Source: Rhodothermus sp.
GTDB lineage: Bacteria > Bacteroidota > Rhodothermia > Rhodothermales > Rhodothermaceae
Assembly (NCBI GenBank): GCA_030950375.1
Contig: JAUZRN010000010.1
Coordinates: 62,001-126,000, forward strand
Direction of reading: 5' to 3'
DNA: 64,000 bases
Shown here: piece by piece, positions 1 to 64,000 of the stretch
How the letters are laid out: each line of letters opens with the position of its first letter
Numbering within the stretch: position 1 is the first letter of the stretch
The notes under the pieces: generated by a model
Told to the model about the DNA's origin: nothing
What the model saw: the letters and a program-made list of their open reading frames with translations, nothing else
The model's database searches: none
Program-made: the position numbers and the translations under genes

Positions 1-173
1 ATAGTTCCTTTTCAAGATCTTTAGACAAGTGCTGCATATCACACAAGAAAATGTCCCTCCAACAGAAAGGTTGCCCCCAAATGCAACCGTTGCGGAAAGA
101 TTACAGCGGGCCGCAAAAAAGGCCGCTGATGAAGCCGGATCCAGAAAGCCCCGTGCAAATACCAAGTGCCCTC
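1..173. other. Left edge, no gene supported
   Basis: An open plus-strand frame (29-226, GTG start) reads as a hydrophilic Lys/Arg/Ala-rich peptide. It has no recognisable motif and its end overlaps the 3' end of the leftward membrane-protein gene. It could be the tail of a gene entering from the left, but an in-frame TAG at 2-4 argues against that. I make no call here. Confidence 0.3.
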
Positions 174-1016
174 TCAGGACAAATCGGCGGACGCCGAAGC
201 CGTGCCTTTTTTCAGCAGATAAATGAGCTGACCGTTGACGGGCAACACGTTCAGCACGATAAAGAGCGCCAAACTCCCGATCAGATCGTATGGCCGCACC
301 CATTGCAGGGGCGGCTGCGCATACGGGGAATCAGGCGAAAGGATCATCCAGAACATGCCCCCCAGGAAAAGCAGCGCCACGACGCCGAACGGCAGCGCCA
401 AACGTAGGATCAGCTCGGCTCGCGTGGGCGACGGCGGCCATTTCAGGTACAGGAGCCACAGGACGCTATGAAGCAGCGTGCCAGTCGCCAGCGGCAAGAG
501 CAGCAGTAGCCGCGCCCCGAGTGTACTCCAGGACAGGCCGACCAGCACCCCCAGCAGCAACCCGGCCATCGCACCGTTGAACCACCGCAATCGTCGGAGG
601 ACCTGACGGCTTACAGGAAGAGGCGGCTCGGGCGCAGCCGTCGACGAGTCCTCTTCAGGCCAGGCCACAGGCAGTCTCAGCAAAACCAGACTCACCACAA
701 GCCATACGACCTTCCAAGCGGCAAATTCAAAAGAAAATCCTACTAAATTACTCAATAGATAATATAGAACAACTAATCCTACGTAAAACCAATCCAACTT
801 CCTTATTTTTAAGAATATATTTTTAGATTTAATAGAATTTAATGCTATCATATCAGTTATGATTGATGACGATATTATCAGAATAATGAAATTGCTATTA
901 TCATAGATAATGTTTGCATTAAATCTATGCATTAAAATATCATTATACAAAACATATATTAAAGAATTAATATGAAACAAAATGTTAATATATTTATATG
1001 CAGTAATAGAAATCAT
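174..1016 (-). CDS. Polytopic membrane protein with an AT-rich 5' third
   Basis: Unrecognised 280-residue integral membrane protein. About seven hydrophobic segments are visible, near residues 42-58, 76-96, 100-115, 146-164, 168-192, 202-226 and 242-260. An acidic/proline loop lies around 120-135. Roughly the first 98 codons (1016 down to about 720) are extremely AT-rich: a hand count over 781-900 gives 27 G/C in 120 bases. The rest of the gene has the high GC of the window. It follows the Cys-rich lipoprotein gene after 24 bp on the same strand, so the two are probably co-transcribed. The composition break could mean a chimeric gene or capture of foreign DNA, or the true start could lie inside (Met29 or Met55). 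Function is unknown; an accessory, export or immunity role for the neighbouring lipoprotein is only a guess. Confidence 0.6.
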   Translation of the reverse strand: MISITAYKYINILFHINSLIYVLYNDILMHRFNANIIYDNSNFIILIISSSIITDMIALNSIKSKNIFLKIRKLDWFYVGLVVLYYLLSNLVGFSFEFAAWKVVWLVVSLVLLRLPVAWPEEDSSTAAPEPPLPVSRQVLRRLRWFNGAMAGLLLGVLVGLSWSTLGARLLLLLPLATGTLLHSVLWLLYLKWPPSPTRAELILRLALPFGVVALLFLGGMFWMILSPDSPYAQPPLQWVRPYDLIGSLALFIVLNVLPVNGQLIYLLKKGTASASADLS

Positions 1017-1040
1017 ATCACATCTTCAAAATTAATGACA

Positions 1041-2150
1041 CTACAGATCTCCATACTGCCGAGCGCAGGCAATGATTCCCTGAAGTGTAGTGCCACAGCA
1101 ATGGCCGATCACCTCGCCATTTGCCGTCACCGGTACACAGGTAAAACCGCTCCCTCCACCCCGAGGCCATCCCGGAGGGGGATCGCCAATGGGCTGAATG
1201 GGATCAAAATACCATCCGTCCCTCTGGTTGTAGTAGTATTGAAACTCACATCCCGTATCCCCAAACATTGTCTTTACAGACTGAAGACAGGTGATGAAAT
1301 TATAAATAGCATATCCTTGTAATGCAATATATTGTCCCAGTCTTGACAATACACATCCTAAAGTTCCTACAAACGAACATTTAAACATATCTATTAGATG
1401 CTTTAAGATAAACCCCGAAGATTGCATTGCAAACTTTTCTTCACAATCCCGAATACCTCGATCCCGCTCGGCTGGATGACATGGTGGTGAAGCTACTCCA
1501 GGAGGCGAAACGGCTTTCAATGCATCCCCTTTCCGGGATTTCTGCGTGGACCAATCAAATGCTTCATTCATAGAGCTAAAGTCAGGATAAAGCGAGCGGG
1601 GATTCTCTGATAGCCCTGGGAAGCCTAAACGAATTCCTTTTTGAATCCAGCGAAGATATGCACGTAACACCCGCTCCCTCGCCGCTTCAGGTAGGCGAAG
1701 CCAATCAGCATGCCGCGTCCGCACATGCTTCCACACCTTCTGAAGCCGCGACCAGGAAGGTCCTCCTATATATTGGCGTATTTCTTCATACGCTTCTATC
1801 TGGCTCTGCTTATTCATTGGTTGCTGCCATCGCTGGCGCCATCGTTGCACGGCATATTGCCAGGCCTGCAGCGTTGTATCCTGACGTAAGATCCAGACCT
1901 GGTGGGCCATCATTGAAATGTATGCTTCCCATAAAAACCGGCGTACTGTGGTATCTTGCATCAGGCGCTCAAACAGGTGCACTTCCTCTGGCGTTTGGAG
2001 TCCTGATGCTCCGGCACCTGCGCTCAGGTCTCGTTTAGATACCGGGGTTTCAGCGGGATTAGGTGAATCCGTCGATGCCCAATCACAACCCGTCCATATC
2101 GACAGCGCCAGAACGATCACGATACCGAGATGTACCGTCAGCGTACGCAC
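1041..2150 (-). CDS. Cys-rich predicted lipoprotein, function unknown
   Basis: The 369-residue protein begins with a hydrophobic signal (residues 7-19) ending at a cysteine (Cys22, preceded by W-T-G). This is a plausible but atypical lipobox because position -3 is Trp. Residues 60-175 are helical and Trp/Arg-rich. The last 150 residues contain ten cysteines (224, 236, 258, 266, 288, 301, 338, 351, 352, 362), which suggests disulfide cross-linking after export. A proline/glycine-rich stretch lies near 315-336. Local base composition is uneven, with an AT-rich pocket near 1300-1450. It is probably the first gene of a two-gene unit with the membrane protein downstream. No known family was recognised. 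The clustered C-terminal cysteines would suit a secreted adhesin, toxin or peptide-like domain, but nothing proves this. Confidence 0.6.
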   Translation of the reverse strand: MRTLTVHLGIVIVLALSIWTGCDWASTDSPNPAETPVSKRDLSAGAGASGLQTPEEVHLFERLMQDTTVRRFLWEAYISMMAHQVWILRQDTTLQAWQYAVQRWRQRWQQPMNKQSQIEAYEEIRQYIGGPSWSRLQKVWKHVRTRHADWLRLPEAARERVLRAYLRWIQKGIRLGFPGLSENPRSLYPDFSSMNEAFDWSTQKSRKGDALKAVSPPGVASPPCHPAERDRGIRDCEEKFAMQSSGFILKHLIDMFKCSFVGTLGCVLSRLGQYIALQGYAIYNFITCLQSVKTMFGDTGCEFQYYYNQRDGWYFDPIQPIGDPPPGWPRGGGSGFTCVPVTANGEVIGHCCGTTLQGIIACARQYGDL

Positions 2151-2269
2151 GATGACGAGCCAGGTCTGAATGAAGGTCGAAGCATTGATTGCCTTTATTT
2201 ACAGTATTTACAGATAAACGCAAGCCCTCATTTTATTTCCATTCGATTCTTAACAGGATATTAACTCAG

Positions 2270-3115
2270 CTACTCGTCGGGCTGGCCCTGCCAGCATTGA
2301 AACCCGCGCTGCCGGGCCGCCATGGCGACGGTCTCGGCGAGGTGGCACTCCGTAAAGACGCCGAACAGTGCTGAGCCAGAGCCAGAAAGCGCGGCATACA
2401 CCGCGCCGGCCTCCAGCAGCCATTGCTTCAGAGCAGCCAGCTCAGGATACCGGGCAAATAATGGTGCCTCGAAGTCGTTCCGGAGTTCTCGCCGCCAGCG
2501 CTCTGGATCGTTGGCCGTTACGATCTCAACCAGTGAAGCTTCACGTAATGCACGGGGCTGTACCAGCCGATACGCCTCGGCCGTGGCAATCCGAAACGAG
2601 GGCACAAGGACGACCAGGTGAAAAGGAAAGCGGTAGGTCGTCAGGGGCTGCAGTTGCTCGCCCCGTCCTGTGGCCAGGGCCGCCGGCGCAGGTAGCAGAA
2701 AGAACGGCACATCTGAGCCCAGAGCAGCCGCCAGCCGATGCAGGTCGTTCGCGGCAAGAGAGTGCTTCCAGCTTCGGAGCAACAGCCGGAGCGTGGCCGC
2801 TGCATCACTGGACCCGCTGCCCAGACCCGCTCCATAAGGCACGCGTTTATCCAGATGTAACCGTCCGGTCAGGGGCCGCTGCAACGCATCGGCCAGGTGG
2901 ATGGCTGCCCGCACACACAGGTTACGCTCGTCGGTCGGCAGCGCCGGATCGGAGCAGGTAAACGTAAAGCGATCCGCCGGCGTCAGCGTCAATCGGTCGG
3001 TCCACGGAATGCGGAGCAGCACGGTTTCGATGTCGTGATAGCCGTCCGATCGCCGGCGCAGCACGCGCAATCCCAGGTTAATTTTGGCCGGGGCTTCCTG
3101 CTCAATCGCTTCCAA
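2270..3115 (-). CDS. ispE: 4-diphosphocytidyl-2-C-methyl-D-erythritol kinase
   Basis: GHMP-family kinase that phosphorylates the 2-hydroxyl of CDP-methylerythritol with ATP in the cytosolic MEP pathway to isopentenyl diphosphate. The N-terminus APAKINLGLRVL carries the conserved Lys11, and RSDGYHDIETV follows at 22-32. The glycine-rich ATP loop GAGLGSGSSDAA spans 95-106. The catalytic aspartate sits in LGSDVPFF (Asp135). The C-terminal GHMP motif LSGSGSALFGVF spans 243-254. Its 281 residues are normal for the family. The gene is divergent from the polysaccharide-export genes, with about 140 bp between starts. It stands alone here, with no other MEP-pathway gene nearby. Called from motifs with high certainty. 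Confidence 0.95.
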   Translation of the reverse strand: MEAIEQEAPAKINLGLRVLRRRSDGYHDIETVLLRIPWTDRLTLTPADRFTFTCSDPALPTDERNLCVRAAIHLADALQRPLTGRLHLDKRVPYGAGLGSGSSDAAATLRLLLRSWKHSLAANDLHRLAAALGSDVPFFLLPAPAALATGRGEQLQPLTTYRFPFHLVVLVPSFRIATAEAYRLVQPRALREASLVEIVTANDPERWRRELRNDFEAPLFARYPELAALKQWLLEAGAVYAALSGSGSALFGVFTECHLAETVAMAARQRGFQCWQGQPDE

Positions 3116-3257
3116 GTTTCACGTTCGTTCGTTGCGTCCGGGGCAGGATTATTGTAGCTTTTGCTGTAACCGAGCATCCTCCAAGATATTGCCTATCGAT
3201 CGAACGAGGCTACGGTTTATCGGGTTATTTGACGACCACGAAGGTGAAGTTTTCTCT

Positions 3258-4967
3258 ATGAATCGATTACGCTGGTTGCGTGGTGCATTGTTGTGGTTCT
3301 GGGCCTTTGCACCGCTCTATGGGCAGGAGCTTCCACAAACCCAGCGCCCCGGCGCTCCCGTAGCCTTTCAACAACTGCTGCAGGAGCGGCTGGCACGTTC
3401 AGAAGCACTTGCTTTAGAAGGACCGGTCCAGGCGGAGACCTATCGGATAGGCCCTGGTGATGTTCTCACGGTTTCGATTGGCGGTGCCTTTGGCCAGACG
3501 CTGCAGGCGGAAGTCTCGGCCGAAGGTAAATTGACGCTTGCAGAGCTCGGCACCCTGTCGGTGACGGGTCTATCGCTGGCTGCTGTACGCGACACCGTGC
3601 AACGTTTCCTGCGCCTTCAGTTTGCACACGTTCCTATCGAGGTCACGTTGAGTCGGCCGCGATCCTTTTATGTCCATGTCACTGGAGCCATTCCCCGTCC
3701 CGGACGTGTGCGCACGCACGCCACAGCGCGCGTCAGCGACATCATTGAGCAAGCCTTCGCCTCCCCATCCGACAAGCCCGTCTCTTCGGGATCGGCCTCC
3801 ACTGAGCCCACCACGTGGCCATCGGTTGCCACGTTTCTTCGCGCCTATCGCGCTGAGGCCTCTTCGGACTTTCTGCCAGCCCTGCGCAACGTCCTGCTGC
3901 ACCATACCGACGGCACGACGCAGCGCATCGACATACTCCGCTATTACACGGCGGGCGATTTGACCCACAATCCCTACCTCCAGGACGGCGACGTCATCGA
4001 AATACCCGCCTTTCATGTGCAGCGTGATGCAGTCACCGTACAGGGACCGGTGCCCTATCCCGGTGTCTACGATGTGCGTCCCGATGACACCCTGCTGGAC
4101 GTACTGGCGGTTGCCGCCGGCCGGGAGGGATTGCAGCATCTAACCGAGGTACGGCTCATCCGCAAGCCTATGGCCAACGCTGAAGCCGCCATCCGCCTGT
4201 TCAAAGTGGCCGAGCTACTCCAACATCCCGAACAGGTCCCTTCGCTGCATCCCGGCGATCGCATTATGGTTGTCGGCACGCAACGGGCTACGGCGGCTGC
4301 TTATGGCTTTGTGCGCTATCCGGGGACTTATCCCATCGAGCACGGAAAAACTACAGTGCGCCAACTGATTGAAATGGCCGGAGGGCTGCTGCCGGAGGCC
4401 AATCCTCGGGTGGCCTATATCGAACGCACCCGCTCGTTCTATTTCAAAGGAACGGCCCAGGCAAACGATCTGGATATGTTCGGCCGTTTCTATCTGCAAC
4501 AGGCCCTGCAAGCCAACCGCGTCGTGATTGATGTGGCTGATATTCTGGAAGGAAAAGCGCCAGATTTTCCGCTGTATGACGGTGATCGCGTGGTTATTCC
4601 CCGGGACGAACAGACCGTCTTTGTAACCGGTCATGTAGCCCGTCCGGGCTACATTCCATATCAACCGGGACAGCCAGCGCGCCATTACATCCTGCAGGCT
4701 GGCGGTCTGGGACCACAGGCACGGGGCGTTTACGTCTTCGATGCCGGCACCGGCCAGGTTCGCCACGGGCTGGAGGCGCCGGTCTATTCAGGCGATACGA
4801 TCTTCGTCGATCGACAGCCAACGGCCGACACACCAGAACTCGCACAACTGGTGCTCAACGACCAGATTTCACGCCGCCAGCATCGTATTTTGACCATCCA
4901 GACGATCCTGACGGGTGTTTCCACTATCGTCGGGATTGTCACTGCCTATGCCGCCATCACCCGCTGA
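3258..4967 (+). CDS. SLBB-domain polysaccharide export outer-membrane protein (Wza-like)
   Basis: Predicted exported protein of 569 residues. The ATG at 3258 follows AAGGTGAAG at a suitable spacing and opens a signal peptide (hydrophobic 8-22, ending near YGQ). The open frame continues upstream to 3084, but that part looks non-coding. The polysaccharide-export motif YRIGPGDVLTVSIGG lies at 62-76. At least three SLBB-type beta-grasp modules follow, marked by repeated V-x-G-x-V-x-x-P-G phrases (near 141, 265, 355 and 470). A hydrophobic segment closes the C-terminus, as in Wza-type proteins where it forms the outer-membrane pore. The Wzz-like gene starts 8 bp after the stop (or overlaps it), which indicates an operon for surface polysaccharide export. 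Being longer than Wza fits the multi-SLBB Bacteroidota relatives. Confidence 0.9.
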   Translation: MNRLRWLRGALLWFWAFAPLYGQELPQTQRPGAPVAFQQLLQERLARSEALALEGPVQAETYRIGPGDVLTVSIGGAFGQTLQAEVSAEGKLTLAELGTLSVTGLSLAAVRDTVQRFLRLQFAHVPIEVTLSRPRSFYVHVTGAIPRPGRVRTHATARVSDIIEQAFASPSDKPVSSGSASTEPTTWPSVATFLRAYRAEASSDFLPALRNVLLHHTDGTTQRIDILRYYTAGDLTHNPYLQDGDVIEIPAFHVQRDAVTVQGPVPYPGVYDVRPDDTLLDVLAVAAGREGLQHLTEVRLIRKPMANAEAAIRLFKVAELLQHPEQVPSLHPGDRIMVVGTQRATAAAYGFVRYPGTYPIEHGKTTVRQLIEMAGGLLPEANPRVAYIERTRSFYFKGTAQANDLDMFGRFYLQQALQANRVVIDVADILEGKAPDFPLYDGDRVVIPRDEQTVFVTGHVARPGYIPYQPGQPARHYILQAGGLGPQARGVYVFDAGTGQVRHGLEAPVYSGDTIFVDRQPTADTPELAQLVLNDQISRRQHRILTIQTILTGVSTIVGIVTAYAAITR

Positions 4968-4974
4968 CGGGATC

Positions 4975-6174
4975 ATGGCCACGCGTCCCACACCGGATGC
5001 CCAGCACGAACGCGCCTGGCAGGCCCTGCGCCACCTCTACAGGGCCCGTCGTCTTATTGCCGGGATTACCGTGCTGGCAGCCGTCGCTGCGGTGGTGATC
5101 AGTCTGCTCCTTCCTAACTGGTATCGGGCGTCGGTTCGCGTGCTTCCTCCGGCAGGTAGCGGCCTCAGCCCCCTGGCCTCCCAGCTGCTGAATAACCTGC
5201 CCGGCTTCCTGGGAAACGTATTGGGTGGCGGTGGACAGGCTGGCTATGAACGCTACCTGAGCATCCTTACCAGCCGTACGATGTATGGCCGGGTTGTCGA
5301 TCATTTCAACCTGGTCGCCGTCTATGGCCTGCAGGATGAGCGACATCCACGCGAAGCGGCCATCGAAGTGTTACGGGACAATGTATCGTTCAACGTCGAC
5401 CCGGACTTCGAGTACCTGGAAATCTCCGTGCTTGACCGTGATCCCCGCCGGGCGGCTGACATGGCGAATTTTATGGTCGAAGAGCTCAACCGCATCAATG
5501 CAGACCTGCTTACCCAGAGTGCCCGGCGCTACCGACAGTACGTCGAACAACGCTACCGCGAAGCCCTGGCGCGTCTCGATTCGGTGCTTGATGCCCAGCA
5601 GGCCTTTCATGAACAATATGGTCTGTTTGACCTGGAAGCCCAGGCGCGAGGCTTTCTGGAATACGTGGCGACGTTACGCGCTGAAGCACTCCAGACCGAA
5701 ATGCAATATGCAGCGCTTCGCGCGCAACTGGGCGACGACAATCCCCAGGTCCGCTTGCTGGCTGAAATGAAGGCCACCGCCGAACGCCGCTATCAAGAAG
5801 CCCTGGCCGGCCAGGAACGGCTGCTGCCCGTCCCGCAGCAAGAGATTCCTGCAGCGCTACGTCAGTATTTTGACCTGGAACGTGAACGGCTACTCCAGAC
5901 CCGCATCCTGGAAGTGCTGGCTCCGCTTTACGAACAGGCCCGGTATGAAGAGGAACGGCGTGTCGAAGCCGTGCAGGTGGTTGACCCGGCCGTACCACCT
6001 GTCAAAAAAGCCAAGCCGCGCCGCTCACTCATTGTGCTGGGTGTTACGCTGGCTGCCTTAGCGCTGACGGTACTGTTTGTGCTGGGCTACGCGTGGTGGC
6101 AGGTACAACGCGAGCACCTCAACCAGCAGGTGTTTCAGCATCCAACCACGGTCTCCTCTTCATCCCTTAAGTAA
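4975..6174 (+). CDS. Wzz/GNVR chain-length determinant family protein
   Basis: Inner-membrane polysaccharide co-polymerase-like protein of 399 residues. A transmembrane helix at 28-46 is followed by the conserved start of the periplasmic domain, YRASVRVLPP. A long helical, coiled-coil-prone region occupies about 170-330, and a second helix lies near 352-374 after PPVKKAKPRRS. The Pro-rich stretch just before the last helix is typical of Wzz proteins. No tyrosine-kinase domain follows, so any phosphoregulation must come from another gene. The chosen start lies 8 bp beyond the SLBB stop; an in-frame ATG at 4948 would make the genes overlap. Expected to set chain length or gate export together with the upstream pore-like protein. 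Confidence 0.88.
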   Translation: MATRPTPDAQHERAWQALRHLYRARRLIAGITVLAAVAAVVISLLLPNWYRASVRVLPPAGSGLSPLASQLLNNLPGFLGNVLGGGGQAGYERYLSILTSRTMYGRVVDHFNLVAVYGLQDERHPREAAIEVLRDNVSFNVDPDFEYLEISVLDRDPRRAADMANFMVEELNRINADLLTQSARRYRQYVEQRYREALARLDSVLDAQQAFHEQYGLFDLEAQARGFLEYVATLRAEALQTEMQYAALRAQLGDDNPQVRLLAEMKATAERRYQEALAGQERLLPVPQQEIPAALRQYFDLERERLLQTRILEVLAPLYEQARYEEERRVEAVQVVDPAVPPVKKAKPRRSLIVLGVTLAALALTVLFVLGYAWWQVQREHLNQQVFQHPTTVSSSSLK

Positions 6175-6240
6175 CCCAGAGCCATTTATCGCGTATACCC
6201 TCTGGCGTTTCCTGTTTATTCAACCCAACAGGCACAGATC

Positions 6241-7494
6241 ATGTGGCTGCTATTTGTCGCGGGCCTCTGGCTGCCCTTCCAGCCCGACTCGACACAAGAT
6301 GAAATGGCGTTTCCGGGGCTACATCTGCGCCAGACTGTCTGTGAGGAATTCTGGGAACTGGAATGCCAGCGTCCCCGACCGCTGGCTACCTTTGCCGGCG
6401 ATTTTATGCATCGCTGGCCCTTCCGCGAGATGGCGCTGTACCGCTCGCTGCCAGGTATTCGTTACAACCGTGTAGAAGGGCTGGTGCTGGGCCTGGGTAC
6501 TGAACCCCTGGAATGGACCGAATACGACCGGGTGCGTCTGGTGGGCCAAGTGGCCTACGCCTTTGCCCTGCGTCGCTGGCGCTTTGAAATCAGTGCAGAG
6601 ACGGTGCTCAACCCTGCCCGAAACGCCTCCTTCTATCTGAAGCTGGGTGGCGGCTACTATCGTAACACACGCACTGATGACCTGTGGAAAACCACCCCGC
6701 TGGAAAACACGCTGGCTGCCTTTTTCTTCGGCAACGACTTTTATGCGCTCTACTACGAAACCGAAGGCTGGCAGCTCTATGCCGTACAGCGTCTGACACG
6801 CTATGCGCAGCTGGGCCTGGGCTTCCGCGCCGAAGATCACCGAGCGCTCCCCCAGAAAACCCGATGGGCGCTGTTCGACCGCCAGGCCACCGACTTCAAC
6901 CTGCCCGCGCGGGAAGGCCGTCGGCAAGTGCTCGTACTAACGCTGGATGCCGGCCGCATCCTCGCCTACAAAGCTCTGCCGAGTGGCTGGGCCCTGCGCC
7001 TCCAGGCCGAACTGGGACGCCGCCTGGGCGGCGACTTTTCCTACAATCGCTATGTGGCCGACGGGCGTCTCTACCTGCCGATGGGCCGCTACAGTCGCCT
7101 GAACCTGCGTCTGCGAGGCGGCTGGGCCGACAATACCGCACCGATCCAGCAGCAGTTCTTCCTCGGAGGGATCGGCTCGGTGCGCGGCTATGCGCAGAAC
7201 GCCTACGTCGGCACCCGAATGTTACTGGGCAACGCCGAGCTGGTTATCCAAGGTGTATCGCTGATACCCGGCCACGTCGAAGAAGAGCTGGTCTTTCTGG
7301 CATTTGTGGATGCGGGCTGGGTGAACGATTTCGGCACCAACGCTTTCCGCACACGCGACCTGCTCAGTGCAGCCGGGATCGGGCTTGGCTTTGATGGAAA
7401 ACGAAGCCTACGCCTGGAGCTGGCCTGGCCCCTGCGCGACCTCGGACAGGGGTACCGGCCCACCCTGTGGTTCCGCATCAGTCCGACCTTTTAA
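6241..7494 (+). CDS. Outer-membrane beta-barrel protein, Omp85/surface-antigen-like
   Basis: The 417-residue protein has a short N-terminal hydrophobic stretch (weak signal) and then alternating amphipathic strands rich in aromatic residues. The C-terminus LWFRISPTF ends in Phe, as outer-membrane barrels do. The phrase GGIGSVRGYAQNAYVGT near 309-325 matches the conserved VRGY loop of the Omp85/TamA/BamA bacterial surface antigen domain. No POTRA repeats precede the barrel, so it is a barrel-only or truncated member. It lies 66 bp behind the Wzz-like gene on the same strand and could help secrete or anchor the polysaccharide machinery, but this is inferred from position only. A perfect hairpin follows. 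Confidence 0.75.
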   Translation: MWLLFVAGLWLPFQPDSTQDEMAFPGLHLRQTVCEEFWELECQRPRPLATFAGDFMHRWPFREMALYRSLPGIRYNRVEGLVLGLGTEPLEWTEYDRVRLVGQVAYAFALRRWRFEISAETVLNPARNASFYLKLGGGYYRNTRTDDLWKTTPLENTLAAFFFGNDFYALYYETEGWQLYAVQRLTRYAQLGLGFRAEDHRALPQKTRWALFDRQATDFNLPAREGRRQVLVLTLDAGRILAYKALPSGWALRLQAELGRRLGGDFSYNRYVADGRLYLPMGRYSRLNLRLRGGWADNTAPIQQQFFLGGIGSVRGYAQNAYVGTRMLLGNAELVIQGVSLIPGHVEEELVFLAFVDAGWVNDFGTNAFRTRDLLSAAGIGLGFDGKRSLRLELAWPLRDLGQGYRPTLWFRISPTF

Positions 7495-7496
7495 AC

Positions 7497-7526
7497 GAAG
7501 GGGGAGGTCCACGGGCCTCCCCCTTC
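7497..7526. terminator. Perfect inverted repeat between convergent genes
   Basis: GAAGGGGGAGG (7497-7507) pairs perfectly with CCTCCCCCTTC (7516-7526) around an 8-base loop. It sits between the stop of the outer-membrane barrel gene and the stop of dut, which converge here. There is no clear T-run on either side, so it is either a bidirectional terminator lacking a U-tract or a barrier to transcript readthrough. Confidence 0.65.
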
Positions 7527-7531
7527 AGAGG

Positions 7532-8017
7532 TCAATGCTTTCCGGTCGATCCAAAGCCTCCGCTTCCGCGTTCGGTCGCATCCAGCGAAGCACACTCCTC
7601 CCACACAACTCGTTCGTGGCGGGCTACTACCAGCTGCGCAATACGCTCGCCTCGCCGAATTACAAACGGCTCCGTACCCAGATTGATCAGCAGTACTTTG
7701 ATCTCCCCGCGATAGTCAGCATCAATCGTACCTGGGCTGTTCAGCACGGTCACACCATGGCGGGCAGCCAGTCCACTACGCGGCCGCACCTGCCCTTCGT
7801 AACCAGGCGGCAGTGCAAGTACCAGGCCGGTTGGCACCAGTGTCCAGCGGCCGGGCTCCAGCACCAGCGGTTTATCTTCTGGAACAGCCGCCCGCAGATC
7901 CATGCCAGCACTGTAAGGTGTGGCATAAACGGGCAGCGCTAACCCTTCGGCATGAGGCAGCCGCTGCACAGGTACACGCAGCACCTCCGTTACGGCAACT
8001 GTTCTGGTTTCCATCAT
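7532..8017 (-). CDS. dut: dUTP diphosphatase
   Basis: Trimeric dUTPase converting dUTP to dUMP and pyrophosphate, which keeps uracil out of DNA and feeds dTMP synthesis. All five family motifs are present in order: AGMDLRAAV (37-45), [11 protein letters not shown] (78-88), [15 protein letters not shown] (94-108, with the catalytic Asp100), RGERIAQLV (122-130) and the flexible C-terminal [12 protein letters not shown] (150-161). The 161 residues are normal, with about 20 extra residues at the N-terminus. It lies 13 bp downstream of the POT transporter gene on the same strand and is probably co-transcribed with it. Confidence 0.96.
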
Positions 8018-8030
8018 GTCCGTGCGGTGT

Positions 8031-9560
8031 TTAGTCTACCTGTCCCATCAAGCGTCGGACAGCCGGGCTTGCCAGCAGCGCAATCAGACCTGCTCCCCCT
8101 GTAATCATGGCCACGCTACGGAAAAGATCCACTGGCATCAGCGTCTCCAGCTGACCAGCCACCAGACCTGCAAACAGATTCCCCAGAGCAGCCGCGATGA
8201 ACCAGACGCCCATCATCTGTCCTACGCGCCCCTGTGGGGCCAGCTTAGTGATCGACGACAAGCCCACCGGCGACAGACATAGCTCGCCCACCGTATGCAA
8301 GAAATACGTGACCACCAGCCAGGCGGGCGAGACCGGGTTCTCAGGCGTTGCATGGGCAGCGCCCCAGGAAAGCACAAAAAAGCCAGCCGCCAGCCCCAGC
8401 AGCCCCAGCGCAAATTTGACCGGAATGGACGGATTGGCATTGCGCCGTGCCAGCCAGGTCCAGAGCCAGCCAAAAATTGGCGCAAAGATGATGATAAACA
8501 GGGGATTAATGTTCTGGAGCATGCTGGCCGGCATCTCCCAACTTCCAAACTGGCGGTCCGTTAGGTCCCGTGCAAACAGGTTCAGCGACGAGCCGGCCTG
8601 CTCGAAGCCCGACCAGAATAGACCGGCCAGGATGACCAGCCACAGGATCACGAGCAGCCGGCGTTTTTCCAACGCCGTATGTCCTCCAAAGAAGAAAATA
8701 TAGGCGAAAAACAGCAGGGTGATGATCACCACGCCCACCCCCAGACTCTGCGCCAGCGCTTCCAGCGAAAGCGGAAAGCGCCCCGTTGCCAGCAGATAAC
8801 CACAGAAAACCACCACGGCGGCGGCGATCCCGGCGCCGGTGTAGAAACGCTGCGCCCGTCGCGCCAGCACCGTCTCGTCTTCGCCCGGCGCTGGCCGGAA
8901 GAGGCCAGCTTCTCCCAGATACTTCTCGCCCACCTTATAGGAGATCAGACCAGCCACCATGCCGATGCCTGCCAGAGAAAAGCCCAGGTGCCAGTTGTAC
9001 CCTTCGCCCAGTAAACCACAGAGCGTGGGTCCCAGCACGGCGCCGATGTTAATGCCCATGTAGAAAATCGAGAAACCCGCATCTCGCCGGGCGCCTCCCT
9101 CCGGATACAACTCCCCGACAATCGTACTCACATTTGGCTTGAGCAACCCGGTGCCGACTACGATAAGTGCCAGCCCCAGAAAAAAGGTCAGATTTGTTGG
9201 AATCGCCATGGAGAAATGCCCCATGGCAATAATTACGCCACCCACAAAAATGGCCTTACGTTGTCCCCAGAGCTTATCGGCCAGCCATCCTCCAGGTAAC
9301 GACAACACGTACACAAAGAACGTGTACAGGCCATAGATGGCCGTGGCTGTTCCTATGTCGAAACCCAATCCCGGGTTAGCGGCCGTCGTCGCCGTGGTCA
9401 TGAACAGCACCAGGAGCGCTCGCATGCCGTAGTAGCTGAAACGCTCCCACAACTCTGTAAAAAACAGCGTAGCCAGCCCACGCGGATGCCCGAAAAACGT
9501 TTTCCCGTTCACGAGCGCCGACGCACTGGCCGCCGCCATGCCTTCGGACTTGCTATGCAT
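8031..9560 (-). CDS. Proton-dependent oligopeptide transporter (POT/PTR2, MFS)
   Basis: Inner-membrane di/tripeptide:proton symporter of 509 residues with about 14 hydrophobic segments. The POT signature with the proton-coupling ExxERF element appears near the N-terminus as [18 protein letters not shown]. The second family signature region, [20 protein letters not shown], lies in TM5, and a conserved Pro-rich loop ([15 protein letters not shown]) precedes it. The start at 9560 is preferred because GGTGGG lies about 9 bases upstream; the frame stays open to 9593. The gene is divergent from aspS, with about 220 bp between starts. Related proteins also move nitrate or drugs, but peptide import is the default for this bacterial clade. 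Confidence 0.93.
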
Positions 9561-9778
9561 GATTGCGATCCCACCGGTTGGTACAACATCCACTCATAGC
9601 GGTTAAGCTTAGCAAATCTTTCGGAAAAAAGTAAAGGAAAAGCCTGCGGATTCCTGTTTGAAACCAGAGCACGTGCGCTTTTTTAGAAGGTATTTCGTTA
9701 TGAATTGCACCGATGTGGTCGTATATTCGCGCGGTTGTATAGCGTGTTCCGGGACTATCAGCCACAGCATAGCATCGC

Positions 9779-11638
9779 ATGAGCAACCAGTACGGTCAAC
9801 ACTCTCCTACACCAAGCCGCGATCTACACGGCCCCCGCACACACACCTGTGGTGAACTGCGACGTACGCACATCGGCCAAGAAGTCGTACTCAAGGGCTG
9901 GGTGGACACGCGACGCGACCTGGGCGGGGTCATTTTTGTCGATCTACGCGATCGCTATGGTCTAACGCAGCTTGTCTTTTCTCCCCAGGACAATGAAGCA
10001 GCCTATCAGCTGGCAGACCGCCTGCGTAGCGAATATGTAATCTCCATCCGCGGAGTAGTACGCGAACGTACCCCGGACACGATCAATCCCAAGCTGGCAA
10101 CTGGCGAAGTTGAAGTTCGCGTCCATGACCTGATTATTCTGAATACCTCCGAGCCACTGCCATTTCCGGTCTCTGCCCACGAGGAAAAGCGTACCGCTGC
10201 CAGCGAAGAGTTGCGCTTGAAGTATCGCTACCTCGACCTACGGCGTCCCGAACTGCAACGAAATCTGTGGCTTCGCCACCAGGTCTACCTGATTACGCGG
10301 CGCTATTTCGACGCCCATCAATTCATTGAGGTCGAAACCCCGGTGTTGACCAAGTCGACACCGGAAGGCGCTCGCGACTTCCTGGTGCCCAGCCGCCTGC
10401 ACCCGGGCAAGTTCTATGCATTGCCCCAGTCGCCACAACTCTATAAACAGATTCTTATGGTGGCTGGACTGGATCGCTATTTCCAGATCGTCAAATGCTT
10501 CCGCGACGAAGATCTGCGCGCCGATCGCCAGCCCGAATTCACTCAGATCGATGTAGAGATGAGCTTTCCTACCGAAGCGCAAATCTTCGAACTTATCGAA
10601 GGGCTCATGCAGGCGATCTGGCAGGAAACGCTGGGGGTCGAACTGACGCGCCCCTTCCCACGCCTTTCCTACGACGAAGCCCTGCGTCGTTTCGGCTCCG
10701 ATAAGCCGGATACTCGTTTTGGACTCGAACTACAGGAAGTCGGGCCCGTCTTTCGCGGCTCTGGCTTCCGCGTCTTCGAAAGTATCCTGGAACAGGGCGG
10801 CACCATTGTAGCCCTGGTCGTGCCAGGCATGGGCGATCAGGGCCGAGGCTACATGGACCGTCTGGATAAAGAGATCGTACGTAAACAAATCGGTGCCAGT
10901 GGGCTGGTTTATTTCAAGCTGCCTTCCGATGGAGGGCCAACCTATGCTTCGGTCAAAGCGCATGTGCTGGCGCCGGAGTATGTCGAACGTGCCGTGGCAG
11001 CGCTCGGTGCTCGCGCGGGCGATCTCGTGCTGTTGCTGGCCGGTCCCAGGCCGCAGGTGTACCTGCAGGCCGGTGCCCTGCGTTTACACATGGCGCGTGA
11101 GCTGAACCTGATCCCACCAGCCGACCGAACCCCCTGGCATTTCCTGTGGGTAACTGATTTTCCGCTGCTGGAATGGGATGAAGAGACCGGACGCTACTAC
11201 GCAATGCATCACCCCTTTACCGCGCCCCATCCGGACGATCTGGACCGACTGGAGACCGAGCCCGACCGCGTACGTGCCCGTGCTTACGATCTGGTGCTCA
11301 ATGGGAATGAGATCGGCGGTGGTTCGATCCGTATCCATCGGCCGGATATCCAGCGCCGCATGTTCCGCATCCTGGGTATCGATGAGACGGAAGCCGAACA
11401 ACGCTTTGGCTTTCTCCTGACCGCCTTCCGTTACGGTGCTCCTCCACATGGTGGGATCGCCCTGGGATTGGATCGCATCGTCATGCTGCTGGCTGGCGCC
11501 GGCTCCCTTCGCGACGTTATCGCATTCCCCAAAACGCAACGTGGACAGGAGCTCATGTCGGACGCACCCGACGAGGTATCACCTGAACAACTTGAAGAGC
11601 TGAACATCCGCGTCGTTCTGCCCGAAACGGAAGCGTAA
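9779..11638 (+). CDS. aspS: Aspartyl-tRNA synthetase
   Basis: Class II bacterial-type AspRS of 619 residues charging tRNA-Asp. The N-terminal OB-fold anticodon domain contains GWVDTRRDLGGVIFVDLRDR. Class II motif 2 begins at about residue 241 (FRDEDLRADRQPEFTQIDVE). A GAD insertion domain occupies about 290-420. Motif 3 lies near 559-587 (GIALGLDRIVMLLAGAGSLRD, then VIAFPKTQ). The C-terminal extension and GAD domain mark the long bacterial form rather than the archaeal or nondiscriminating short form. It begins with a 10-20-residue Pro/His-rich extension before the OB fold. The gene stands alone; no terminator with a T-run was obvious behind it. Confidence 0.97.
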   Translation: MSNQYGQHSPTPSRDLHGPRTHTCGELRRTHIGQEVVLKGWVDTRRDLGGVIFVDLRDRYGLTQLVFSPQDNEAAYQLADRLRSEYVISIRGVVRERTPDTINPKLATGEVEVRVHDLIILNTSEPLPFPVSAHEEKRTAASEELRLKYRYLDLRRPELQRNLWLRHQVYLITRRYFDAHQFIEVETPVLTKSTPEGARDFLVPSRLHPGKFYALPQSPQLYKQILMVAGLDRYFQIVKCFRDEDLRADRQPEFTQIDVEMSFPTEAQIFELIEGLMQAIWQETLGVELTRPFPRLSYDEALRRFGSDKPDTRFGLELQEVGPVFRGSGFRVFESILEQGGTIVALVVPGMGDQGRGYMDRLDKEIVRKQIGASGLVYFKLPSDGGPTYASVKAHVLAPEYVERAVAALGARAGDLVLLLAGPRPQVYLQAGALRLHMARELNLIPPADRTPWHFLWVTDFPLLEWDEETGRYYAMHHPFTAPHPDDLDRLETEPDRVRARAYDLVLNGNEIGGGSIRIHRPDIQRRMFRILGIDETEAEQRFGFLLTAFRYGAPPHGGIALGLDRIVMLLAGAGSLRDVIAFPKTQRGQELMSDAPDEVSPEQLEELNIRVVLPETEA

Positions 11639-11931
11639 GGCTTCCGAGACGACCGAGCGACCTGCTATACCCCCTGCAGCGGACATGCAACCGGGGCGAC
11701 CAGATAAACCGGCACGCTGCTCCCATAGAGATTGCTCCATCCGCAAGAAAGTTTGGTATCACGCCACGGTTCATCCCAAAGGCTATCCACCGAATTCCAT
11801 CCAGATGTCCGCAAAGCGCTTTCACCCGTAAAGAGCGCATAGCAGACTTGCAAAACAGGCGACAACCCGGGATATTTTTCCGTAAAACTTGAACGCTACC
11901 CTCATGTTGCCCACCTGAAATATCAGGGACA
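11639..11931. other. Intergenic, no supported gene
   Basis: This 293-bp gap follows aspS. A minus-strand open frame (11665-11865, 66 codons, TTG start) reads as a Ser/Trp-rich peptide without known motifs or a ribosome binding site. I do not call it a gene. Confidence 0.5.
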
Positions 11932-12345
11932 ATGCGACCTGCTTACAGCAGTGCTTTTCTGGAGTTGTTTGCCCGTCACTTCCGCTGGGAAGCCTGGGAA
12001 CAGCTGATTCGCCAGCGCGGCTGGACCATCGATCGTCCCTATCGAAGCCGCCATCCGCTGTTTGCAGAAGTCATCTACCCGATCGACTACGGCTATGTGA
12101 ACGGCACGCGCAGCAGCGACGGCGAACCCATCGATCTGTTTGTAGGCCACGGCGCTCACGGACTGGTAGGGGCCCTGCTGACCATCGACCGGCGCCGTGG
12201 CAAGCGAGAAGTCAAGCTGCTCTACAATTGTACCGCTGAAGAAGTCTATCTGGTCAACGGATTTATCAACTTCGACCGGCGGCTGCTGGAAGGCTTTCTG
12301 GTGCTACGCTACCCCATGTCGTCCCTGTGGAGCGACGTCGAATGA
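11932..12345 (+). CDS. Short, degenerate family I inorganic pyrophosphatase-like protein
   Basis: The 137-residue protein matches the core of soluble family I inorganic pyrophosphatases. IYPIDYGYVNGT corresponds to the conserved FYPxNYGYI segment, and DGEPIDLFVG to the metal-binding DGDPxDVLV signature, with the middle Asp replaced by Glu. A later LLTIDRRRGKREVKLL aligns with the loop carrying the D-D-K metal/phosphate ligands but keeps only part of them. The C-terminal Tyr-Lys pair and about 40 residues of the usual 175 are missing. It may hydrolyse PPi poorly or act on another phosphoester. The gene converges with speE and their 3' ends overlap by 37 bp. Family placement is from motif reading. 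Confidence 0.72.
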   Translation: MRPAYSSAFLELFARHFRWEAWEQLIRQRGWTIDRPYRSRHPLFAEVIYPIDYGYVNGTRSSDGEPIDLFVGHGAHGLVGALLTIDRRRGKREVKLLYNCTAEEVYLVNGFINFDRRLLEGFLVLRYPMSSLWSDVE

Positions 12346-13238
12346 GCCGGAGGCCCGCCATCAGCAAACAGGCGTCGCACAAAACTGGGTAACGCAAAGG
12401 CAGCCCGGTGCAGCTCGACGTTATAGTAGCGCAGCCGATCCGCAAACGAAGCCAGCCGACGAGCAGCCTGCTCCGGATCGAAATCTACTACCGGATGTAA
12501 CCGCTTGCTGGCCAGCGTGAACGACCAGAGTCCCATTGGATAGGTTGGAATATGGGCCAGGTACATGTGTACCTGAGCAAACATTCGCCCCAGCATTGCA
12601 TGGGCTGCCTGAATGGAGGCCTGAAAGGTATGGTCGAAAGGAGACTCACTCTGGGTCACCAATATCCCTTCATCCGTCAGAATACGGGCACAATCTCGAT
12701 AAAACGATTCCCCAAAGAGTCCCTCGGCGAAATTTACCGGATCGGTTGAGTCGACGATGATCAGATCATACCAGGCATCCGCAGCTCCCTGCACAAAAGC
12801 CACGCCATCAGCTACATGCAGACGAGCCCGCGGATCCTCGAAGGCAACGCTGAGCTCTGGAAAGCACGTACGCGCCGCCTCAATGACGACCTCGTCGATC
12901 TCTACCAGATCCACCTGTTCGATTTCCGCGTAGCGCAACACCTCACGCAACGTGCCCCCATCGCCGCCACCCACAATCAGTACGCGTCGTGGCCGAGGCA
13001 ACAGGCACAGCGCCGGGTGCGCGATCATTTCGTGATAAACAAATTCATCACGCTCGGTGAGCATGACCAGCCCATCGAGCGTAAGGACCCGTCCAAAGGC
13101 ATCGGTCTGCAACACCTGCACATGCTGATAGGCACTCTGACGGTTAAACAGGATGCGCTCGACTCCGAACGTGAGGCCGGTTCGCTCCTGCCAGAATTCC
13201 GTATACTGGAGCTGATGTTGCTTGGGTGCAGCCATCAT
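12309..13238 (-). CDS. speE: Spermidine (polyamine aminopropyl) synthase
   Basis: Transfers the aminopropyl group of decarboxylated AdoMet to a diamine such as putrescine in the cytosol. The N-terminal domain includes WQERTGLTFGVERIL. The Rossmann domain carries the dcAdoMet-binding VLIVGGGDGGTLREVLRY, followed by VDLVEIDEVVIEAA. The catalytic segment is DLIIVDSTDP, with the expected aspartates. Two adjacent ATGs at 13238 and 13235 are the likely starts; the upstream frame to 13307 looks non-coding. It lies about 94 bp downstream of speD on the same strand, giving the two-step polyamine operon speD-speE. Length (about 309) is slightly above typical because of the C-terminus, whose coding end overlaps the convergent pyrophosphatase-like gene. 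Confidence 0.95.
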   Translation of the reverse strand: MMAAPKQHQLQYTEFWQERTGLTFGVERILFNRQSAYQHVQVLQTDAFGRVLTLDGLVMLTERDEFVYHEMIAHPALCLLPRPRRVLIVGGGDGGTLREVLRYAEIEQVDLVEIDEVVIEAARTCFPELSVAFEDPRARLHVADGVAFVQGAADAWYDLIIVDSTDPVNFAEGLFGESFYRDCARILTDEGILVTQSESPFDHTFQASIQAAHAMLGRMFAQVHMYLAHIPTYPMGLWSFTLASKRLHPVVDFDPEQAARRLASFADRLRYYNVELHRAAFALPSFVRRLFADGGPPAHSTSLHRDDMG

Positions 13239-13331
13239 ACTTCTGCAATATAAAAGGAAAGCGGCATGATGCACTTCCTGGCTGGAAGCTACACCATGCC
13301 GCTGCACTTTCCGAAGGAAGACCGCATCAAT

Positions 13332-13727
13332 TCAGGCGGCGGCTGCCTCCTCAAGCACGGGCTTATGGGGCACCCGCTCCGGGAAAAGTCCCCGCTTAAG
13401 CTCCATGCTCGAGACACTCCGTGCCCTAAACCGCTCCTCCAGGTACTTCTGAATGACCCAGGGATCAATGGTCTCGCCGCATGTAAAAATGTCGACGGCC
13501 GCATAGCCATGCTCCGGCCAGGTATGGATGGCTACATGCGACTCAGCAATAACTACGACGCCACTGACGCCGTGGGGACTAAACGAGTGAAACGTGTCGG
13601 TGATGACGGTGGCACGGGACCGACGAGCGCCCTCAATCAAGATTTCCCGGATCAGGGCCTCGTTGTTGAGCACCTCTCGGTCGCAGTCATAGAACTCGAC
13701 CAAGATCTGCCTTCCGAGTGCTTCCAT
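13332..13727 (-). CDS. speD: S-adenosylmethionine decarboxylase proenzyme (class 1B)
   Basis: Pyruvoyl enzyme that makes decarboxylated AdoMet for polyamine synthesis. The self-cleavage site is visible as AESHVAIHTWPE: cleavage between Glu62 and Ser63 creates the pyruvoyl group. His68 and Cys83 (FTCG) occupy the positions of the known processing and catalytic residues, and the numbering equals that of the small Thermotoga-type enzyme. The 131 residues fit the bacterial class 1B form. The start is secured by AGGAGG five to seven bases upstream, one of the best Shine-Dalgarno sequences in the window. It leads speE. The long upstream region holds stable hairpins that could be a regulatory leader. 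Confidence 0.96.
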   Translation of the reverse strand: MEALGRQILVEFYDCDREVLNNEALIREILIEGARRSRATVITDTFHSFSPHGVSGVVVIAESHVAIHTWPEHGYAAVDIFTCGETIDPWVIQKYLEERFRARSVSSMELKRGLFPERVPHKPVLEEAAAA

Positions 13728-13834
13728 TGGCTACCCTCCTTTTGTTTTGCACCCCCCGTCTGCCACAAACGGGGAAACATTGTATGGTGAACAATTAATG
13801 CCCCCATTCGGAGGCACCCCATACAACCGCAGTC

Positions 13835-13916
13835 CTGGTGAGCGAAGGGTAGGAGGACGCCGGAAGACGTTAGGCCACGCTACAGACGCGTCCTCTTTCG
13901 CTTACAAACTCACCAG
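13835..13916. other. Nested long hairpin upstream of speD, possible structured leader RNA
   Basis: CTGGTGAG (13835-13842) pairs perfectly with CTCACCAG (13909-13916). Inside it, GAGGACGC (13853-13860) pairs perfectly with GCGTCCTC (13888-13895). A short GCGAA/TTCGC pairing between them is also possible. The fold lies about 108 bp upstream of the speD start and could be read on either strand. Which strand is transcribed is unknown. Confidence 0.45.
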
Positions 13917-13928
13917 CCGCTAGCGCAT

Positions 13929-13962
13929 CACGAGTCCATCCTGAATTACAGGATGTCTCGTG
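13929..13962. repeat. Thirteen-base-pair hairpin
   Basis: CACGAG (13929-13934) plus CATCCTG (13937-13943) pair with CAGGATG (13949-13955) plus CTCGTG (13957-13962), with only a TC/T bulge. On the plus strand it is followed by an A-run rather than a T-run, so it is not a standard terminator. Confidence 0.5.
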
Positions 13963-14650
13963 AAAAAACGCATTCAAAGAACGCGGGCATTGCGGTTCAG
14001 GATTGTACCTGGTGGCAGCAGGCCTTTTCCCGAAGGAGACTCCACAGTACCAAAACTAAGCAGCAGAACGATGTTTGTAAAACCCGGTTTTCTCCGACTT
14101 TATTTTTTCACAAATCCCCTCCTTACCGGGGGGCCAATGAACGAGCCCCCTGCCCCAGGGTTCCATTTAGAAAGCGCTTGTCTCCCTCACCAGGCCGGGC
14201 TTTTAATAGTTTTTTACGATGTGATCCGCCCTCTCAATCAGATCTGCTCGAAACTCTTCTGACAACTGAGCGTTGCTCGTTCCAAACTGAACATTGACGA
14301 GCCCAACGGCAGTCCTTATCTTTCATTCTGTGCAGGTTTAACCACCACGTGCTATGACGCATCGGCCAACCACACCGGCAGCGTGGTACTTTGGGCCTTT
14401 CCAGACCACGGCCATGCTACAGGTGGCGGGTCGATGTCGTTGTATGTGTTGATCGCCTTTCTGGCTGTTCCGGTCTACGAGCGCACGCCTACCATCTAAG
14501 TTGTAAGGGCGACAAGTAGCCCTACTGCATTCAGGCAGTGCTCCTGTGTCTCGCAGACCGGCGGTTGTGAGGGCTTGCTATCTCCTGCTGTCCCCGATCG
14601 TAACCAGTGTTTTTGTCCGCTTCCCTTGTTCACCAAAGCCTGGTCGCGCT

Positions 14651-16582
14651 ATGTCTGGCTCAAGAACTTTTGTCCGCTACGGCCGACGCACCCAGGAACT
14701 CACCTGGGAACTGGTACTCAAGCGCAACAGCATTGAGCGCCTCAAACAGGAGCGTCCTCCGCTGCGCGTTATCGAAGAGCTACCGGAGCTGATTGCACGC
14801 GGCTACGAAGCGATTCCTGAAGAAGATATTGTCCGCCTGTACTGGTACGGCATTGCGCACGACAAGCCCAAAGTGGGCACGTTCATGGTGCGCATCAAGG
14901 TACCGGGTGGCTTACTTCGACCAGATCAACTTCGGGCCATCGGTGAGATTGCCGGGCGTTACGGCCGCGATTACGGCGAGCTGACCACACGCCAGGGCAT
15001 TCAGCTCCACTGGGTAGCCATGGAAAAACTGCCCGAAGTACTGGAAGCCATCGCTCAGGCTGGACTGACCACCGTGGGTGCCGAAGGCGATACAGTACGG
15101 AATATTACCAGCTGCCCGGTCAACGGGATTAATCCAGACGAGTTGTTTGACGTCCGCCCGGTCATTGAAGCAGCCGCTCGCTTTTTCTGGGGGAACCCCG
15201 ACTATTCCAACCTGCCTCGTAAGCACAAATTCACGATCAGCAGCTGCCCCCATCAGTGCAACGCTCCGGAAATTCACGACATCGCACTCATCGGCGTCTT
15301 GAAGGACAGACGGCCGGGCTTTGCTGTCAGGGTAGGCGGTGGCCTGTCGGCCACCCCACGTCTGGCCCGTGATCTGGGGGTGTTTGTACCGGTAGACGAA
15401 GCCGTTGAAGTGCTGGCCGCCATTACCGATGTCTGGCAACACAACCTGCGCTACCGTCTGAGCCGCGCCAAGTCGCGCATCAAATTCCTGGTAGACGACT
15501 ACGGTCCAGAAGGCGTACGCGAAATGGTTGAGGCACGGTTGGGACGCCGACTGGAAGACTTTCGGGCACCTGATCCTGTACCAGGCGGCAATCATCTGGG
15601 CATTCATCGGCAGAAACAGGAAGGCTTCTACTATGCAGGTTTTCCAGTGCCCTCAGGGCGGGTAACCGGCACGCAGCTGCGCCAGATCGCCGACCTTCTG
15701 GAAGCTGTCGGTGGCGACATCCGCTTTACACGTGAGCAGAACTTCATTCTGGGCAACATTCCGGAAGACCGACTCGCCTGGGTACTCAATCAGATGCGGG
15801 CCGTGGGCTTCCCTATCGAACGTCACCGACTCTACGGCAGCTCGACAGCCTGCACCAGCCACCAGTTCTGCAACTACTCCGTTGCTGAAACCAAGGAAAA
15901 GCTCGACGAAATCATCGCTGAACTGGAAGCCCATTACGGTGAGGAGATCCAGCAGCTGACCATTTACATGGATGGCTGCCCACACGCCTGCGCTCATCAC
16001 TGGGTAGGCGACATCGGGTTGCAGGGCACGCGCACAGCCGGTCCCGATGGTACCAAAGTTGAAGCTTACGACGTGACACTACGGGGGGGGCTGGGCCGGC
16101 ATGCTGCCATCGGTCGTCCCATTCTGCGCCGCATCCCTTCTGCAGAAATCAGCCAGGCAATCGTCCGGCTGGTAGGCGCCTGGCTACAGGAGCGCCGCCG
16201 CCTGGGTGATCACTACACGTTTCAGGCCTTCTGCGAAGCCCACACGAATGAAGAGCTGCAGGCCATTGCACTGGGCGAAGTCTCGGCCAAAGAAGTAGAA
16301 GCAACCGAGGTGGTGCGCATTCGCATTCCTGGTCCCCTGCTGGAGTTGACCGAGGGCAGCGACCTCATTGAGGTCAAGGCCCCGACTGTGCGCATTGCGC
16401 TGGAGCAGGCCGGCCGCCGCTATCCCCACTTAAAAGCGACCGTGCTCACTCCTGACGGCCAGCTCAGCGAAGCCTTTAACCTCTATGTGAACGAAGAGGA
16501 CATCCAAGGCCTGCAGGGGCTCGACACCCCACTTAAGCCAGGTGACGAGCTGCTCATCCTCATGGCAATGTCCGGTGGTTAA
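14651..16582 (+). CDS. Siroheme sulfite/nitrite reductase fused to a ThiS/MoaD-like sulfur carrier
   Basis: A 643-residue assimilatory reductase that should reduce sulfite (less likely nitrite) by six electrons in the cytosol. The ferredoxin-type half-domains are followed by the siroheme/[4Fe-4S] ligands: CTSHQFC (Cys401, Cys407) and GCPHAC (Cys443, Cys447). An earlier TSCPVNG and SSCPHQCNAPE are the conserved anion-site segments. After about residue 550 there is an extra domain of about 90 residues with a beta-grasp pattern, ending LILMAMSGG. The C-terminal Gly-Gly is what ThiS and MoaD sulfur carriers use to carry thiocarboxylate. I chose the ATG at 14651; the open frame upstream to 14546 is not reductase-like. 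cysH starts 26 bp downstream. The pairing suggests that sulfide made here is loaded onto the fused carrier, which is inference. Confidence 0.9.
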   Translation: MSGSRTFVRYGRRTQELTWELVLKRNSIERLKQERPPLRVIEELPELIARGYEAIPEEDIVRLYWYGIAHDKPKVGTFMVRIKVPGGLLRPDQLRAIGEIAGRYGRDYGELTTRQGIQLHWVAMEKLPEVLEAIAQAGLTTVGAEGDTVRNITSCPVNGINPDELFDVRPVIEAAARFFWGNPDYSNLPRKHKFTISSCPHQCNAPEIHDIALIGVLKDRRPGFAVRVGGGLSATPRLARDLGVFVPVDEAVEVLAAITDVWQHNLRYRLSRAKSRIKFLVDDYGPEGVREMVEARLGRRLEDFRAPDPVPGGNHLGIHRQKQEGFYYAGFPVPSGRVTGTQLRQIADLLEAVGGDIRFTREQNFILGNIPEDRLAWVLNQMRAVGFPIERHRLYGSSTACTSHQFCNYSVAETKEKLDEIIAELEAHYGEEIQQLTIYMDGCPHACAHHWVGDIGLQGTRTAGPDGTKVEAYDVTLRGGLGRHAAIGRPILRRIPSAEISQAIVRLVGAWLQERRRLGDHYTFQAFCEAHTNEELQAIALGEVSAKEVEATEVVRIRIPGPLLELTEGSDLIEVKAPTVRIALEQAGRRYPHLKATVLTPDGQLSEAFNLYVNEEDIQGLQGLDTPLKPGDELLILMAMSGG

Positions 16583-16608
16583 GTCGTTCACTCAACCCGT
16601 ATGTGACC

Positions 16609-17415
16609 ATGGCACGCCAACCGCTGTTTGACGATCTGGAAATCGGTGAAATCGCGCTGCAACTGGACGACCAGGAGCCCGAAGACGTGATTGCCTGGGC
16701 ACTGGAAACTTTCGATGAAGATCGTATCGCCATCGTTACAGCGCTTCAGGCCGACGGCATGGTGATCCTGGACATGGCCTACCGGATGAAACCCAACATC
16801 CGGGTGATCACCATTGACACGGGACGTCTCCCCCAGGCCACCTACGACTTCTACGAACAGGTACGCGCGCGCTATCCAGAAGCACGCTTCGAGGCACGCT
16901 TTCCCGACTATCGGGAGGTAGAAGAAATGGTGCGCCGCCACGGCATCAACCTGTTTTATCGGTCAGTACCTCTGCGCCTGCTCTGCTGCCACGTGCGTAA
17001 AGTACGGCCACTCATTCGTGCACTGAACCAGCTCGATGCCTGGTTTACCGGCCTGCGCCGCGACCAGTGGGCCTCACGGGCTGCCATCCGTAAAGTGGAG
17101 ATCGACCACGACCACGACGGCGTGATCAAGATCAACCCCCTGGCCGACTGGACCAAGGAAGACGTGTGGGCCTACATCGAAGCATGCGACGTGCCCATAC
17201 ATCCACTTTACGCGGAAGGCTACACAAGCATTGGCTGTGCCCCCTGCACCCGTCCAATCCAACCCGGCGAAGACGACCGCGCCGGCCGCTGGTGGTGGGA
17301 GACAAACGCACCCAAAGAATGTGGCATTCACTGCCCCATCGAAACGGGCGGTTTTGAGCACGAGATGGAAGCCATCATCGGGCACGGATCACCCAAAAAC
17401 AACCATACCTCCTGA
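16609..17415 (+). CDS. cysH: Adenylylsulfate (APS) reductase, Fe-S type
   Basis: Thioredoxin-dependent reduction of APS to sulfite and AMP, the step just before the upstream sulfite reductase. The PP-loop-type nucleotide fold includes VITIDTGRLPQATYDF (66-81). Two cysteine pairs, CC at 126-127 (LLCCHVRKV) and CAPC at 210-213, are the [4Fe-4S] ligands that separate APS reductases from E. coli-type PAPS reductase. The catalytic cysteine is Cys238 in KECGIH. The ATG at 16609 is preferred to a GTG two codons earlier. The C-terminal tail beyond the catalytic Cys is about 30 residues. It is tightly spaced with the reductase before it and an unknown gene after it, so these form one sulfate-assimilation operon. 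No sulfurylase gene lies in the window. Confidence 0.95.
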   Translation: MARQPLFDDLEIGEIALQLDDQEPEDVIAWALETFDEDRIAIVTALQADGMVILDMAYRMKPNIRVITIDTGRLPQATYDFYEQVRARYPEARFEARFPDYREVEEMVRRHGINLFYRSVPLRLLCCHVRKVRPLIRALNQLDAWFTGLRRDQWASRAAIRKVEIDHDHDGVIKINPLADWTKEDVWAYIEACDVPIHPLYAEGYTSIGCAPCTRPIQPGEDDRAGRWWWETNAPKECGIHCPIETGGFEHEMEAIIGHGSPKNNHTS

Positions 17416-17428
17416 ATTCAAAACGATC

Positions 17429-17884
17429 ATGCCGTTGACCATTCCCGAAGAAGCCCGGGAGCCGCTGGTGCAGGAACTGACAAGTTTTGCTGCCTCAATG
17501 CCAGACCCGGAAACCCGCCATCTGTACCAGCGGCTCCTGGAAGCCGTCACTGCAGGCACAGTAGATGCGTCGCTGGACGAACCACTGGGACGCTTCCTGG
17601 AGGTGGCCCTCCAGACCGGACGCATCCGACAGCAACACGGCCCTCACGAAGAAAAAGCCTTACGGGCGCTGTATCACCAGACGCAACGCGGACGCCAGAT
17701 TCTGGCCGCCGTCCAACAGGCTAACAAGGCACTCCGTGCTCTCCAGGGGCACACACTCCGTGAACTGACCTTTACCCCCCTGAATCCTGGTACTTACCGC
17801 CTCACCCTTGGTACCGATCAGGTGCGTCTAACCCTGGAAATCAACGCGCAGGGCGTCTGGGTCGAGAACCTGGTCGTGGGATAA
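17429..17884 (+). CDS. Unknown protein encoded in the sulfur-assimilation operon
   Basis: A 151-residue protein with no signal peptide or transmembrane segment. The first 115 residues are predicted helical and rich in Arg/Gln/Leu. The last 45 (from LRELTFTPLNPGTYRL) look like short beta strands. It contains no cysteine, which argues against redox or Fe-S chemistry. The start ATG lies 13 bp after the cysH stop, so co-transcription with the reductase and cysH is very likely. A role in the same pathway, such as partner or scaffold for the fused sulfur carrier, is inferred from position only. No family was recognised. Confidence 0.7.
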   Translation: MPLTIPEEAREPLVQELTSFAASMPDPETRHLYQRLLEAVTAGTVDASLDEPLGRFLEVALQTGRIRQQHGPHEEKALRALYHQTQRGRQILAAVQQANKALRALQGHTLRELTFTPLNPGTYRLTLGTDQVRLTLEINAQGVWVENLVVG

Positions 17885-18818
17885 ACATGCAGGCATTCCT
17901 TACATACAAATCACGACCGTAGCTCCAAAACCAGACGTGAGCTGAGCGAGCAAACTCATGAGACCGTACGCCTGCCCCGTGACGGCATGGATTCTCCTGC
18001 CCAGATCGACGTCTTTCTGGTTGCCCAACAGGCCGGAGAGAAACGGCCGACGAAAACAGAGGCTCGGGCCTCAAGCCATCTGTGCAGGCTGCCCGCCCAT
18101 CCGGCCACAGTTACTGAACCTGCCGCCCCCAGACATGCTCCGCGGTAGCGAAATGTGCAGTTCGGGCTATTGCGCTGAGCGCAGCCGGTCAGCCTGCCGT
18201 ACTCTCTGGAACGTACAACGCACCCCGAAATAGAGCGTCACGCCGACCGACCAGGCACCAGCTCGAAATGCCGGGCACGAGTCAACATGCCCACGCTTTG
18301 ATCCACCTGGCATGTGCTGCCTGTGGGCAGCAGCTTAAGCTACACGCAGCGCTCAATACGACAGCTTCCCAATAGGAGGCAGCTCCTTGCCATTACAAGT
18401 ACCTGCATCGAAGGCGGTTGGTTGTCCACCAATGCTGCCCGGTAGGTGGCCGGCACAGGACATCGAAGGAGCTATTGCATACCAGCTCGCATGCGCCTGT
18501 AGCTGGTAGACGAAACAGCTGCCCCGCGCTATCAAAACCCTGCCAGGAGCTTTACCGGAACAGACGGAACTGACGTATCACTCCGCCTGCTGTTCTTCAC
18601 GCCACAATCGCCCGAAGTGTTTGGAGAGTCAGCCTCCCCGTTGGTATCCTATCCTGCCAGCAGCTGATGCGCTGCTTCGCCTGAGCAGCGCGACCGACTG
18701 CGTTGCTGGAACGCTGGCGTATCTCCTACTTGCTATCAGAAAGACGCTCCAACCATTCCGCTACAGGCTGGAAGCCGCGCATTCTCTGAACGCCATCTTT
18801 TTGATGGGCTCATTACCC
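17885..18818. other. Gene-poor stretch with traces of decayed coding sequence
   Basis: These 934 bp at normal GC carry no convincing intact gene on either strand, which is rare in this compact segment. Short open frames occur, but none has a good start and known motifs. One minus-strand piece (18167-18313) reads like the end of an outer-membrane barrel and is listed separately. The stretch looks like a deteriorating gene region. Confidence 0.55.
18167..18313 (-). pseudogene. Possible remnant of an outer-membrane beta-barrel gene
   Basis: A 48-codon frame contains GAWSVGVTLYFGVRC, which resembles the last membrane strand of many Bacteroidota outer-membrane proteins. It is followed by a charged tail and a stop. 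Nothing upstream on the strand continues the barrel in a single frame. This is a weak call from one motif-like phrase. Confidence 0.25.
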
Positions 18819-19382
18819 TTACCCTTCAGCCACCACCTGGCGACAGAAGGACAGGATCAGCCGCAGGTGCACATGCAACATGGGCACGAGCTTCAGGCGC
18901 TCCATCCGTTCCTGCGGAAGCTCTGGCAGGCCCGGTGGGCTGATGCGTCCCATCCATAACGCCATCTTTTCTCGCAGCATCTGTTCTCCTGGAAACTGAC
19001 CGGCCGGCAAATGTGCCTCATAAAAAGCCTGCTTTCGCTGAAGTCGCTCATATATCTCACGACCTGCTTCCTCCAACCACGTCACCTCCTTCTGACTCAG
19101 CAACAGACCGCCCAGTAGATAGTCGCGGTAGGTAAACGGTAATGCCATAAGCGCCGGCGGCACTGCCCGGACCAAGGCTGGCTTCTCCCGTAAACCCACT
19201 TCGGCAGCACGCGCCGTGGCTGTAGCGGCCAGACAAAGTGTTTCTTCAGCCACCAGCTCCGGATCGGCCATCTCCACCGCTTCAAGAACACGACCGATGA
19301 GGTCCTGCACAACGCTCAATACGCCGGTCGTAGCAAAGACCGCTACACGTACCGCCTGTTCTGAAGCATCCATCAGGTTCAT
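18819..19382 (-). CDS. Unknown soluble protein, mostly helical
   Basis: A 187-residue protein without signal peptide, membrane segment or recognised motif. It is Leu/Glu/Ala-rich and predicted largely helical, with an early segment AVRVAVFATTGVLSVVQDLIG and a basic/Met-containing end. The codon pattern and the length of the frame support a real gene. An in-frame ATG at 19373 is an alternative start. It is transcribed divergently from the response regulator at 19469, with 86 bp between, and could share control with that polysaccharide cluster. Function is unknown. Confidence 0.65.
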   Translation of the reverse strand: MNLMDASEQAVRVAVFATTGVLSVVQDLIGRVLEAVEMADPELVAEETLCLAATATARAAEVGLREKPALVRAVPPALMALPFTYRDYLLGGLLLSQKEVTWLEEAGREIYERLQRKQAFYEAHLPAGQFPGEQMLREKMALWMGRISPPGLPELPQERMERLKLVPMLHVHLRLILSFCRQVVAEG

Positions 19383-19468
19383 CGGTAACGTTTATGGATT
19401 TCTGGACCTGGAGCGGTACATACTTTGCTGCGCCTCTTCGGTGCCCTGTGACCTGCCTTCATGTAGTA

Positions 19469-21034
19469 ATGTCCGCTTTACAACCTGCCGCCCAAGAAGA
19501 GCTCGCCGCACTCCTGGACAGCCTGGAAATTGCGCTGCTGAACCTGGAAAACGGATCACCACAGGCAACCGTGACCGGTCTGCGCCTGCTGGTACGTGCT
19601 GCACAACTGTTAGGGTCTTTTACCCACCTACCTGAAGTCCAACGGCTGCAGCAGGAAATTCAGCACTTAATTGCACAGCCAGAGACGCTTCATCCCCAGC
19701 ATGTACGGCAGGCTCTTCAAGAAGCGCATCAGGTACTGGAAGCGCTGGCCCAACAGCTACCAGGCCTCCAGGTTCGCCTTCTGATTGTGGAGCCCGATGA
19801 TGGTCTGGCCGATCTGCTTACCACCATGCTACAAACAGCTTACCGCGATATTAGCGTGGTACACACCGCGGACGAGGCCAAACAATTTCTGGAGAAAACA
19901 CCAGTCCACCTGATCATCACCGAACTGCTTTTGCCTGATCTGGACGGGCGTTCGCTGCTCCTCTGGATTCGGCGTCATCCGCCTACCGCCCAGACACCGA
20001 TACTCATCCTATCAGACCGTATCTCTTCAGCTGTAAAGGCCGAATGCTATGCATTAGGCGCCGATGATGTACTGGAAAAGCCATTCGATCCGGCCGAAGT
20101 GTCACTGGTGGTGGCCTCGATGCTTCAGCGGGCCATGGTACGCCATCCGGGGGATCCCCTTACGGGACTGCCCGGTCGCGCTTATCTGGAAGAGACCTTC
20201 GCCCGCCTTGTACAGCTGCACCGACAGACCGGGTCCCCTTTCTGTGTGGCCTGCATTGAGCTGGATAATCTGACAGCGCTCAATCAACGCTATGGGCAAC
20301 ACGTAAGCGACGAGGTGATCCGTCAGACAGCCTGGCAGCTGGTCCGCATGCTTCGCGCCGGGGACATCCTGGGTCGTTGGGACACTGATACCTTCTGCAT
20401 CCTGCTACCCGACGCCTCAGAAACGCAGGCACGTATGCTCCTGGAACAGGCTTTAGAAGCACTCCAGACCGAACCTATGCTGGTGGACACCAATGCACCA
20501 CCGGTTTCATTCTCGGCCTGCATCGTGCCTATCGGGCAGACTGCGCCTCCTTCGCTGGCAACTTTGATCCAGCAAGCCCAGCAATGTCTCAAAAAGGGAG
20601 ATAAAGGCGGAAAAATTTACTCGTTGCGGGCAAACATTGACACCCAACCTCACATCCTGCTGGTAGAAGATGATCCAGCCATTGCTACCCTGATTCAGAT
20701 CCGGCTACAACGAGATGGGTACAAGGTAACTCACTTTGCCAACGGACGCGAAGCGGCCGAATGGGCCCAGACGCACATCGCCGACCTGGTTATTCTGGAC
20801 GTCAAGTTGCCCGGTATGGATGGGTTTGAACTGCTGGCCCATCTTCGTCAACTCCCCTCCTATTCCGCCGTGCCGATTATGATGCTGACCAGCTTGAGTC
20901 AGGAGCAGCATATTGTGCGAGGATTCGAGCTGGGGGCCGACGATTACATCGTCAAGCCTTTTTCGCCGGTGGAATTAAGCGCCCGTGTGCGCCGCCTGTT
21001 GCAACGTCAAGCACCGCAATTGGCCGTCGTTTAA
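19469..21034 (+). CDS. Response regulator: REC (no Asp) - degenerate GGDEF - REC
   Basis: A 521-residue cytoplasmic regulator. Residues 1-100 are helical and resemble an HPt or docking region. REC1 (about 103-219) keeps the acidic pair (Asp110/111) and Lys204 but has Glu152 where the phosphoacceptor Asp should be (IITELLLPDLDG). The GGDEF fold runs about 229-385, starting DPLTGLPGR. Its signature reads GRWDTDTF (302-309) instead of GGDEF, so cyclic-di-GMP synthesis is not expected. REC2 (about 394-514) has a normal Asp444 (LVILDVKLPGMDG) and Lys497. I chose the ATG at 19469 rather than 19394. It leads a HEAT-repeat protein, a GT2 and a YaiO barrel, so it probably controls polysaccharide production, perhaps by binding rather than making a nucleotide. 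Confidence 0.88.
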   Translation: MSALQPAAQEELAALLDSLEIALLNLENGSPQATVTGLRLLVRAAQLLGSFTHLPEVQRLQQEIQHLIAQPETLHPQHVRQALQEAHQVLEALAQQLPGLQVRLLIVEPDDGLADLLTTMLQTAYRDISVVHTADEAKQFLEKTPVHLIITELLLPDLDGRSLLLWIRRHPPTAQTPILILSDRISSAVKAECYALGADDVLEKPFDPAEVSLVVASMLQRAMVRHPGDPLTGLPGRAYLEETFARLVQLHRQTGSPFCVACIELDNLTALNQRYGQHVSDEVIRQTAWQLVRMLRAGDILGRWDTDTFCILLPDASETQARMLLEQALEALQTEPMLVDTNAPPVSFSACIVPIGQTAPPSLATLIQQAQQCLKKGDKGGKIYSLRANIDTQPHILLVEDDPAIATLIQIRLQRDGYKVTHFANGREAAEWAQTHIADLVILDVKLPGMDGFELLAHLRQLPSYSAVPIMMLTSLSQEQHIVRGFELGADDYIVKPFSPVELSARVRRLLQRQAPQLAVV

Positions 21035-21041
21035 GAGTCCG

Positions 21042-22130
21042 ATGCTGGAAACCATTGGCCAGAAGCTGCTGGAGCTTACCTTTGGCGACCGTCTGTTTCG
21101 TGCGGCGCTACTTACACTGTATGGCCTCATTGCAATCACGGGCTTACTCATTATCGCTACTGTATTGCTTCGATGGCATAACGATCGCCAGCAACGGCGG
21201 CAGCAACAGCGCGAAGCCCGCTGGCGTCCGCTGCTCATGGCCGTCCTGACCGGCCAGCAACCTCCCACGGCACTCTGGAATCAGGTAGCGCCTAACGAAG
21301 CGCTGGATTTTTGCGCCTTTGTGTATCGATTTGCCCGGCGTGTTCGCGGTAGCGAACTGGCGACGTTACATGCCCTGGTAGCCCCCTACCTCCCCCGATT
21401 GCAGGCTCAGCTATTTCGCGGGAGTCCCGAAAAACGGGCCTATCGCCTCCAGTTGTTAGGCGTCCTGGGCCAGGGAGCGTATACACAGCCCCTGATTCAA
21501 GCCCTGGATGACCCGGCGCCACTGGTGGTGCTGGTAGCCTTTCACCAGCTGGCACGCCCGGAGCATGCGCACCTGGCCGAGCTCCTCGTTGATCGTCTGG
21601 AACGGCTACAGCAAATCGCTCCAAGTCTGCTGGCCTCCCTGTTGGCCCAGCTCGGATTTGAGGCCCTGCCAGCACTTCGTACCGCCCTCTTGGATGCCTC
21701 ACGACCGGCCTGGATTCGTGCTATCCTGGCCGAAGCTTTAAGCCGGCTGAACGATCCCCACAGCGCTTATCTGGCCGCCCAGCTGCTGCGACAGAAGACC
21801 CTGCCACCTGAACTAACGCAGGCGTTGCTTCGCCTGATCGCCCATGCCGGGACTTCCACCCAGCAAGCTGCCATTCTTCCGTACCTGCAGCATCCTAATG
21901 CAGCCATTCGAATGGAAGCTGTCCGCGCACTGGGCGCCATCGGCGATGAGCAACACCTGGCCATCCTGGCCCGGTCTCTCTCTGATTCTTCACCCTGGGT
22001 AGCCCTGACAGCCGCACGAGCTCTAAAGCGGCGCGGAGCCCTGCATCTGCTACAAGAAGCTGCCCGGCATCCACGGCTTCGTACCCTGAGTGAACAGGTA
22101 CTGAACGAACCACCCATCCTTGATGCATAG
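21042..22130 (+). CDS. Membrane-anchored HEAT-repeat protein
   Basis: The 362-residue protein has one N-terminal transmembrane helix (about residues 22-44), a basic Gln/Arg-rich linker, and then helical pairs of the HEAT/Armadillo type. The clearest repeats are in the C-terminal third, for example AAIRMEAVRALGAIGDEQHL and PWVALTAARALKRRGALHLL. It probably scaffolds proteins on the cytoplasmic face. It starts 7 bp after the response-regulator stop and ends 2 bp before the glycosyltransferase start, so the four genes form an operon. A bridge between the regulator and the glycan synthase is a reasonable but unproven role. Confidence 0.82.
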   Translation: MLETIGQKLLELTFGDRLFRAALLTLYGLIAITGLLIIATVLLRWHNDRQQRRQQQREARWRPLLMAVLTGQQPPTALWNQVAPNEALDFCAFVYRFARRVRGSELATLHALVAPYLPRLQAQLFRGSPEKRAYRLQLLGVLGQGAYTQPLIQALDDPAPLVVLVAFHQLARPEHAHLAELLVDRLERLQQIAPSLLASLLAQLGFEALPALRTALLDASRPAWIRAILAEALSRLNDPHSAYLAAQLLRQKTLPPELTQALLRLIAHAGTSTQQAAILPYLQHPNAAIRMEAVRALGAIGDEQHLAILARSLSDSSPWVALTAARALKRRGALHLLQEAARHPRLRTLSEQVLNEPPILDA

Positions 22131-22132
22131 CC

Positions 22133-23539
22133 ATGGCACAGCTCTTACCCATCCTGGCCATCTATCAGCTGTTCGTGTTGATCTACTTTATCCTGCTCAA
22201 CACGTATTATTTTGCTACCAGTCTGTTTGCCTTTATTGCCCTTCATCGATACAGCCGCCGCCTTGCCTCCATTGACGTCGATGATCTGATAGCAAAGGCC
22301 GGTGCGCCTCCGGTCACGATTATTGTCCCCACCTACAACGAAGCGACCACAATCTGCGACGCTGTCCGCTCCTTACTTACCCTGCGCTACCCTTCGTACG
22401 AAATTCTTCTGGTCAACGATGGCTCCACCGATCAAACGCTTGAAGTCCTGAAGCGCACCTACCAGCTGCAGCCGGCTCCCCGTTTCCCCATGGCAACCAT
22501 TCAGACAGCACCAGTGCGGGGAGTCTATCAGAGCCGCCTTCATCCTCATCTATGGGTGATCGACAAAGAAAACGGCAAACGGGCGGATGCCATCAATGCG
22601 GGCATTAACTATTGTCGTACCCCTTTGCTGTGCATTGTCGATGCCGATGGACTCATCGAACCCGAAGCTCTCATGCGCATCGTACGTCCGTTTCTGGAAG
22701 ATGCGCGCACAGTCGCTTCTGGCGGCATCATTCGCGTAGTCAATGGATGCCGGGTAAAAGATGGACTGGTTCAGGAGGTGCGACTCCCACGCAACTGGCT
22801 GGTTCGCTTTCAGGTAGTTGAATACCTGCGATCGTTTCTGGCCGGACGTGTGGGATGGGACGCCCTCCATATTATGCTGTTGATCTCCGGGGCCTTCGGC
22901 CTGTTTCGTCGCGACCTGGTGGTCGCTGTAGGCGGACTGGCGCCCGACAGCATTGGCGAAGATTTTGAATTGACCGTACGCATCCACCGCTACTGTCGCG
23001 AAAACCGCATCCCCTATGCCATTCATTTTGTCCCGGATCCGGTAGCCTGGACCGAAGTGCCCAACACACTGGCGGTGCTGGAACGCCAGCGGAATCGCTG
23101 GCAACGCGGCCTTATCGATACGCTGCGCCGTCATATTCGGCTGTTGCTTAATCCCCGCTATGGTCGCATCGGTCTGGTCGCATATCCGTATTTCTTCTTT
23201 TTTGAGATGCTGGGACCGTTTGTGGAATTTACGGGCTACCTGGTGCTGGCACTGCTTTTCGTGCTGGACCTGGCCTCGCCTGCCTATTTCTGGCTTTTCC
23301 TCATGGTAGCGCTTTTGTTTGGAGCTACCCTGTCCATTACCGCTGTCGGCCTGGAAGAATTGTCGTTCCGTCGATACACACGCTTGCAGGATCTGATCTG
23401 GCTGCTGCTATGCTCTTTTCTGGAGAATCTTGGATACCGCCAGTTGATCACCTATTTCCGCATTCGAGGCACCATTGCCTATTTGCGCGGACAGACAGGA
23501 TGGGGCACCATGGAACGTAAAGGCTTTCAAAAGGGATAA
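22133..23539 (+). CDS. Processive family 2 glycosyltransferase (PgaC/BcsA-like)
   Basis: The 468-residue inner-membrane GT2 enzyme has an N-terminal helix, a cytosolic GT-A domain and about four C-terminal helices. The nucleotide-sugar site shows PPVTIIVPTYNEA (near 58-70) and DGSTDQT. The DAD metal motif is at 170-172 (IVDADGLIEPEAL). The acceptor/base region includes GEDFELTVRIHR, and the processive signature QRNRW lies at 319-323. This is the layout of synthases that polymerise and extrude a polysaccharide such as poly-N-acetylglucosamine, cellulose or hyaluronan; the sugar cannot be told from motifs. Tight spacing with the HEAT and YaiO genes makes it the enzyme core of the cluster. Confidence 0.92.
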   Translation: MAQLLPILAIYQLFVLIYFILLNTYYFATSLFAFIALHRYSRRLASIDVDDLIAKAGAPPVTIIVPTYNEATTICDAVRSLLTLRYPSYEILLVNDGSTDQTLEVLKRTYQLQPAPRFPMATIQTAPVRGVYQSRLHPHLWVIDKENGKRADAINAGINYCRTPLLCIVDADGLIEPEALMRIVRPFLEDARTVASGGIIRVVNGCRVKDGLVQEVRLPRNWLVRFQVVEYLRSFLAGRVGWDALHIMLLISGAFGLFRRDLVVAVGGLAPDSIGEDFELTVRIHRYCRENRIPYAIHFVPDPVAWTEVPNTLAVLERQRNRWQRGLIDTLRRHIRLLLNPRYGRIGLVAYPYFFFFEMLGPFVEFTGYLVLALLFVLDLASPAYFWLFLMVALLFGATLSITAVGLEELSFRRYTRLQDLIWLLLCSFLENLGYRQLITYFRIRGTIAYLRGQTGWGTMERKGFQKG

Positions 23540-23542
23540 GCC

Positions 23543-24298
23543 ATGCGGTTGTTAGGTATTGCACTGCTCGGATGTTTTATGCTGACACGACCGGCCGTCG
23601 CTCAGTCCGAAAGACCCTGGGGGTTCACCAGTTTTTACACTTACGAAGCGCTTGATGGCCGCCGGCCGGCCTGGCATCTGCTCCATCTCGGCGTGCAACA
23701 TTACTTTTCCCCCCAGCTGACCTTGATGGCCGAAGTGGCAATGCACCAGCGCTTCAACCGCCGCGATGCTGCCCTCGCGCTTGAAGGATGGGCCACCCTA
23801 TGGTATGGGGCTTATGGAAATGTGCGGTTGCAGTATGTTCCCCATGCCCGATTTTTACCCCGCGTAGAAGGCTATGTGGAGCTTTATCAAGGCATTGGTG
23901 CCTGGGAACTGGCTATCTCTTTTCGTCCCCGTTTCTTTACGGGAGAGACGGTACCCACGCTGGGGTTGGCAATGGCCCGCTACGAAGGCAACTGGTACCT
24001 GCGCACGCGTATGCTGCTAACAGCGCTGGCCGGCCATGTGAACTGGACACAGAGCTTCAGGGCACGATACTACTGGAACCCTCCATTGGCCTACGTTGAC
24101 CTCCAGTTCGGCTATGGCCGGGGGGTAGAAATTGTCGACGTGGGCCCGGTGCTGCGGGCTGTCCGTACCTATTTCGCGGCGGTGCGGCTGCAGCGGTTCA
24201 TTACGCGCACGGTAGGATTATCGATCGGGTTTAGCTATAGTGACGACGACCTGTTCATACGCCGAGGCATCTCGATGGGATTGTTTCAGCGCTGGTAA
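23543..24298 (+). CDS. YaiO-family outer-membrane beta-barrel protein
   Basis: The 251-residue protein has a signal peptide cleaved near PAVAQ-S (residue 21) and repeated amphipathic strands. It ends ISMGLFQRW, aromatic at the C-terminus as in outer-membrane barrels. The strand pattern and size agree with the YaiO family, often found beside exopolysaccharide synthases. The start lies 3 bp after the glycosyltransferase stop. It is a likely outer-membrane exit for the glycan. The gene converges with floA, with only 4 bp between stops, and no terminator hairpin is seen there. Confidence 0.82.
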   Translation: MRLLGIALLGCFMLTRPAVAQSERPWGFTSFYTYEALDGRRPAWHLLHLGVQHYFSPQLTLMAEVAMHQRFNRRDAALALEGWATLWYGAYGNVRLQYVPHARFLPRVEGYVELYQGIGAWELAISFRPRFFTGETVPTLGLAMARYEGNWYLRTRMLLTALAGHVNWTQSFRARYYWNPPLAYVDLQFGYGRGVEIVDVGPVLRAVRTYFAAVRLQRFITRTVGLSIGFSYSDDDLFIRRGISMGLFQRW

Positions 24299-24302
24299 CG
24301 CT

Positions 24303-25292
24303 TCAGACGCTTTCGTCTTCCTCCTGAGTAGCCCCCCCGATGGCCTTACGCATCTCAGTGTCGGCCTGGATGTTACGCAGATTGTAGTAGTCGAGCACAC
24401 CCAGGTTGCCTTTGCGCAATGCTTCAGCGATGGCTTTAGGGATCTCGGCTTCAGCCTCGACCACTCTGGCTCGCATCTCCTGCACCAGTGCCCGCATTTC
24501 CTGCTCGCGTGCCACAGCAGCTGCTCGCCGCTCTTCGGCCTTAGCCCGCGCCACTCGTAGGTCCGCCTCGGCCTGATCGGTTTGCAGCTTGGCGCCAATG
24601 TTTTCGCCGACGTCCACATCAGCAATATCAATCGACAAAATCTCGAAAGCCGTGCCTGCATCCAGCCCTTTTTCAAGCACGGTCTTCGAAATACGATCGG
24701 GGTTTTCCAGGACTTCCTTGTGGGTTTCTGCCGACCCGATCGTCGACACAATGCCTTCGCCTACACGGGCAATGATGGTGTCCTCCCCGGCTCCCCCTAC
24801 CAGCCGTTCGATATCAGCGCGTACGGTCACACGCGCAATCGCCCGCACCTGGATGCCATCTTTGGCCACGGCAGACACCGGGGGCGTTTCAATCACTTTC
24901 GGGTTAACCGACACCTGCACCGCTTCGTACACATCGCGCCCGGCCAGGTCGATGGCAGCTGCCTGCTCAAAGGTCAGATCAATGTTTGCCTTGTCCGCAG
25001 AAATAAGCGCATTGACTACCTTCTGCACGTTACCACCGGCCAGGTAGTGAGCTTCGAGCTGAGCTGTCTCCAGAGAGATCCCCGCCTTATGGGCTGTAAT
25101 GAGCGGTTTGACGATCAGGTGCGGCGGAACCTTCCGCAAACGCATCCCCACCAGATCCCGCACCAGCTTGAGACGAACGCCGGAAAAATAGGCAGTTATC
25201 CAGAGGCCAACGGGCACAAAGTAGAAAAACAGCACCAGTCCGGCGCCAATAAGCACCAGCAGAATCAGACCGGAAGAGAACAGGATTTCCAT
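24303..25292 (-). CDS. floA: Flotillin-like protein
   Basis: Membrane-domain scaffold of the FloA (YqfA) family, 329 residues. A hydrophobic hairpin occupies about residues 4-35, and the characteristic [19 protein letters not shown] follows. An SPFH-like region and an Ala/Glu/Arg-rich coiled coil (about 230-295) lead to the family end [17 protein letters not shown]. Such proteins organise lipid microdomains, membrane fluidity and signalling complexes. ATG 25292 has GGGAG seven bases upstream and is preferred to a TTG at 25307. It is the last gene of the rdgB-dtd-amidohydrolase-moaC run. Confidence 0.95.
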
Positions 25293-25376
25293 GGCAATCT
25301 CCCGCAAAAAATTAGCCGCGTGGTGTTTTCAAGGTACCACACGGCATGTACGAGCGCAACCGGTTAAAGGTTGCTC

Positions 25377-25886
25377 TTAACGTGCCACCGTCTTCCGGTA
25401 GTCTCCGCTGGCACCGCCGGTTTTGGCCAGCAGTTGGATATCGGTGATAACGATTTCCTTTGAAAGTGACTTGCACATGTCATAGATAGTCAGCGCGGCA
25501 ATCGAAACGGCCGTTAGCGCTTCCATTTCGACGCCGGTTGGACCGGTCGCTTTGGCGTAGGCGCGGATCTCAATGCTGTTGTTCTTTTCGTCTGGTCTCA
25601 GTTCCAGGTCGATGGCGGTCAGGTTTACATGATGGCAGAGTGGAATCAGTTGACTGGTCTGTTTGGCGCCCATGATGCCCGCAATCTGGGCCACTGTCAG
25701 CACATCGCCCTTACGCACTTCATGGGCCGTAATGGCCTGAAGCACCTCTGGCGGCACCACCACGCGTCCGCTGGCCACAGCCGTACGCACAGTCGGGCCC
25801 TTTGCCGAAACATCCACCATACGCACGCCACCTTCCGGATTCAGATGCGTCAGCGCATAGGCCGAAGTCTGCAACTCGTCGGTCAT
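25377..25886 (-). CDS. moaC: Cyclic pyranopterin monophosphate synthase
   Basis: Second step of molybdenum-cofactor synthesis, turning the MoaA product into cyclic pyranopterin monophosphate. Family landmarks are MVDVSAKGPTVRTAVASG (23-40), IPLCHHVNLT (81-90), GPTGVEMEALTAVSIAALTI and the end KTGGASGDY. The 169 residues are standard. No other moa gene is nearby. A molybdenum hydroxylase of the Cox family is encoded about 20 kb away at 46.1-49.9 kb and would use the cofactor. It lies 84 bp upstream of floA and 84 bp downstream of the amidohydrolase gene. Confidence 0.96.
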   Translation of the reverse strand: MTDELQTSAYALTHLNPEGGVRMVDVSAKGPTVRTAVASGRVVVPPEVLQAITAHEVRKGDVLTVAQIAGIMGAKQTSQLIPLCHHVNLTAIDLELRPDEKNNSIEIRAYAKATGPTGVEMEALTAVSIAALTIYDMCKSLSKEIVITDIQLLAKTGGASGDYRKTVAR

Positions 25887-25970
25887 TGTTCAACAGTGGT
25901 TTGGTTGCGGGCTATAATGGCAGTATCGTCTCCGATTTCGGATCGGTAAACAGTTGCATGCCCGGGAAGT

Positions 25971-27662
25971 TCACAGCTCAGAAGGACACAGCGCAACCGC
26001 TTCAGGCGCCTGATAGACGCATTTCCCCCCGAAAAAGGTTGCAAGCACCCGCGTCTTCAGAATCTGTGGCGGAGGTACCGTCATGATGTCGTGTGAAAGC
26101 ACCACGAAATCGGCGTACTTGCCCGGAGTCAGCGAACCCAGTTCGTGTTCCTGGAAGGCTGCATAAGCAGCGTCAAGCGTGAAGGCGCGGAGCGCTTCTT
26201 CGCGCGTCAACCGCTGCTCCGGATACCAGCCCCCTTCGGGCCAGCCTTCAGCATCCTGGCGTGTGATGGCCGCATAGAAGCCCAAGAGCGGGTTGGCAGA
26301 TTCAACGGGAAAGTCCGAACCAAACGCCAGACGCACACCATGCTCCAGGAAAGTGCGCCAGGCGTAAGCGCCGCGCACACGCTCAGGGCCCAGCCGATCT
26401 TCGGCCCAGTACATATCGCTGGTAGCATGCGTAGGCTGCATCGAAGCGATCACGTCTAACTCGGCAAACCGCGCGAAATCCTCTGGCGCTACCACCTGCG
26501 CATGCTCCACCCGGTGGCGTCCTGACGTACGCCCCAGCGTCCGCAACGCTTTTTCGTAGGCGTCCAGCACCACCCGAACGCCCCGGTCGCCAATAGCATG
26601 CGTATTGACCTGAAAGCCACACGCCATGGCCCGCATCACCATCTCTGCAAACGGGCCGGACTCATAACGGAGCAACCCGCGATTCCCTGGATCATCACTG
26701 TAATCTGACGACAGGGCGGCTCCTCGACTGCCCAGTGCCCCGTCGATGTAAAACTTGACCGATCGAACCGTCAGCCGTCCTCCGTAATCCAGTAAAGGTC
26801 CCTGTGCACAAAAGTGATCGAAGGCTTCGCCAAAGCCATCCATCATCACGTAAAGACGAAGCGTCAACGTACCGTCATCGACAGCCTGCTGGTAACGTCG
26901 GATGGTTGCCAGACCGACGCCGGCATCGTGCACTCCTGTCAGTCCAAAACGATTTGCTTCGGCTACAGCTCGCCGTAAAGCTTCCTCCAGTTCGGCTTCA
27001 GTAGGAGGTGGAATATAGGAGGCGATCAGATCCATCGCTGCATCAATAAACACGCCTGTTGGACGCCCTTCGGCATCCCGCACGATATGTCCCCCTTCAG
27101 GGTCCGGAACGTCTTCGGTCAGCAATCGCGGATTTGCCCTGCGAATGGCGGCCGTGTTGGCCCAGGCAGCATGTCCATCAATACGTACCAGCCAGACCGG
27201 TCGCTCCGGAAAGACCGCATCCAGCATCTGCCGCGTGGGAAATTCCTTTACCGGCCAGTCATTTTGATCCCAGCCACGCCCCAGCAGCCAAGCCTCCTCG
27301 GGCAGCTGGCGTGCAAACGCCTGCAGACGTTCCAGGATTTCTTCGATCGAGCGCGTGCCGGTCAAATCGGCCCGCAGACGGCTCAACCCCAACCCCATCA
27401 GGTGAGCGTGCGCATCAATGAAGCCAGGTACAACTGCAAGCCCCTTCAGATCAATGCGCGGCGCTTCCGGGTAAGCCGCTGCAAGCTGGGCCGTGGTACC
27501 GACCATCAGGATGCGATCGCCCCGGATGGCCATTGCCTCGACCATCGGTTGCACGGCATCAACCGTATAGATGCGCCCGTTGATCAGGAGATAGTCGGCC
27601 TGTCCATGCACGGACATCGTTCCCAGCCCCCATAGACTCAGCATCAGCAAAAGCTTACGCAT
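25971..27662 (-). CDS. Exported amidohydrolase, YtcJ-like
   Basis: Metal-dependent hydrolase of the amidohydrolase_3 group, 563 residues. It carries an N-terminal signal peptide (about 1-20, ending VHGQ), so it is predicted periplasmic. The beta-sandwich start [13 protein letters not shown] precedes the metal site [12 protein letters not shown]. Later landmarks are [10 protein letters not shown]-like and [16 protein letters not shown], and the C-terminal [19 protein letters not shown] with a metal-binding Asp. The substrate is unknown; relatives act on amides, formamides or cyclic ureas. It overlaps dtd by 8 bp and is thus part of the rdgB-dtd run. Confidence 0.88.
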
Positions 27663-28116
27663 GGATTCCAGAAGGTTTGCGTTCGACCCAGAGGGTTACA
27701 GGTCCATCATTAACCAGGCGTACGCGCATCATAGCCCCAAAAACGCCCGTCGGCACTGGTCGCCCCAGCTCCTCCGAGAGCCGTTCGACAAAGTATCGGT
27801 AAAGCGGCTCGGCCTTTTCCGGCGGTGCCGATTCGGTAAACGAGGGTCGATGCCCGCGTGAGGCATCGCCGTACAGCGTAAATTGCGACACCACCAGTGC
27901 CGCACCTCCTGTGTCGCGCAGTGAACGATTCATTTTACCCGCCTCATCAGGAAAGATACGTAGGTTGGCACATTTGCGCGCCAACCAGTCGGCTTCTGCT
28001 TCTGTGTCGGCGCGATGTACGCCCAGCAAAATCAGTAATCCCGCGCCAATGGCACCGGTAATCTGCCCATCTACCTCCACCGAAGCTTCGGAAACACGCT
28101 GTACGAGAGCAACCAT
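27655..28116 (-). CDS. dtd: D-aminoacyl-tRNA deacylase
   Basis: Cytosolic proofreading enzyme that removes D-amino acids (and glycine from tRNA-Ala) from tRNA. SQFT at 77-80 ([10 protein letters not shown]) and NDGPVT at 136-141 are the two family signatures; the Gly-cisPro pair is Gly138-Pro139. The 153-residue length is standard. It starts 2 bp after the rdgB stop and overlaps the amidohydrolase start by 8 bp, so translation is probably coupled. Confidence 0.97.
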
Positions 28117-28118
28117 AT

Positions 28119-28736
28119 TTATCCGGGTTCGTTAAGCCATGTTCGCAGAAAGGACAGAAATGCCCGTAGAGCCTGACCGCGATGGCTGATTCGGTTCTTC
28201 ATTGCCAGGGGCATTTCGGCAAATGTCTGCGTATGCCCTTCCGGGACAAAAAGTGAATCGTACCCGAAGCCACCACTTCCCCGCTCCTCTTCCAGAATCC
28301 ATCCCGAACAGACCCCCTCAAACAGATGCAACGTGTGCGCATCAGGTGCAAAAGCTAATACCGTTCGAAAACGAGCGCGGCGGTTTTTCACCCCCTGAAG
28401 ACGCTGGAGCAGGAGTGCTCGGTTATCGGCATCCGTAGCCTTGGGTCCAGCAAAGCGTGCTGAATAGACACCGGGTTGTCCGCCCAGCGCCTCCACTTCG
28501 AGCCCCGTGTCGTCGGCCAGCGTTGGCAGCCCGGTAAATGCCTGCAGGGCTCTTGCCTTTCGGACCGCATTTCCTTCCAGCGTAGTGGCATCTTCCGGCA
28601 CTTCAGGTGCCCCCGGAAAGTCGGAGGCTAACCGAAGCGTAACCGGCAAGTCGGCCAGCAGCGCCCGCAACTCCACGGCCTTACCCGGATTACGTGTCGC
28701 CAGCACCAGCGTTACAGCATGTGAAGATTTTTCCAT
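28119..28736 (-). CDS. rdgB: dITP/XTP pyrophosphatase (RdgB/HAM1)
   Basis: House-cleaning nucleotidase that hydrolyses dITP, ITP and XTP to monophosphates. Motifs are [16 protein letters not shown] near the N-terminus, [35 protein letters not shown] and the C-terminal [15 protein letters not shown] 28736 is used; a GTG two codons earlier is possible. It is first of the leftward rdgB-dtd-amidohydrolase run and divergent from rpsU, with 146 bp between starts. Confidence 0.96.
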
Positions 28737-28835
28737 GAACACCCAGCTAACTGTCTTTCAGGAGAGATTCTAAGGGGATCTGGCCGAAACCTCCAGACGC
28801 TTTGCTTGTTGCACCCGTGCCGCTTTTGTCAGCGG

Positions 28836-28848
28836 CGTTAATTTAACG
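28836..28848. promoter_or_regulatory. AT-rich palindrome upstream of rpsU
   Basis: CGTTAATTTAACG is a perfect palindrome around its central base, 34 bp before the rpsU start codon in the rpsU-rdgB divergent region. It could be an operator or part of the promoter. Only the symmetry is seen; no factor is assigned. Confidence 0.3.
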
Positions 28849-28882
28849 AACGAAAACCTAAAACCAAACCAGAGGAGGTACC

Positions 28883-29083
28883 TTGGGACGCCCAGGCGTT
28901 GGTATTAAAGTTCGCGAAAACGAACCGATCGACCGCGTACTGCGCCGCTTCAAGCGCGCTGTCAATCGTAGTAAAATTCTGCGCGAGTATCGTCAGCACA
29001 TGTTCTATATCAAACCTTCAGAACAGCGGCGCATTGAGCGCCAGAAGGCGTTGCGTAACGCCCGCCGACACTCGCAATCCTGA
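28883..29083 (+). CDS. rpsU: 30S ribosomal protein bS21
   Basis: Small basic protein of 66 residues with the family phrase VRENEPIDRVLRRFKRAV and an Arg-rich C-terminus. It binds near the 3' end of 16S rRNA and promotes initiation. The start is TTG, preceded by a strong AGGAGG six bases upstream; this is why the reading begins at 28883. A monocistronic unit is implied by the terminator right after the gene. Confidence 0.96.
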   Translation: MGRPGVGIKVRENEPIDRVLRRFKRAVNRSKILREYRQHMFYIKPSEQRRIERQKALRNARRHSQS

Positions 29084-29110
29084 ACAGGCGGGCTGGCATA
29101 TGTAGCTCGG

Positions 29111-29139
29111 GCGACCTGCAAATGGTGGGTCGCTTTTTT
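29111..29139 (+). terminator. Rho-independent terminator of rpsU
   Basis: GCGACC (29111-29116) pairs with GGTCGC (29128-29133), and six T bases follow (29134-29139), 27 bp after the rpsU stop. It also lies just before the stop of the convergent AhpD-like gene. Confidence 0.85.
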
Positions 29140-29152
29140 GTTGAAGGGCAGC

Positions 29153-29710
29153 TCAGTATCGGTATCCCTGTACCTCCGCTGGCGTAGGGGTGACGCCCAG
29201 CCCCAGCGCAATGCGATTGACCAGATTGAAGTAGGCAACGATCAAGGTCAAATCCAGCAGATCCCGATCGGTCCAGCCCAATGCCCGCAGTCGTTGCAGG
29301 TCGGCTTTGGTGACCTGGTCCGGCGTGCGGGTCAGTTTAACAGCATGATCCAGCAGAGCCCGCGTACGCTCAGGTAGCGCCAGCTTTCGGTAGTCCTCAA
29401 CAGCCTGCGCAACGCGCACTGGGTCTTTCCAGTAGGCGTTCAGGGCTTCAGCATGGTGCTGCACACAGTAGCCACAGTGGTTAGCCGCCGAAACCACCAC
29501 AGCCACCAGCTCACGTTCCGCCCGCGACAGCCCTGAGTGCGTAAACATCACCTGGAGATACAGCGCCAGATGCGCACGAAGCGCTCCGGGATGCAGGCTC
29601 TGCACGGCCAAAATGTTTGCAATTTTACCTCGACGCTTTCGAATCTCTTCATAAAGAGCTTTTAACGCGCCGGTAGCGGCTTCCTCCGGAATTACCTCAA
29701 TCCAGGCCAT
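29153..29710 (-). CDS. AhpD-like / carboxymuconolactone decarboxylase family protein
   Basis: The 185-residue all-helical protein has the AhpD-type redox motif HCGYCVQHHAEAL with Cys79 and Cys82 and the downstream His. The layout matches the uncharacterised peroxidase-related subgroup, which probably reduces peroxides or serves as a thiol relay. No alkyl hydroperoxide reductase partner is adjacent. The start ATG is at 29710. It converges with rpsU and is separated from it by that gene's terminator. Confidence 0.88.
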   Translation of the reverse strand: MAWIEVIPEEAATGALKALYEEIRKRRGKIANILAVQSLHPGALRAHLALYLQVMFTHSGLSRAERELVAVVVSAANHCGYCVQHHAEALNAYWKDPVRVAQAVEDYRKLALPERTRALLDHAVKLTRTPDQVTKADLQRLRALGWTDRDLLDLTLIVAYFNLVNRIALGLGVTPTPAEVQGYRY

Positions 29711-30136
29711 GGTCTTTTTCGGATTGTATTATACCGGGCACCTTCTGGTCGAGACACAGCCTATACGCATCGAAAAACCGTATCGCTCGTCATCCGTGGG
29801 TGCTGCGTATCTCTGAGAAGGCTCCCGGAACCCGCCTGTTACCCACAAACTTGCGAATGTCCTACAATAAAAAAGCGCTTCAAAGGAAGAGCTTTTGGTC
29901 TTGCCCCATCCAAAGAAATCCGCGAACCCTTCCTTTCTATTACTTTTTGGCCTTCACGGAATGTGGTAGCGTAGGCCATACGTGATGGCTATCAGCTGAT
30001 TACCCTGAACGCGGTCAGCAAGACTACGCGTCGCCGATCATGCTGACAATCGCCTTATGGCTGGGGCCTGTTATGAAAAGAACATATAAAAAGAGGCGGC
30101 CCGTTGAGGCCGCCTGCTGTACTCAGGGCATGCCTC
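29711..30136. other. Intergenic region with terminator-like hairpins
   Basis: The 426-bp gap downstream of the 2-oxoglutarate dehydrogenase gene contains no supported gene. AAAAGC..CTTC (29871-29881) pairs with GAAG..GCTTTT (29886-29896). Read on the minus strand this stem is followed by a T-run, so it could be a second terminator for leftward transcription. The main terminator is listed next. Confidence 0.55.
30088..30115 (-). terminator. Rho-independent terminator of the kgd-like gene
   Basis: AGGCGGCC (30094-30101) pairs perfectly with GGCCGCCT (30108-30115). On the minus strand the stem is followed by CTTTTTAT, about 20 bp after the stop of the E2-E1 fusion gene. Confidence 0.85.
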
Positions 30137-33799
<3,663 letters not shown>

Positions 33800-33882
33800 G
33801 GTTCAATCGACAGGATTGCTGTTGAGAAAAAACGCCAGCCGCAGTCGTAGCTCGAACGATGCGTCGGCAAGAAGGATTCCAA

Positions 33883-35202
33883 TCAGCGAATCCGAGAAGG
33901 ATTTTCCCAGATGGGCTCCAACAGTTCGTAGTCACCCCGGCCGGTCCGATCGACGAAGATGAAGCGACGCCCCAGTCGGTGGTAGTACCAGATTTCGAAA
34001 GGCTGCGATCCCTGACGACGTTCGATAAAGTCTGGCTCACCAAACAGTACAATGATATGTCCCCGGTCGGTCTGCCAGCCAGGCTTACGCCCGCTGAATT
34101 TTCGATTGGCCAGCGCTACGCGATAGTAAAACGCTTCCATTTGCTCATTGCGCGGCGTTCCGGGCGTGGGATCTCGTTTTCTCCAGAAAGCCAGAAACCG
34201 TTGCCAGCGTTCTTCCGGCGTCCTCCCCGCTTTGATGTAGGCAATATCCTTCTGTTTGGCAATATAGCGGAGCTGCTCAATGGCTTCGTCCAGATCCCGC
34301 ACGTGCACCAGCAACTCGCTCCAAACCGCGGTAAACGGCTTTTCGACCACGGCCAGCTGCTTTCCATCAGCATCCAGCACACGCACCCGCAGCACATAGG
34401 GACCGGCTTCCAGGCCTTCACGTAGCGGAATGGTATGCATCTGTACAAGGCTACCGGCTGTTAGCGTTCTCCAGACTGCATGCTGATAAACCGTCCGGTA
34501 CGCCTCCCCGCGTCCAATACCCAGTAATGGACCTACCAGGGGCCAGCCCCCACGTTTTTCGGGACGCACCAGTTCATGCACCAGTTGCACCCGCTGCGGC
34601 CGACGGACCGCGATCTCGTAGAACACCTGCAACATCGAACGCTCTGCCGATACGGTCGTCCCCACAAGCGGCGTTATCGTATGGTGCGTCGAATCGTAAC
34701 GGGCTACCAGGAGCAGATCACCCACTGCAATCGGTGTATCGAAACTGCGTACCCGTACTTCCAACGTCCGCGTTATCAAACGCCGCGTAGCCTGATCTTC
34801 AAGCTGCACCGTAAATACATAACGTCCTGGCGCCAAGTAGAACGTATGCATCGAAAGATCTTCGGCCCCGCGACGACGCGTCCCCCCAAAATCTGCCACA
34901 GCTACTCGCTGCTGCCAACTCGCGCGTCGAACAAACTGCCGCTGTGCGGCACCTTCTAAGCGATAGATTTCAACCAGCAAGCTGTACGTCGCCCGAAACC
35001 CCTGATCTGCCTGTAAAAACTGCAGCGTCTGAAAAGGCACCGCTACATACAGATCCACCCGTGTCTGACCTGGCGGCGCTGCAGCCGGCACATTAATCAC
35101 CTCCACATAGAAGGGCACCTCTGTCTGCGCATACGACGTAACGGCCAGCATCAGTACGCCGACCAACAAACAACTGCCCTTCCGCCAGGCCCTCAAGTTC
35201 AT
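33883..35202 (-). CDS. GWxTD domain-containing exported protein
   Basis: The 439-residue protein starts with a signal peptide (about 8-25, ending SYAQ). Beta-rich segments fill the middle. The C-terminal GWxTD domain holds GRKPGWQTDRGHIIVLFGEP and then FEIWYYHRLGRRFIFVD. Such proteins are common in Bacteroidota and Acidobacteriota, with unknown function, probably periplasmic or surface. The ATG at 35202 is chosen because the signal peptide begins there; the frame stays open to 35313. It lies between kgd and ftsY, all leftward, with no clear functional link. Confidence 0.85.
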   Translation of the reverse strand: MNLRAWRKGSCLLVGVLMLAVTSYAQTEVPFYVEVINVPAAAPPGQTRVDLYVAVPFQTLQFLQADQGFRATYSLLVEIYRLEGAAQRQFVRRASWQQRVAVADFGGTRRRGAEDLSMHTFYLAPGRYVFTVQLEDQATRRLITRTLEVRVRSFDTPIAVGDLLLVARYDSTHHTITPLVGTTVSAERSMLQVFYEIAVRRPQRVQLVHELVRPEKRGGWPLVGPLLGIGRGEAYRTVYQHAVWRTLTAGSLVQMHTIPLREGLEAGPYVLRVRVLDADGKQLAVVEKPFTAVWSELLVHVRDLDEAIEQLRYIAKQKDIAYIKAGRTPEERWQRFLAFWRKRDPTPGTPRNEQMEAFYYRVALANRKFSGRKPGWQTDRGHIIVLFGEPDFIERRQGSQPFEIWYYHRLGRRFIFVDRTGRGDYELLEPIWENPSRIR

Positions 35203-35401
35203 CGCTGTTGCATGTACGCCTACCCGTCTGTTATATGCAAACGATGCCTCACCGGCCGCTATTGTTTCGATTATCGTCGAAAACAGACGATCCTCATACA
35301 AAAGTTGTCCCAACGGTCAGGAACAGGCGGTCAACTGCACAGAAGGATGCTTGAACGGAAAAAAGCAGTACTCTTTCTGCCACTGGTTCGGCCCGTGTAG
35401 G

Positions 35402-36364
35402 TCAGACCAGCGCCTGCCCGAACAGGGCTTCAATAAAGGCACGTCGGTCGAAAACTTGCAAATCGTCAATTTTTTCACCTACGCCAATGTATTTGACAGG
35501 AATCTGAAATTCATGCGAAATGCCAATTACAATGCCCCCTTTAGCTGTGCCATCAAGCTTTGTCAACACCAGTCCGGTAACTTCGACGCTTCTGGTAAAC
35601 TCCTCGGCCTGACGGATAGCATTCTGACCTGTTGACGCATCCAGCACAAGCAACACCTCGTGCGGCGCCGCTTCCACCTGACGCCCCATCACACGACGGA
35701 TTTTGGCCAGTTCTTCCATCAGACCGCCTTTGGTATGCAGGCGTCCGGCCGTATCAATGATGACAACATCCACGCCCCGGCTTTTGGCGGCGGCCAGTGT
35801 GTCGAACGCTACGGCTGCCGGATCAGCGCCCGGATGTTGTTTGATGAGCGGCACGCCAGCCCGCTTGGCCCAGATTTCAAGCTGTTCGATGGCCGCTGCC
35901 CGGAACGTATCGGCGGCCCCCAGCAACACACTTTTGCCCGCTTCGCGATAGCGATAGGCCAGCTTACCAATGGTGGTAGTCTTGCCCACGCCATTGACCC
36001 CCACCACCATAATCACATAGGGCTTATGGGGCAGCGGTGCCTCGAAGTCGACCGTACGATCCGGCGCATGATCCAGTAAGAGCTGGGCCATTTCATCGCG
36101 AATAATGGCATTCAGCTCCTTGGTAGAGACATATTTGTCACGTGCCACACGCGCCTCAACCCGCTGGATAATCTCTAACGTCGTTTTGACCCCTACGTCG
36201 CTGGTAATCAACAACTCTTCAAGCTGGTCCAGCACCTCATCGTCCACCTGATCCTTTCCGCGAATCAGGCGATCCAGCCTGCCCAGCAGGCTCATACGCG
36301 TCTTTTCCAATCCTTCTTCCAGTCGTTCCTGTTCTTTCTTACGAAAGCGATCCCAGAAACCCAT
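35402..36364 (-). CDS. ftsY: Signal recognition particle receptor
   Basis: SRP-receptor GTPase of 320 residues that docks ribosome-nascent chain complexes at the membrane. The N domain covers about 20-105. The G domain has G1 VGVNGVGKTTTIGKL (121-135), then GAADTFRAAAIEQLE, DTAGRLHTKGGLM, TKLDGTAKGG and the end VGEKIDDLQVFDRRAFIEALFG. The acidic A domain of E. coli FtsY is absent, as in many bacteria; membrane binding is probably by the amphipathic N-terminus MGFWDRFRKK. Its stop is 199 bp before the GWxTD gene start. Confidence 0.97.
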   Translation of the reverse strand: MGFWDRFRKKEQERLEEGLEKTRMSLLGRLDRLIRGKDQVDDEVLDQLEELLITSDVGVKTTLEIIQRVEARVARDKYVSTKELNAIIRDEMAQLLLDHAPDRTVDFEAPLPHKPYVIMVVGVNGVGKTTTIGKLAYRYREAGKSVLLGAADTFRAAAIEQLEIWAKRAGVPLIKQHPGADPAAVAFDTLAAAKSRGVDVVIIDTAGRLHTKGGLMEELAKIRRVMGRQVEAAPHEVLLVLDASTGQNAIRQAEEFTRSVEVTGLVLTKLDGTAKGGIVIGISHEFQIPVKYIGVGEKIDDLQVFDRRAFIEALFGQALV

Positions 36365-36377
36365 TGGTTGTCCCTAT

Positions 36378-37004
36378 TCAGGTTGAAGATGTAACCGCCG
36401 GATCTGAAAACACCGACCGTTTGAGCTCAGGTTGTCCGTACCAGGCCCGCACGAAACGTACCACGTAGCGCAGAAATGAATAGCTCAGGAGCACAATTGA
36501 ACCCCAGAGCAGCACTCGAAATACCGGCGGATCGGCCTCCAGCAAGGCAGCCAGAATGGTCAGCGCCAGTACCGTTACAGCTACCTTGCCTGACCAGAGG
36601 CTCATATACACCCGACGCGTGCGATGTGCCAGCAAGGCTCCCCCCAGTACGATCAGGGCATCCCGCAACACGACAAACACGAAAAACCAGAGCGGTAGAT
36701 CACCCCGCATTACCAGCGCCATCGATACCAGCCCTGCCGTTACTTTGTCTGCCAGGGGATCAAGCACCTTCCCCCAGTCCGAAACCGTATGCGACCAGCG
36801 AGCCACCCGTCCATCAAACCAGTCTGTCACGATAGCCAGTAGGGCCAGAGCCAACACCCATCGTAACGGCCCGTGCGTCAACACCAGATACGCCAGCGGA
36901 AAAGCCAGCACCAGCCGCAGCAGACTCAATGTATTGGGAATGGTCCAGAAGCGCCCCAGCGGCAATAGCCGTCCCTTCATCTCTGTGGTATCCTGCGCGG
37001 GCAT
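36378..37004 (-). CDS. pgsA: CDP-alcohol phosphatidyltransferase (probable PgsA)
   Basis: Inner-membrane enzyme of 208 residues. The catalytic motif D-x2-DG-x2-AR-x8-G-x3-D-x3-D is complete at residues 61-86 (Asp61, Asp64, Asp82, Asp86). Several hydrophobic segments flank it. Most likely it makes phosphatidylglycerol phosphate from CDP-diacylglycerol and glycerol 3-phosphate; a cardiolipin or phosphatidylinositol-type role cannot be excluded by motif. GAGGA lies upstream of ATG 37004. It ends 13 bp before ftsY, so the pair is probably an operon for membrane biogenesis. Confidence 0.88.
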   Translation of the reverse strand: MPAQDTTEMKGRLLPLGRFWTIPNTLSLLRLVLAFPLAYLVLTHGPLRWVLALALLAIVTDWFDGRVARWSHTVSDWGKVLDPLADKVTAGLVSMALVMRGDLPLWFFVFVVLRDALIVLGGALLAHRTRRVYMSLWSGKVAVTVLALTILAALLEADPPVFRVLLWGSIVLLSYSFLRYVVRFVRAWYGQPELKRSVFSDPAVTSST

Positions 37005-37059
37005 GTAGGCTTCCTCTTATCTTGCGTGGATAGCGCGGAAACATACGCACCAACGCGCT

Positions 37060-37743
37060 TTAGGTTTGAAGCGCAGCGAGCAGATCGTATAGCGTACGTC
37101 CTGCCGCCGCCACTGGAACGCCCAGCATCTCTTCAGGCACGCCCTGACGATTGACCTGAAATGTCCAGTACCCATAGGCAGCTGCTCCGGCTACATCCCA
37201 GCCATTGGCCGAAACAAAACCAATGGCCGTACGGGGCAGCTTCAACGCAACTTCGACCAGCGCATAGACATGGGGATGTGGCTTGAAAACGCGTACCGCA
37301 TCGGCACTAAACACCTGAACCAGATAGCGATCCAGTGCATGCTGTTCAAGCAAAGCCTGTAGCTGCATAGCCGTGCCATTTGAGAGAACAACCAGCGTGT
37401 ACCTCTTGACAAGCTGGTGAAGTACATCAGGCACTTCTGGAAACGGCCGCAACGTGCGATATGCCTGCAGCAACCGGCCGTGATTTTCCGGTGTCAGGCT
37501 CAGACTCAACGATGCGGCGGCATAACGCAGGGCCTCGTCGGTCACCTGCTCAAAGTCGGCATACCGACCCATCAGGCTCCGTAGCCAGGTATATTCGAGC
37601 TGCTTCTGGCGCCAGCGCCGGCTGAGCTCGGCCCCATAGCCTGGAAAAATGGCTTCACAAACTTTTTCGACCGACTGCACATCGAAAAGCGTCCCGAATG
37701 CATCGAACACCAGTGCCTTCAGGGTCTGCATCGCTCGTGCCAT
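37060..37743 (-). CDS. HAD hydrolase, haloacid dehalogenase type II
   Basis: The 227-residue protein has nucleophile Asp14 in LVFDAFGTLFDV, motif II VVLSNGT and motif III/IV region SANGWDVAGAAAYG. These match L-2-haloacid dehalogenases, which hydrolyse haloacids through an aspartyl ester. Many relatives have unknown physiological substrates, so substrate assignment is tentative. An in-frame ATG at 37731 would give a slightly shorter product. It follows the GlmU-like gene by 1 bp and precedes pgsA by 55 bp. Confidence 0.88.
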   Translation of the reverse strand: MARAMQTLKALVFDAFGTLFDVQSVEKVCEAIFPGYGAELSRRWRQKQLEYTWLRSLMGRYADFEQVTDEALRYAAASLSLSLTPENHGRLLQAYRTLRPFPEVPDVLHQLVKRYTLVVLSNGTAMQLQALLEQHALDRYLVQVFSADAVRVFKPHPHVYALVEVALKLPRTAIGFVSANGWDVAGAAAYGYWTFQVNRQGVPEEMLGVPVAAAGRTLYDLLAALQT

Positions 37744-37744
37744 T

Positions 37745-39007
37745 CTATTCCGACGAAGGGGCGTGTACCTGCTCGAAGAGGGCCGTCAGCACAGCCCGTT
37801 CGGCGTCGTCGAGCATATGCTGGCGGCGTGCCATAACGGCCTCAGCCACCTGTAATGCTTTCTCCAGCCGAAAGGGTACATAGCCCCCGGCCGGCGATCC
37901 CCAGGAAAACGACGACACATACCGGGCATGAAAGCCTGGGCCGTACAGATTGCAACTGACCCCCACCACGGTGCCCGTGTTGAAGGTGGTGCCGATACTG
38001 GTTTTAGTATGATCCCCCATGAACAGTCCCAGAAACTGACGACCGGTTGGTTCAAAAGTCCCCAGGGCCTCATTGTACAGCGTCACCGGGCCGTAATCGT
38101 TGCGCAAATTCGAGCAAGTGGTACCAGCGCCCAAGTTGCACCAGCGGCCGATGTAGGCGTGCCCCAGAAAGCCATCATGTGCCTTATTGGAATAGCTGTG
38201 CACAATGCTGGTGTGCACTTCGCCACCCAGCTTGACCCATGGCCCTACTACACAATTGCGCAGACGTGCCCCAACCCGCACTTCTGCTCGCTCACCCACA
38301 GCCACTGGACCTACCAGTACCGCTCCTTCCGAGACCACCGCACCTGGCCCTATGTAGATCGGACCCTCGCTGGCATTGAGAATCGCACCGGCCCGAATCG
38401 TTGCACCAGACGCCAGATGGATTTGCTCACGGGCTACCAGTACCGCGCCCGGCTGCACCACAGCCTGGCCGTCGGTGGCCTCCGGCCGTTCCCAGGTGGC
38501 TCGATCCGTTGCGAACGCCTGTTCCATCCAGTCAATCAGGTGCCAGAGCCGCCCAACGAGAGGCACTCCCTCTACCCTTTCTTCGGGCAGCTCGTCCAAG
38601 TAATCGGGCGCCAGCAACGCCCCGGGCAAGGGACACGCATGCCCTTCCGGGAGCCAGGCGGCTACCATCACGCCGTCTTGCATGAAGCGGCGGGCTGGTT
38701 CGCGGTCGGTTGCCGCCCGGCGAATGCGCGTCAGCACCTCGCCGGGCTCGGCCAACGCTCGACCGTTCCACAGCAATACCCCCCCGTCTATCTGCGCCGG
38801 ATTCACTGGCAGACGATAAAGCCGCACAGCCACAGGCGCTATAGTGGCTCGGGCATGCAGACAGACAGCCGGCGGCTGCAACGCCCATATCGCCCGTTCC
38901 AGCAGGGTGGGCAGCCCCAACCGCAAATCGTAAACGGGCCGCGTATGCACCAGCGGCGCTAAATGGATGGTTTCATGATCTTCAAAAACACAGAGCTTCC
39001 AGGACAT
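37745..39007 (-). CDS. GlmU-like sugar nucleotidyltransferase/acyltransferase family protein
   Basis: The 420-residue protein has an N-terminal part (1-190) that resembles a nucleotidyltransferase fold but lacks the LxAGxGTRM pyrophosphorylase loop. A long left-handed beta-helix of hexapeptide repeats follows from about 205 to 370 (for example GATIRAGAILNASEG and VVSEGAVLVGPVAVGERA). The C-terminal LGAGTTCSNLRNDYG and IGTTFNTGTVVGVSCNLYG are typical of the Bacteroidota GlmU-like family. It may act as a sugar acyltransferase or a defunct/regulatory pyrophosphorylase in envelope precursor supply. ATG 39007 starts the alignable part. The HAD gene begins 1 bp after its stop. Confidence 0.82.
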   Translation of the reverse strand: MSWKLCVFEDHETIHLAPLVHTRPVYDLRLGLPTLLERAIWALQPPAVCLHARATIAPVAVRLYRLPVNPAQIDGGVLLWNGRALAEPGEVLTRIRRAATDREPARRFMQDGVMVAAWLPEGHACPLPGALLAPDYLDELPEERVEGVPLVGRLWHLIDWMEQAFATDRATWERPEATDGQAVVQPGAVLVAREQIHLASGATIRAGAILNASEGPIYIGPGAVVSEGAVLVGPVAVGERAEVRVGARLRNCVVGPWVKLGGEVHTSIVHSYSNKAHDGFLGHAYIGRWCNLGAGTTCSNLRNDYGPVTLYNEALGTFEPTGRQFLGLFMGDHTKTSIGTTFNTGTVVGVSCNLYGPGFHARYVSSFSWGSPAGGYVPFRLEKALQVAEAVMARRQHMLDDAERAVLTALFEQVHAPSSE

Positions 39008-39137
39008 GGCTTCAAGCTTCCTTGGAAAACCGGCTGCTTCTGCGACAAGATACGAAATGCCTGCCTGTGGACCGTCCCCAAATAGGCGAGCAGATGCCGA
39101 ATGCTCTACAGGCCGCTGTCCGACTTTCCCCGGGCAT

Positions 39138-40427
39138 TTAGTAGCCCAACAGGTGCCGTAAATTGAGCACCACGCCCAGCTCTGGACCACCCCCCACCAG
39201 ATCGACGCCCCCGATCAACACAATCGGATCGGCCCGAAACACCAGCGCCGGCACCACAACAGGCCACGTTGCACGGTCGCCCCGATGTTCCCACCAACGC
39301 ACCCCAATGGCCAAGGCCGGCTGTAGCCGTGACGTTAACCATCCGGAGAAGCCCAACAGACGCACGGACAGCTCTTCCGGCGCAGTACGCGAACGCTCCA
39401 GCACCGCCTCGTTCATACTCACCTGCAGCAGCACCCCCCAGTCAGGACGTAATATTCCCCCCGTCAAACCAATCGGCGTGCGCCGCAGATTACCGGCATA
39501 TCCCAGACCACCGCCAGCTACTGCCACCATGGCCACTACGGCCACCCCGGCCAGCGCAGCCGGTAGCAATGTCTCGTGCTCTTTGTCCTCTTTGTCCTCA
39601 TTGTCTTTTTCGCTTCCCCGGAACCATCCGCGTCCGCTGCTTCGACCGCTCCGGCGACTTTCCACGGTCCGTGCACGCCCAACCGAACGCCCCATGCGTC
39701 GTGGCTTTCGGCCGACGACGGGGCTACCGCGCTTGCCAGCTCCCCGTATCCCGATAACTTCGGCATCCACAATGACATCAATAAAAGGAGGAGCTGTTCG
39801 AGTTCGCACAATCGACCACGCCGTCAGGTGTCCATCTTCCTCCACCCCAAAAGCTATCCAATCAAGAGACAGGCTGTCAGCTACCAGACCAGCATTCGCC
39901 CAGACCTGCAGCGAATCGGAAGGGATCGGCCCGAACACCTCCTCGACTGGAAATGCGTAGGTGGCCGACTCGAACACCTCGGGCCACGGTCCCAGCGCCA
40001 GGCTATCGAAGTGCAGTGACCACTCGGCTACGGAACGTGCCGCCACGGCAAAGCAAATACGCACGCGCATTGCCTGCAGCAGCACATCTTCGGGCATCTG
40101 GTTCCAGAGCACCCGGCGTCCCCGGTACAGCCCCCAGGTGGCCGGATGCCAGGCCAAGGTAAAGGCCGCATACACCGTATCGGCCTTCACCTCATAGCGA
40201 TAGCCCAGCGTCAGCGAATCCAGAAATGGCAACACCTCAATGCGTGACCAGGGCCCCACCTCATCCCCCACCACCTGTGCCAACTCGGCTTCTGAAGCGG
40301 GCCAGTGCACGATCCGAAGTATGCCCTGCCGAACTTGCCTCTGTGCCTGTACGGACCCGAGCGAAGGGAGCATCAACAGTAATCCAAAAAGCAGCGAACG
40401 TCGCCAGACCTGAACAGGAATGATCAT
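39138..40427 (-). CDS. Unknown secreted protein with a low-complexity charged segment
   Basis: The 429-residue protein begins with a signal peptide (about 8-28, ending VQAQ). The first 225 residues look beta-rich. Then comes a basic Arg/Gly/Ser stretch followed by an acidic/Lys run (EKDNEDKEDKEHE), and a hydrophobic segment AALAGVAVVAMVAVAGGGLG that may be a membrane anchor or barrel strand. The end ELGVVLNLRHLLGY resembles an outer-membrane strand. Starts at 40427 and 40433 are both possible. Family not recognised. Confidence 0.6.
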   Translation of the reverse strand: MIIPVQVWRRSLLFGLLLMLPSLGSVQAQRQVRQGILRIVHWPASEAELAQVVGDEVGPWSRIEVLPFLDSLTLGYRYEVKADTVYAAFTLAWHPATWGLYRGRRVLWNQMPEDVLLQAMRVRICFAVAARSVAEWSLHFDSLALGPWPEVFESATYAFPVEEVFGPIPSDSLQVWANAGLVADSLSLDWIAFGVEEDGHLTAWSIVRTRTAPPFIDVIVDAEVIGIRGAGKRGSPVVGRKPRRMGRSVGRARTVESRRSGRSSGRGWFRGSEKDNEDKEDKEHETLLPAALAGVAVVAMVAVAGGGLGYAGNLRRTPIGLTGGILRPDWGVLLQVSMNEAVLERSRTAPEELSVRLLGFSGWLTSRLQPALAIGVRWWEHRGDRATWPVVVPALVFRADPIVLIGGVDLVGGGPELGVVLNLRHLLGY

Positions 40428-40495
40428 GCGCATGGACGATAGCTCTGTCCGGTTTACCCGCATGCTTGGTGTGAGCATGCTAAAAATCCCCTTCT

Positions 40496-41680
40496 TTAGC
40501 GGGCAACAACGGTGCCAGGCCTTGGTGCGTCCAGAGAAGCCAACAACTGGCCGAGCTGCTCCAGCGAAGTCAGATTATGCACGGGCAGGAAATGATCAAT
40601 GTAAGGCAACGCGGCCCGCATGCCGCGCGTGAGCGGCTGATAGTGCGCATAGCGCAACAATGGATTAAGCCAGATCAGCCGATAGCAACTGCGTTGCAAC
40701 CGCGCGATTTCACGTGTCAGCAGTTCTGGATCCCCCCGGTCCAACCCATCGCTGATGATGAGCACAACGCCACTGGCAGGTAGCACACGCCGCAACCAGC
40801 GATAATTGAACGCGCGTAATGCTTCGCCAATGCGCGTACCGCCCGACCAGTCCTGCACCGTGCGCCCCACTTCGGCCAGTGCCACATCTACATCGCGCAG
40901 GCGAAGCTGATGCGTGATTCGTGTCAGACGTGTACCAAAGACAAAACTTTCAACCCGCCGAAGTCCACCCGTTATCGCATGCAGGAAGTGCAGAAGCAGT
41001 CGGCTGTAGCGCTCCATGGAGCCACTGATATCGCAGAGCGCTACCAGCACCCGGGACTTATAGCGCGGCAACCGCATGGCCAGATGCAACACTTCACCCT
41101 GCCGGCGCAGTGCCTGGCGTAGAGTACGACGCAGGTCAGGACGTCCCCGCCTTCCTCCAGGCTGCCAGCGACGTGTGCGCCGTGGCGGCATCGGCCAACG
41201 TAAGGTGCGCAAAAAGGCCCGCACGGCGGCTTCCTCTTCGGCTGTCATCTGCGCAAAGTCTTTGTGACGCAGCACCTCATCAGCGCTGTAGGTCAATACC
41301 AGCTCCACTTCCTGCTCTTCGGCCGCGGAGGAATCAGGGCGTGACCGATCCGAACGCAGTGCTTCCAGCGCCCGCGCCATACCCGGCGGCGGGGTAGGCG
41401 ACACCGGTGCGCGGGGCAGCAGCGCCGCCAGCTCTTCGGGCAGTGGCATCCGCCCCTGCCAGAATAACTGAAACACCTGATGGAAAAGCACTGCCTCGCT
41501 CTGCCGCCGCACAAATACGCTGAACAGGGCCTGCCGCACATCCTCCCGCTGCACCACACCCACCAGCTCCACAGCCCGTAGCGCATCCAGCACCTGATCG
41601 GTGCCAATCACCAGCCCGGCCCGGCGTAACGCCTGCGCAAAGGCCACAATCCGCGCGGTAATGTCTCCCCGACGATCCAT
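40496..41680 (-). CDS. CoxE-like VWA-domain protein
   Basis: The 394-residue protein has a helical N-terminal half, a basic Arg-rich linker and a C-terminal von Willebrand A domain. The metal-ion-dependent adhesion site is DISGSM (within VLVALCDISGSMERYSRLL), with GGTRIGEAL and IISDGLDRGD completing it. In carbon monoxide dehydrogenase clusters, CoxE works with the AAA+ CoxD to sulfurate or insert the Mo-Cu site of the large subunit. It starts 6 bp after the AAA+ gene stop. The enzyme subunits lie about 4-8 kb away on the same strand with other genes between. Confidence 0.86.
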   Translation of the reverse strand: MDRRGDITARIVAFAQALRRAGLVIGTDQVLDALRAVELVGVVQREDVRQALFSVFVRRQSEAVLFHQVFQLFWQGRMPLPEELAALLPRAPVSPTPPPGMARALEALRSDRSRPDSSAAEEQEVELVLTYSADEVLRHKDFAQMTAEEEAAVRAFLRTLRWPMPPRRTRRWQPGGRRGRPDLRRTLRQALRRQGEVLHLAMRLPRYKSRVLVALCDISGSMERYSRLLLHFLHAITGGLRRVESFVFGTRLTRITHQLRLRDVDVALAEVGRTVQDWSGGTRIGEALRAFNYRWLRRVLPASGVVLIISDGLDRGDPELLTREIARLQRSCYRLIWLNPLLRYAHYQPLTRGMRAALPYIDHFLPVHNLTSLEQLGQLLASLDAPRPGTVVAR

Positions 41681-41686
41681 CGCCCC

Positions 41687-42643
41687 TCACCCTGCCCCCA
41701 TTCGTGCTGCCTCCAGCAGACGTGCCTGCACCTCCGGCCGAAGCGCTATCTCCAGATCATCCCGGTATTTGAGCAGCGCGCCGAGGGTCTCCGAGACCGT
41801 TGCCGCATCCAGCTCGCTGTGGTCCAGCGCCAGCAGCGCTTCCGCCCAGTCGAGCGTTTCGGCCACACCAGGCGGCTTATACAGATCTTCTTCACGCAAT
41901 GCCTGCACAAAGGCAACAACCTGCCGAGCCAGCTGCTCGGCCAGTCCAGGCACGCGCCGCCGCACAATGGCCAGTTCTTTTTCAAAGGACGGATATTCCA
42001 CCCAGTAGTAAAGACAACGCCGTTTAAGCGCGTCGTGAATCTCACGCGTGCGGTTCGAGGTGATCACAACAACTGGCGGCACCTCGGCGCGAATGGTGCC
42101 CAGCTCAGGAATCGAAATCTGAAAATCCGATAGTAACTCCAGCAAAAAGGCCTCAAATTCTTCGTCGCTACGGTCCAGCTCGTCAATCAACAGCACCGGT
42201 GCCTGCCCGTCACGACTCTGCTGCACAACCTGCAACAGGGGCCGCGCAATCAAAAAGTCCGGACTAAAGATCTCAGCCAGCAGCCGATCACGGTCGACAT
42301 GGCCGGTTGCTTCCGCCAACCGGATCTGCAACATTTGCCGGGCATAATTCCACTCATAGACGGCCGTGTGTACGTCGAGCCCTTCGTAGCACTGCAACCG
42401 GATAAGCGGTACCTGCAACATGCGCGCAAGCACTTTAGCAACTTCGGTCTTACCAACACCGGGCTCGCCTTCCAGAAAAAGCGGCCGTCGCATCCGAAGC
42501 GCCAGAAAAATCGTTGTAGCCAGGCTTCGCTCGGCCACATAGTCGTGTGCGGCCAGCGCCTGCTGCACCGCCTCAATGGATTGAGGAATCACCACGTCTG
42601 ACCCCCAATTGGCTTTAACAAATCCGAAAAGCGTAGCACGCAC
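41687..42643 (-). CDS. MoxR/CoxD-like AAA+ ATPase
   Basis: AAA+ chaperone of 318 residues. Walker A GEPGVGKTE is at 59-67. Walker B is LLIDELDR near 150, with sensor region VVITSNRTREIHDALKRRCLYYW. The phrase RLQCYEGLDVHTAVYEWNYARQML is typical of CoxD and MoxR relatives. Such ATPases act with a VWA protein to mature metalloenzymes; the CoxE-like gene follows directly. The frame begins with GTG at 42643, but GTG 42595, preceded by GGGGG, is an equally good start. The HxlR regulator gene lies immediately upstream on the same strand. Confidence 0.88.
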   Translation of the reverse strand: MRATLFGFVKANWGSDVVIPQSIEAVQQALAAHDYVAERSLATTIFLALRMRRPLFLEGEPGVGKTEVAKVLARMLQVPLIRLQCYEGLDVHTAVYEWNYARQMLQIRLAEATGHVDRDRLLAEIFSPDFLIARPLLQVVQQSRDGQAPVLLIDELDRSDEEFEAFLLELLSDFQISIPELGTIRAEVPPVVVITSNRTREIHDALKRRCLYYWVEYPSFEKELAIVRRRVPGLAEQLARQVVAFVQALREEDLYKPPGVAETLDWAEALLALDHSELDAATVSETLGALLKYRDDLEIALRPEVQARLLEAARMGAG

Positions 42644-42664
42644 ATGCCGCCCGAACGTTTCTGG

Positions 42665-42985
42665 TCAACCCGGCACCCGAAGATAACGCCGTCCCCACGC
42701 CTCAATCGCCTGCATCACCTCCTCCAGTGCCCGTCCAGCTTCTGTCAGACTGTAGCAGGTACGGGGCGGCATGTACGACGTTATCTCTTTTTCGATCACA
42801 CCCAGCGCGGTCAATCGCTCCAGCCGCTGCGCCAACGTGGCGGAGTTGCACCCTCCGATAGCCCGCGCCAGCTCGTTGAACCCCCGCGGCGCCTCTAACA
42901 GCGCCCGGATGATGTGCAACGTCCACTTCTCCTGCAATAACTCGATCGCTGCATAAACCGGACAGAAACGTTCCCCTTGCTTCAC
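42665..42985 (-). CDS. HxlR-family transcriptional regulator
   Basis: The 106-residue winged-helix regulator has the family start CPVYAAIELLQEKWTLHIIRALL, with Cys8 as a possible thiol sensor. The recognition helix region is FNELARAIGGCNSATLAQRLERL, and the wing follows in YSLTEAGRAL. Its gene is divergent from a DoxX gene, with 108 bp between starts. The usual pattern of such pairs suggests control of doxX in response to a redox or electrophile signal. Confidence 0.92.
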   Translation of the reverse strand: MKQGERFCPVYAAIELLQEKWTLHIIRALLEAPRGFNELARAIGGCNSATLAQRLERLTALGVIEKEITSYMPPRTCYSLTEAGRALEEVMQAIEAWGRRYLRVPG

Positions 42986-43031
42986 TGCTCAAAGGTTCAC
43001 AGTTCGTTACACAGTTTACAATCTAAAGTGC

Positions 43032-43065
43032 TTGACTTTGCAAATCAACAACATTTATTTGTTGA
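43032..43065 (+). promoter_or_regulatory. Predicted doxX promoter with overlapping inverted repeat
   Basis: TTGACT (43032-43037) and TATTTG (43056-43061) are separated by 18 bp and lie about 33 bp before the doxX start. TCAACA (43045-43050) and TGTTGA (43060-43065) form an inverted repeat over the second box. The overlap suggests an HxlR operator that blocks the promoter. Confidence 0.4.
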
Positions 43066-43093
43066 AACAAACAATAACCAACCGGCAACATCC

Positions 43094-43459
43094 ATGGAGG
43101 GCGTATTCTGGGTAGGCCGCATCCTGTTTGGTGGATACTTTGTGCTGAGCGGCCTGAATCACCTGCTTCAGCTAAATCAGATGGCATCGTATGCGGCCAC
43201 TAAAAAGGTACCGGCACCCAAACTGGCAGTTATCGTCACAGGCCTGATGTTGCTGGCCGGCGGTCTGAGTGTTCTGACCGGCCTGTATGTACAGCTCGGT
43301 CTGTGGTTGCTGGTCATCTTCCTGGTGGTTGTGACGCCCTGGATGCACAATTTCTGGACCGTGCAAGATTCTATGCAACGCATGGGCGAACAGGTAAACT
43401 TCTTCAAAAATGTCGGGTTGCTGGGTGCCACGCTACTGCTGCTGTACCTCTGGAGCTAA
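43094..43459 (+). CDS. DoxX-family membrane protein
   Basis: The 121-residue protein has four transmembrane segments. It starts MEGVFWVGRILFGGYFVLSGL, with the family FxxSGLxH pattern and KVPAPKLAVIVTGLMLL. DoxX proteins are quinone-linked or thiol-stress membrane proteins of uncertain function. The ATG at 43094 is used; the frame upstream to 42977 overlaps the divergent regulator. Likely controlled by the adjacent HxlR gene. Confidence 0.9.
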   Translation: MEGVFWVGRILFGGYFVLSGLNHLLQLNQMASYAATKKVPAPKLAVIVTGLMLLAGGLSVLTGLYVQLGLWLLVIFLVVVTPWMHNFWTVQDSMQRMGEQVNFFKNVGLLGATLLLLYLWS

Positions 43460-44150
43460 GAGCGCCGTGCTATGGCCGTGTTGTCCGGAAAGCAATGGTT
43501 TTTGCTGATGCGTTCCACGTGCCCGTGCTAACGAAAGCATGGAAGCGAGCGGTTACTGGACTGCTGCGTGGAGGATCTGTTGCCGGAACAGCCCCTGATC
43601 GTACGGATCCGGAACCACTACCCGAAAGCGCCTCCTGATCTGACCACAGAGACGTCTTGATAGCGCCGTGATTTTGCAGGCCAAGTAAGCTGCTTCAAGC
43701 ACGGAAAATCTGTGATCAGCTACTGTGGATCTGAATGGCGCTGACGCGCTGCGCGGGCGGGCGCGCGGCGTTGCATCGTTGCTGACCGAAGTGCCCGACA
43801 AGGTCAGGGGGCATTCCACGTGGTCTATACCTCGACCGCTTGTCAATGCTTTACGGGAAGCGCGAAGTATGGTCCTTCCACCAGCTATCAAACTACAATA
43901 GAATCGAATACGAACGCGGACGATCGCCAATGGCCCGTGAACAGTTCGAAACATTCTGTACGCTGTATAGCGTCAGCTTTGTAGGTAACTCGCAGGAAGG
44001 GAGCGCAAAGAGGCTCTATCCGTCTCCTGAACTGTTCGAGTACGACTGTTTTCGCTCCCGCCTCACGGCCCTGTCACAGGGTAAGGAGGCACTCCAAGGC
44101 AGAAGGTGCCGAGCGTAATTCTACGCAAACAGACTGCGCTGCAGATTAAG
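43460..44150. other. Gene-poor region, possible gene relics
   Basis: These 691 bp hold no convincing gene. A 92-codon plus frame (43840-44118) and a 133-codon minus frame (43553-43954) overlap each other and lack motifs. A third frame near 43540-43661 reads like a short protein end (LLPEQPLIVRIRNHY) but begins at a stop. The section 43736-43780 is very GC-rich. The region could be debris of a transposon or a lost gene. Confidence 0.5.
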
Positions 44151-45077
44151 TCAGTTCATTGCCATGAGTAATCCAGCCGCATCCAACAGAAAGATCTCGA
44201 CACGATTATGGGAAGCGTTGTAGCCGGTACCGGCCATGTAGCGTCCGTTGTACGACACGACGGGTGCTCCCCAGAACATAGACCCGTGCGACAGCAACCC
44301 ATCATATACCTTGCTCAACCGCTGCATCTTACCTTTTTGCCAGTGGAACGTATGCCAGATTCCCTCTTTATCCTGCGCAACGCCGACGATCACCGTACCG
44401 TCTTCGGACACCCAGACGGCCTTGCTATCCCATCCTCCCAGTGTGCCCAGATCTTCCATACCCCTTTCGGCCGTCCACCGAAAAGCCCGGCGTCGTCCCC
44501 GCGCATCTTCAGCCATCCCCACCACGACACGCCCATTGGCCGATACGGCCAATGCCTGGCTCCAGTTGCCTCCCAGCGTGCCCAGATCTTCCATGCCCCT
44601 TTCGGCCGTCCACCGAAAAGCCCGAAACCGCCCCGACGCATCTTCGGCCATGCCCACTACCACACGCCCATCAGCCGACACCGCCAATGCCTCGCTCTCC
44701 GAGCCCCCCAGCGTGCCCAGATCTTCCATGCCTCCCTCCACACTCCAACGGAACGCCCGCGCATGGCCGTAGCCACTCTCGGCCATTCCGACCACCACGC
44801 GTCCATCTCCAGATACAGCCAGGGCCTGACTCCGCAGCCCCCCCAGAGTGCCCAGCTCCTGTACGCCTTCCCAGACAGTCCACCGAAAGGCCTTACTTCG
44901 TCCCTGCTCATCACGGGCAACTCCAACCACCACCCCACCGTTAGCCGAAACCCCCGTCAATCGATGTACGGCAAGCTCTCGCAACTCAACCCATGTAAAC
45001 GATTGTCCCTGAACGCTCCTCCCCGCTATTACCAGGCAAAACAGCATGGCCGCCCAGATCCGCACCAAGCACTTCAT
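44151..45077 (-). CDS. Secreted HAF-repeat protein
   Basis: The 308-residue protein has a signal peptide (about 8-25, ending VQGQ). It carries five tandem 45-residue-type modules, each with GTLGG, xALAVS, GRVVVGMA and RAFRW phrases. This is the HAF-repeat (extracellular repeat) family, predicted to form a beta-propeller-like fold on the cell surface or outside. Function is unknown. The ATG at 45077 begins the signal peptide. Four of the repeats are near identical in DNA at exact 135-bp spacing, suggesting recent duplication. It is divergent from the VOC dioxygenase gene. Confidence 0.85.
   Translation of the reverse strand: MKCLVRIWAAMLFCLVIAGRSVQGQSFTWVELRELAVHRLTGVSANGGVVVGVARDEQGRSKAFRWTVWEGVQELGTLGGLRSQALAVSGDGRVVVGMAESGYGHARAFRWSVEGGMEDLGTLGGSESEALAVSADGRVVVGMAEDASGRFRAFRWTAERGMEDLGTLGGNWSQALAVSANGRVVVGMAEDARGRRRAFRWTAERGMEDLGTLGGWDSKAVWVSEDGTVIVGVAQDKEGIWHTFHWQKGKMQRLSKVYDGLLSHGSMFWGAPVVSYNGRYMAGTGYNASHNRVEIFLLDAAGLLMAMN
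44443..44982. repeat. Four tandem 135-bp direct repeats inside the HAF gene
   Basis: GTGCCCAG recurs at 44443, 44578, 44713 and 44848, exactly 135 bp apart, and the surrounding bases match closely in the first three units. Each unit encodes one 45-residue HAF module. The fourth unit is more diverged. Confidence 0.88.
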
Positions 45078-45265
45078 AGCTATTTTGGGTTTGTAGTCAC
45101 AATGTTCGCTATTACCGCGAGCCGTCCTGAAGGCCGAGATGCCCCCCATTCAGTATCGGTCGGTGCCTCCAGAAGTTTAACGGTTTTCCGCATCTACCTC
45201 TATGCACCGAAAGGTGGGGCTTGTTTGAACCCGGTAGGGACGTTCAACCTAAAAAAAAAGACGGG

Positions 45266-46042
45266 ATGAAAGCAACCTTTCCGATTCGGATTCGTGCGTT
45301 GACGCTGCGCGTCCGCGACATAAACGTCCAGCGCACTTTTTACCATGAAGTGCTGGGTCTTCCTGTCTTGGAAGCAGCCACCGACCGGCTGGTCCTGGGC
45401 CCGGAAAGTGGTACGTTCACGTTGGAACTGTGGAGCGATCCATCAGCACCATTGCGTCCCTGGCCTTCGATTGGTCTCTACCATGTAGCTCTGCGCTTAC
45501 CCGACCGGCAACATCTGGCCGCGGTTGCCAGACGTCTACTGACTCATCATGTCTTTTTTGAGGGCGCAGCCGATCATGCAGTCTCAGAAGCCCTCTACTT
45601 TCGGGATCCAGAGGGCAACGGGCTGGAGCTGTACGCAGACCGTCCGCCCGAAGCCTGGCCGCGTCAGGGACCGCTCATGATAACCGAGCCGCTGGATCTC
45701 GATGCTCTGCTGCGCAACGCCCGACCGGCCCCCTGCCCTCCAGAAGTGTGCATCGGTCATCTGCATCTGCACGTGCCCGACCTGGACAGCGCAGAGCAAT
45801 TCTTTGCCGGCCGGCTGGGGATGGCCGTTACGCTACGTACCTATCCCGGGGCCCGCTTTTTTGCCTACGACGGTTACCACCATCATGTGGGTGCCAATAT
45901 CTGGGCTCGTGGCCGCCGCGCTCCGGCTCATGCAACCGGACTCCTGGCCTACACGCTCCATGTCCCCCCTGCTATTGCCCGCACCCTTCCATCCTCCCTT
46001 CAGGATCCGGTCGGCGCTACTGTGCATGTACGGGCCGAGTAA
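45266..46042 (+). CDS. Two-domain VOC dioxygenase (catechol 2,3-dioxygenase-like)
   Basis: The 258-residue protein carries two vicinal-oxygen-chelate domains, about 8-130 and 155-258. Candidate metal ligands are the His in GLYHVAL, the His in GHLHLHVPDLD and the Glu in GNGLELYAD. The repeat SAEQFFAGRLGM marks the second domain start, as in CatE-type extradiol dioxygenases. The substrate is unknown; glyoxalase, fosfomycin-resistance or catechol roles share the fold. ATG 45266 is used. It is convergent with coxM, with 11 bp between stops. Confidence 0.82.
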   Translation: MKATFPIRIRALTLRVRDINVQRTFYHEVLGLPVLEAATDRLVLGPESGTFTLELWSDPSAPLRPWPSIGLYHVALRLPDRQHLAAVARRLLTHHVFFEGAADHAVSEALYFRDPEGNGLELYADRPPEAWPRQGPLMITEPLDLDALLRNARPAPCPPEVCIGHLHLHVPDLDSAEQFFAGRLGMAVTLRTYPGARFFAYDGYHHHVGANIWARGRRAPAHATGLLAYTLHVPPAIARTLPSSLQDPVGATVHVRAE

Positions 46043-46053
46043 CGCGCAGCGCC

Positions 46054-46923
46054 TTAACTACGGGCCCGCTCGGCAGCCTGTCGGAGCGCTCGCCGCGTGA
46101 GCACGTGACACAGGTGGGCCCGGTACTCGGCCGTCGCTGCCAGATCACTGAGCAGGTCGTCGGGATCGACCAGATCCTCCAGAGCAGCGGTCAATGTTCG
46201 GTCGTCAATGGGACGACCTGTGAGTTGTTCTTCTGCGCGGGTTGCCCGGAAAGCTGCTGGCGCAGCCCCTGTAATGCCGATCCGCACTTCGGCACAGGTA
46301 TCATCCGGAGCCAGCTTGACAAAGGCCGCGACCCCTACCACCGCATAGCGTGAGGCCGGGTTCGGAAATTTGAGATAGGCGGCACCACTGCGCGGCGGCA
46401 TAGTCGGCACGCGCACGCGCGTAAGCATTTCACTCGGCCGAAGCGCCGTGGTAAAGAGCCCCTGAAAGAATTCACGGGCAGCAATCGTTCGACTGCCGTC
46501 CGGTCCTGTCGCCTCAATTTCGGCATCCAGTGCCAACATGACGGCCGGATAATCGGCAGCCGGATCGGCATGCGCCAGGCTTCCCCCGATTGTGCCCTTG
46601 TTACGTACCTGGGGATCGCCAATCAGGGCGGCTGCTTCGGGCAGCACCGGACACTTTTGTTTAAGCAACGTAGAAAACTCAATCATCCGGTGTGTAACCA
46701 GAGCGCCCAGCTCGATACGCCCGTCCTGCTCCCGGATTTCTGTCAGCTCCCGGATGCCGCCAATATCAATGAGCAGCTCCGGTGTACTCAAACGGAGCTT
46801 CATGAGCGGGATGAGGCTATGTCCGCCCGCAAGCAACTTGGCCTCGTCGCCGTGCGCTCGAAGCAGCGCGAGTGCTTCCTCGACTGTGCGCGCTTTTTTG
46901 TATTCAAAAGTTTGTGGAATCAT
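46054..46923 (-). CDS. CO-dehydrogenase-type FAD subunit (CoxM-like)
   Basis: FAD-binding middle subunit of a molybdenum hydroxylase, 289 residues. The flavin sites are AGGHSLIPLMKLRLS (about 32-46) and TIGGSLAHADPAADYPAV (about 111-128), as in CoxM and xanthine dehydrogenase FAD subunits. It carries electrons from the [2Fe-2S] subunit to an acceptor. The start ATG lies 24 bp after the large-subunit stop. The order on the minus strand is small, large, medium subunit, unlike the coxMSL order of classical CO oxidisers. Confidence 0.93.
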   Translation of the reverse strand: MIPQTFEYKKARTVEEALALLRAHGDEAKLLAGGHSLIPLMKLRLSTPELLIDIGGIRELTEIREQDGRIELGALVTHRMIEFSTLLKQKCPVLPEAAALIGDPQVRNKGTIGGSLAHADPAADYPAVMLALDAEIEATGPDGSRTIAAREFFQGLFTTALRPSEMLTRVRVPTMPPRSGAAYLKFPNPASRYAVVGVAAFVKLAPDDTCAEVRIGITGAAPAAFRATRAEEQLTGRPIDDRTLTAALEDLVDPDDLLSDLAATAEYRAHLCHVLTRRALRQAAERARS

Positions 46924-46947
46924 GGCCGTACTGGTTGTTGAAGGTGA

Positions 46948-49320
46948 TCAGGAAGCAGCTCCGTCGGTAGGCAGCCCCCGCATAGCCCGCCAGACACGCT
47001 CAGGCGTCAGCGGCATGGGTAGATCACGCACGCCCAAGTGATAAAGCGCATCGATGACGGCATTGACCACACAGGCCGTGGCCGCAATCGTCCCGGCTTC
47101 GCCAGCGCCCTTGGCTCCCAGCGGATTGTGGGGGCACGGGGTCTCCTGATGCCCGACCTCAAACGACGGCAGATCATCGGCCCGCGGCAAGGCATAGTCC
47201 AGGAGCGAGCCGGTCAACAGCTGACCACTGCCGCGGTCATAGACGGCTCCTTCGAGCAAAGCCTGTCCGACCCCCTGCGCCACTCCTCCGTGAATCTGAC
47301 CTTCCACAATCATCGGGTTGATGATCCGTCCCACATCGTCCACGGCAAGATAGCGCAACAGCTTCACCTTACCGGTATCCGGATCGACCTCAACGACCGA
47401 CAGATGCGCTCCAAACGGGAAGGTGAAGTTGGCCGGATCGTAGAAAGCATTTTCTTCCAGACCGGGCTCCAGATCCTCCGGATAGTCGTGGGGTACATAG
47501 GCCGTCAGCGCAATGTCGCCAAAGCTAATGGCCCGGTCGGTGCCTTTCACGATAAACTGGCCGTTTCGGAACTCCAGGTCTTCTTCAGCCACCTCGAGCT
47601 TATGCGCGGCAATCTTACGGGCTTTGGCCTTGATCTTTTCGAGCGCCCGATAGATGGCACTGCCTCCTGTAGCCAGACTGCGCGAGCCATACGTGCCCAT
47701 TCCAAAAGGAATCTCGGCCGTATCGCCATGAACGACTTCCACATCCTCCAATGGGATACCCAGCTCGTGCGCTACGATCTGCGCAAACGTTGTCTCGTGT
47801 CCCTGGCCATGCGAATGCGTGCCGGTAAAGACCTGGACCTTACCGGTAGGCATGACGCGAATGGCTGCGCTTTCGTACAGTCCAGCCCGTACGCCAATGG
47901 CCCCGGCTACCTTCGAGGGAGCCAGCCCGCACGCTTCGATATAGCAGGACAGACCGATACCAATCAGCCGTCCTTCTTCGCGGGCTCGCTGCTGCTCTGC
48001 ACGCAGTTTCTCGTAATCGGCCATCTCCAGCACTTTGTTGAGCGCCCCCTCGTAATTGCCGCTGTCGTACTGGAGCACCACTGGCGTCTGGTAGGGGAAT
48101 TCATCGGGCTGGATGAAATTCCGTCGCCGCAATTCGGCCGGATCAATGCCCATTTCGTGGGCGGCCAGATCGACCAGCCGTTCTACTACATAGGTAGCCT
48201 CGGGACGTCCGGCCCCGCGATAGGCATCAACCGGCGTGGTATTCGTAAAGACACCTTTTACTTCGACATGGATGTTTGGCGTCTTGTACTGCCCTGCCAG
48301 CAATGTGCCGTAGAGCCAGGTAGGTACGCCGGGAGCAAACGTCGAAAGGTAGGCCCCCAGATTGGCGATCGTACGCACCCGCAGCCCTACGATGCGGCCG
48401 TCGCGATCGAAGCCCATCTCGGCTGTGGTAATGTGGTCACGACCGTGGGCATCAGTCATAAAGCTTTCACTACGGACGGCCGTCCACTTCACAGGGCGTC
48501 CCAGTTTGCGACTACTCCAGGCACAGATCACCTCTTCTGGGTAGTGAAAAATCTTCGAGCCAAAGCCCCCACCCACATCCGGGGAGATGACACGCACTTT
48601 GTGCTCGGGGATTTTCAGTACAAAAGCGCTCAGCAACAGCCGAATCAGATGCGGATTCTGCGACGAGGTGTAGAGCGTTAGCTCGTCACGGCCCGGATCG
48701 TAGTGGCCGATCGCCGAGCGGGGTTCGATAGCATTCGGAATAAGTCGCTGGTTGACAAACTCCAGCTTCGTGATGTGATGGGCTGCCGCCAGCGCCCGAT
48801 CGGTAGCTTCGCGATCGCCCAGCTCCCAAACGTAACACAGGTTACCGGGCGCTTCGTCATGTACCAGTGGCGCTCCTTCTTTGAGAGCCTCGGCGGCGTC
48901 CACCACCGCCGGTAATTCCTCGTAGTCCACCTCTACCAGCTCAGCGGCATCACGGGCAGCTGCTTTCGTCTCAGCAATCACAACGGCCACCCCATCCCCC
49001 ACATAGCGCACCTTATCAACTGCCAGCGCATAATGGGGCGGCTCTTTCATATCAGAACCAATTTGCCAGCCTGTGGGCAACGAATCCACCCCGTCGTCGA
49101 GCATATCCTTGCCCGTGAAGACCGCCACAACGCCCGGATGCTGGCGAGCCTTCTCGGTGTTAATCGCACGAATCCGCGCATGCGCATGCGGACTGCGTAC
49201 AATCCAGGCATAGAGCATGCCTGGCAACACGATGTCGTCGGTATACCGCCCCTGCCCGGTTACAAAACGCCGATCCTCAACCCGGCGAATAGGGGCTCCA
49301 ATATAAGTTCTGGCTTCCAT
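46948..49320 (-). CDS. Form II CO-dehydrogenase-like molybdenum hydroxylase, large subunit
   Basis: The 790-residue molybdopterin-cytosine-dinucleotide-type subunit has the fold's GGFGSK segment (about 252) and [12 protein letters not shown], with the catalytic Glu741. The active-site loop reads AYRGAGR (366-372). True form I CO dehydrogenases have AYRCSFR, whose Cys holds the copper of the Mo-Cu site. This protein lacks that Cys and belongs to the form II group, whose substrates are uncertain (CO oxidation not established; aldehydes, purines or nicotinate-like compounds possible). It lies between the small and medium subunit genes. Confidence 0.94.
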
Positions 49321-49358
49321 CGTCTACGCTCGTTGTTTGGTTCATAGCGATGCGTCCA

Positions 49359-49874
49359 TCAGGAAGCACCGGTGGGAGCTGTCTCGCCTCGTGGTACGAC
49401 GGCCTCCCCACGCATACGGGCGGCTGCGTACTGAATAGCCCGTACAATGTTGTGATAGCCTGTACACCGACAGTAATTCCCCTCCAGCGCATGTCGGATC
49501 TCTGCCTCCGATGGATTCGGATTACGTTTGAGCAGGTCGGCCGCCGCCATGATGATCCCCGGCGTGCAAAAGCCACACTGCAAGCCGTGCTCCTGCCAGA
49601 ACCCCTCCTGAAGCGGATGCAGCTGGCCATCCTGAGCCAGCCCTTCAATCGTGGTGATCTCACAGCCGTCGGCCTGCACCGCAAACATGGTGCAGGATTT
49701 GACAGCCTCGCCATTGACATGCACCGTGCAGGCGCCGCACTGGCTGGTGTCGCACCCCACATGCGTGCCCGTTAGTCCCAGCACGTCGCGGATCAGCTCA
49801 ACCAGCAACATGCGGGGTTCGACCTCCACCTGATGCGTCTGCCCATTGACCGTCACCTGAATCGTATGCCGCAT
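49359..49874 (-). CDS. CO-dehydrogenase-type [2Fe-2S] small subunit (CoxS-like)
   Basis: The 171-residue iron-sulfur subunit binds two clusters. A plant-ferredoxin-type site uses Cys41, Cys46, Cys49 and Cys61 ([14 protein letters not shown]). A C-terminal helical site uses Cys100, Cys103, Cys135 and Cys137 (CGFCTPG, YCRCTGY). ATG 49874 has AGGAGGTGG upstream, a strong Shine-Dalgarno, so the longer frame to 49946 is rejected. It is first of the leftward three-subunit operon, divergent from glpD. Confidence 0.95.
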
Positions 49875-50143
49875 GACGCCACCTCCTGGTTTAACCAAGT
49901 GCTTGCACTGGATTGACTTTTTCTCGGATCTCACTCCGACCTTCATTGCTGATTAGTTAAAAATTTCCCAATCTTCAATCAAGAGGTAGCCCGCATTTTT
50001 GACTGCGTTACCAGTTTGTAACAATTTCCGGTGAGACAAAAAGCGTCTCTCTCGAAATCCCTCATCGGAACTGGACCACCTCCCACCGGTGGAAGATTTG
50101 CGTTGTTTAAGTGATCTCGTATCCGAACGCTGTCTCCGCCTCC

Positions 50144-51733
50144 ATGCAACGGCTGCTGCACCGCGACGCTTTTCTGGCGCGCCTGCGCCAGACGGAATGC
50201 TGGGATATGATCGTGATCGGCGGAGGCGCCACGGGACTGGGCGTAGCACTGGATGCAGCTGTCCGGGGCTTTCGAACCGTCCTCTTCGAACAGCACGACT
50301 TCGGTAAAGGCACCTCAAGCCGAAGCACCAAGCTCATCCACGGCGGCGTGCGCTACCTGCGCGCAGGCGATCTGGGCCTGGTGCGCGAAGCGCTACGGGA
50401 ACGCGGCCGACTGCGCCAAAACGCACCGCATCTGGTCTGGCCACGACGGTTTGTGGTGCCGTGCTACCGGTGGTGGGAACGGCCATTCTACGGTGCCGGC
50501 CTCTGGCTCTACGATCGCCTGGCCGGACAGGCCCGCTTGGGGACCACCCGCCGACTCGACACTGCCGAAACCCGTGCTCTGCTGCCAACCCTGCGGACCG
50601 ACCAGCTACGAGGAGGCCTGACTTACCTCGATGGACAGTTCGACGATGCCCGCTTGCTCATACACCTGGCCTGGACAGCCGCCGAACACGGGGCCACCGT
50701 GCTCAACTACATGCCCGTCGAGGCACTTTTCGGCACGAAAAAGCGCCTGGAAGGCGTCGTCGTGCGGGATCGGGAATCAGGCGAACGCCTGCAGGTACGC
50801 GGTCGCGTGATCATCAATGCCACAGGTGTCTTCGCCGATGCCGTGCGTCGTCTGGACAACCCGGATGCGCTTCCCTTGATCGTACCCAGCCAAGGTATAC
50901 ATCTGGTGCTCCCTCGTCATTTTCTGCCTGGCGAAGCGGCCCTGCTTGTTCCACAGACCGACGACGGGCGCGTTCTCTTCGTGATTCCCTGGCATGGACA
51001 GGTACTGCTGGGGACTACCGACGTGCCGGTAGCCACCCCCACCCTGGAACCGCTGCCTACCGAAGACGAGATCACCTACCTGCTGAGGCATGCAGCACGT
51101 TATCTGGAGCCAGCCCCTACCCGCGCCGACATCCGGGCGGTTTTCGCCGGGCTGCGCCCGCTGGTACAGCAAGGCCGTCTACAGGACGACACAGCCCAGC
51201 TCTCGCGTGAGCACATCATCGTGACGTCGCGACGTGGGTTGGTCACCATCACCGGCGGCAAGTGGACTACCTATCGCCTCATGGCTGAAGAGACGGTGGA
51301 CAGAGCGATCGAAGTGGCCGGTCTGCCTTACCGTCCTGCTTCCACAGCCACACTCCCCCTGCACGGAAGCACACTGCACGTCGACACTTCCGATCCCTGG
51401 CACCTGTACGGGAGCGATGCCCCCTATCTGCACCAGCTCATACGTGACGAACCTGAGCTGGCAACACCCTTGCATCCTCATCTGCCCTATCGGATGGTCG
51501 AAGTGGTCTGGGCTGTACGATACGAGATGGCCCGCACGCTCGAAGACGTGTTGGCACGACGCACGCGCGCGCTCTTTCTGGACGCAGCTGCCGCGCTCGA
51601 AGCAGCGCCAGCTGTAGCCAGGCGTATGGCTGTCGAACTCGGCCAATCTCATGCCTGGGTGGAAGACCAGCTCCGTGCCTTCGTCACATTGGTTCGCCGC
51701 TATGTGCCTACCTTACAGAAGGAAACAAGTTAG
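50144..51733 (+). CDS. glpD: Aerobic glycerol-3-phosphate dehydrogenase
   Basis: FAD enzyme oxidising glycerol 3-phosphate to dihydroxyacetone phosphate and feeding electrons to quinone at the membrane. The FAD fingerprint is MIVIGGGATGLGVAL (22-36), and the GlpD/GlpA signature GTSSRSTKLIHGGVRYL lies at 56-72. Later landmarks are NATGVFAD, GTTDVPV and TITGGKWTTYRLMAEE. The C-terminal domain is of GlpD type, without the iron-sulfur extension of GlpA. The start is ATG 50144; a GTG at 50111 is possible. No glpF or glpK is next to it. Confidence 0.95.
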   Translation: MQRLLHRDAFLARLRQTECWDMIVIGGGATGLGVALDAAVRGFRTVLFEQHDFGKGTSSRSTKLIHGGVRYLRAGDLGLVREALRERGRLRQNAPHLVWPRRFVVPCYRWWERPFYGAGLWLYDRLAGQARLGTTRRLDTAETRALLPTLRTDQLRGGLTYLDGQFDDARLLIHLAWTAAEHGATVLNYMPVEALFGTKKRLEGVVVRDRESGERLQVRGRVIINATGVFADAVRRLDNPDALPLIVPSQGIHLVLPRHFLPGEAALLVPQTDDGRVLFVIPWHGQVLLGTTDVPVATPTLEPLPTEDEITYLLRHAARYLEPAPTRADIRAVFAGLRPLVQQGRLQDDTAQLSREHIIVTSRRGLVTITGGKWTTYRLMAEETVDRAIEVAGLPYRPASTATLPLHGSTLHVDTSDPWHLYGSDAPYLHQLIRDEPELATPLHPHLPYRMVEVVWAVRYEMARTLEDVLARRTRALFLDAAAALEAAPAVARRMAVELGQSHAWVEDQLRAFVTLVRRYVPTLQKETS

Positions 51734-51922
51734 CCTTTTCCCCCATCTTACCCGGTACGCCTTCCTGCGCCAGACGCTTTACCCGATACGATATGCAGCG
51801 CTTTCTACCAGAGCCATGGTCTGGACACCATCATCGTGGGGAAAGCGTGTGCAGTGCCCCTGTTTCTGGAGCATTTCCTGATCCCTTTTCGCGCTGATAT
51901 CTTTCCGGGTAGTTGGTGCCGC

Positions 51923-52129
51923 TTACCTGAATTCCAATGTGCCGGATAACACGACCTGCCCTCGCTCAGTGAGCCGAGCATCTTTTTTGTAGTCATGATA
52001 CACTTCACCCGCATCCTGGAGGTCACTTAAGACCGTCAGATGCGACGCGTCCTCTTTAACCATGGCTGGCGAGGAGAGCTTCGATGCAAAAGAGCCGCGG
52101 ATCAGACGTGGTTTCTCCACAGTGATCAT
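51923..52129 (-). CDS. Small protein translationally coupled to the P1B-4 ATPase
   Basis: A 68-residue frame whose ATG overlaps the TGA of the metal ATPase (ATGA at 52126-52129), a classic coupling arrangement. The product is hydrophilic, with a Lys/Asp-rich middle and end (DYKKDARLTERGQVVLSGTLEFR region), and has no Cys or His cluster and no membrane segment. It has no recognised motif. It could be a small accessory or metal-regulated partner of the ATPase, but the overlap could also be chance. Confidence 0.5.
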   Translation of the reverse strand: MITVEKPRLIRGSFASKLSSPAMVKEDASHLTVLSDLQDAGEVYHDYKKDARLTERGQVVLSGTLEFR

Positions 52130-54477
52130 GAGGCCCGAAAACCCAGCAGTCGCAGTCCATTGAGCGAGACGAGCACGGTGGAGCCCTCATGGCCGACAAC
52201 AGCCAGGGGCAACGATAGTCCTCCAAGCAAAATAGCTCCGATCATCAGCCCCATGATACCAAAGGCTATCGTGAAGTTCATCAACAGTGTGCGACGCGTG
52301 GCCCGGCTGAGGGCCAGCACATAGGGAAGCTGGCGCAGGTCGTCGCGCATGAGCACAACGTCGGCTGTCTCCAGCGCCACATCGGTGCCGGCACCTCCCA
52401 TGGCTATGCCCACCGTAGCTGCTGCCAGCGCTGGTGCATCGTTCACACCGTCCCCTACCATCGCCGCTGCTCCGTAGCGATCGACCAACCCCTTCACATG
52501 GGCCACCTTTTGGGCCGGAAGCAGCTCAGCCTGTACCGCATCGACGCCTGCCTTGCGTCCGATCGCCTCGGCTACATACTGATTGTCGCCTGTCAGCAGC
52601 ACCACGTGTTTGATCCCCAGCCGACGCAGCTGGCGAATGACCGCGTCGGCGCCTGGACGTAACCGGTCGGCAAAGGCCAGCCAACCCAGCACTTCACGCT
52701 GGCCATCGCGTTCCTGTGCGACCAGAACGGCCGTCTGGCCTTGCTGCGCCAGCATTTCAACAGCCGTCTGGCCCTCATTGAATCCCCGAGCCTCCCGCCA
52801 CCGCGTTGCCTCGAAGTAACGCAGATTGCCCACGTGCACGGTAGTCCCTCCAACCACAGCCCGCACACCCTTACCGACTACCGCCTGAAAACTACTGGCC
52901 TCCGGAATCGGCAATCCGCGCGCTCGAGCGGCCTCAATCGTAGCCCGTGCCAGGTGGTGCTCGGAGCGTTGCTGCACAGCAGCTGCCAGCTGCAGCAGCA
53001 CCTCTTCAGACAGTCCTGTACCCTTCCGCACGCCTATCTGCACAAGACGTGTACGACCCTCAGTGAGTGTACCGGTCTTGTCGAAGGCAATGGCCTGCAC
53101 ACGAGCCAGCGCTTCCACATAAACCCCACCCTTAAAAAGCACACCACGCCGGGCACCGGCTGCAATGGCCGAAAGCACAGCCGCCGGGGTAGAGATCACA
53201 ACGGCACAGGGCGAAGCTGCGACCATAAGTGTCATGGCCCGATAAAAGGCCTGCGCGAACGGCTCACCCAGCAACACGGTCGGGATCACAATAGCCAACG
53301 CTGTCATGGCCAGTACCCCCAGCGCGTAAGGCTGTTCGAGCCGATCAATGAGCCGCTGCGTGACGGCTTTTTCGCTCTGCGCCCGCTCGACCAGCTCAAT
53401 CATGCGGGCCAGCGTCGAGGCCGAAGCCGGACGCGTCACGCGTACCTCCAGGCTCCCCGTCGTGTTGATTGTACCTGCAAATACTTCCTGTCCCGGTCCC
53501 TTATCCACCGGCATCGACTCACCCGTAATGGAACTTTCGTCCAGTGCACTTTCACCCCGAACGATGATCCCATCAAGCGGCACGCGATCGCCCGGCCGCA
53601 ACACAAAGATCTCACCTACCTGGACCTCTTCAACCGGCAGCTCGATCTCCTGTCCATCGCGCAACACACGCGCCCGATCCGGACGCAGCTGCATGAGCGC
53701 CTGAATGGCCCGACGCGAACGGCCAATAGCGTAATGCTGCAGCAAATTCGACAGCGAAAACAAAAAAAGTAGTGTGGCGCCCTCAGCCGGTGCTCCAATT
53801 GCAAGCGCGCCAAGCGCCGCCAGCACCATGAGCAGGTCCACGTCAACCGTCCGATGCCGGAGCGCGTCAATGCCATTGCGCAGACCATCCCAGCCGCCAA
53901 ATACGTACGCCACGGCGTAGGCCACAGCTGCTACGATCGGAGCCCCCAGACGACCGGCCAACCAGCCTGTAATAAGCCCCACCAGCGTCAGCGCCACAAA
54001 TAGCGCCTCGCGGCGCGTGCCCTTAAACCATACCTGCCAGGTAACTTCCGGCTTCGATGGCAGCGTGCGCACGCCCAGCCGTTCGACCACCCGTGCCAGC
54101 TCCTCGGGAGACGTCTGCGCAGCATCATAGAGAATGTGCAGCACACCGCCCCGAAACGAAACATGTGCCTTTCGCACACCCGGCAACGCCTGCAACCGAC
54201 GCTCCAGCGACAACGCACAGGCCTCACAGCTACGGCCACCCTGCTGTTGAACGTACAACGTGCAGTGAGCCGGACGCTCCTCAAAGGCCGCCGCCAGCTG
54301 TCGTGCCATTCGTTCGGCTTCGACGGCCGACAGCTTCGTCCGATCATAGGTGAGTATCAGACGCTCCGCGCTCGGATCCACCACCACCTGCACTAACCCA
54401 TCCACTCCGGCTGCCGACTGCTCGACCAGCTCCGCACAGGCTTTCTCCTGAGCTGCTATACGCCAATCTTTAGCCAT
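52126..54477 (-). CDS. P1B-4-type metal-exporting ATPase (SPC/HEGST)
   Basis: A 783-residue heavy-metal P-type ATPase. Two N-terminal ferredoxin-like folds occur: residues about 12-65 without Cys, and about 72-138 with CEAC (84-87). The transport helix motif is SPC (422-424, ASPCAVVIS) rather than CPC. Phosphorylation Asp466 is in DKTGTLTEG, and the last helices carry HEGST (763-767). SPC plus HEGST defines the P1B-4 subgroup (Co, Fe, Zn or Ni export). Other landmarks are TGES (near TM3) and GDGVNDAPALA. The direction is export from the cytosol. Most P1B-4 proteins lack an N-terminal HMA domain; this one has two HMA-like folds. Confidence 0.93.
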   Translation of the reverse strand: MAKDWRIAAQEKACAELVEQSAAGVDGLVQVVVDPSAERLILTYDRTKLSAVEAERMARQLAAAFEERPAHCTLYVQQQGGRSCEACALSLERRLQALPGVRKAHVSFRGGVLHILYDAAQTSPEELARVVERLGVRTLPSKPEVTWQVWFKGTRREALFVALTLVGLITGWLAGRLGAPIVAAVAYAVAYVFGGWDGLRNGIDALRHRTVDVDLLMVLAALGALAIGAPAEGATLLFLFSLSNLLQHYAIGRSRRAIQALMQLRPDRARVLRDGQEIELPVEEVQVGEIFVLRPGDRVPLDGIIVRGESALDESSITGESMPVDKGPGQEVFAGTINTTGSLEVRVTRPASASTLARMIELVERAQSEKAVTQRLIDRLEQPYALGVLAMTALAIVIPTVLLGEPFAQAFYRAMTLMVAASPCAVVISTPAAVLSAIAAGARRGVLFKGGVYVEALARVQAIAFDKTGTLTEGRTRLVQIGVRKGTGLSEEVLLQLAAAVQQRSEHHLARATIEAARARGLPIPEASSFQAVVGKGVRAVVGGTTVHVGNLRYFEATRWREARGFNEGQTAVEMLAQQGQTAVLVAQERDGQREVLGWLAFADRLRPGADAVIRQLRRLGIKHVVLLTGDNQYVAEAIGRKAGVDAVQAELLPAQKVAHVKGLVDRYGAAAMVGDGVNDAPALAAATVGIAMGGAGTDVALETADVVLMRDDLRQLPYVLALSRATRRTLLMNFTIAFGIMGLMIGAILLGGLSLPLAVVGHEGSTVLVSLNGLRLLGFRAS

Positions 54478-54502
54478 CCCAGAGGTCTCCTATCTTGGCC
54501 AG

Positions 54503-54877
54503 TTATCTCAAAAATGCCCACAAAATGGCAACAAGCGTCCCGATTTGTCCAACCCAGAACAAAAACATCCAGCGAATCAAATCTGCTCGCATTCCGGCCA
54601 TGCGCTCCCCGAGCCTAGCTTCTACCTCCGCTATTTGTTGCTTCAGCTTGGCTTCCACCTCCGTAATCCGCTGCTCCAATCTGGCCTCTACCTCCGTAAC
54701 TCGGCGGTCCATGCGATTTCCTTCCTCTGTCACGCGCCGTTCGAAGCGCTCTTCCAGGATACCCATTAGATTGTTGCGCTCATGATGGGCCGCTTCATTC
54801 AAAAGAGCAACCAGCGCCTCGACCCCCTCCTCGCCGAGCTTTTCACGCAACACTTTAGGCACAGTCACAATCGCCAT
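54503..54877 (-). CDS. Coiled-coil protein with C-terminal membrane anchor (DUF1640-like)
   Basis: The 124-residue protein has an N-terminal helical cap (KVLREKLGEEGVEALVALLNE), a charged coiled coil and a C-terminal transmembrane segment (about 104-121, MFLFWVGQIGTLVAILWAF). The coil is built of 11-residue units (RVTEVEARLEQ, RITEVEAKLKQ, QIAEVEARLGE), a hendecad pattern. This layout resembles the DUF1640/CCDC90 family of tail-anchored coiled-coil proteins of unknown bacterial function. It lies 25 bp upstream of the P-type ATPase on the same strand and may be co-transcribed with it. Confidence 0.78.
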   Translation of the reverse strand: MAIVTVPKVLREKLGEEGVEALVALLNEAAHHERNNLMGILEERFERRVTEEGNRMDRRVTEVEARLEQRITEVEAKLKQQIAEVEARLGERMAGMRADLIRWMFLFWVGQIGTLVAILWAFLR

Positions 54878-55143
54878 GAGTCTGCTTGGATATGCCTGTT
54901 CTCACAAAACACCAGATGCTTTACCGTAAGATATTAACACTATGCGTTCGCTACCACATGGCTACCAGAACTTCCTGGCTTTGCGGGTCCAACGCTTGAA
55001 AATCCTTCGAGATGCACTACAATTCAAATTTAAAAGCGATCCGAATCCAGTTTGCTTCTTACTCCGCCGATGGCTCTTGACTTGTGTGTGTGTGTTATCT
55101 TGCGCAGGAGTTGCTTATCAATCCAGTAAACCCTGATCTCGCC
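54878..55143. other. Divergent intergenic region before the peptide/ABC unit
   Basis: The 266-bp region is moderately AT-rich near 54920-55060. No gene is supported. A TG repeat (55084-55094) precedes the candidate promoter box, and AGGAG lies at 55117-55121. It must hold promoters for both the coiled-coil gene and the peptide gene. Confidence 0.5.
55077..55102 (+). promoter_or_regulatory. Candidate promoter of the peptide/ABC operon
   Basis: TTGACTTG (55077-55084) and TATCTTG (55096-55102) are 19 bp apart between their starts. The second box is near the Bacteroidota TAnnTTTG -7 element with one T missing. They lie about 42 bp upstream of the peptide start. A TG-dinucleotide repeat fills the spacer. 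Confidence 0.35.
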
Positions 55144-55422
55144 ATGATCAGCTGGGCTCGCAGGTTACTCCGCATCACGCTGGGCTACGTCATGCTGCAT
55201 CTCGTTGCTGGTCCGCTAACGGCCTGGGCTCAGCGCAAGCCAGAACAGGGGTTTCTGGATACGTTGCAGTGTGGCCTTGCCATTGCGGGTACCGTCGTGT
55301 TCTTTGTCGGGCTTTTTGCCGTGCCTCCTGCAGGCGCGATAGGATGGACATTATATTTAAGTAACGCTGTTCTCGGTCCAACTTCAGTGGGCACCGCATT
55401 GGTAACGCAGTGTTTGCTCTAA
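55144..55422 (+). CDS. Signal-peptide-bearing small hydrophobic peptide, candidate bacteriocin-like precursor
   Basis: The 92-residue product has a 30-residue basic/hydrophobic leader ending TAWAQ, then a 62-residue mature part. That part is mostly hydrophobic, Gly/Ala/Val/Leu-rich, and has just two cysteines, at mature positions 13 and 60, one near each end. It holds one internal Pro-Pro and few charges. A Cys pair could cyclise or dimerise it. ATG 55144 is the best start; no strong Shine-Dalgarno is seen. The next gene (GTG 55410) overlaps its end, so the peptide is tightly coupled to an ABC transporter set. It could be a secreted bioactive peptide, a membrane-active toxin or a transporter subunit. 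No family is recognised. Confidence 0.6.
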   Translation: MISWARRLLRITLGYVMLHLVAGPLTAWAQRKPEQGFLDTLQCGLAIAGTVVFFVGLFAVPPAGAIGWTLYLSNAVLGPTSVGTALVTQCLL

Positions 55423-56168
55423 GTCCGTTTCGCTTCTGGCTTCGGCTTAACTACCGCCTGATCGACCGGGGATGGTCGTTGCTGGGATTTTGGGCATTGG
55501 TCGCCCTGAGCGGGATCGGCATTTTTACGCTGGGCTTTATCCTGCCCCTGTTTCAGAGCATGTATCCCCGGAACGCCGGCAATGCGGCCACCTATACCGT
55601 TACCATGCTGTTGTATGGCTACCTGATATTAGTCTACCCTGCTTTTCGGCTTGTCCGACGAACCGACTGGCACCGGAATGTGCTGTTTCGCTCCCCCCAT
55701 CATCCGGGCCATGCACTGGCTTTTTTTGTGCTGGAGCCCGGCCTGCTGATGCTCGCCGGCTTTTACCTGCTGGGGCTGGCCGTCGGGTTCGTCGCATTTT
55801 TCCCGGTGGCGCAGGCGCTGGCAGCCATCGGGCTGACGTTGCTGGCCCTGATAGGACTGATGGCGCTCCTGTTTGTCGCATGGTATCGGTGGGGAAATCG
55901 ACTTCAGGGACGTCGCGCATTGCTCCAGCTGGTACTGATAGGCGGCTGGCTTCTTATTCTGCCGAATACAGCGGCCAACTGGATTCCGGCCGTTCGGACG
56001 TTCGTTGCCTGGTTGCTTTCGCTATCTCAGTATGTGCCGTTGCTGGGACCCTACGGTGAGGCCATGGCGGCCATGCTGAGCGGTACCCCCGTGCTGACGC
56101 CGCTCCTGTGGCTGTTGGGGCATACGGCCGCCATGCTACTGATTGCCTGGTGGGTCAGCCGGGGATGA
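55410..56168 (+). CDS. ABC-type membrane protein A of the peptide/ABC unit
   Basis: The 252-residue protein has about six transmembrane segments. It starts at GTG 55410, inside the end of the peptide gene. Its N-terminus (FRFWLRLNYRLIDRGW) resembles that of the next protein (HRLLFRLHYRYRHGW), so the two are probably diverged duplicates forming a heterodimeric permease. The next gene begins 4 bp after its stop. It carries no substrate-binding domain, in keeping with ABC-2-type exporters used for peptides, lipids or self-immunity. Confidence 0.75.
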   Translation: MFALSPFRFWLRLNYRLIDRGWSLLGFWALVALSGIGIFTLGFILPLFQSMYPRNAGNAATYTVTMLLYGYLILVYPAFRLVRRTDWHRNVLFRSPHHPGHALAFFVLEPGLLMLAGFYLLGLAVGFVAFFPVAQALAAIGLTLLALIGLMALLFVAWYRWGNRLQGRRALLQLVLIGGWLLILPNTAANWIPAVRTFVAWLLSLSQYVPLLGPYGEAMAAMLSGTPVLTPLLWLLGHTAAMLLIAWWVSRG

Positions 56169-56172
56169 AGCC

Positions 56173-56811
56173 ATGCAGGTGCACCGTCTGCTCTTTCGTC
56201 TGCATTACCGATATCGACACGGGTGGGCCACCTTCCTGGTCGTGGGACTGATGGCGTTGCTGCTCTGGCAGCTTGAGCGCTATGCCCCGGACGCCCATGA
56301 CACGCTCCGTCTGCTGTATGCCGTGGGCAGCAGTATGGTGCTGATCGGGCCTTTCTTCCAGTGGTTTGTCGACGATCGCGAATGGCTCTGCTATCGACTC
56401 TGGGGCCTCGATCTGGCCGAGCTGTTCCGTCGCAAAAGCCGGGTCCTGGTCCATCAACAGGGTCTGCTGGCGCTGGCCGTGCTGGCATGCTGGATCATCC
56501 TGCATCCGATCACCTGGCGCGATGATCTGCTTCGGCTGACTGCGCTGGCGCTTGTTGCTTTCGCCAGCGGCCTCGCCATCGGACTGGCCGTTTATCCGAG
56601 CGTCCGCCGCTGGGGATCGGAAGCCCCCATCGTGACCGCTTTCATCGGCGGTGGAGCCCAGCTCCTCGCCCTGGGAATGGCGCTGCTGGGATACCTGCTC
56701 CCGCTGCTGGTACCGCTGCAGTTGCTTGCCCTGTGGCGCTACAGTCGCCCGTTGTTTTCCCGAACCGCCTGTGCGCTGGATCAGATAGAACTGTTCGTCG
56801 AACGCCCATGA
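56173..56811 (+). CDS. ABC-type membrane protein B of the peptide/ABC unit
   Basis: The 212-residue protein has about six hydrophobic segments and an N-terminus paralogous to the preceding protein. A cytosolic loop with DDREWLCYRLWGLDLAELFRRKS follows the second helix and could contact the ATPase. ATG 56173 is used; the frame is open to 56143. Its TGA overlaps the ATG of the ATPase gene (ATGA at 56808-56811), so translation of permease and ATPase is coupled. Confidence 0.75.
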   Translation: MQVHRLLFRLHYRYRHGWATFLVVGLMALLLWQLERYAPDAHDTLRLLYAVGSSMVLIGPFFQWFVDDREWLCYRLWGLDLAELFRRKSRVLVHQQGLLALAVLACWIILHPITWRDDLLRLTALALVAFASGLAIGLAVYPSVRRWGSEAPIVTAFIGGGAQLLALGMALLGYLLPLLVPLQLLALWRYSRPLFSRTACALDQIELFVERP

Positions 56812-57554
56812 GAGCGATCGCGCTGGAGGTTCAGCATTGCGCCAAGCGCTTTCGCAGCCGCAAAGGTCGCGTCCAGGCGCTTCAGGAGGTAACCTTTCAA
56901 GTCCCGGCAGGCGCCCAATGCGGCCTGCTGGGACCGAACGGAGCCGGAAAAAGCACGCTGATCCGCATCCTGGCCAACGTGCTCAAGCCGGATGCCGGCC
57001 AGATTACGGTGCTGGGCTATCCTCTTCGCTGGGGGCAGCATGCCTATAAACGCCAGGTGGGCTTCATGCTCGGAGACCTGGGACTGATGGAACGTCTCAC
57101 CGGCCGCGAACAGCTCGAACTGGCAGCGCAGCTCTACGGTCTCCCCCCGGACCAGGCCGCTGCCCGCATCGAAACGCTGACCTGTCCCTTCGAAGTGGCT
57201 ACGGCGCTCGATCGCTGGATTGAAACTTATTCGAATGGTATGCGGCGCCAGCTGGCCTTCCTGCTGGCACTGCTACATCGGCCACGGTTGATCGTGCTGG
57301 ACGAGCCTTTCGAAGCCATGGACGCGCAGGCGATCGAGACAGCCATCGACCTGCTGCGTGCGCATAACCGTGAGGGCGCCACACTGCTGATCAGTTCGCA
57401 TCGTCTCGATAAGCTTGAGCCCCTGTGCGACTACCTGGTGGTGCTACATCGGGGGCGCGTGCGCTTTGCCGGTCCGATCGCCACCTTTCGCGATCATCTG
57501 CCGGCGGACGACACGCTGGAAGCCGCTTATCTGCGCTGGCTACGGACCGTCTGA
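56808..57554 (+). CDS. ABC transporter ATP-binding protein of the peptide/ABC unit
   Basis: The 248-residue ATPase has Walker A GPNGAGKST (42-50), a signature-like YSNGMRRQLAF in place of LSGGQ, Walker B LIVLDEPFEAMD, and the switch His in ISSHRLDKLE. The fold and gene order are those of ABC-2 exporters with a separate ATPase. It drives the two membrane proteins just upstream. ATG 56808 overlaps the previous stop. It ends 11 bp before the stop of the convergent membrane-protein gene. Confidence 0.9.
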   Translation: MRAIALEVQHCAKRFRSRKGRVQALQEVTFQVPAGAQCGLLGPNGAGKSTLIRILANVLKPDAGQITVLGYPLRWGQHAYKRQVGFMLGDLGLMERLTGREQLELAAQLYGLPPDQAAARIETLTCPFEVATALDRWIETYSNGMRRQLAFLLALLHRPRLIVLDEPFEAMDAQAIETAIDLLRAHNREGATLLISSHRLDKLEPLCDYLVVLHRGRVRFAGPIATFRDHLPADDTLEAAYLRWLRTV

Positions 57555-57564
57555 ACGTTCTGGC

Positions 57565-58071
57565 CTACTCCTCATACTCCTCGGCTGCTTCTTCACCACG
57601 CCCCGGAACGGTTGGTGAAGAGCGCGCACTTTCCTGAAGCACGGTGCCCGTAACCTCTGGATGGCTGATGCGACCGCCCAGGTTGGCGGCATACCCTACG
57701 AAACCCAGCGTCACCACAGCCAGCACAAACAGCGCCGTACGCCAGGCCGGCGCCACCGAGCCACGCCGCAGCAGCGTGCCCAGTGAAAGCACGCCTAACG
57801 CAATCGTCAGATAGGCCGCCAGGGAGCCACGCTCCTCATGGGCCTCCAGGGCTGCTTCGGAGCGGCCCAGGGTTTCCACCAGCTCTTCAGCTGCCTCGCC
57901 GGTGAAATAGGTGGCTGCGGCGCCCAGCGCAGCCAGCACAAACAGCATCAGCGCCACGCGCACGACCGTTTCCTCCCGTCGCCAGGCTCCGTACACTCCA
58001 ACCAGCAATCCCAGCAGCACCGCAAACAGCGGTAGATGGTTTATCAGTAGGTGTAAATGGGCTGCATTCAT
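57565..58071 (-). CDS. Four-helix membrane protein, DUF2231-like
   Basis: The 168-residue protein starts HLHLLINHLPLFAVLLGLLVG, with His residues at the first helix as in DUF2231-type proteins, and has four hydrophobic segments (about 9-28, 36-58, 84-103, 110-131). The C-terminal tail is acidic (EEAAEEYEE). It is last of the leftward CzcBAC run, 7 bp after the CzcC-like gene stop, so it may be an accessory of metal export. Function is not known. Confidence 0.75.
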   Translation of the reverse strand: MNAAHLHLLINHLPLFAVLLGLLVGVYGAWRREETVVRVALMLFVLAALGAAATYFTGEAAEELVETLGRSEAALEAHEERGSLAAYLTIALGVLSLGTLLRRGSVAPAWRTALFVLAVVTLGFVGYAANLGGRISHPEVTGTVLQESARSSPTVPGRGEEAAEEYEE

Positions 58072-58078
58072 GGCAATA

Positions 58079-59323
58079 TCATTTTCTTTTAAGGAACGTT
58101 AATTCGCGACCCAGAAACTGTTCTAAAGCAATCAATTGTCGATAATAGTCGCGGAGCGCCTCGTAATAGCGTTGTTCGCTTTCTAAAACGAGCCGTTGGG
58201 CATCGAGCAGTTCAATCAGGCTGACTTCGCCCAATCGGTATCCCTGCTGCAGTCGGACAAGGAGCTCGTGTGATCGTTCACGTACCTGGTGCGCATAGCG
58301 TTCTACTATGATGCGGGCCGCTTCATAGCCGTGCCAGGCCTGTTCGGCCTGCTGCTTGAGCTGAAGTTGGAGATCAGCCAGCTCCCACTGTCGCACTTCG
58401 TAGCGCGCACGGGCTTCGCGCACGCGTCCCCGATATCCCGGCAGAAAAGCCAGAGGAAGCGAAAATCCGAGTTGGAAGCCAACAAATCGATATCCGTCAC
58501 CATAATTCTGAGGATAGATATCCAGCTGCAACTGGGGCAGTAACGAAGCGCGGGCCTGTCGAACCACAGCACGCGCTACCTGCACCTGGACCTGTTGGCG
58601 CTGTAGCTCAGGAAGCTGGTCCAGTCGGGCAAGCACCTCCTCTTGGGGGATGACGACGGGAACGTACACGAGGGTATCAGGAAAGACAATATCGTAGCGT
58701 TGCGCTTCGGGATCAAGTCCAATGGCTCGAAAAAGCGCATAGCGCGTCTGTAGAAAATCACGCTGCGCAGCTTCCAGTCGGGACCGTGCATCGGCCAGCT
58801 GGATTTCTGTACGCGCCACCTCCAGATCTGTCGCCAGTCCGGCTGCCATACGTGCACGAGCGGCTGCCTGGAGCTGTTCGAGCAGTACAACTTCCTCCTG
58901 TCGCAAATGCACCAGCTCCTGCGCATAGAGCACTTCGGTATATGCCCGCTTCACTTCGGCACGGATACGGATGGCCATCGCCTCCAGTTCGGCCTCCAGT
59001 GCCTGGAATTCCAGATGACGGGCTTGCAGGCGATAATAGGTAACCAGCGGAAAATCAAAACGTTGTACCAATGTCCACCGTTGCTCAACAAAAGGCTGTC
59101 CGCTGCCAATACCTTCGCGCAAAAAATAGAGCTGTGGATTTTCAATGCCATACGCCTGGAGTTTGCGTCCACGTAAGGCCTCCTGCCGAGCACGGAGAGC
59201 CAGCAGCTGTGGATGATGGGTCAGCGCCAACTTCAGGGCCGCCTGAATGTCCAGCGTATCTGGTGCGATGGAGGTGCCAGGATGGCCCAGTAGTAGCCCC
59301 AAGCCAAACAACCAGACCAGCAT
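58079..59323 (-). CDS. TolC-family outer-membrane factor (CzcC-like)
   Basis: The 414-residue outer-membrane channel component of a tripartite efflux pump. A signal peptide (about 1-20) precedes two repeats of the OEP fold with long helices (for example EAALRGRKLQA-like and QRYYEALRDYYRQLIALEQFLG). It joins an RND pump and its periplasmic adaptor, encoded directly upstream in one leftward run (adaptor, pump, channel). The start lies 12 bp after the pump stop. Together they would export metal ions across both membranes. Confidence 0.9.
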   Translation of the reverse strand: MLVWLFGLGLLLGHPGTSIAPDTLDIQAALKLALTHHPQLLALRARQEALRGRKLQAYGIENPQLYFLREGIGSGQPFVEQRWTLVQRFDFPLVTYYRLQARHLEFQALEAELEAMAIRIRAEVKRAYTEVLYAQELVHLRQEEVVLLEQLQAAARARMAAGLATDLEVARTEIQLADARSRLEAAQRDFLQTRYALFRAIGLDPEAQRYDIVFPDTLVYVPVVIPQEEVLARLDQLPELQRQQVQVQVARAVVRQARASLLPQLQLDIYPQNYGDGYRFVGFQLGFSLPLAFLPGYRGRVREARARYEVRQWELADLQLQLKQQAEQAWHGYEAARIIVERYAHQVRERSHELLVRLQQGYRLGEVSLIELLDAQRLVLESEQRYYEALRDYYRQLIALEQFLGRELTFLKRK

Positions 59324-59335
59324 CGTTCTTTTCGG

Positions 59336-62300
59336 TTATGTCTGAGTGTGTGCAGTGGAAACGGGCTGATCCATCTGGCCGTCCTCTTCCCATTCGGGTT
59401 CTGGGCCCCGAGGTAGCTGATCATCGCGCTCCAGCCAGTCATAGATAGTGGGCAATACGCGCAGTGTGAGCAGGGTGGCCGTAATCAGCCCCCCGATCAC
59501 AACAGTCGCCAGTGGCCGTTGCACTTCTGAGCCTGGCCCCGTGTTGAAGGCCATAGGCACAAAGCCCAGACTGGCCACCAGTGCTGTCATCAGTACAGGT
59601 CGTAAGCGGTCGGTAGCTCCTTGCAGCACTGCCTCGCGTACGGTCAATCCCTGACGTCGTAGTGCGTTCAGATGATCAATCAGCACCACCCCATTGAGCA
59701 CCGCTACCCCGAAGAGGGCAATGAATCCGACAGCTGCCGAGATCGACAGATACATGCCACGCAGCCACAGTGCAAACACACCGCCGGCCAATGCCATTGG
59801 CAGTACTGAAAGAATCATCAACGGATAGCGCATTTGGCCAAACATCAGGTAAAGTAACCCGATGATAATCAGCAGGGCCAGAGGAACAGCTATGTACAGG
59901 TGGCGCATGGCCCGTTGCTGATTTTCGAATGTGCCGCCGTACTCCAGGAAAACCCCGGGTGGCAACGGTACCTGCCTTTCGATAGCCTGCTTGAGGTTCG
60001 ACACATAGGTGCCCGTGTCAATGTCTTTGATGTTGATGCCCACCACCAGTCGGCGCCAGCCGTTTTCGCGCGCAATCTCACGGGGGCCTTCTTCAGCTCG
60101 AATATGAGCGACTCGCCGGAGCGGAATCGTGCCGCCCCCGGGCAACGCAACCGGTGCCTCCATGATTGCTTCGAAGTTGTTCCGATACGCTTCCGGAAAG
60201 CGTACGACGATCCCAAATCGCCGCTGCCCCTCGAAGACCTGTCCCGCCGGAGCACCGCCCAGTCCTGCCTCGATCACCTGTTGCACATCTTCGACGTTCA
60301 GCCCAAAGGCGGCAATGGCTTCGCGATCGACTTCAATATTCAGATAGGGTTGTCCGGCGAACTTTTCCACATAGAAATTGTCCGTACCGGGTAGATCGGG
60401 CAAAAGACGGGCGATACGCGTCGCTATGGCTGCCAGCGTGTCGAGATCTTCGCCGTAGAGTTTGACAGCAATATCGCTTTTGACGCCCGAAGTCAGCTCA
60501 TCGACACGCATTGCAATGGGTTGCGTGAAATTGTAGGCCAGCCCCGGTTCGGTTTCGAGAAATGGACGGATCTGTTCAATAATCTTTTCCTTGGTCATAC
60601 CCGGCCGCCACTGATCCCTCGGCTTCAGTATGATCCATACATCGGTCTGGTGCACGCCCATCCAGTCGTTGGCCAGATCGCTGCGGCCAGTTTTGGGCAC
60701 GACAGTCTGAATTTCCGGGATATGTCGGAGGAGTTGCCCGGCCAGCCAGTTGGCATTCTCTACCGAGGTTTCGAGCGTAACGCTCGGCATACGCACCTCT
60801 TCTATCAGGATCGAGCCTTCATCCAGTTCTGGTAGAAACTCTGTACCCAGAAACGGCAGCAATGCCAGCGCTACACCAAACACCAGCAGCGCAATGGCCA
60901 GCGTTGTCTTACGACGATCCAGGCTCTTTTCCAGAAAGCGTCGGTACCGGGGCCGCAACCAGTCCATCAAGTAATTACGTCGGAGGCGCACACCTTTGCG
61001 GAATACCAGGGTGGCGATAGCGGGTACATAAACCAGAGCCAGCAGCAGCGAGCCAAACACGGCCGAGGCCACCGTGATAGCCATCGGGCGATAGAGTATA
61101 CCTTCCATCCCCCGAAACGTAGCAATCGGCACATACACCATCAGGATGATCAGTACCCCGAAAAAGATCGGACGGGCCACTTCATGTGCTGCCTGACGTA
61201 GTAGAACCAATCGTTTCCGACCACGCTGATCCTTTTCGAGTCGGTGCACCATGTGCTCGACCATCACGACCGAACCATCGACAATCATCCCAAAGTCGAT
61301 GGCGCCCAGACTCATCAGGTTCGCCGCCAATCCGAAAGCCCGCATGCCAATAAAGGCAAACAGCATCGATAGCGGGATCACCGAAGCGACGATCAGCGCA
61401 CCTTTGATTTCGCCCAGCAATAGCAGCAATATCGCAATGACCAGAAAGCCGCCTTCCAGCAGGTTCTCCTTGATCGTGCCTGTGGTGCGTTCGATTAGGT
61501 CCGACTGATCATAAAACTTTTCAATACGAACACCGGGTGGTAGCCGTGGATTGATCTCGGCGATTTTCGCTTCAACCCGCTGAATAACTTCACGGCCATT
61601 TTCGCCGCGCAGCATCATAACGATACCGGTAACGACCTCTCCCTTGCCGTCCTGGGTGACGGCTCCCTGGCGGATCTGTCGCCCTATCCGAACGGTTGCC
61701 ACATCACGGAGATAGATAGGACGCGCCCCCCGCCGCGCCACGATTATGCGTTCAAGATCGTCCGTGCCGCGAATCTGCCCGAAACCACGAATGATATACT
61801 GTTCCTGATTGTGCTCCAGGTAATTGCCTCCCGAAACCCTGTTGTTGCGCTCAATGGCGTCGATGACATGCCGCAGGCTCAACCGCAACGCTCGCAGTTG
61901 CTCTGGATTGACCAGGACTTCGTACTGTTTGACGAACCCCCCAAAGCTGTTGACTTCAGTTACCCCGGGCACTGCCCGAAGCTGCGGCGCGATGATCCAG
62001 TCCTGAATTTCGCGTAATTCGGTGAGCGAGTAGCCATCGCCGCGGACGACATACTGGTAGATCTCACCGAGTGCGGTTGAGATAGGTCCCAGTTGGGGTG
62101 GGGAGACGTCGGGTGGCAGCTGATCGCGTACGTCCTGCAGACGCTGGGCAACAAGCTGACGGGCGAAGTAAATGTCGGTACCTTCTTCAAACTCGATCGT
62201 GACAGCCGACAGGCCGAACTGGCTGATTGAACGCACCTCTTTGACCCGCGGCAGCCCCGTCATCGCTGTCTCGATGGGAAAGCTGACAAGCTGCTCGACG

Positions 62301-62479
62301 TCGTAGGGCGAATAGCGGCCGGCCTTGGTAATGACAAGTACTTGAACGGGCGTAACATCGGGGAGCGAGTTGATTGGAATGCGCTGCAGAGCCACAATCC
62401 CCCCAAAGGCCATCAGGACTACCAGACTCAGCGCCACAAAGCGCTGCCGGAGGCTGAAGTCGATCAGACGATGCAGCAT
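59336..62479 (-). CDS. Heavy-metal RND efflux pump (CzcA-like)
   Basis: The 1047-residue inner-membrane proton antiporter with 12 helices and two large periplasmic loops. The helix-4 motif is DFGMIVDGSVVMVE, with Asp395, Asp401 and Glu408. These three acidic residues are the hallmark of CzcA-type (HME1, divalent Zn/Co/Cd/Ni) pumps. The Cu/Ag CusA type has a different motif here, so divalent cation export is predicted. Other landmarks are N-terminal QRIPINSLPDVTPVQV and GEIYQYVVRG. It lies 3 bp after the adaptor stop. Confidence 0.94.
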   Translation of the reverse strand: MLHRLIDFSLRQRFVALSLVVLMAFGGIVALQRIPINSLPDVTPVQVLVITKAGRYSPYDVEQLVSFPIETAMTGLPRVKEVRSISQFGLSAVTIEFEEGTDIYFARQLVAQRLQDVRDQLPPDVSPPQLGPISTALGEIYQYVVRGDGYSLTELREIQDWIIAPQLRAVPGVTEVNSFGGFVKQYEVLVNPEQLRALRLSLRHVIDAIERNNRVSGGNYLEHNQEQYIIRGFGQIRGTDDLERIIVARRGARPIYLRDVATVRIGRQIRQGAVTQDGKGEVVTGIVMMLRGENGREVIQRVEAKIAEINPRLPPGVRIEKFYDQSDLIERTTGTIKENLLEGGFLVIAILLLLLGEIKGALIVASVIPLSMLFAFIGMRAFGLAANLMSLGAIDFGMIVDGSVVMVEHMVHRLEKDQRGRKRLVLLRQAAHEVARPIFFGVLIILMVYVPIATFRGMEGILYRPMAITVASAVFGSLLLALVYVPAIATLVFRKGVRLRRNYLMDWLRPRYRRFLEKSLDRRKTTLAIALLVFGVALALLPFLGTEFLPELDEGSILIEEVRMPSVTLETSVENANWLAGQLLRHIPEIQTVVPKTGRSDLANDWMGVHQTDVWIILKPRDQWRPGMTKEKIIEQIRPFLETEPGLAYNFTQPIAMRVDELTSGVKSDIAVKLYGEDLDTLAAIATRIARLLPDLPGTDNFYVEKFAGQPYLNIEVDREAIAAFGLNVEDVQQVIEAGLGGAPAGQVFEGQRRFGIVVRFPEAYRNNFEAIMEAPVALPGGGTIPLRRVAHIRAEEGPREIARENGWRRLVVGINIKDIDTGTYVSNLKQAIERQVPLPPGVFLEYGGTFENQQRAMRHLYIAVPLALLIIIGLLYLMFGQMRYPLMILSVLPMALAGGVFALWLRGMYLSISAAVGFIALFGVAVLNGVVLIDHLNALRRQGLTVREAVLQGATDRLRPVLMTALVASLGFVPMAFNTGPGSEVQRPLATVVIGGLITATLLTLRVLPTIYDWLERDDQLPRGPEPEWEEDGQMDQPVSTAHTQT

Positions 62480-62482
62480 GGC

Positions 62483-63664
62483 TCACTCCTCGGCAAATTC
62501 AGCATAGCGCATCAGCGCTTTCAGGCTGAAGACAGGATGGGTAACTACCGGCTCGCCTTCACGGACGCCATCGACCAACAGGGCCTGCTCGGCGTCGGTG
62601 CGCCAGACCGTCACAGGCCGCACTTCGTAGGTGTCCGGCGCTCGTTGCACAAAGACGATAGCCTGCGGACCATCGTAAGTCAGTGCGCTAAGGGGTACCA
62701 CGTAGACCGGCCGTGGTGTATGTAGCCGAAGCCACAGCCGAACATTCTGGCCCGGCCGTGGCCAACCCTGATGGGTATCGGCCAGAATATTGACCACCAC
62801 CGCCCGGTTTTCCGGATCAAGGGCCGGGTTGATCGTGTGAACCTGTGCCTGAAGGATCAGAGAATCGGGCACCTGAAGCACCAGCGTGACGGAGTCGCCC
62901 GACCGCAGGCCCAACGCGTCGTCAGGTGCCAGAAATCCTCGAATATGCACACGTGATGGATCGACCACGGTCATCAATGTCTGGTGCGCGCTGACCGCCT
63001 GGCCCAGTTCCACCTGATGCTGATCTATGTAGCCATCAATAGGTGCCCGCAATGGAAGCAACGGACGTTCCTGCCGCCCCAGCTGCTGCGCTGCTTCGGG
63101 CGTAATCCCCAGCGCTCGTAGTCGCACCTCGGCTGCCTGGCGACGCGCTTGCGCCCGCAGGTAATCCGCTTCGGTCTGGTCGAGCGTGCTCTGTGGCGTC
63201 AACTGAGCAGCCACCAGTTGCCGCAACCGGGCTACGTGCCGCTCCAGATAAGCTTCTTCAGCCTGGGCCTGCAAAAAATCGGACACCAGCTGGGCAAACG
63301 ACAGGCTTTCCAGTTCAAGCAATACCTGACCGCGCTGCACGCGCTCGCCTTCGTAGACATACAGGCGAATCACCCGGCCGTCAATCGGCGTGGCTACCTG
63401 CGCCATCAGTCCGGGTGCTGGATAGACTTCACCCGGAATACTTACCGTGTAAGCAGCCTGCTGGTAACGGACCGGGGCCACCTGCACCTGCAACATGCGC
63501 TGCTGCACCGAGTCCAGATGCACGATGCGCAAAGCTGCCGAATCGGTAACCGATTGCAACGAAGGCGGCACGCCGATCGCTTCGGGCAGCAACGCTTCGA
63601 TGGGCGCCCTGCGACAGGCACTCAGCCCCAGCACGATAAATAACGTCAGCGTAATGTGGCGCAT
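62483..63664 (-). CDS. RND periplasmic adaptor lipoprotein (CzcB-like)
   Basis: The 393-residue membrane-fusion protein begins with a lipoprotein signal whose lipobox is LSAC (Cys17). The barrel-sandwich part starts YTVSIPGEVYPAPGLMAQV and includes GRVIRLYVYEGERVQRGQVL. A helical hairpin (about 115-165) precedes the return strand RAPIDGYIDQHQVELG. It links pump and channel in the periplasm and is first of the leftward CzcBAC run. The two-component regulator gene is divergent, with 172 bp between starts. Confidence 0.92.
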   Translation of the reverse strand: MRHITLTLFIVLGLSACRRAPIEALLPEAIGVPPSLQSVTDSAALRIVHLDSVQQRMLQVQVAPVRYQQAAYTVSIPGEVYPAPGLMAQVATPIDGRVIRLYVYEGERVQRGQVLLELESLSFAQLVSDFLQAQAEEAYLERHVARLRQLVAAQLTPQSTLDQTEADYLRAQARRQAAEVRLRALGITPEAAQQLGRQERPLLPLRAPIDGYIDQHQVELGQAVSAHQTLMTVVDPSRVHIRGFLAPDDALGLRSGDSVTLVLQVPDSLILQAQVHTINPALDPENRAVVVNILADTHQGWPRPGQNVRLWLRLHTPRPVYVVPLSALTYDGPQAIVFVQRAPDTYEVRPVTVWRTDAEQALLVDGVREGEPVVTHPVFSLKALMRYAEFAEE

Positions 63665-63729
63665 TGATACCGCTGCGTCTCGGAGAAACGAGTTTCGCCT
63701 ATATTATCGCAGCAAAAGCCTGTTCAGTT

Positions 63730-63766
63730 CTTAGAAAAGGCTTAAAGAATATTAAGTCTTCTCTTA
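63730..63766. promoter_or_regulatory. Phased CTTA direct repeats between efflux operon and regulator
   Basis: CTTA occurs at 63730, 63741 and 63763, spaced 11 and 22 bp apart, in an AT-rich stretch. CTTAA (63741-63745) and TTAAG (63752-63756) also form an inverted pair. Eleven-bp-phased direct repeats are the usual binding pattern of OmpR/PhoB-family regulators, and one is encoded 71 bp to the right. Confidence 0.45.
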
Positions 63767-63836
63767 AAAGCGAGGAACGAGAGACGTCCAGAACCAACAT
63801 GTAGCGTATAAGCTTCAAAAAGACGATGCGAATGGG

Positions 63837-64000
63837 ATGACCCGGTCGATTCTGCTGGTCGAAGACGAAGTGGCAATGGCCGCCCTACTACGTCAGGGGC
63901 TGGAAGAGGAAGGCTATGTGGTCGAGTGGGTGCTCACCGGCGAAGAAGCACTGGCGCGTCTGGAGCATCTCAAGCCAGCTCTGCTGGTGCTGGACGTGCG
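63837..64000 (+). CDS. OmpR-family response regulator, N-terminal part (cut by window edge)
   Basis: The first 54 codons read as a receiver domain: SILLVEDEVAMAALLRQGL with the acidic pair at Glu9-Asp10, and LLVLDV with the phosphoacceptor Asp near residue 53. The C-terminal DNA-binding domain lies outside the window. Its position next to the CzcBAC run suggests a CzcR/CusR-type metal-responsive regulator, with a histidine kinase expected downstream. The effector family is inferred from context. Confidence 0.85.
   Translation, partial: MTRSILLVEDEVAMAALLRQGLEEEGYVVEWVLTGEEALARLEHLKPALLVLDV

Follow-up and report, generated by a model that had tools for sequence, protein, structure and literature searches.

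A covarying four-way-junction RNA in the speD-speE leader of Rhodothermus and its relatives, a candidate translational riboswitch

What is the function of the hairpins that separate speD from a divergent sulfur operon in Rhodothermus? The question was raised by a stretch of 64,000 nucleotides from a Rhodothermus sp. genome (the window), where a preliminary description, made by inspection of the sequence, had pointed to two nested stems and a neighbouring hairpin at 13835-13962. All of these helices are present. The outer stem pairs CTGGTGAG (13835-13842) with CTCACCAG (13909-13916) over the claimed 8 bp, extended to 9 bp in the minimum-energy fold, the inner stem pairs GAGGACGC (13888-13895) with GCGTCCTC (13853-13860) over 8 bp, and the neighbouring hairpin (13929-13962) has its 13 bp arranged as 6 and 7 bp flanking an internal loop. 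The stems are also placed as described, with speD (minus strand) on one side and the divergent sulfite-reductase and PAPS-reductase genes (plus strand) on the other. Since speD is read from the minus strand and the sulfur genes point away on the plus strand, the stems sit in the speD leader. The first gene downstream, speD itself, is an open reading frame for S-adenosylmethionine decarboxylase of 131 aa (13332-13727, minus; Pfam AdoMet_dc, E 5e-42). The second, speE, encodes an aminopropyltransferase of the spermidine synthase family (12309-13238, minus; Pfam Spermine_synth, E 5e-58; start codon chosen by us). On the other side, the nitrite/sulfite reductase frame (14654-16582, plus) carries at its end, residues 556-642 of 642, a domain of the ThiS family (Pfam E 2e-11), that is, a sulfur-carrier-like domain is fused to the C terminus of sulfite reductase.

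The hairpins themselves stand, and the extent given for them was too short. The structure continues to 13749, adding two arms and a closing stem, which the preliminary description had left out together with a complementarity to the ribosome-binding site. As defined by covariance model and covariation, the whole is a four-way junction of 182 nt on the minus strand (13749-13930), a candidate aptamer with arms P1-P4 located immediately 5´ of speD-speE and preceded by the hairpin at 13929-13962, here called P0. P1, the closing stem of 5 bp, is formed by an invariant 5´ strand GCGCU (13922-13926) and its partner GGUGC (13749-13753). P2 (13829-13920, helices 2-4) holds both stems of the original observation; this long arm contains a bulge and a conserved asymmetric internal loop and varies at its tip. 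P3 (13779-13827) comprises helices 5 and 6, and P4 (13754-13774) consists of helix 7 closed by a loop containing GUGGCA in Rhodothermus and in G015, a genome from another family of the order. All these elements lie on the minus strand. From the core end to the speD start codon there are 21 nt in the window, and 16-21 nt across ten genomes.

These ten genomes were collected by homology. A DNA search of 60 relatives returned eight matching genomes, seven of Rhodothermus (source included) and G015. When the order was searched with a covariance model built from seven of these eight sequences (R1; G004 excluded), 8 of 114 genomes had the RNA; the wider class yielded 10 of 244, and a sample of the phylum Bacteroidota 8 of 394. 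A model built from all ten sequences (R2) found the same ten of 244 and the same eight of 394. A further R2 match in the class search, G050 (20 bits, E 0.30), is taken as chance. Altogether, the RNA is present in three families: in 7/7 Rhodothermus genomes searched, in one genome of the second family, and in both genomes searched of the third, G128 and G176. By coordinates, it lies immediately upstream of speD on the same strand in all ten, and speE (60-100% identical to that of the window) comes next on the same strand in every case. The gene beyond the RNA on its far side is not the same in G015, G128 and G176.

Presence of the RNA coincides with a particular kind of SpeD. SpeD matches occur in 16 of the 114 genomes of the order; in the eight with the RNA, SpeD is 73-100% identical to that of the window, and the remaining eight, at 39-46% identity, gave zero RNA matches with R1. 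SpeD proteins encoded on contigs JALSJJ010000034.1 and WFPM01000129.1 are 98% identical to the window SpeD. Judged from these sequence comparisons, the RNA tracks a single speD-speE lineage. Over 81 loci (L010 and 80 listed speD matches), R1 detected only two Rhodothermus loci and G015, and a scan for conserved blocks upstream of the 80 listed speD loci matched two Rhodothermus loci, with L031, L056 and L078 also passing at a loose cut-off of 3-4 mismatches per block. R2, applied to 38 genomes taken from 38 of the 80 loci, gave one match, G548 (18 bits, E 0.90), again taken as chance. Among the 80 listed loci, the closest SpeD outside Rhodothermus belongs to Cloacimonadota (66-67%), where the RNA was found in 0 of 117, in a search run without a positive control. 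The large genome searches used strict filters and scored 6-23 candidates per genome, so that distant relatives of the RNA may be missed.

Next, we examined whether the predicted pairs are preserved. Folded singly, the cores (G004 excluded) adopt one and the same four-way junction and differ only in details. In alignment A4, whose ten distinct rows were fitted to the covariance model and are hence biased towards it, 98.8% of 596 cells are paired. Sixteen of 61 pairs (26 cells) have changed on both sides and still pair, compared with a shuffled mean of 4.7, and 0 of 500 shuffles did as well; the count of further pair types, 33 against a shuffled mean of 31.6 (141/500), is not above shuffles. When partners were slid by 1-3 columns as a control, 37-56% of cells paired and 0-5 pairs had changed on both sides. 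The doubly changed pairs are located in P2 (11 of 29), P3 (3 of 18) and P4 (2 of 9), with 0 of 5 in P1 across the ten rows. Covariation support is missing for P1, which is invariant, and for the nearly invariant base of P3. P0, compared within Rhodothermus (six distinct rows), has 72 of 73 cells paired and 3 of 13 pairs changed on both sides, and a hairpin stands at the same position in G015, G128 and G176. Compensatory changes, the lack of which the preliminary description had named as fatal to its idea, are evidently abundant both in the core and in P0. Conservation also goes beyond the stems, GCGCUAGCGGCUG being invariant in 10/10 genomes. On this comparative evidence we regard the fold as established by covariation, and its place and strand as shown too.

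Folding energies agree with a structured leader. The minus-strand leader (13728-13970) has a minimum free energy of -105.8 kcal/mol (z -5.43), the P0 region (13925-13962) reaches z -6.44 and the 182-nt core z -3.51; none of 200 shuffles was as good in any of the three cases. The plus strand of the core scores equally well (z -3.70, 0/200), so energy cannot choose the strand. Individual cores fold at -72 to -89 kcal/mol at 37 °C. In a comparison with 508 other 182-nt segments of the 64 kb, two matched or undercut the z of the core (16 shuffles each) and 11 its energy. On the opposing side, a 161-nt stretch of G015 with most of the core folds no better than its shuffles (z -0.19, 82/200). It is the G-U pairs that assign the RNA to the speD strand: by hand tally of the covariation table they occupy 92 of 596 pair cells, each of which would read as an A-C mismatch on the opposite strand.

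How could such a structure act on speD? The ribosome-binding region of speD, GGAGGGUAG (13731-13739, minus), is able to form 9 bp (one G-U) with the conserved internal-loop strand of P2, CUACCCUUC (13844-13852, minus), the last 4 nt of which also pair weakly inside P2 in the consensus. Each of these 9-mers occurs once on the minus strand of the window, both in the speD leader; GGAGGGUAG has its sole copy there on either strand, and one further CTACCCTTC lies on the plus strand. In 10/10 genomes GGAGGGUAG is retained. For each of the ten leaders, every uninterrupted helix of at least 6 bp between the ribosome-binding region and the rest was enumerated, and the longest one uses the homologous P2 loop strand in all ten. 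It measures 9 bp in nine leaders (CUACCCUUC with GGAGGGUAG) and 11 bp in G015 (CUGCCCUCCGA with UCGGAGGGUAG), where two additional pairs are formed. Shuffled leaders form a 9-bp helix in 58, 44 and 57 of 300 cases (window, G128 and G176, respectively) and the 11 bp of G015 in 7 of 300, so the argument is not one of length but of the common position of the helix and of the GUAG kept past the Shine-Dalgarno core.

With bulges permitted, the highest-scoring duplex falls on the P2 loop strand in three leaders (G015, G128, G176) and on the P3 5´ strand in two (G006, G001). In the other five (window, G005, G004, G002, G003) it falls on the adjoining P2 3´ strand, GGC-G-UCCUCCU (13851-13861, minus), which is then the better partner of the ribosome-binding region. 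Adding the uninterrupted helix with both of its strands open gives a structure 7.1-10.3 kcal/mol below the unknotted minimum in 10/10 leaders, before any pseudoknot penalty, and in G002, G004 and G015 the P2 3´ side is paired to the ribosome-binding region even in the unknotted minimum-energy fold, which breaks P1 and P2. On these duplexes and modelled folds, the P2 3´ side is the likely strand to hide the ribosome-binding region. A pseudoknot of this kind displays little independent covariation, and its geometry would be tight because only 5-9 nt connect P1 with the hiding helix.

Does the RNA belong to a known family? Rfam 15 (4227 families) yielded no match over it at E<=10, either in the window leader or in four loci covering the three families. 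A known RNA family is thereby ruled out at this threshold, known SAM riboswitch classes included, in accord with the original remark that none of their folds could be recognised by eye; tRNA and tmRNA were dismissed likewise, there being none in the 64-kb window. The SAM-I riboswitch (RF00162) deserves special attention, for it shares with our RNA the four-way junction and the association with SAM-metabolism genes. Its model gave no match by cmscan at E<=10 over the RNA in the same leader and four loci, and the same model does find two canonical SAM-I copies elsewhere in each of the seven Rhodothermus genomes. These are exemplified by L123 1501-1627 (G000:C21), which immediately precedes a reading frame that looks by eye like an O-acetylhomoserine sulfhydrylase, and by G000:C25:5699-5823. 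With two SAM-I riboswitches per genome, SAM sensing is already served by another RNA in Rhodothermus. Uptake of a ribosome-binding sequence by the sensor, as we propose it here, would resemble SAM-II, SAM-V and preQ1 pseudoknot riboswitches. The aptamers of these are far smaller and have other folds, which together with the Rfam scan sets them apart.

A close functional parallel is the published spermidine riboswitch, described by Salvail et al. 2023 (PMC10853860) as a transcription-terminating SAM-I variant with 13 examples from Gram-positive genera and from metagenomes. As far as that description goes, both RNAs are located in leaders of polyamine genes including speD and speE, both have four stems and for both product feedback is proposed; the present RNA differs in having no SAM-I match, in occurring in Rhodothermus and relatives, and in having no terminator-like site from core to gene in the window. 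Another orphan leader RNA of SAM-cycle genes, the SAM-Chlorobi motif (RF01724), precedes metK and ahcY in Chlorobi (PMC2864571); the genes are different and its model does not match the speD RNA. The potE and odc1 motifs are likewise candidate leader elements of polyamine genes and are set apart from a speD leader by their descriptions (PMC8632094), in which the former goes with potE and the latter, which incorporates a uORF, with ornithine decarboxylase. Motif surveys published in 2010, 2021 and 2024 (PMC2864571, PMC8632094, PMC11109978) mention neither speD nor Rhodothermus in their main texts, and our literature search, covering main texts apart from the 2017 survey (Weinberg et al.), found no published description of the speD RNA. 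On sequence grounds we propose it as a candidate riboswitch-like leader with an unlisted fold, which may nonetheless have appeared in print before.

We have shown so far that metabolic genes are preceded in 10/10 genomes by a covarying, conserved structure that lies in their 5´ leader and is encoded on the strand of the mRNA, the general pattern by which riboswitches are recognised. The earlier suggestion of a ligand- or polyamine-responsive leader is thus upheld as regards the leader RNA, by covariation, by position upstream of speD-speE in all ten genomes and by the absence of an Rfam match; responsiveness is the conjectural half of it. On balance, we favour the view that the speD-speE mRNA carries a structured leader RNA acting in cis, and that this leader is most likely a translational riboswitch with its own fold. 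Control at translation is the natural reading, since 16-21 nt separate the core from the ATG and a scan of four leaders (window, G015, G128, G176) detected no terminator-like site in that interval. Ligand binding, the identity of the ligand, the direction of control and the choice between pseudoknot and alternative fold are what we infer beyond this.

In the proposed mechanism, the four-way junction P1-P4, with its conserved junction and P2 internal-loop sequence, would be the sensor, and the 3´ side of P2, chiefly the loop strand CUACCCUUC (CUGCCCUCCGA in G015), would pair with GGAGGGUAG (UCGGAGGGUAG in G015). Ample spermidine, spermine, thermospermine or decarboxylated SAM would stabilise the form with the hidden ribosome-binding site, and less SpeD and SpeE would then be made. 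The hiding helix might be a pseudoknot built on the ligand-bound intact junction, in which case the ligand would turn expression off. Alternatively, it might belong to a fold that breaks P1 and P2 and is prevented by the ligand, which would then turn expression on. The feedback logic of a biosynthetic operon favours the former direction, and we infer that control is off. As candidate ligands we rank spermidine or spermine first, followed by decarboxylated SAM, SAM and finally MTA.

A bolder reading, which we hold only tentatively, is that riboswitches of the polyamine pathway evolved in nature a second time and independently. The RNA would then be a separate class, built on a four-way-junction aptamer of its own whose P2 arm directly captures the speD ribosome-binding site, and its ligand would be spermidine, spermine, thermospermine or decarboxylated SAM. 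In any case, the RNA is a concrete and testable riboswitch candidate with an unlisted fold. If it is selective for a polyamine, it would show how RNA distinguishes one small polycation from another, and if decarboxylated SAM binds, this would be a ligand for which, to our knowledge, no riboswitch is yet known. As described in PMC11107197, R. marinus has two aminopropyltransferases making spermidine, spermine and thermospermine, of which APT01 acts mainly as a spermidine synthase, with spermine as a further product, and APT02 is a spermine/thermospermine synthase.

Instead of a small molecule, a protein might bind the leader, with SpeD, SpeE or a dedicated regulator closing the ribosome-binding site. 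This explanation, which we consider unlikely but the most serious of the rivals, is consistent with the fixed association with speD-speE, and the conserved internal loops and junction would suit protein sites too. However, RNA sites of autoregulatory enzymes are usually short, and a large branched RNA with conserved joining strands would be more like ligand-binding leaders.

Sequences 5´ of the core bring transcription into consideration. By eye, a possible promoter for the leader is TAGTTTTG (14051-14058, minus), which reads TAGTTTT or TAATTTT in the seven Rhodothermus rows and resembles TAnnTTTG, which we take to be the consensus of the Bacteroidota -7 element. A scan for sigma-70 promoters found zero promoter-like sites on the speD strand in the window and zero in G015, and one each in G128 and G176, TTGCCC-17/18-TATACT (shuffled means 0.1 and 0.2), located at the same place on the speD strand about 85-88 nt 5´ of the core. 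Upstream of P0, the speD strand of the window contains a terminator-like 7-bp hairpin (13969-13985) with a U run (together 13963-13985, minus), near-invariant in seven Rhodothermus, and G176 has a terminator-like hairpin with a T run (L116 1424-1439, plus) shortly past its promoter-like site and likewise 5´ of P0. The active part of the leader might accordingly be a transcription attenuator formed by such a hairpin 5´ of P0, the four-way RNA being separate or a processing element. We regard this as improbable: a place 5´ of the core is unexpected for a riboswitch terminator, the window region has two terminator-like sites against a shuffled mean of 1.2, which is not above chance, and the G015 and G128 leaders have none. 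The hairpins of the window and G176 may possibly add a second regulatory layer to the translational control that we favour.

Still less probable is an RNA thermometer or a passive damping of translation, in which heat would melt the leader and free the ribosome-binding site. R. marinus is indeed a thermophile (PMC11107197), and pairing between the leader and the ribosome-binding region is feasible; yet such a device needs neither strictly conserved unpaired and joining sequence nor a junction as stable as -72 to -89 kcal/mol. Finally, it is extremely doubtful that we deal with a DNA-level or chance feature, be it a set of inverted repeats that serve a regulator acting on the divergent genes or a GC-rich sequence that happens to fold well, for although the region lies between divergent genes and the core beats its shuffles on the plus strand too (z -3.70), the 16 pairs changed on both sides and the 92/596 G-U cells point to selection on the speD-strand RNA, and the far-side gene differs in G015, G128 and G176.

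One more complementarity was detected in the leader. The P4 loop GUGGCAG (13760-13766, minus) is complementary to CUGCCAC further upstream (14012-14018, minus) in the six Rhodothermus sequences compared, over 7 bp in five of them and 6 bp in G001, and G015 has 6 bp at a similar distance. It is absent in G128 and G176, and because of this absence in the third family we omitted it from the model of the riboswitch candidate. As read from the sequences, the pairing may be an extra long-range contact of P4, or it may be due to chance.

What the first reader, a model, noticed from the sequence alone, without database searches (positions are those of the whole stretch)
14651..17884. Sulfite reductase with a built-in ThiS/MoaD-like sulfur carrier
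The siroheme reductase has its complete Fe-S/siroheme ligand set (Cys401/407/443/447). About 90 extra C-terminal residues follow with a beta-grasp pattern and end in Gly-Gly, as sulfur carriers do. Because the Gly-Gly is already the C-terminus, no protease is needed. In one operon with APS reductase, sulfide made at the active site could be handed in cis to the carrier as a thiocarboxylate, instead of being released and caught by cysteine synthase. Links between ThiS-like proteins and sulfur-assimilation genes are known in general; the fusion and its consequence here are inference.
Basis: partly seen in the sequence, partly recalled or inferred. Interest (0 to 1): 0.75.

Follow-up and report, generated by a model that had tools for sequence, protein, structure and literature searches.

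The report
Sulfite reductase carrying its sulfur carrier
A heat-loving bacterium has joined the enzyme that makes sulfide to a small ubiquitin-like protein that normally carries sulfur for making cysteine; this kind of fusion was first noted in 2006 and the link is conserved across several bacterial phyla, but I found no report of anyone testing what it does.

Summary
Window 14651-16582 (+) encodes a 643-aa NirA/SirA-type sulfite reductase with an intact Cys401/407/443/447 set and a C-terminal CysO-like beta-grasp domain (557-643) ending in Gly-Gly. Pfam, PDB sequence search and fold search agree; CysO is the closest fold (TM 0.89-0.90). The genome is a Rhodothermus. The architecture is not new: Iyer et al. 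2006 reported ThiS fused to the C-terminus of sulfite reductase in two actinobacteria and proposed sulfur hand-over to such carriers.

Added here: the fusion occurs in 26 of about 1,380 genomes searched, from five phyla. It forms one clade (support 100), so it arose once and Rhodothermus probably acquired it laterally. Gly-Gly is invariant in all 25 fusions aligned; 20 end there. The domain is under purifying selection. This genome has one sulfite reductase, one E1 (MoeZ-type) and one fold-type II cysteine synthase; the last two sit in a cysM-JAB-cysO-moeZ cluster on another contig. Best reading: the E1 activates the tethered carrier, sulfide from the reductase charges it, CysM uses the thiocarboxylate for cysteine, and JAB releases the product. 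Charging in cis is untested, and a protease is probably still needed.

The parts
14651..16582 (+). sir-cysO fusion gene: NirA/SirA-type sulfite reductase (residues about 20-540) + flexible linker (about 541-554) + CysO-like carrier domain (557-643)
16319..16579 (+). CysO/ThiS-family beta-grasp domain, codons 557-643, ending Gly642-Gly643
   Evidence: PF02597 44.6 bits; PDB 4n6e, 3dwg by sequence; Foldseek 4n6e TMt 0.90, 3dwm TMt 0.89
16574..16579 (+). codons of the terminal Gly-Gly (carrier tail), followed directly by TAA
   Evidence: invariant in 25 of 25 fusions
16609..17415 (+). cysH, APS reductase (thioredoxin type), second gene of the operon
   Evidence: synteny in fused and unfused relatives
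17429..17884 (+). conserved 151-aa protein of unknown function, third gene of the operon; N-terminal part of a CysC fusion in Armatimonadota and Acidobacteriota
   Evidence: no Pfam, NCBIfam or PDB fold match

Best explanation
The protein is an assimilatory ferredoxin-type sulfite reductase with a CysO-like sulfur-carrier protein permanently tethered to its C-terminus. Proposed cycle: (1) the cell's single E1, a MoeZ-type adenylyltransferase with a rhodanese domain, adenylates Gly643. (2) The acyl-adenylate is converted to a Gly-Gly thiocarboxylate by sulfide that the siroheme domain makes from sulfite, delivered at high local concentration by the tether. (3) The flexible linker and tail let the thiocarboxylate enter the active site of CysM, as CysO does in Mycobacterium. 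(4) The JAB protease hydrolyses the carrier-cysteine adduct, releasing cysteine and restoring Gly-Gly. Shown here: domain identity, tail conservation, purifying selection, single origin, and the partner genes in the genome. Inferred from the Mycobacterium CysO pathway: steps 1, 3 and 4. Inferred only from the fusion and the operon: step 2.
For: Domain: Pfam ThiS, CysO and SAMP1 as nearest PDB sequences and folds. GG invariant in 25 of 25 fusions and 10 of 91 domain columns invariant; Rhodothermus dN/dS 0.05-0.11 for the domain, 0.03-0.06 for the reductase. One fused clade, support 100. Sulfite rather than nitrite type: LPRKxK in 43 of 43 relatives against LPRKxN in the cyanobacterial and two Bacteroidota outgroups (the meaning of the position is from knowledge of the tobacco NiR N226K work), plus the APS reductase operon. 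Own genome: one E1, one strong Prok-JAB, one fold-type II cysteine synthase (the other five PALP hits read as threonine dehydratase, two threonine synthases and two TrpB), all in a cysM-JAB-cysO-E1 cluster; no other sulfite reductase. Most other fusion genomes carry a cysO-cysM pair, often with JAB or E1. Pathway chemistry from PMC3227635.
Against: The operon itself has no E1, JAB or cysM; they lie on another contig. The same cluster already has its own standalone CysO, so the tethered domain may be redundant or serve another acceptor. The E1 has a rhodanese domain, so a persulfide, not free sulfide, may be the sulfur donor. Two MetY-type enzymes could use sulfide or the carrier for homocysteine. 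The unfused sister Sir lineages keep the same sir-cysH-151aa operon without a carrier nearby, so the carrier is not essential to this operon. No model coordinates were available to measure whether the tail can reach the siroheme site.
Confidence: 0.55

Rival explanations
1. Docking rather than carrying: the CysO-like domain tethers the sulfite reductase to CysM or the E1 so that released sulfide is channelled, while the standalone CysO does the covalent sulfur transfer.
For: A standalone CysO exists in the same cluster as CysM, JAB and E1; the sulfite reductase would gain proximity without any chemistry at its own tail.
Against: A pure docking domain has no need for an exact Gly-Gly end; GG is invariant in 25 of 25 while the linker and much of the domain vary.
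Confidence: 0.2
2. The tethered carrier feeds homocysteine (MetY) or another acceptor, as HcyS does in Wolinella, rather than cysteine.
For: Two MetY-type enzymes in the genome. In Wolinella, sulfide made by a sulfite reductase is loaded on a carrier used by MetY (recalled from the literature, not read here).
Against: Neither MetY gene lies near a carrier, JAB or E1 within the fetched stretches; the domain is CysO-like by sequence and fold and the only E1 and JAB sit beside CysM.
Confidence: 0.15
3. The domain works as a protein modifier (SAMP-like conjugation, or auto-conjugation that regulates the reductase), not as a sulfur carrier.
For: Weak SAMP1 similarity (38.2 bits, below the 60-bit cut-off); SAMP1 folds match; the JAB resembles archaeal desampylase.
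Against: Sulfite reductase and APS reductase operon context; CysO closer than SAMP1 in sequence and fold.
Confidence: 0.07
4. An evolutionary passenger: a functionless remnant of a gene fusion.
For: The fused clade is rare and unfused sister lineages manage without it.
Against: Single old origin with GG and eight other columns invariant across five phyla, and low dN/dS.
Confidence: 0.03

Closest known systems
ThiS fused to the C-terminus of sulfite reductase in Nocardioides and Acidothermus (Iyer, Burroughs and Aravind 2006, PMC1779556)
   Same: Same domain order and, as far as described, the same architecture; the same authors proposed that assimilated sulfur ends on the ThiS/MoaD-like protein.
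   Different: Here in Rhodothermus and, by this survey, also in Chloroflexota, Acidobacteriota and Armatimonadota. Their class of operon includes SirA/TusA and a rhodanese-free E1 in the neighbourhood; Rhodothermus has no TusA and its E1 has a rhodanese domain and lies elsewhere. I could not fetch the two named proteins to test common descent.
Mycobacterium tuberculosis CysO-CysM-Mec+-MoeZ cysteine pathway
   Same: Carrier fold (3dwm, TMt 0.89), Ala-x-x-Gly-Gly tail, CysM, JAB and MoeZ-type E1 all present in the genome.
   Different: Carrier domain is fused to the sulfite reductase; a second, standalone CysO with extra C-terminal residues (GGHF) is also present.
M. tuberculosis NirA/SirA (1zj8), ferredoxin-dependent sulfite reductase
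   Same: Closest solved structure by sequence and fold, same Fe-S/siroheme cysteines.
   Different: The match to 1zj8 stops at residue 519: it lacks the carrier domain.
Wolinella succinogenes HcyS/HcyD/HcyF/MetY/Sir pathway (from memory)
   Same: Sulfite reductase supplies sulfide to an E1-activated carrier.
   Different: There the proteins are separate and the carrier ends in an extra alanine; here fused and ending in GG.

Membership tests
CysO-like beta-grasp sulfur carriers (ThiS family, PF02597) | Beta-grasp fold of the ThiS/MoaD/CysO type | tested here: met
   PF02597 44.6 bits over cut-off 22.5; Foldseek 4n6e TMt 0.90, 3dwm TMt 0.89, rmsd 1.5; domain pLDDT 84-91
CysO-like beta-grasp sulfur carriers (ThiS family, PF02597) | C-terminal Gly-Gly, conserved | tested here: met
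   GG invariant in 25 of 25 fusions; 20 end there, 5 carry two more residues
CysO-like beta-grasp sulfur carriers (ThiS family, PF02597) | An E1-type activating enzyme in the genome | tested here: met
   One ThiF-family E1 in the whole genome, C4:2712-3416
CysO-like beta-grasp sulfur carriers (ThiS family, PF02597) | Forms a C-terminal thiocarboxylate and donates sulfur | not testable with these tools
   Needs biochemistry
Ferredoxin-type assimilatory sulfite reductase (NirA/SirA) | Four cysteines binding the Fe-S cluster coupled to siroheme | tested here: met
   Cys401, 407, 443, 447 invariant
Ferredoxin-type assimilatory sulfite reductase (NirA/SirA) | Sulfite-type active-site Lys (LPRKxK) rather than nitrite-type Asn | tested here: met
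   LPRKHK here; LPRKxK in 43 of 43 relatives
Ferredoxin-type assimilatory sulfite reductase (NirA/SirA) | Reduces sulfite in vitro, ferredoxin as donor | not testable with these tools
   Needs biochemistry
Iyer 2006 class 4e sulfur-assimilation operons | ThiS/MoaD-like protein, JAB and rhodanese-free E1 in the same operon | tested here: not met
   Operon holds only sir-cysO, cysH and the 151-aa gene; the E1 (with rhodanese) and JAB are on contig C4
Iyer 2006 class 4e sulfur-assimilation operons | SirA/TusA gene present | tested here: not met
   No TusA in three Rhodothermus genomes
Iyer 2006 class 4e sulfur-assimilation operons | ThiS fused to the C-terminus of sulfite reductase (actinobacterial subset) | tested here: met

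The most novel reading that the evidence does not exclude
The sulfite reductase charges its own tethered, E1-activated carrier in cis, so that sulfide is never released: a sulfur-assimilation enzyme whose product leaves as a protein-bound thiocarboxylate handed straight to cysteine synthase.
Probability: 0.3. Interest if true: 0.7.

Novelty: new member of a known kind. Interest (0 to 1): 0.36.

Why it matters
If the tethered carrier is really charged by the reductase, toxic and volatile sulfide need never be free in the cell, and it would answer where the sulfur of CysO-type cysteine synthesis comes from, which the mycobacterial work left open. Rhodothermus is a clean test case: one sulfite reductase, one E1, one fold-type II cysteine synthase, and Rhodothermus marinus is cultivated. 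The fusion itself, however, has been in the literature since 2006.

Tried and rejected
Considered and rejected: that the GG end is chance (invariant in 25 of 25); that the domain is ThiS or MoaD proper (CysO and SAMP1 are closer); that Sir is a nitrite reductase (LPRKxK, APS reductase operon); that the fusion replaced an adjacent carrier gene (no carrier found near unfused relatives); several independent fusions of this type (one clade; one separate fusion with a different carrier in G1382/L109). Led nowhere: Rfam search of 11500-20000; fold search of the 151-aa protein; Pfam on five members of it; the tree of the carrier domains alone is poorly resolved. The geometry of tail and siroheme site could not be measured: no model coordinates were given.

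Full report
What is there. The ORF 14651-16582 (+) gives a 643-aa protein. Pfam finds two NIR_SIR and two NIR_SIR_ferr half-domains and a ThiS domain at 557-643 that reaches the last residue. The closest solved structure for the reductase is M. tuberculosis NirA, 1zj8. The C-terminal domain matches PDB 4n6e (CysO of Amycolatopsis), 1v8c and 3dwg (CysO of M. tuberculosis) by sequence. In the AlphaFold2 model (domain pLDDT 84-91, linker 544-552 and last three residues below 50) it superposes on CysO with TM 0.89-0.90. So the domain is CysO-like, not ThiS or MoaD proper.

Surroundings. Downstream follow an APS reductase (26-base gap) and a 151-aa protein of unknown function (13-base gap). Relatives from genome collections keep the order sir, cysH, 151-aa gene, both in fused and in unfused forms of the reductase; in Armatimonadota and some Acidobacteriota the 151-aa protein is fused to the N-terminus of APS kinase CysC.

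Distribution and descent. Nearest relatives are Rhodothermus MAGs, so the window is from Rhodothermus or a very close genus. Five same-genus genomes including this one carry the fusion and none of the other 291 genomes drawn from the phylum does. Counts of full-length fusions: 10 of 396 in the phylum of L010 (titled Actinobacteria), 2 of 350 in that of L008 (Chloroflexota), 4 of 297 in that of L009 (Pyrinomonas, Acidobacteriota), 5 of 43 in that of L012 (Armatimonadota). Phylum names come from record titles of MAGs. On a tree of the reductase domain alone the 25 fused rows form one clade (SH-aLRT 100), inside a larger family of unfused reductases; Rhodothermus is sister to the Chloroflexota sequence, which suggests lateral acquisition. 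One further genome (G1382, L109) has a separate fusion with a different ThiS-type domain and a long tail after GG.

Is the carrier maintained? Gly642 and Gly643 are invariant in 25 of 25 fusions; besides them Pro560, Gly561, Gly569, Pro592, Glu615, Leu621, Gly631 and Ala639 are invariant, while the linker varies in length and sequence. Twenty end at GG; five end in GG plus two residues (GC, AC, GA, AV, AR). Between Rhodothermus genomes dN/dS is 0.05-0.11 for the domain and 0.03-0.06 for the reductase. This is what a working carrier tail would show.

Partners in the genome. The genome (99.6% complete) has five ThiS-family genes: this fusion, a ThiS, a MoaD next to MoaE, a standalone CysO and one other. 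It has one ThiF-family E1, of the MoeZ type with a rhodanese domain that keeps its active-site motif CRSGAR, so the same E1 must serve all carriers, as MoeZR serves several carriers in mycobacteria (PMC3227635). It has one strong Prok-JAB. Of six PALP proteins only one is a cysteine synthase; the others read as threonine dehydratase, two threonine synthases and two TrpB (two of these by NCBIfam; the rest by inspection of their sequences and neighbours). The cysteine synthase, the JAB, the standalone CysO (ending GGHF) and the E1 form one cluster on contig C4. Other fusion genomes mostly have a cysO-cysM pair, often with JAB or E1 beside it. Some other Bacteroidota even have CysO fused to the E1 (L200). 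There is no second sulfite reductase in the genome. Two MetY-type enzymes are present.

Mechanism. In mycobacteria MoeZR forms the CysO thiocarboxylate, CysM adds O-phosphoserine to make a CysO-cysteine adduct, and the Mec+ protease releases cysteine (PMC3227635). With all these parts present, the tethered domain most likely enters the same cycle, with the reductase supplying the sulfur. The step that is only inferred is that sulfide from the siroheme attacks the E1-made acyl-adenylate in cis. Against it, the E1's rhodanese domain suggests a persulfide donor.

What is known. [quoted passage not shown] Full-text searches found no experimental study of the fusion; subscription papers are not held, so this is not proof of absence. 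From memory, Wolinella HcyS is charged with sulfide from a sulfite reductase in trans. The present case is therefore a new member of a known kind, with a wider distribution and a particularly clean genomic setting.

Noticed in passing
17429-17884 (+): Third gene of the operon: a conserved family of about 150 aa (helical N-terminus, four-stranded C-terminus, pLDDT 92.5) that follows sir-cysH in five phyla and is fused to CysC in some, yet has no Pfam, NCBIfam or PDB-fold match.
   Followed up: partly
L109:1073-2932: An independent second fusion: a related sulfite reductase with a different ThiS-type domain whose GG is followed by SGGEVICREWA.
   Followed up: partly
L200:718-2229: In another Bacteroidota family CysO is fused to the N-terminus of a MoeZ-type E1 with rhodanese domain (503 aa).
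   Followed up: partly
L005:1498-1764: A further ubiquitin-like protein in this genome ending PQAGG, beside an acetamidase/formamidase-like gene; function unknown.
   Followed up: no
L145:2346-2642 and L036-L040: The standalone CysO of Rhodothermus has variable residues after GG (HF, RL, KSR, GL), so unlike the fused domain it needs trimming before use.
   Followed up: partly
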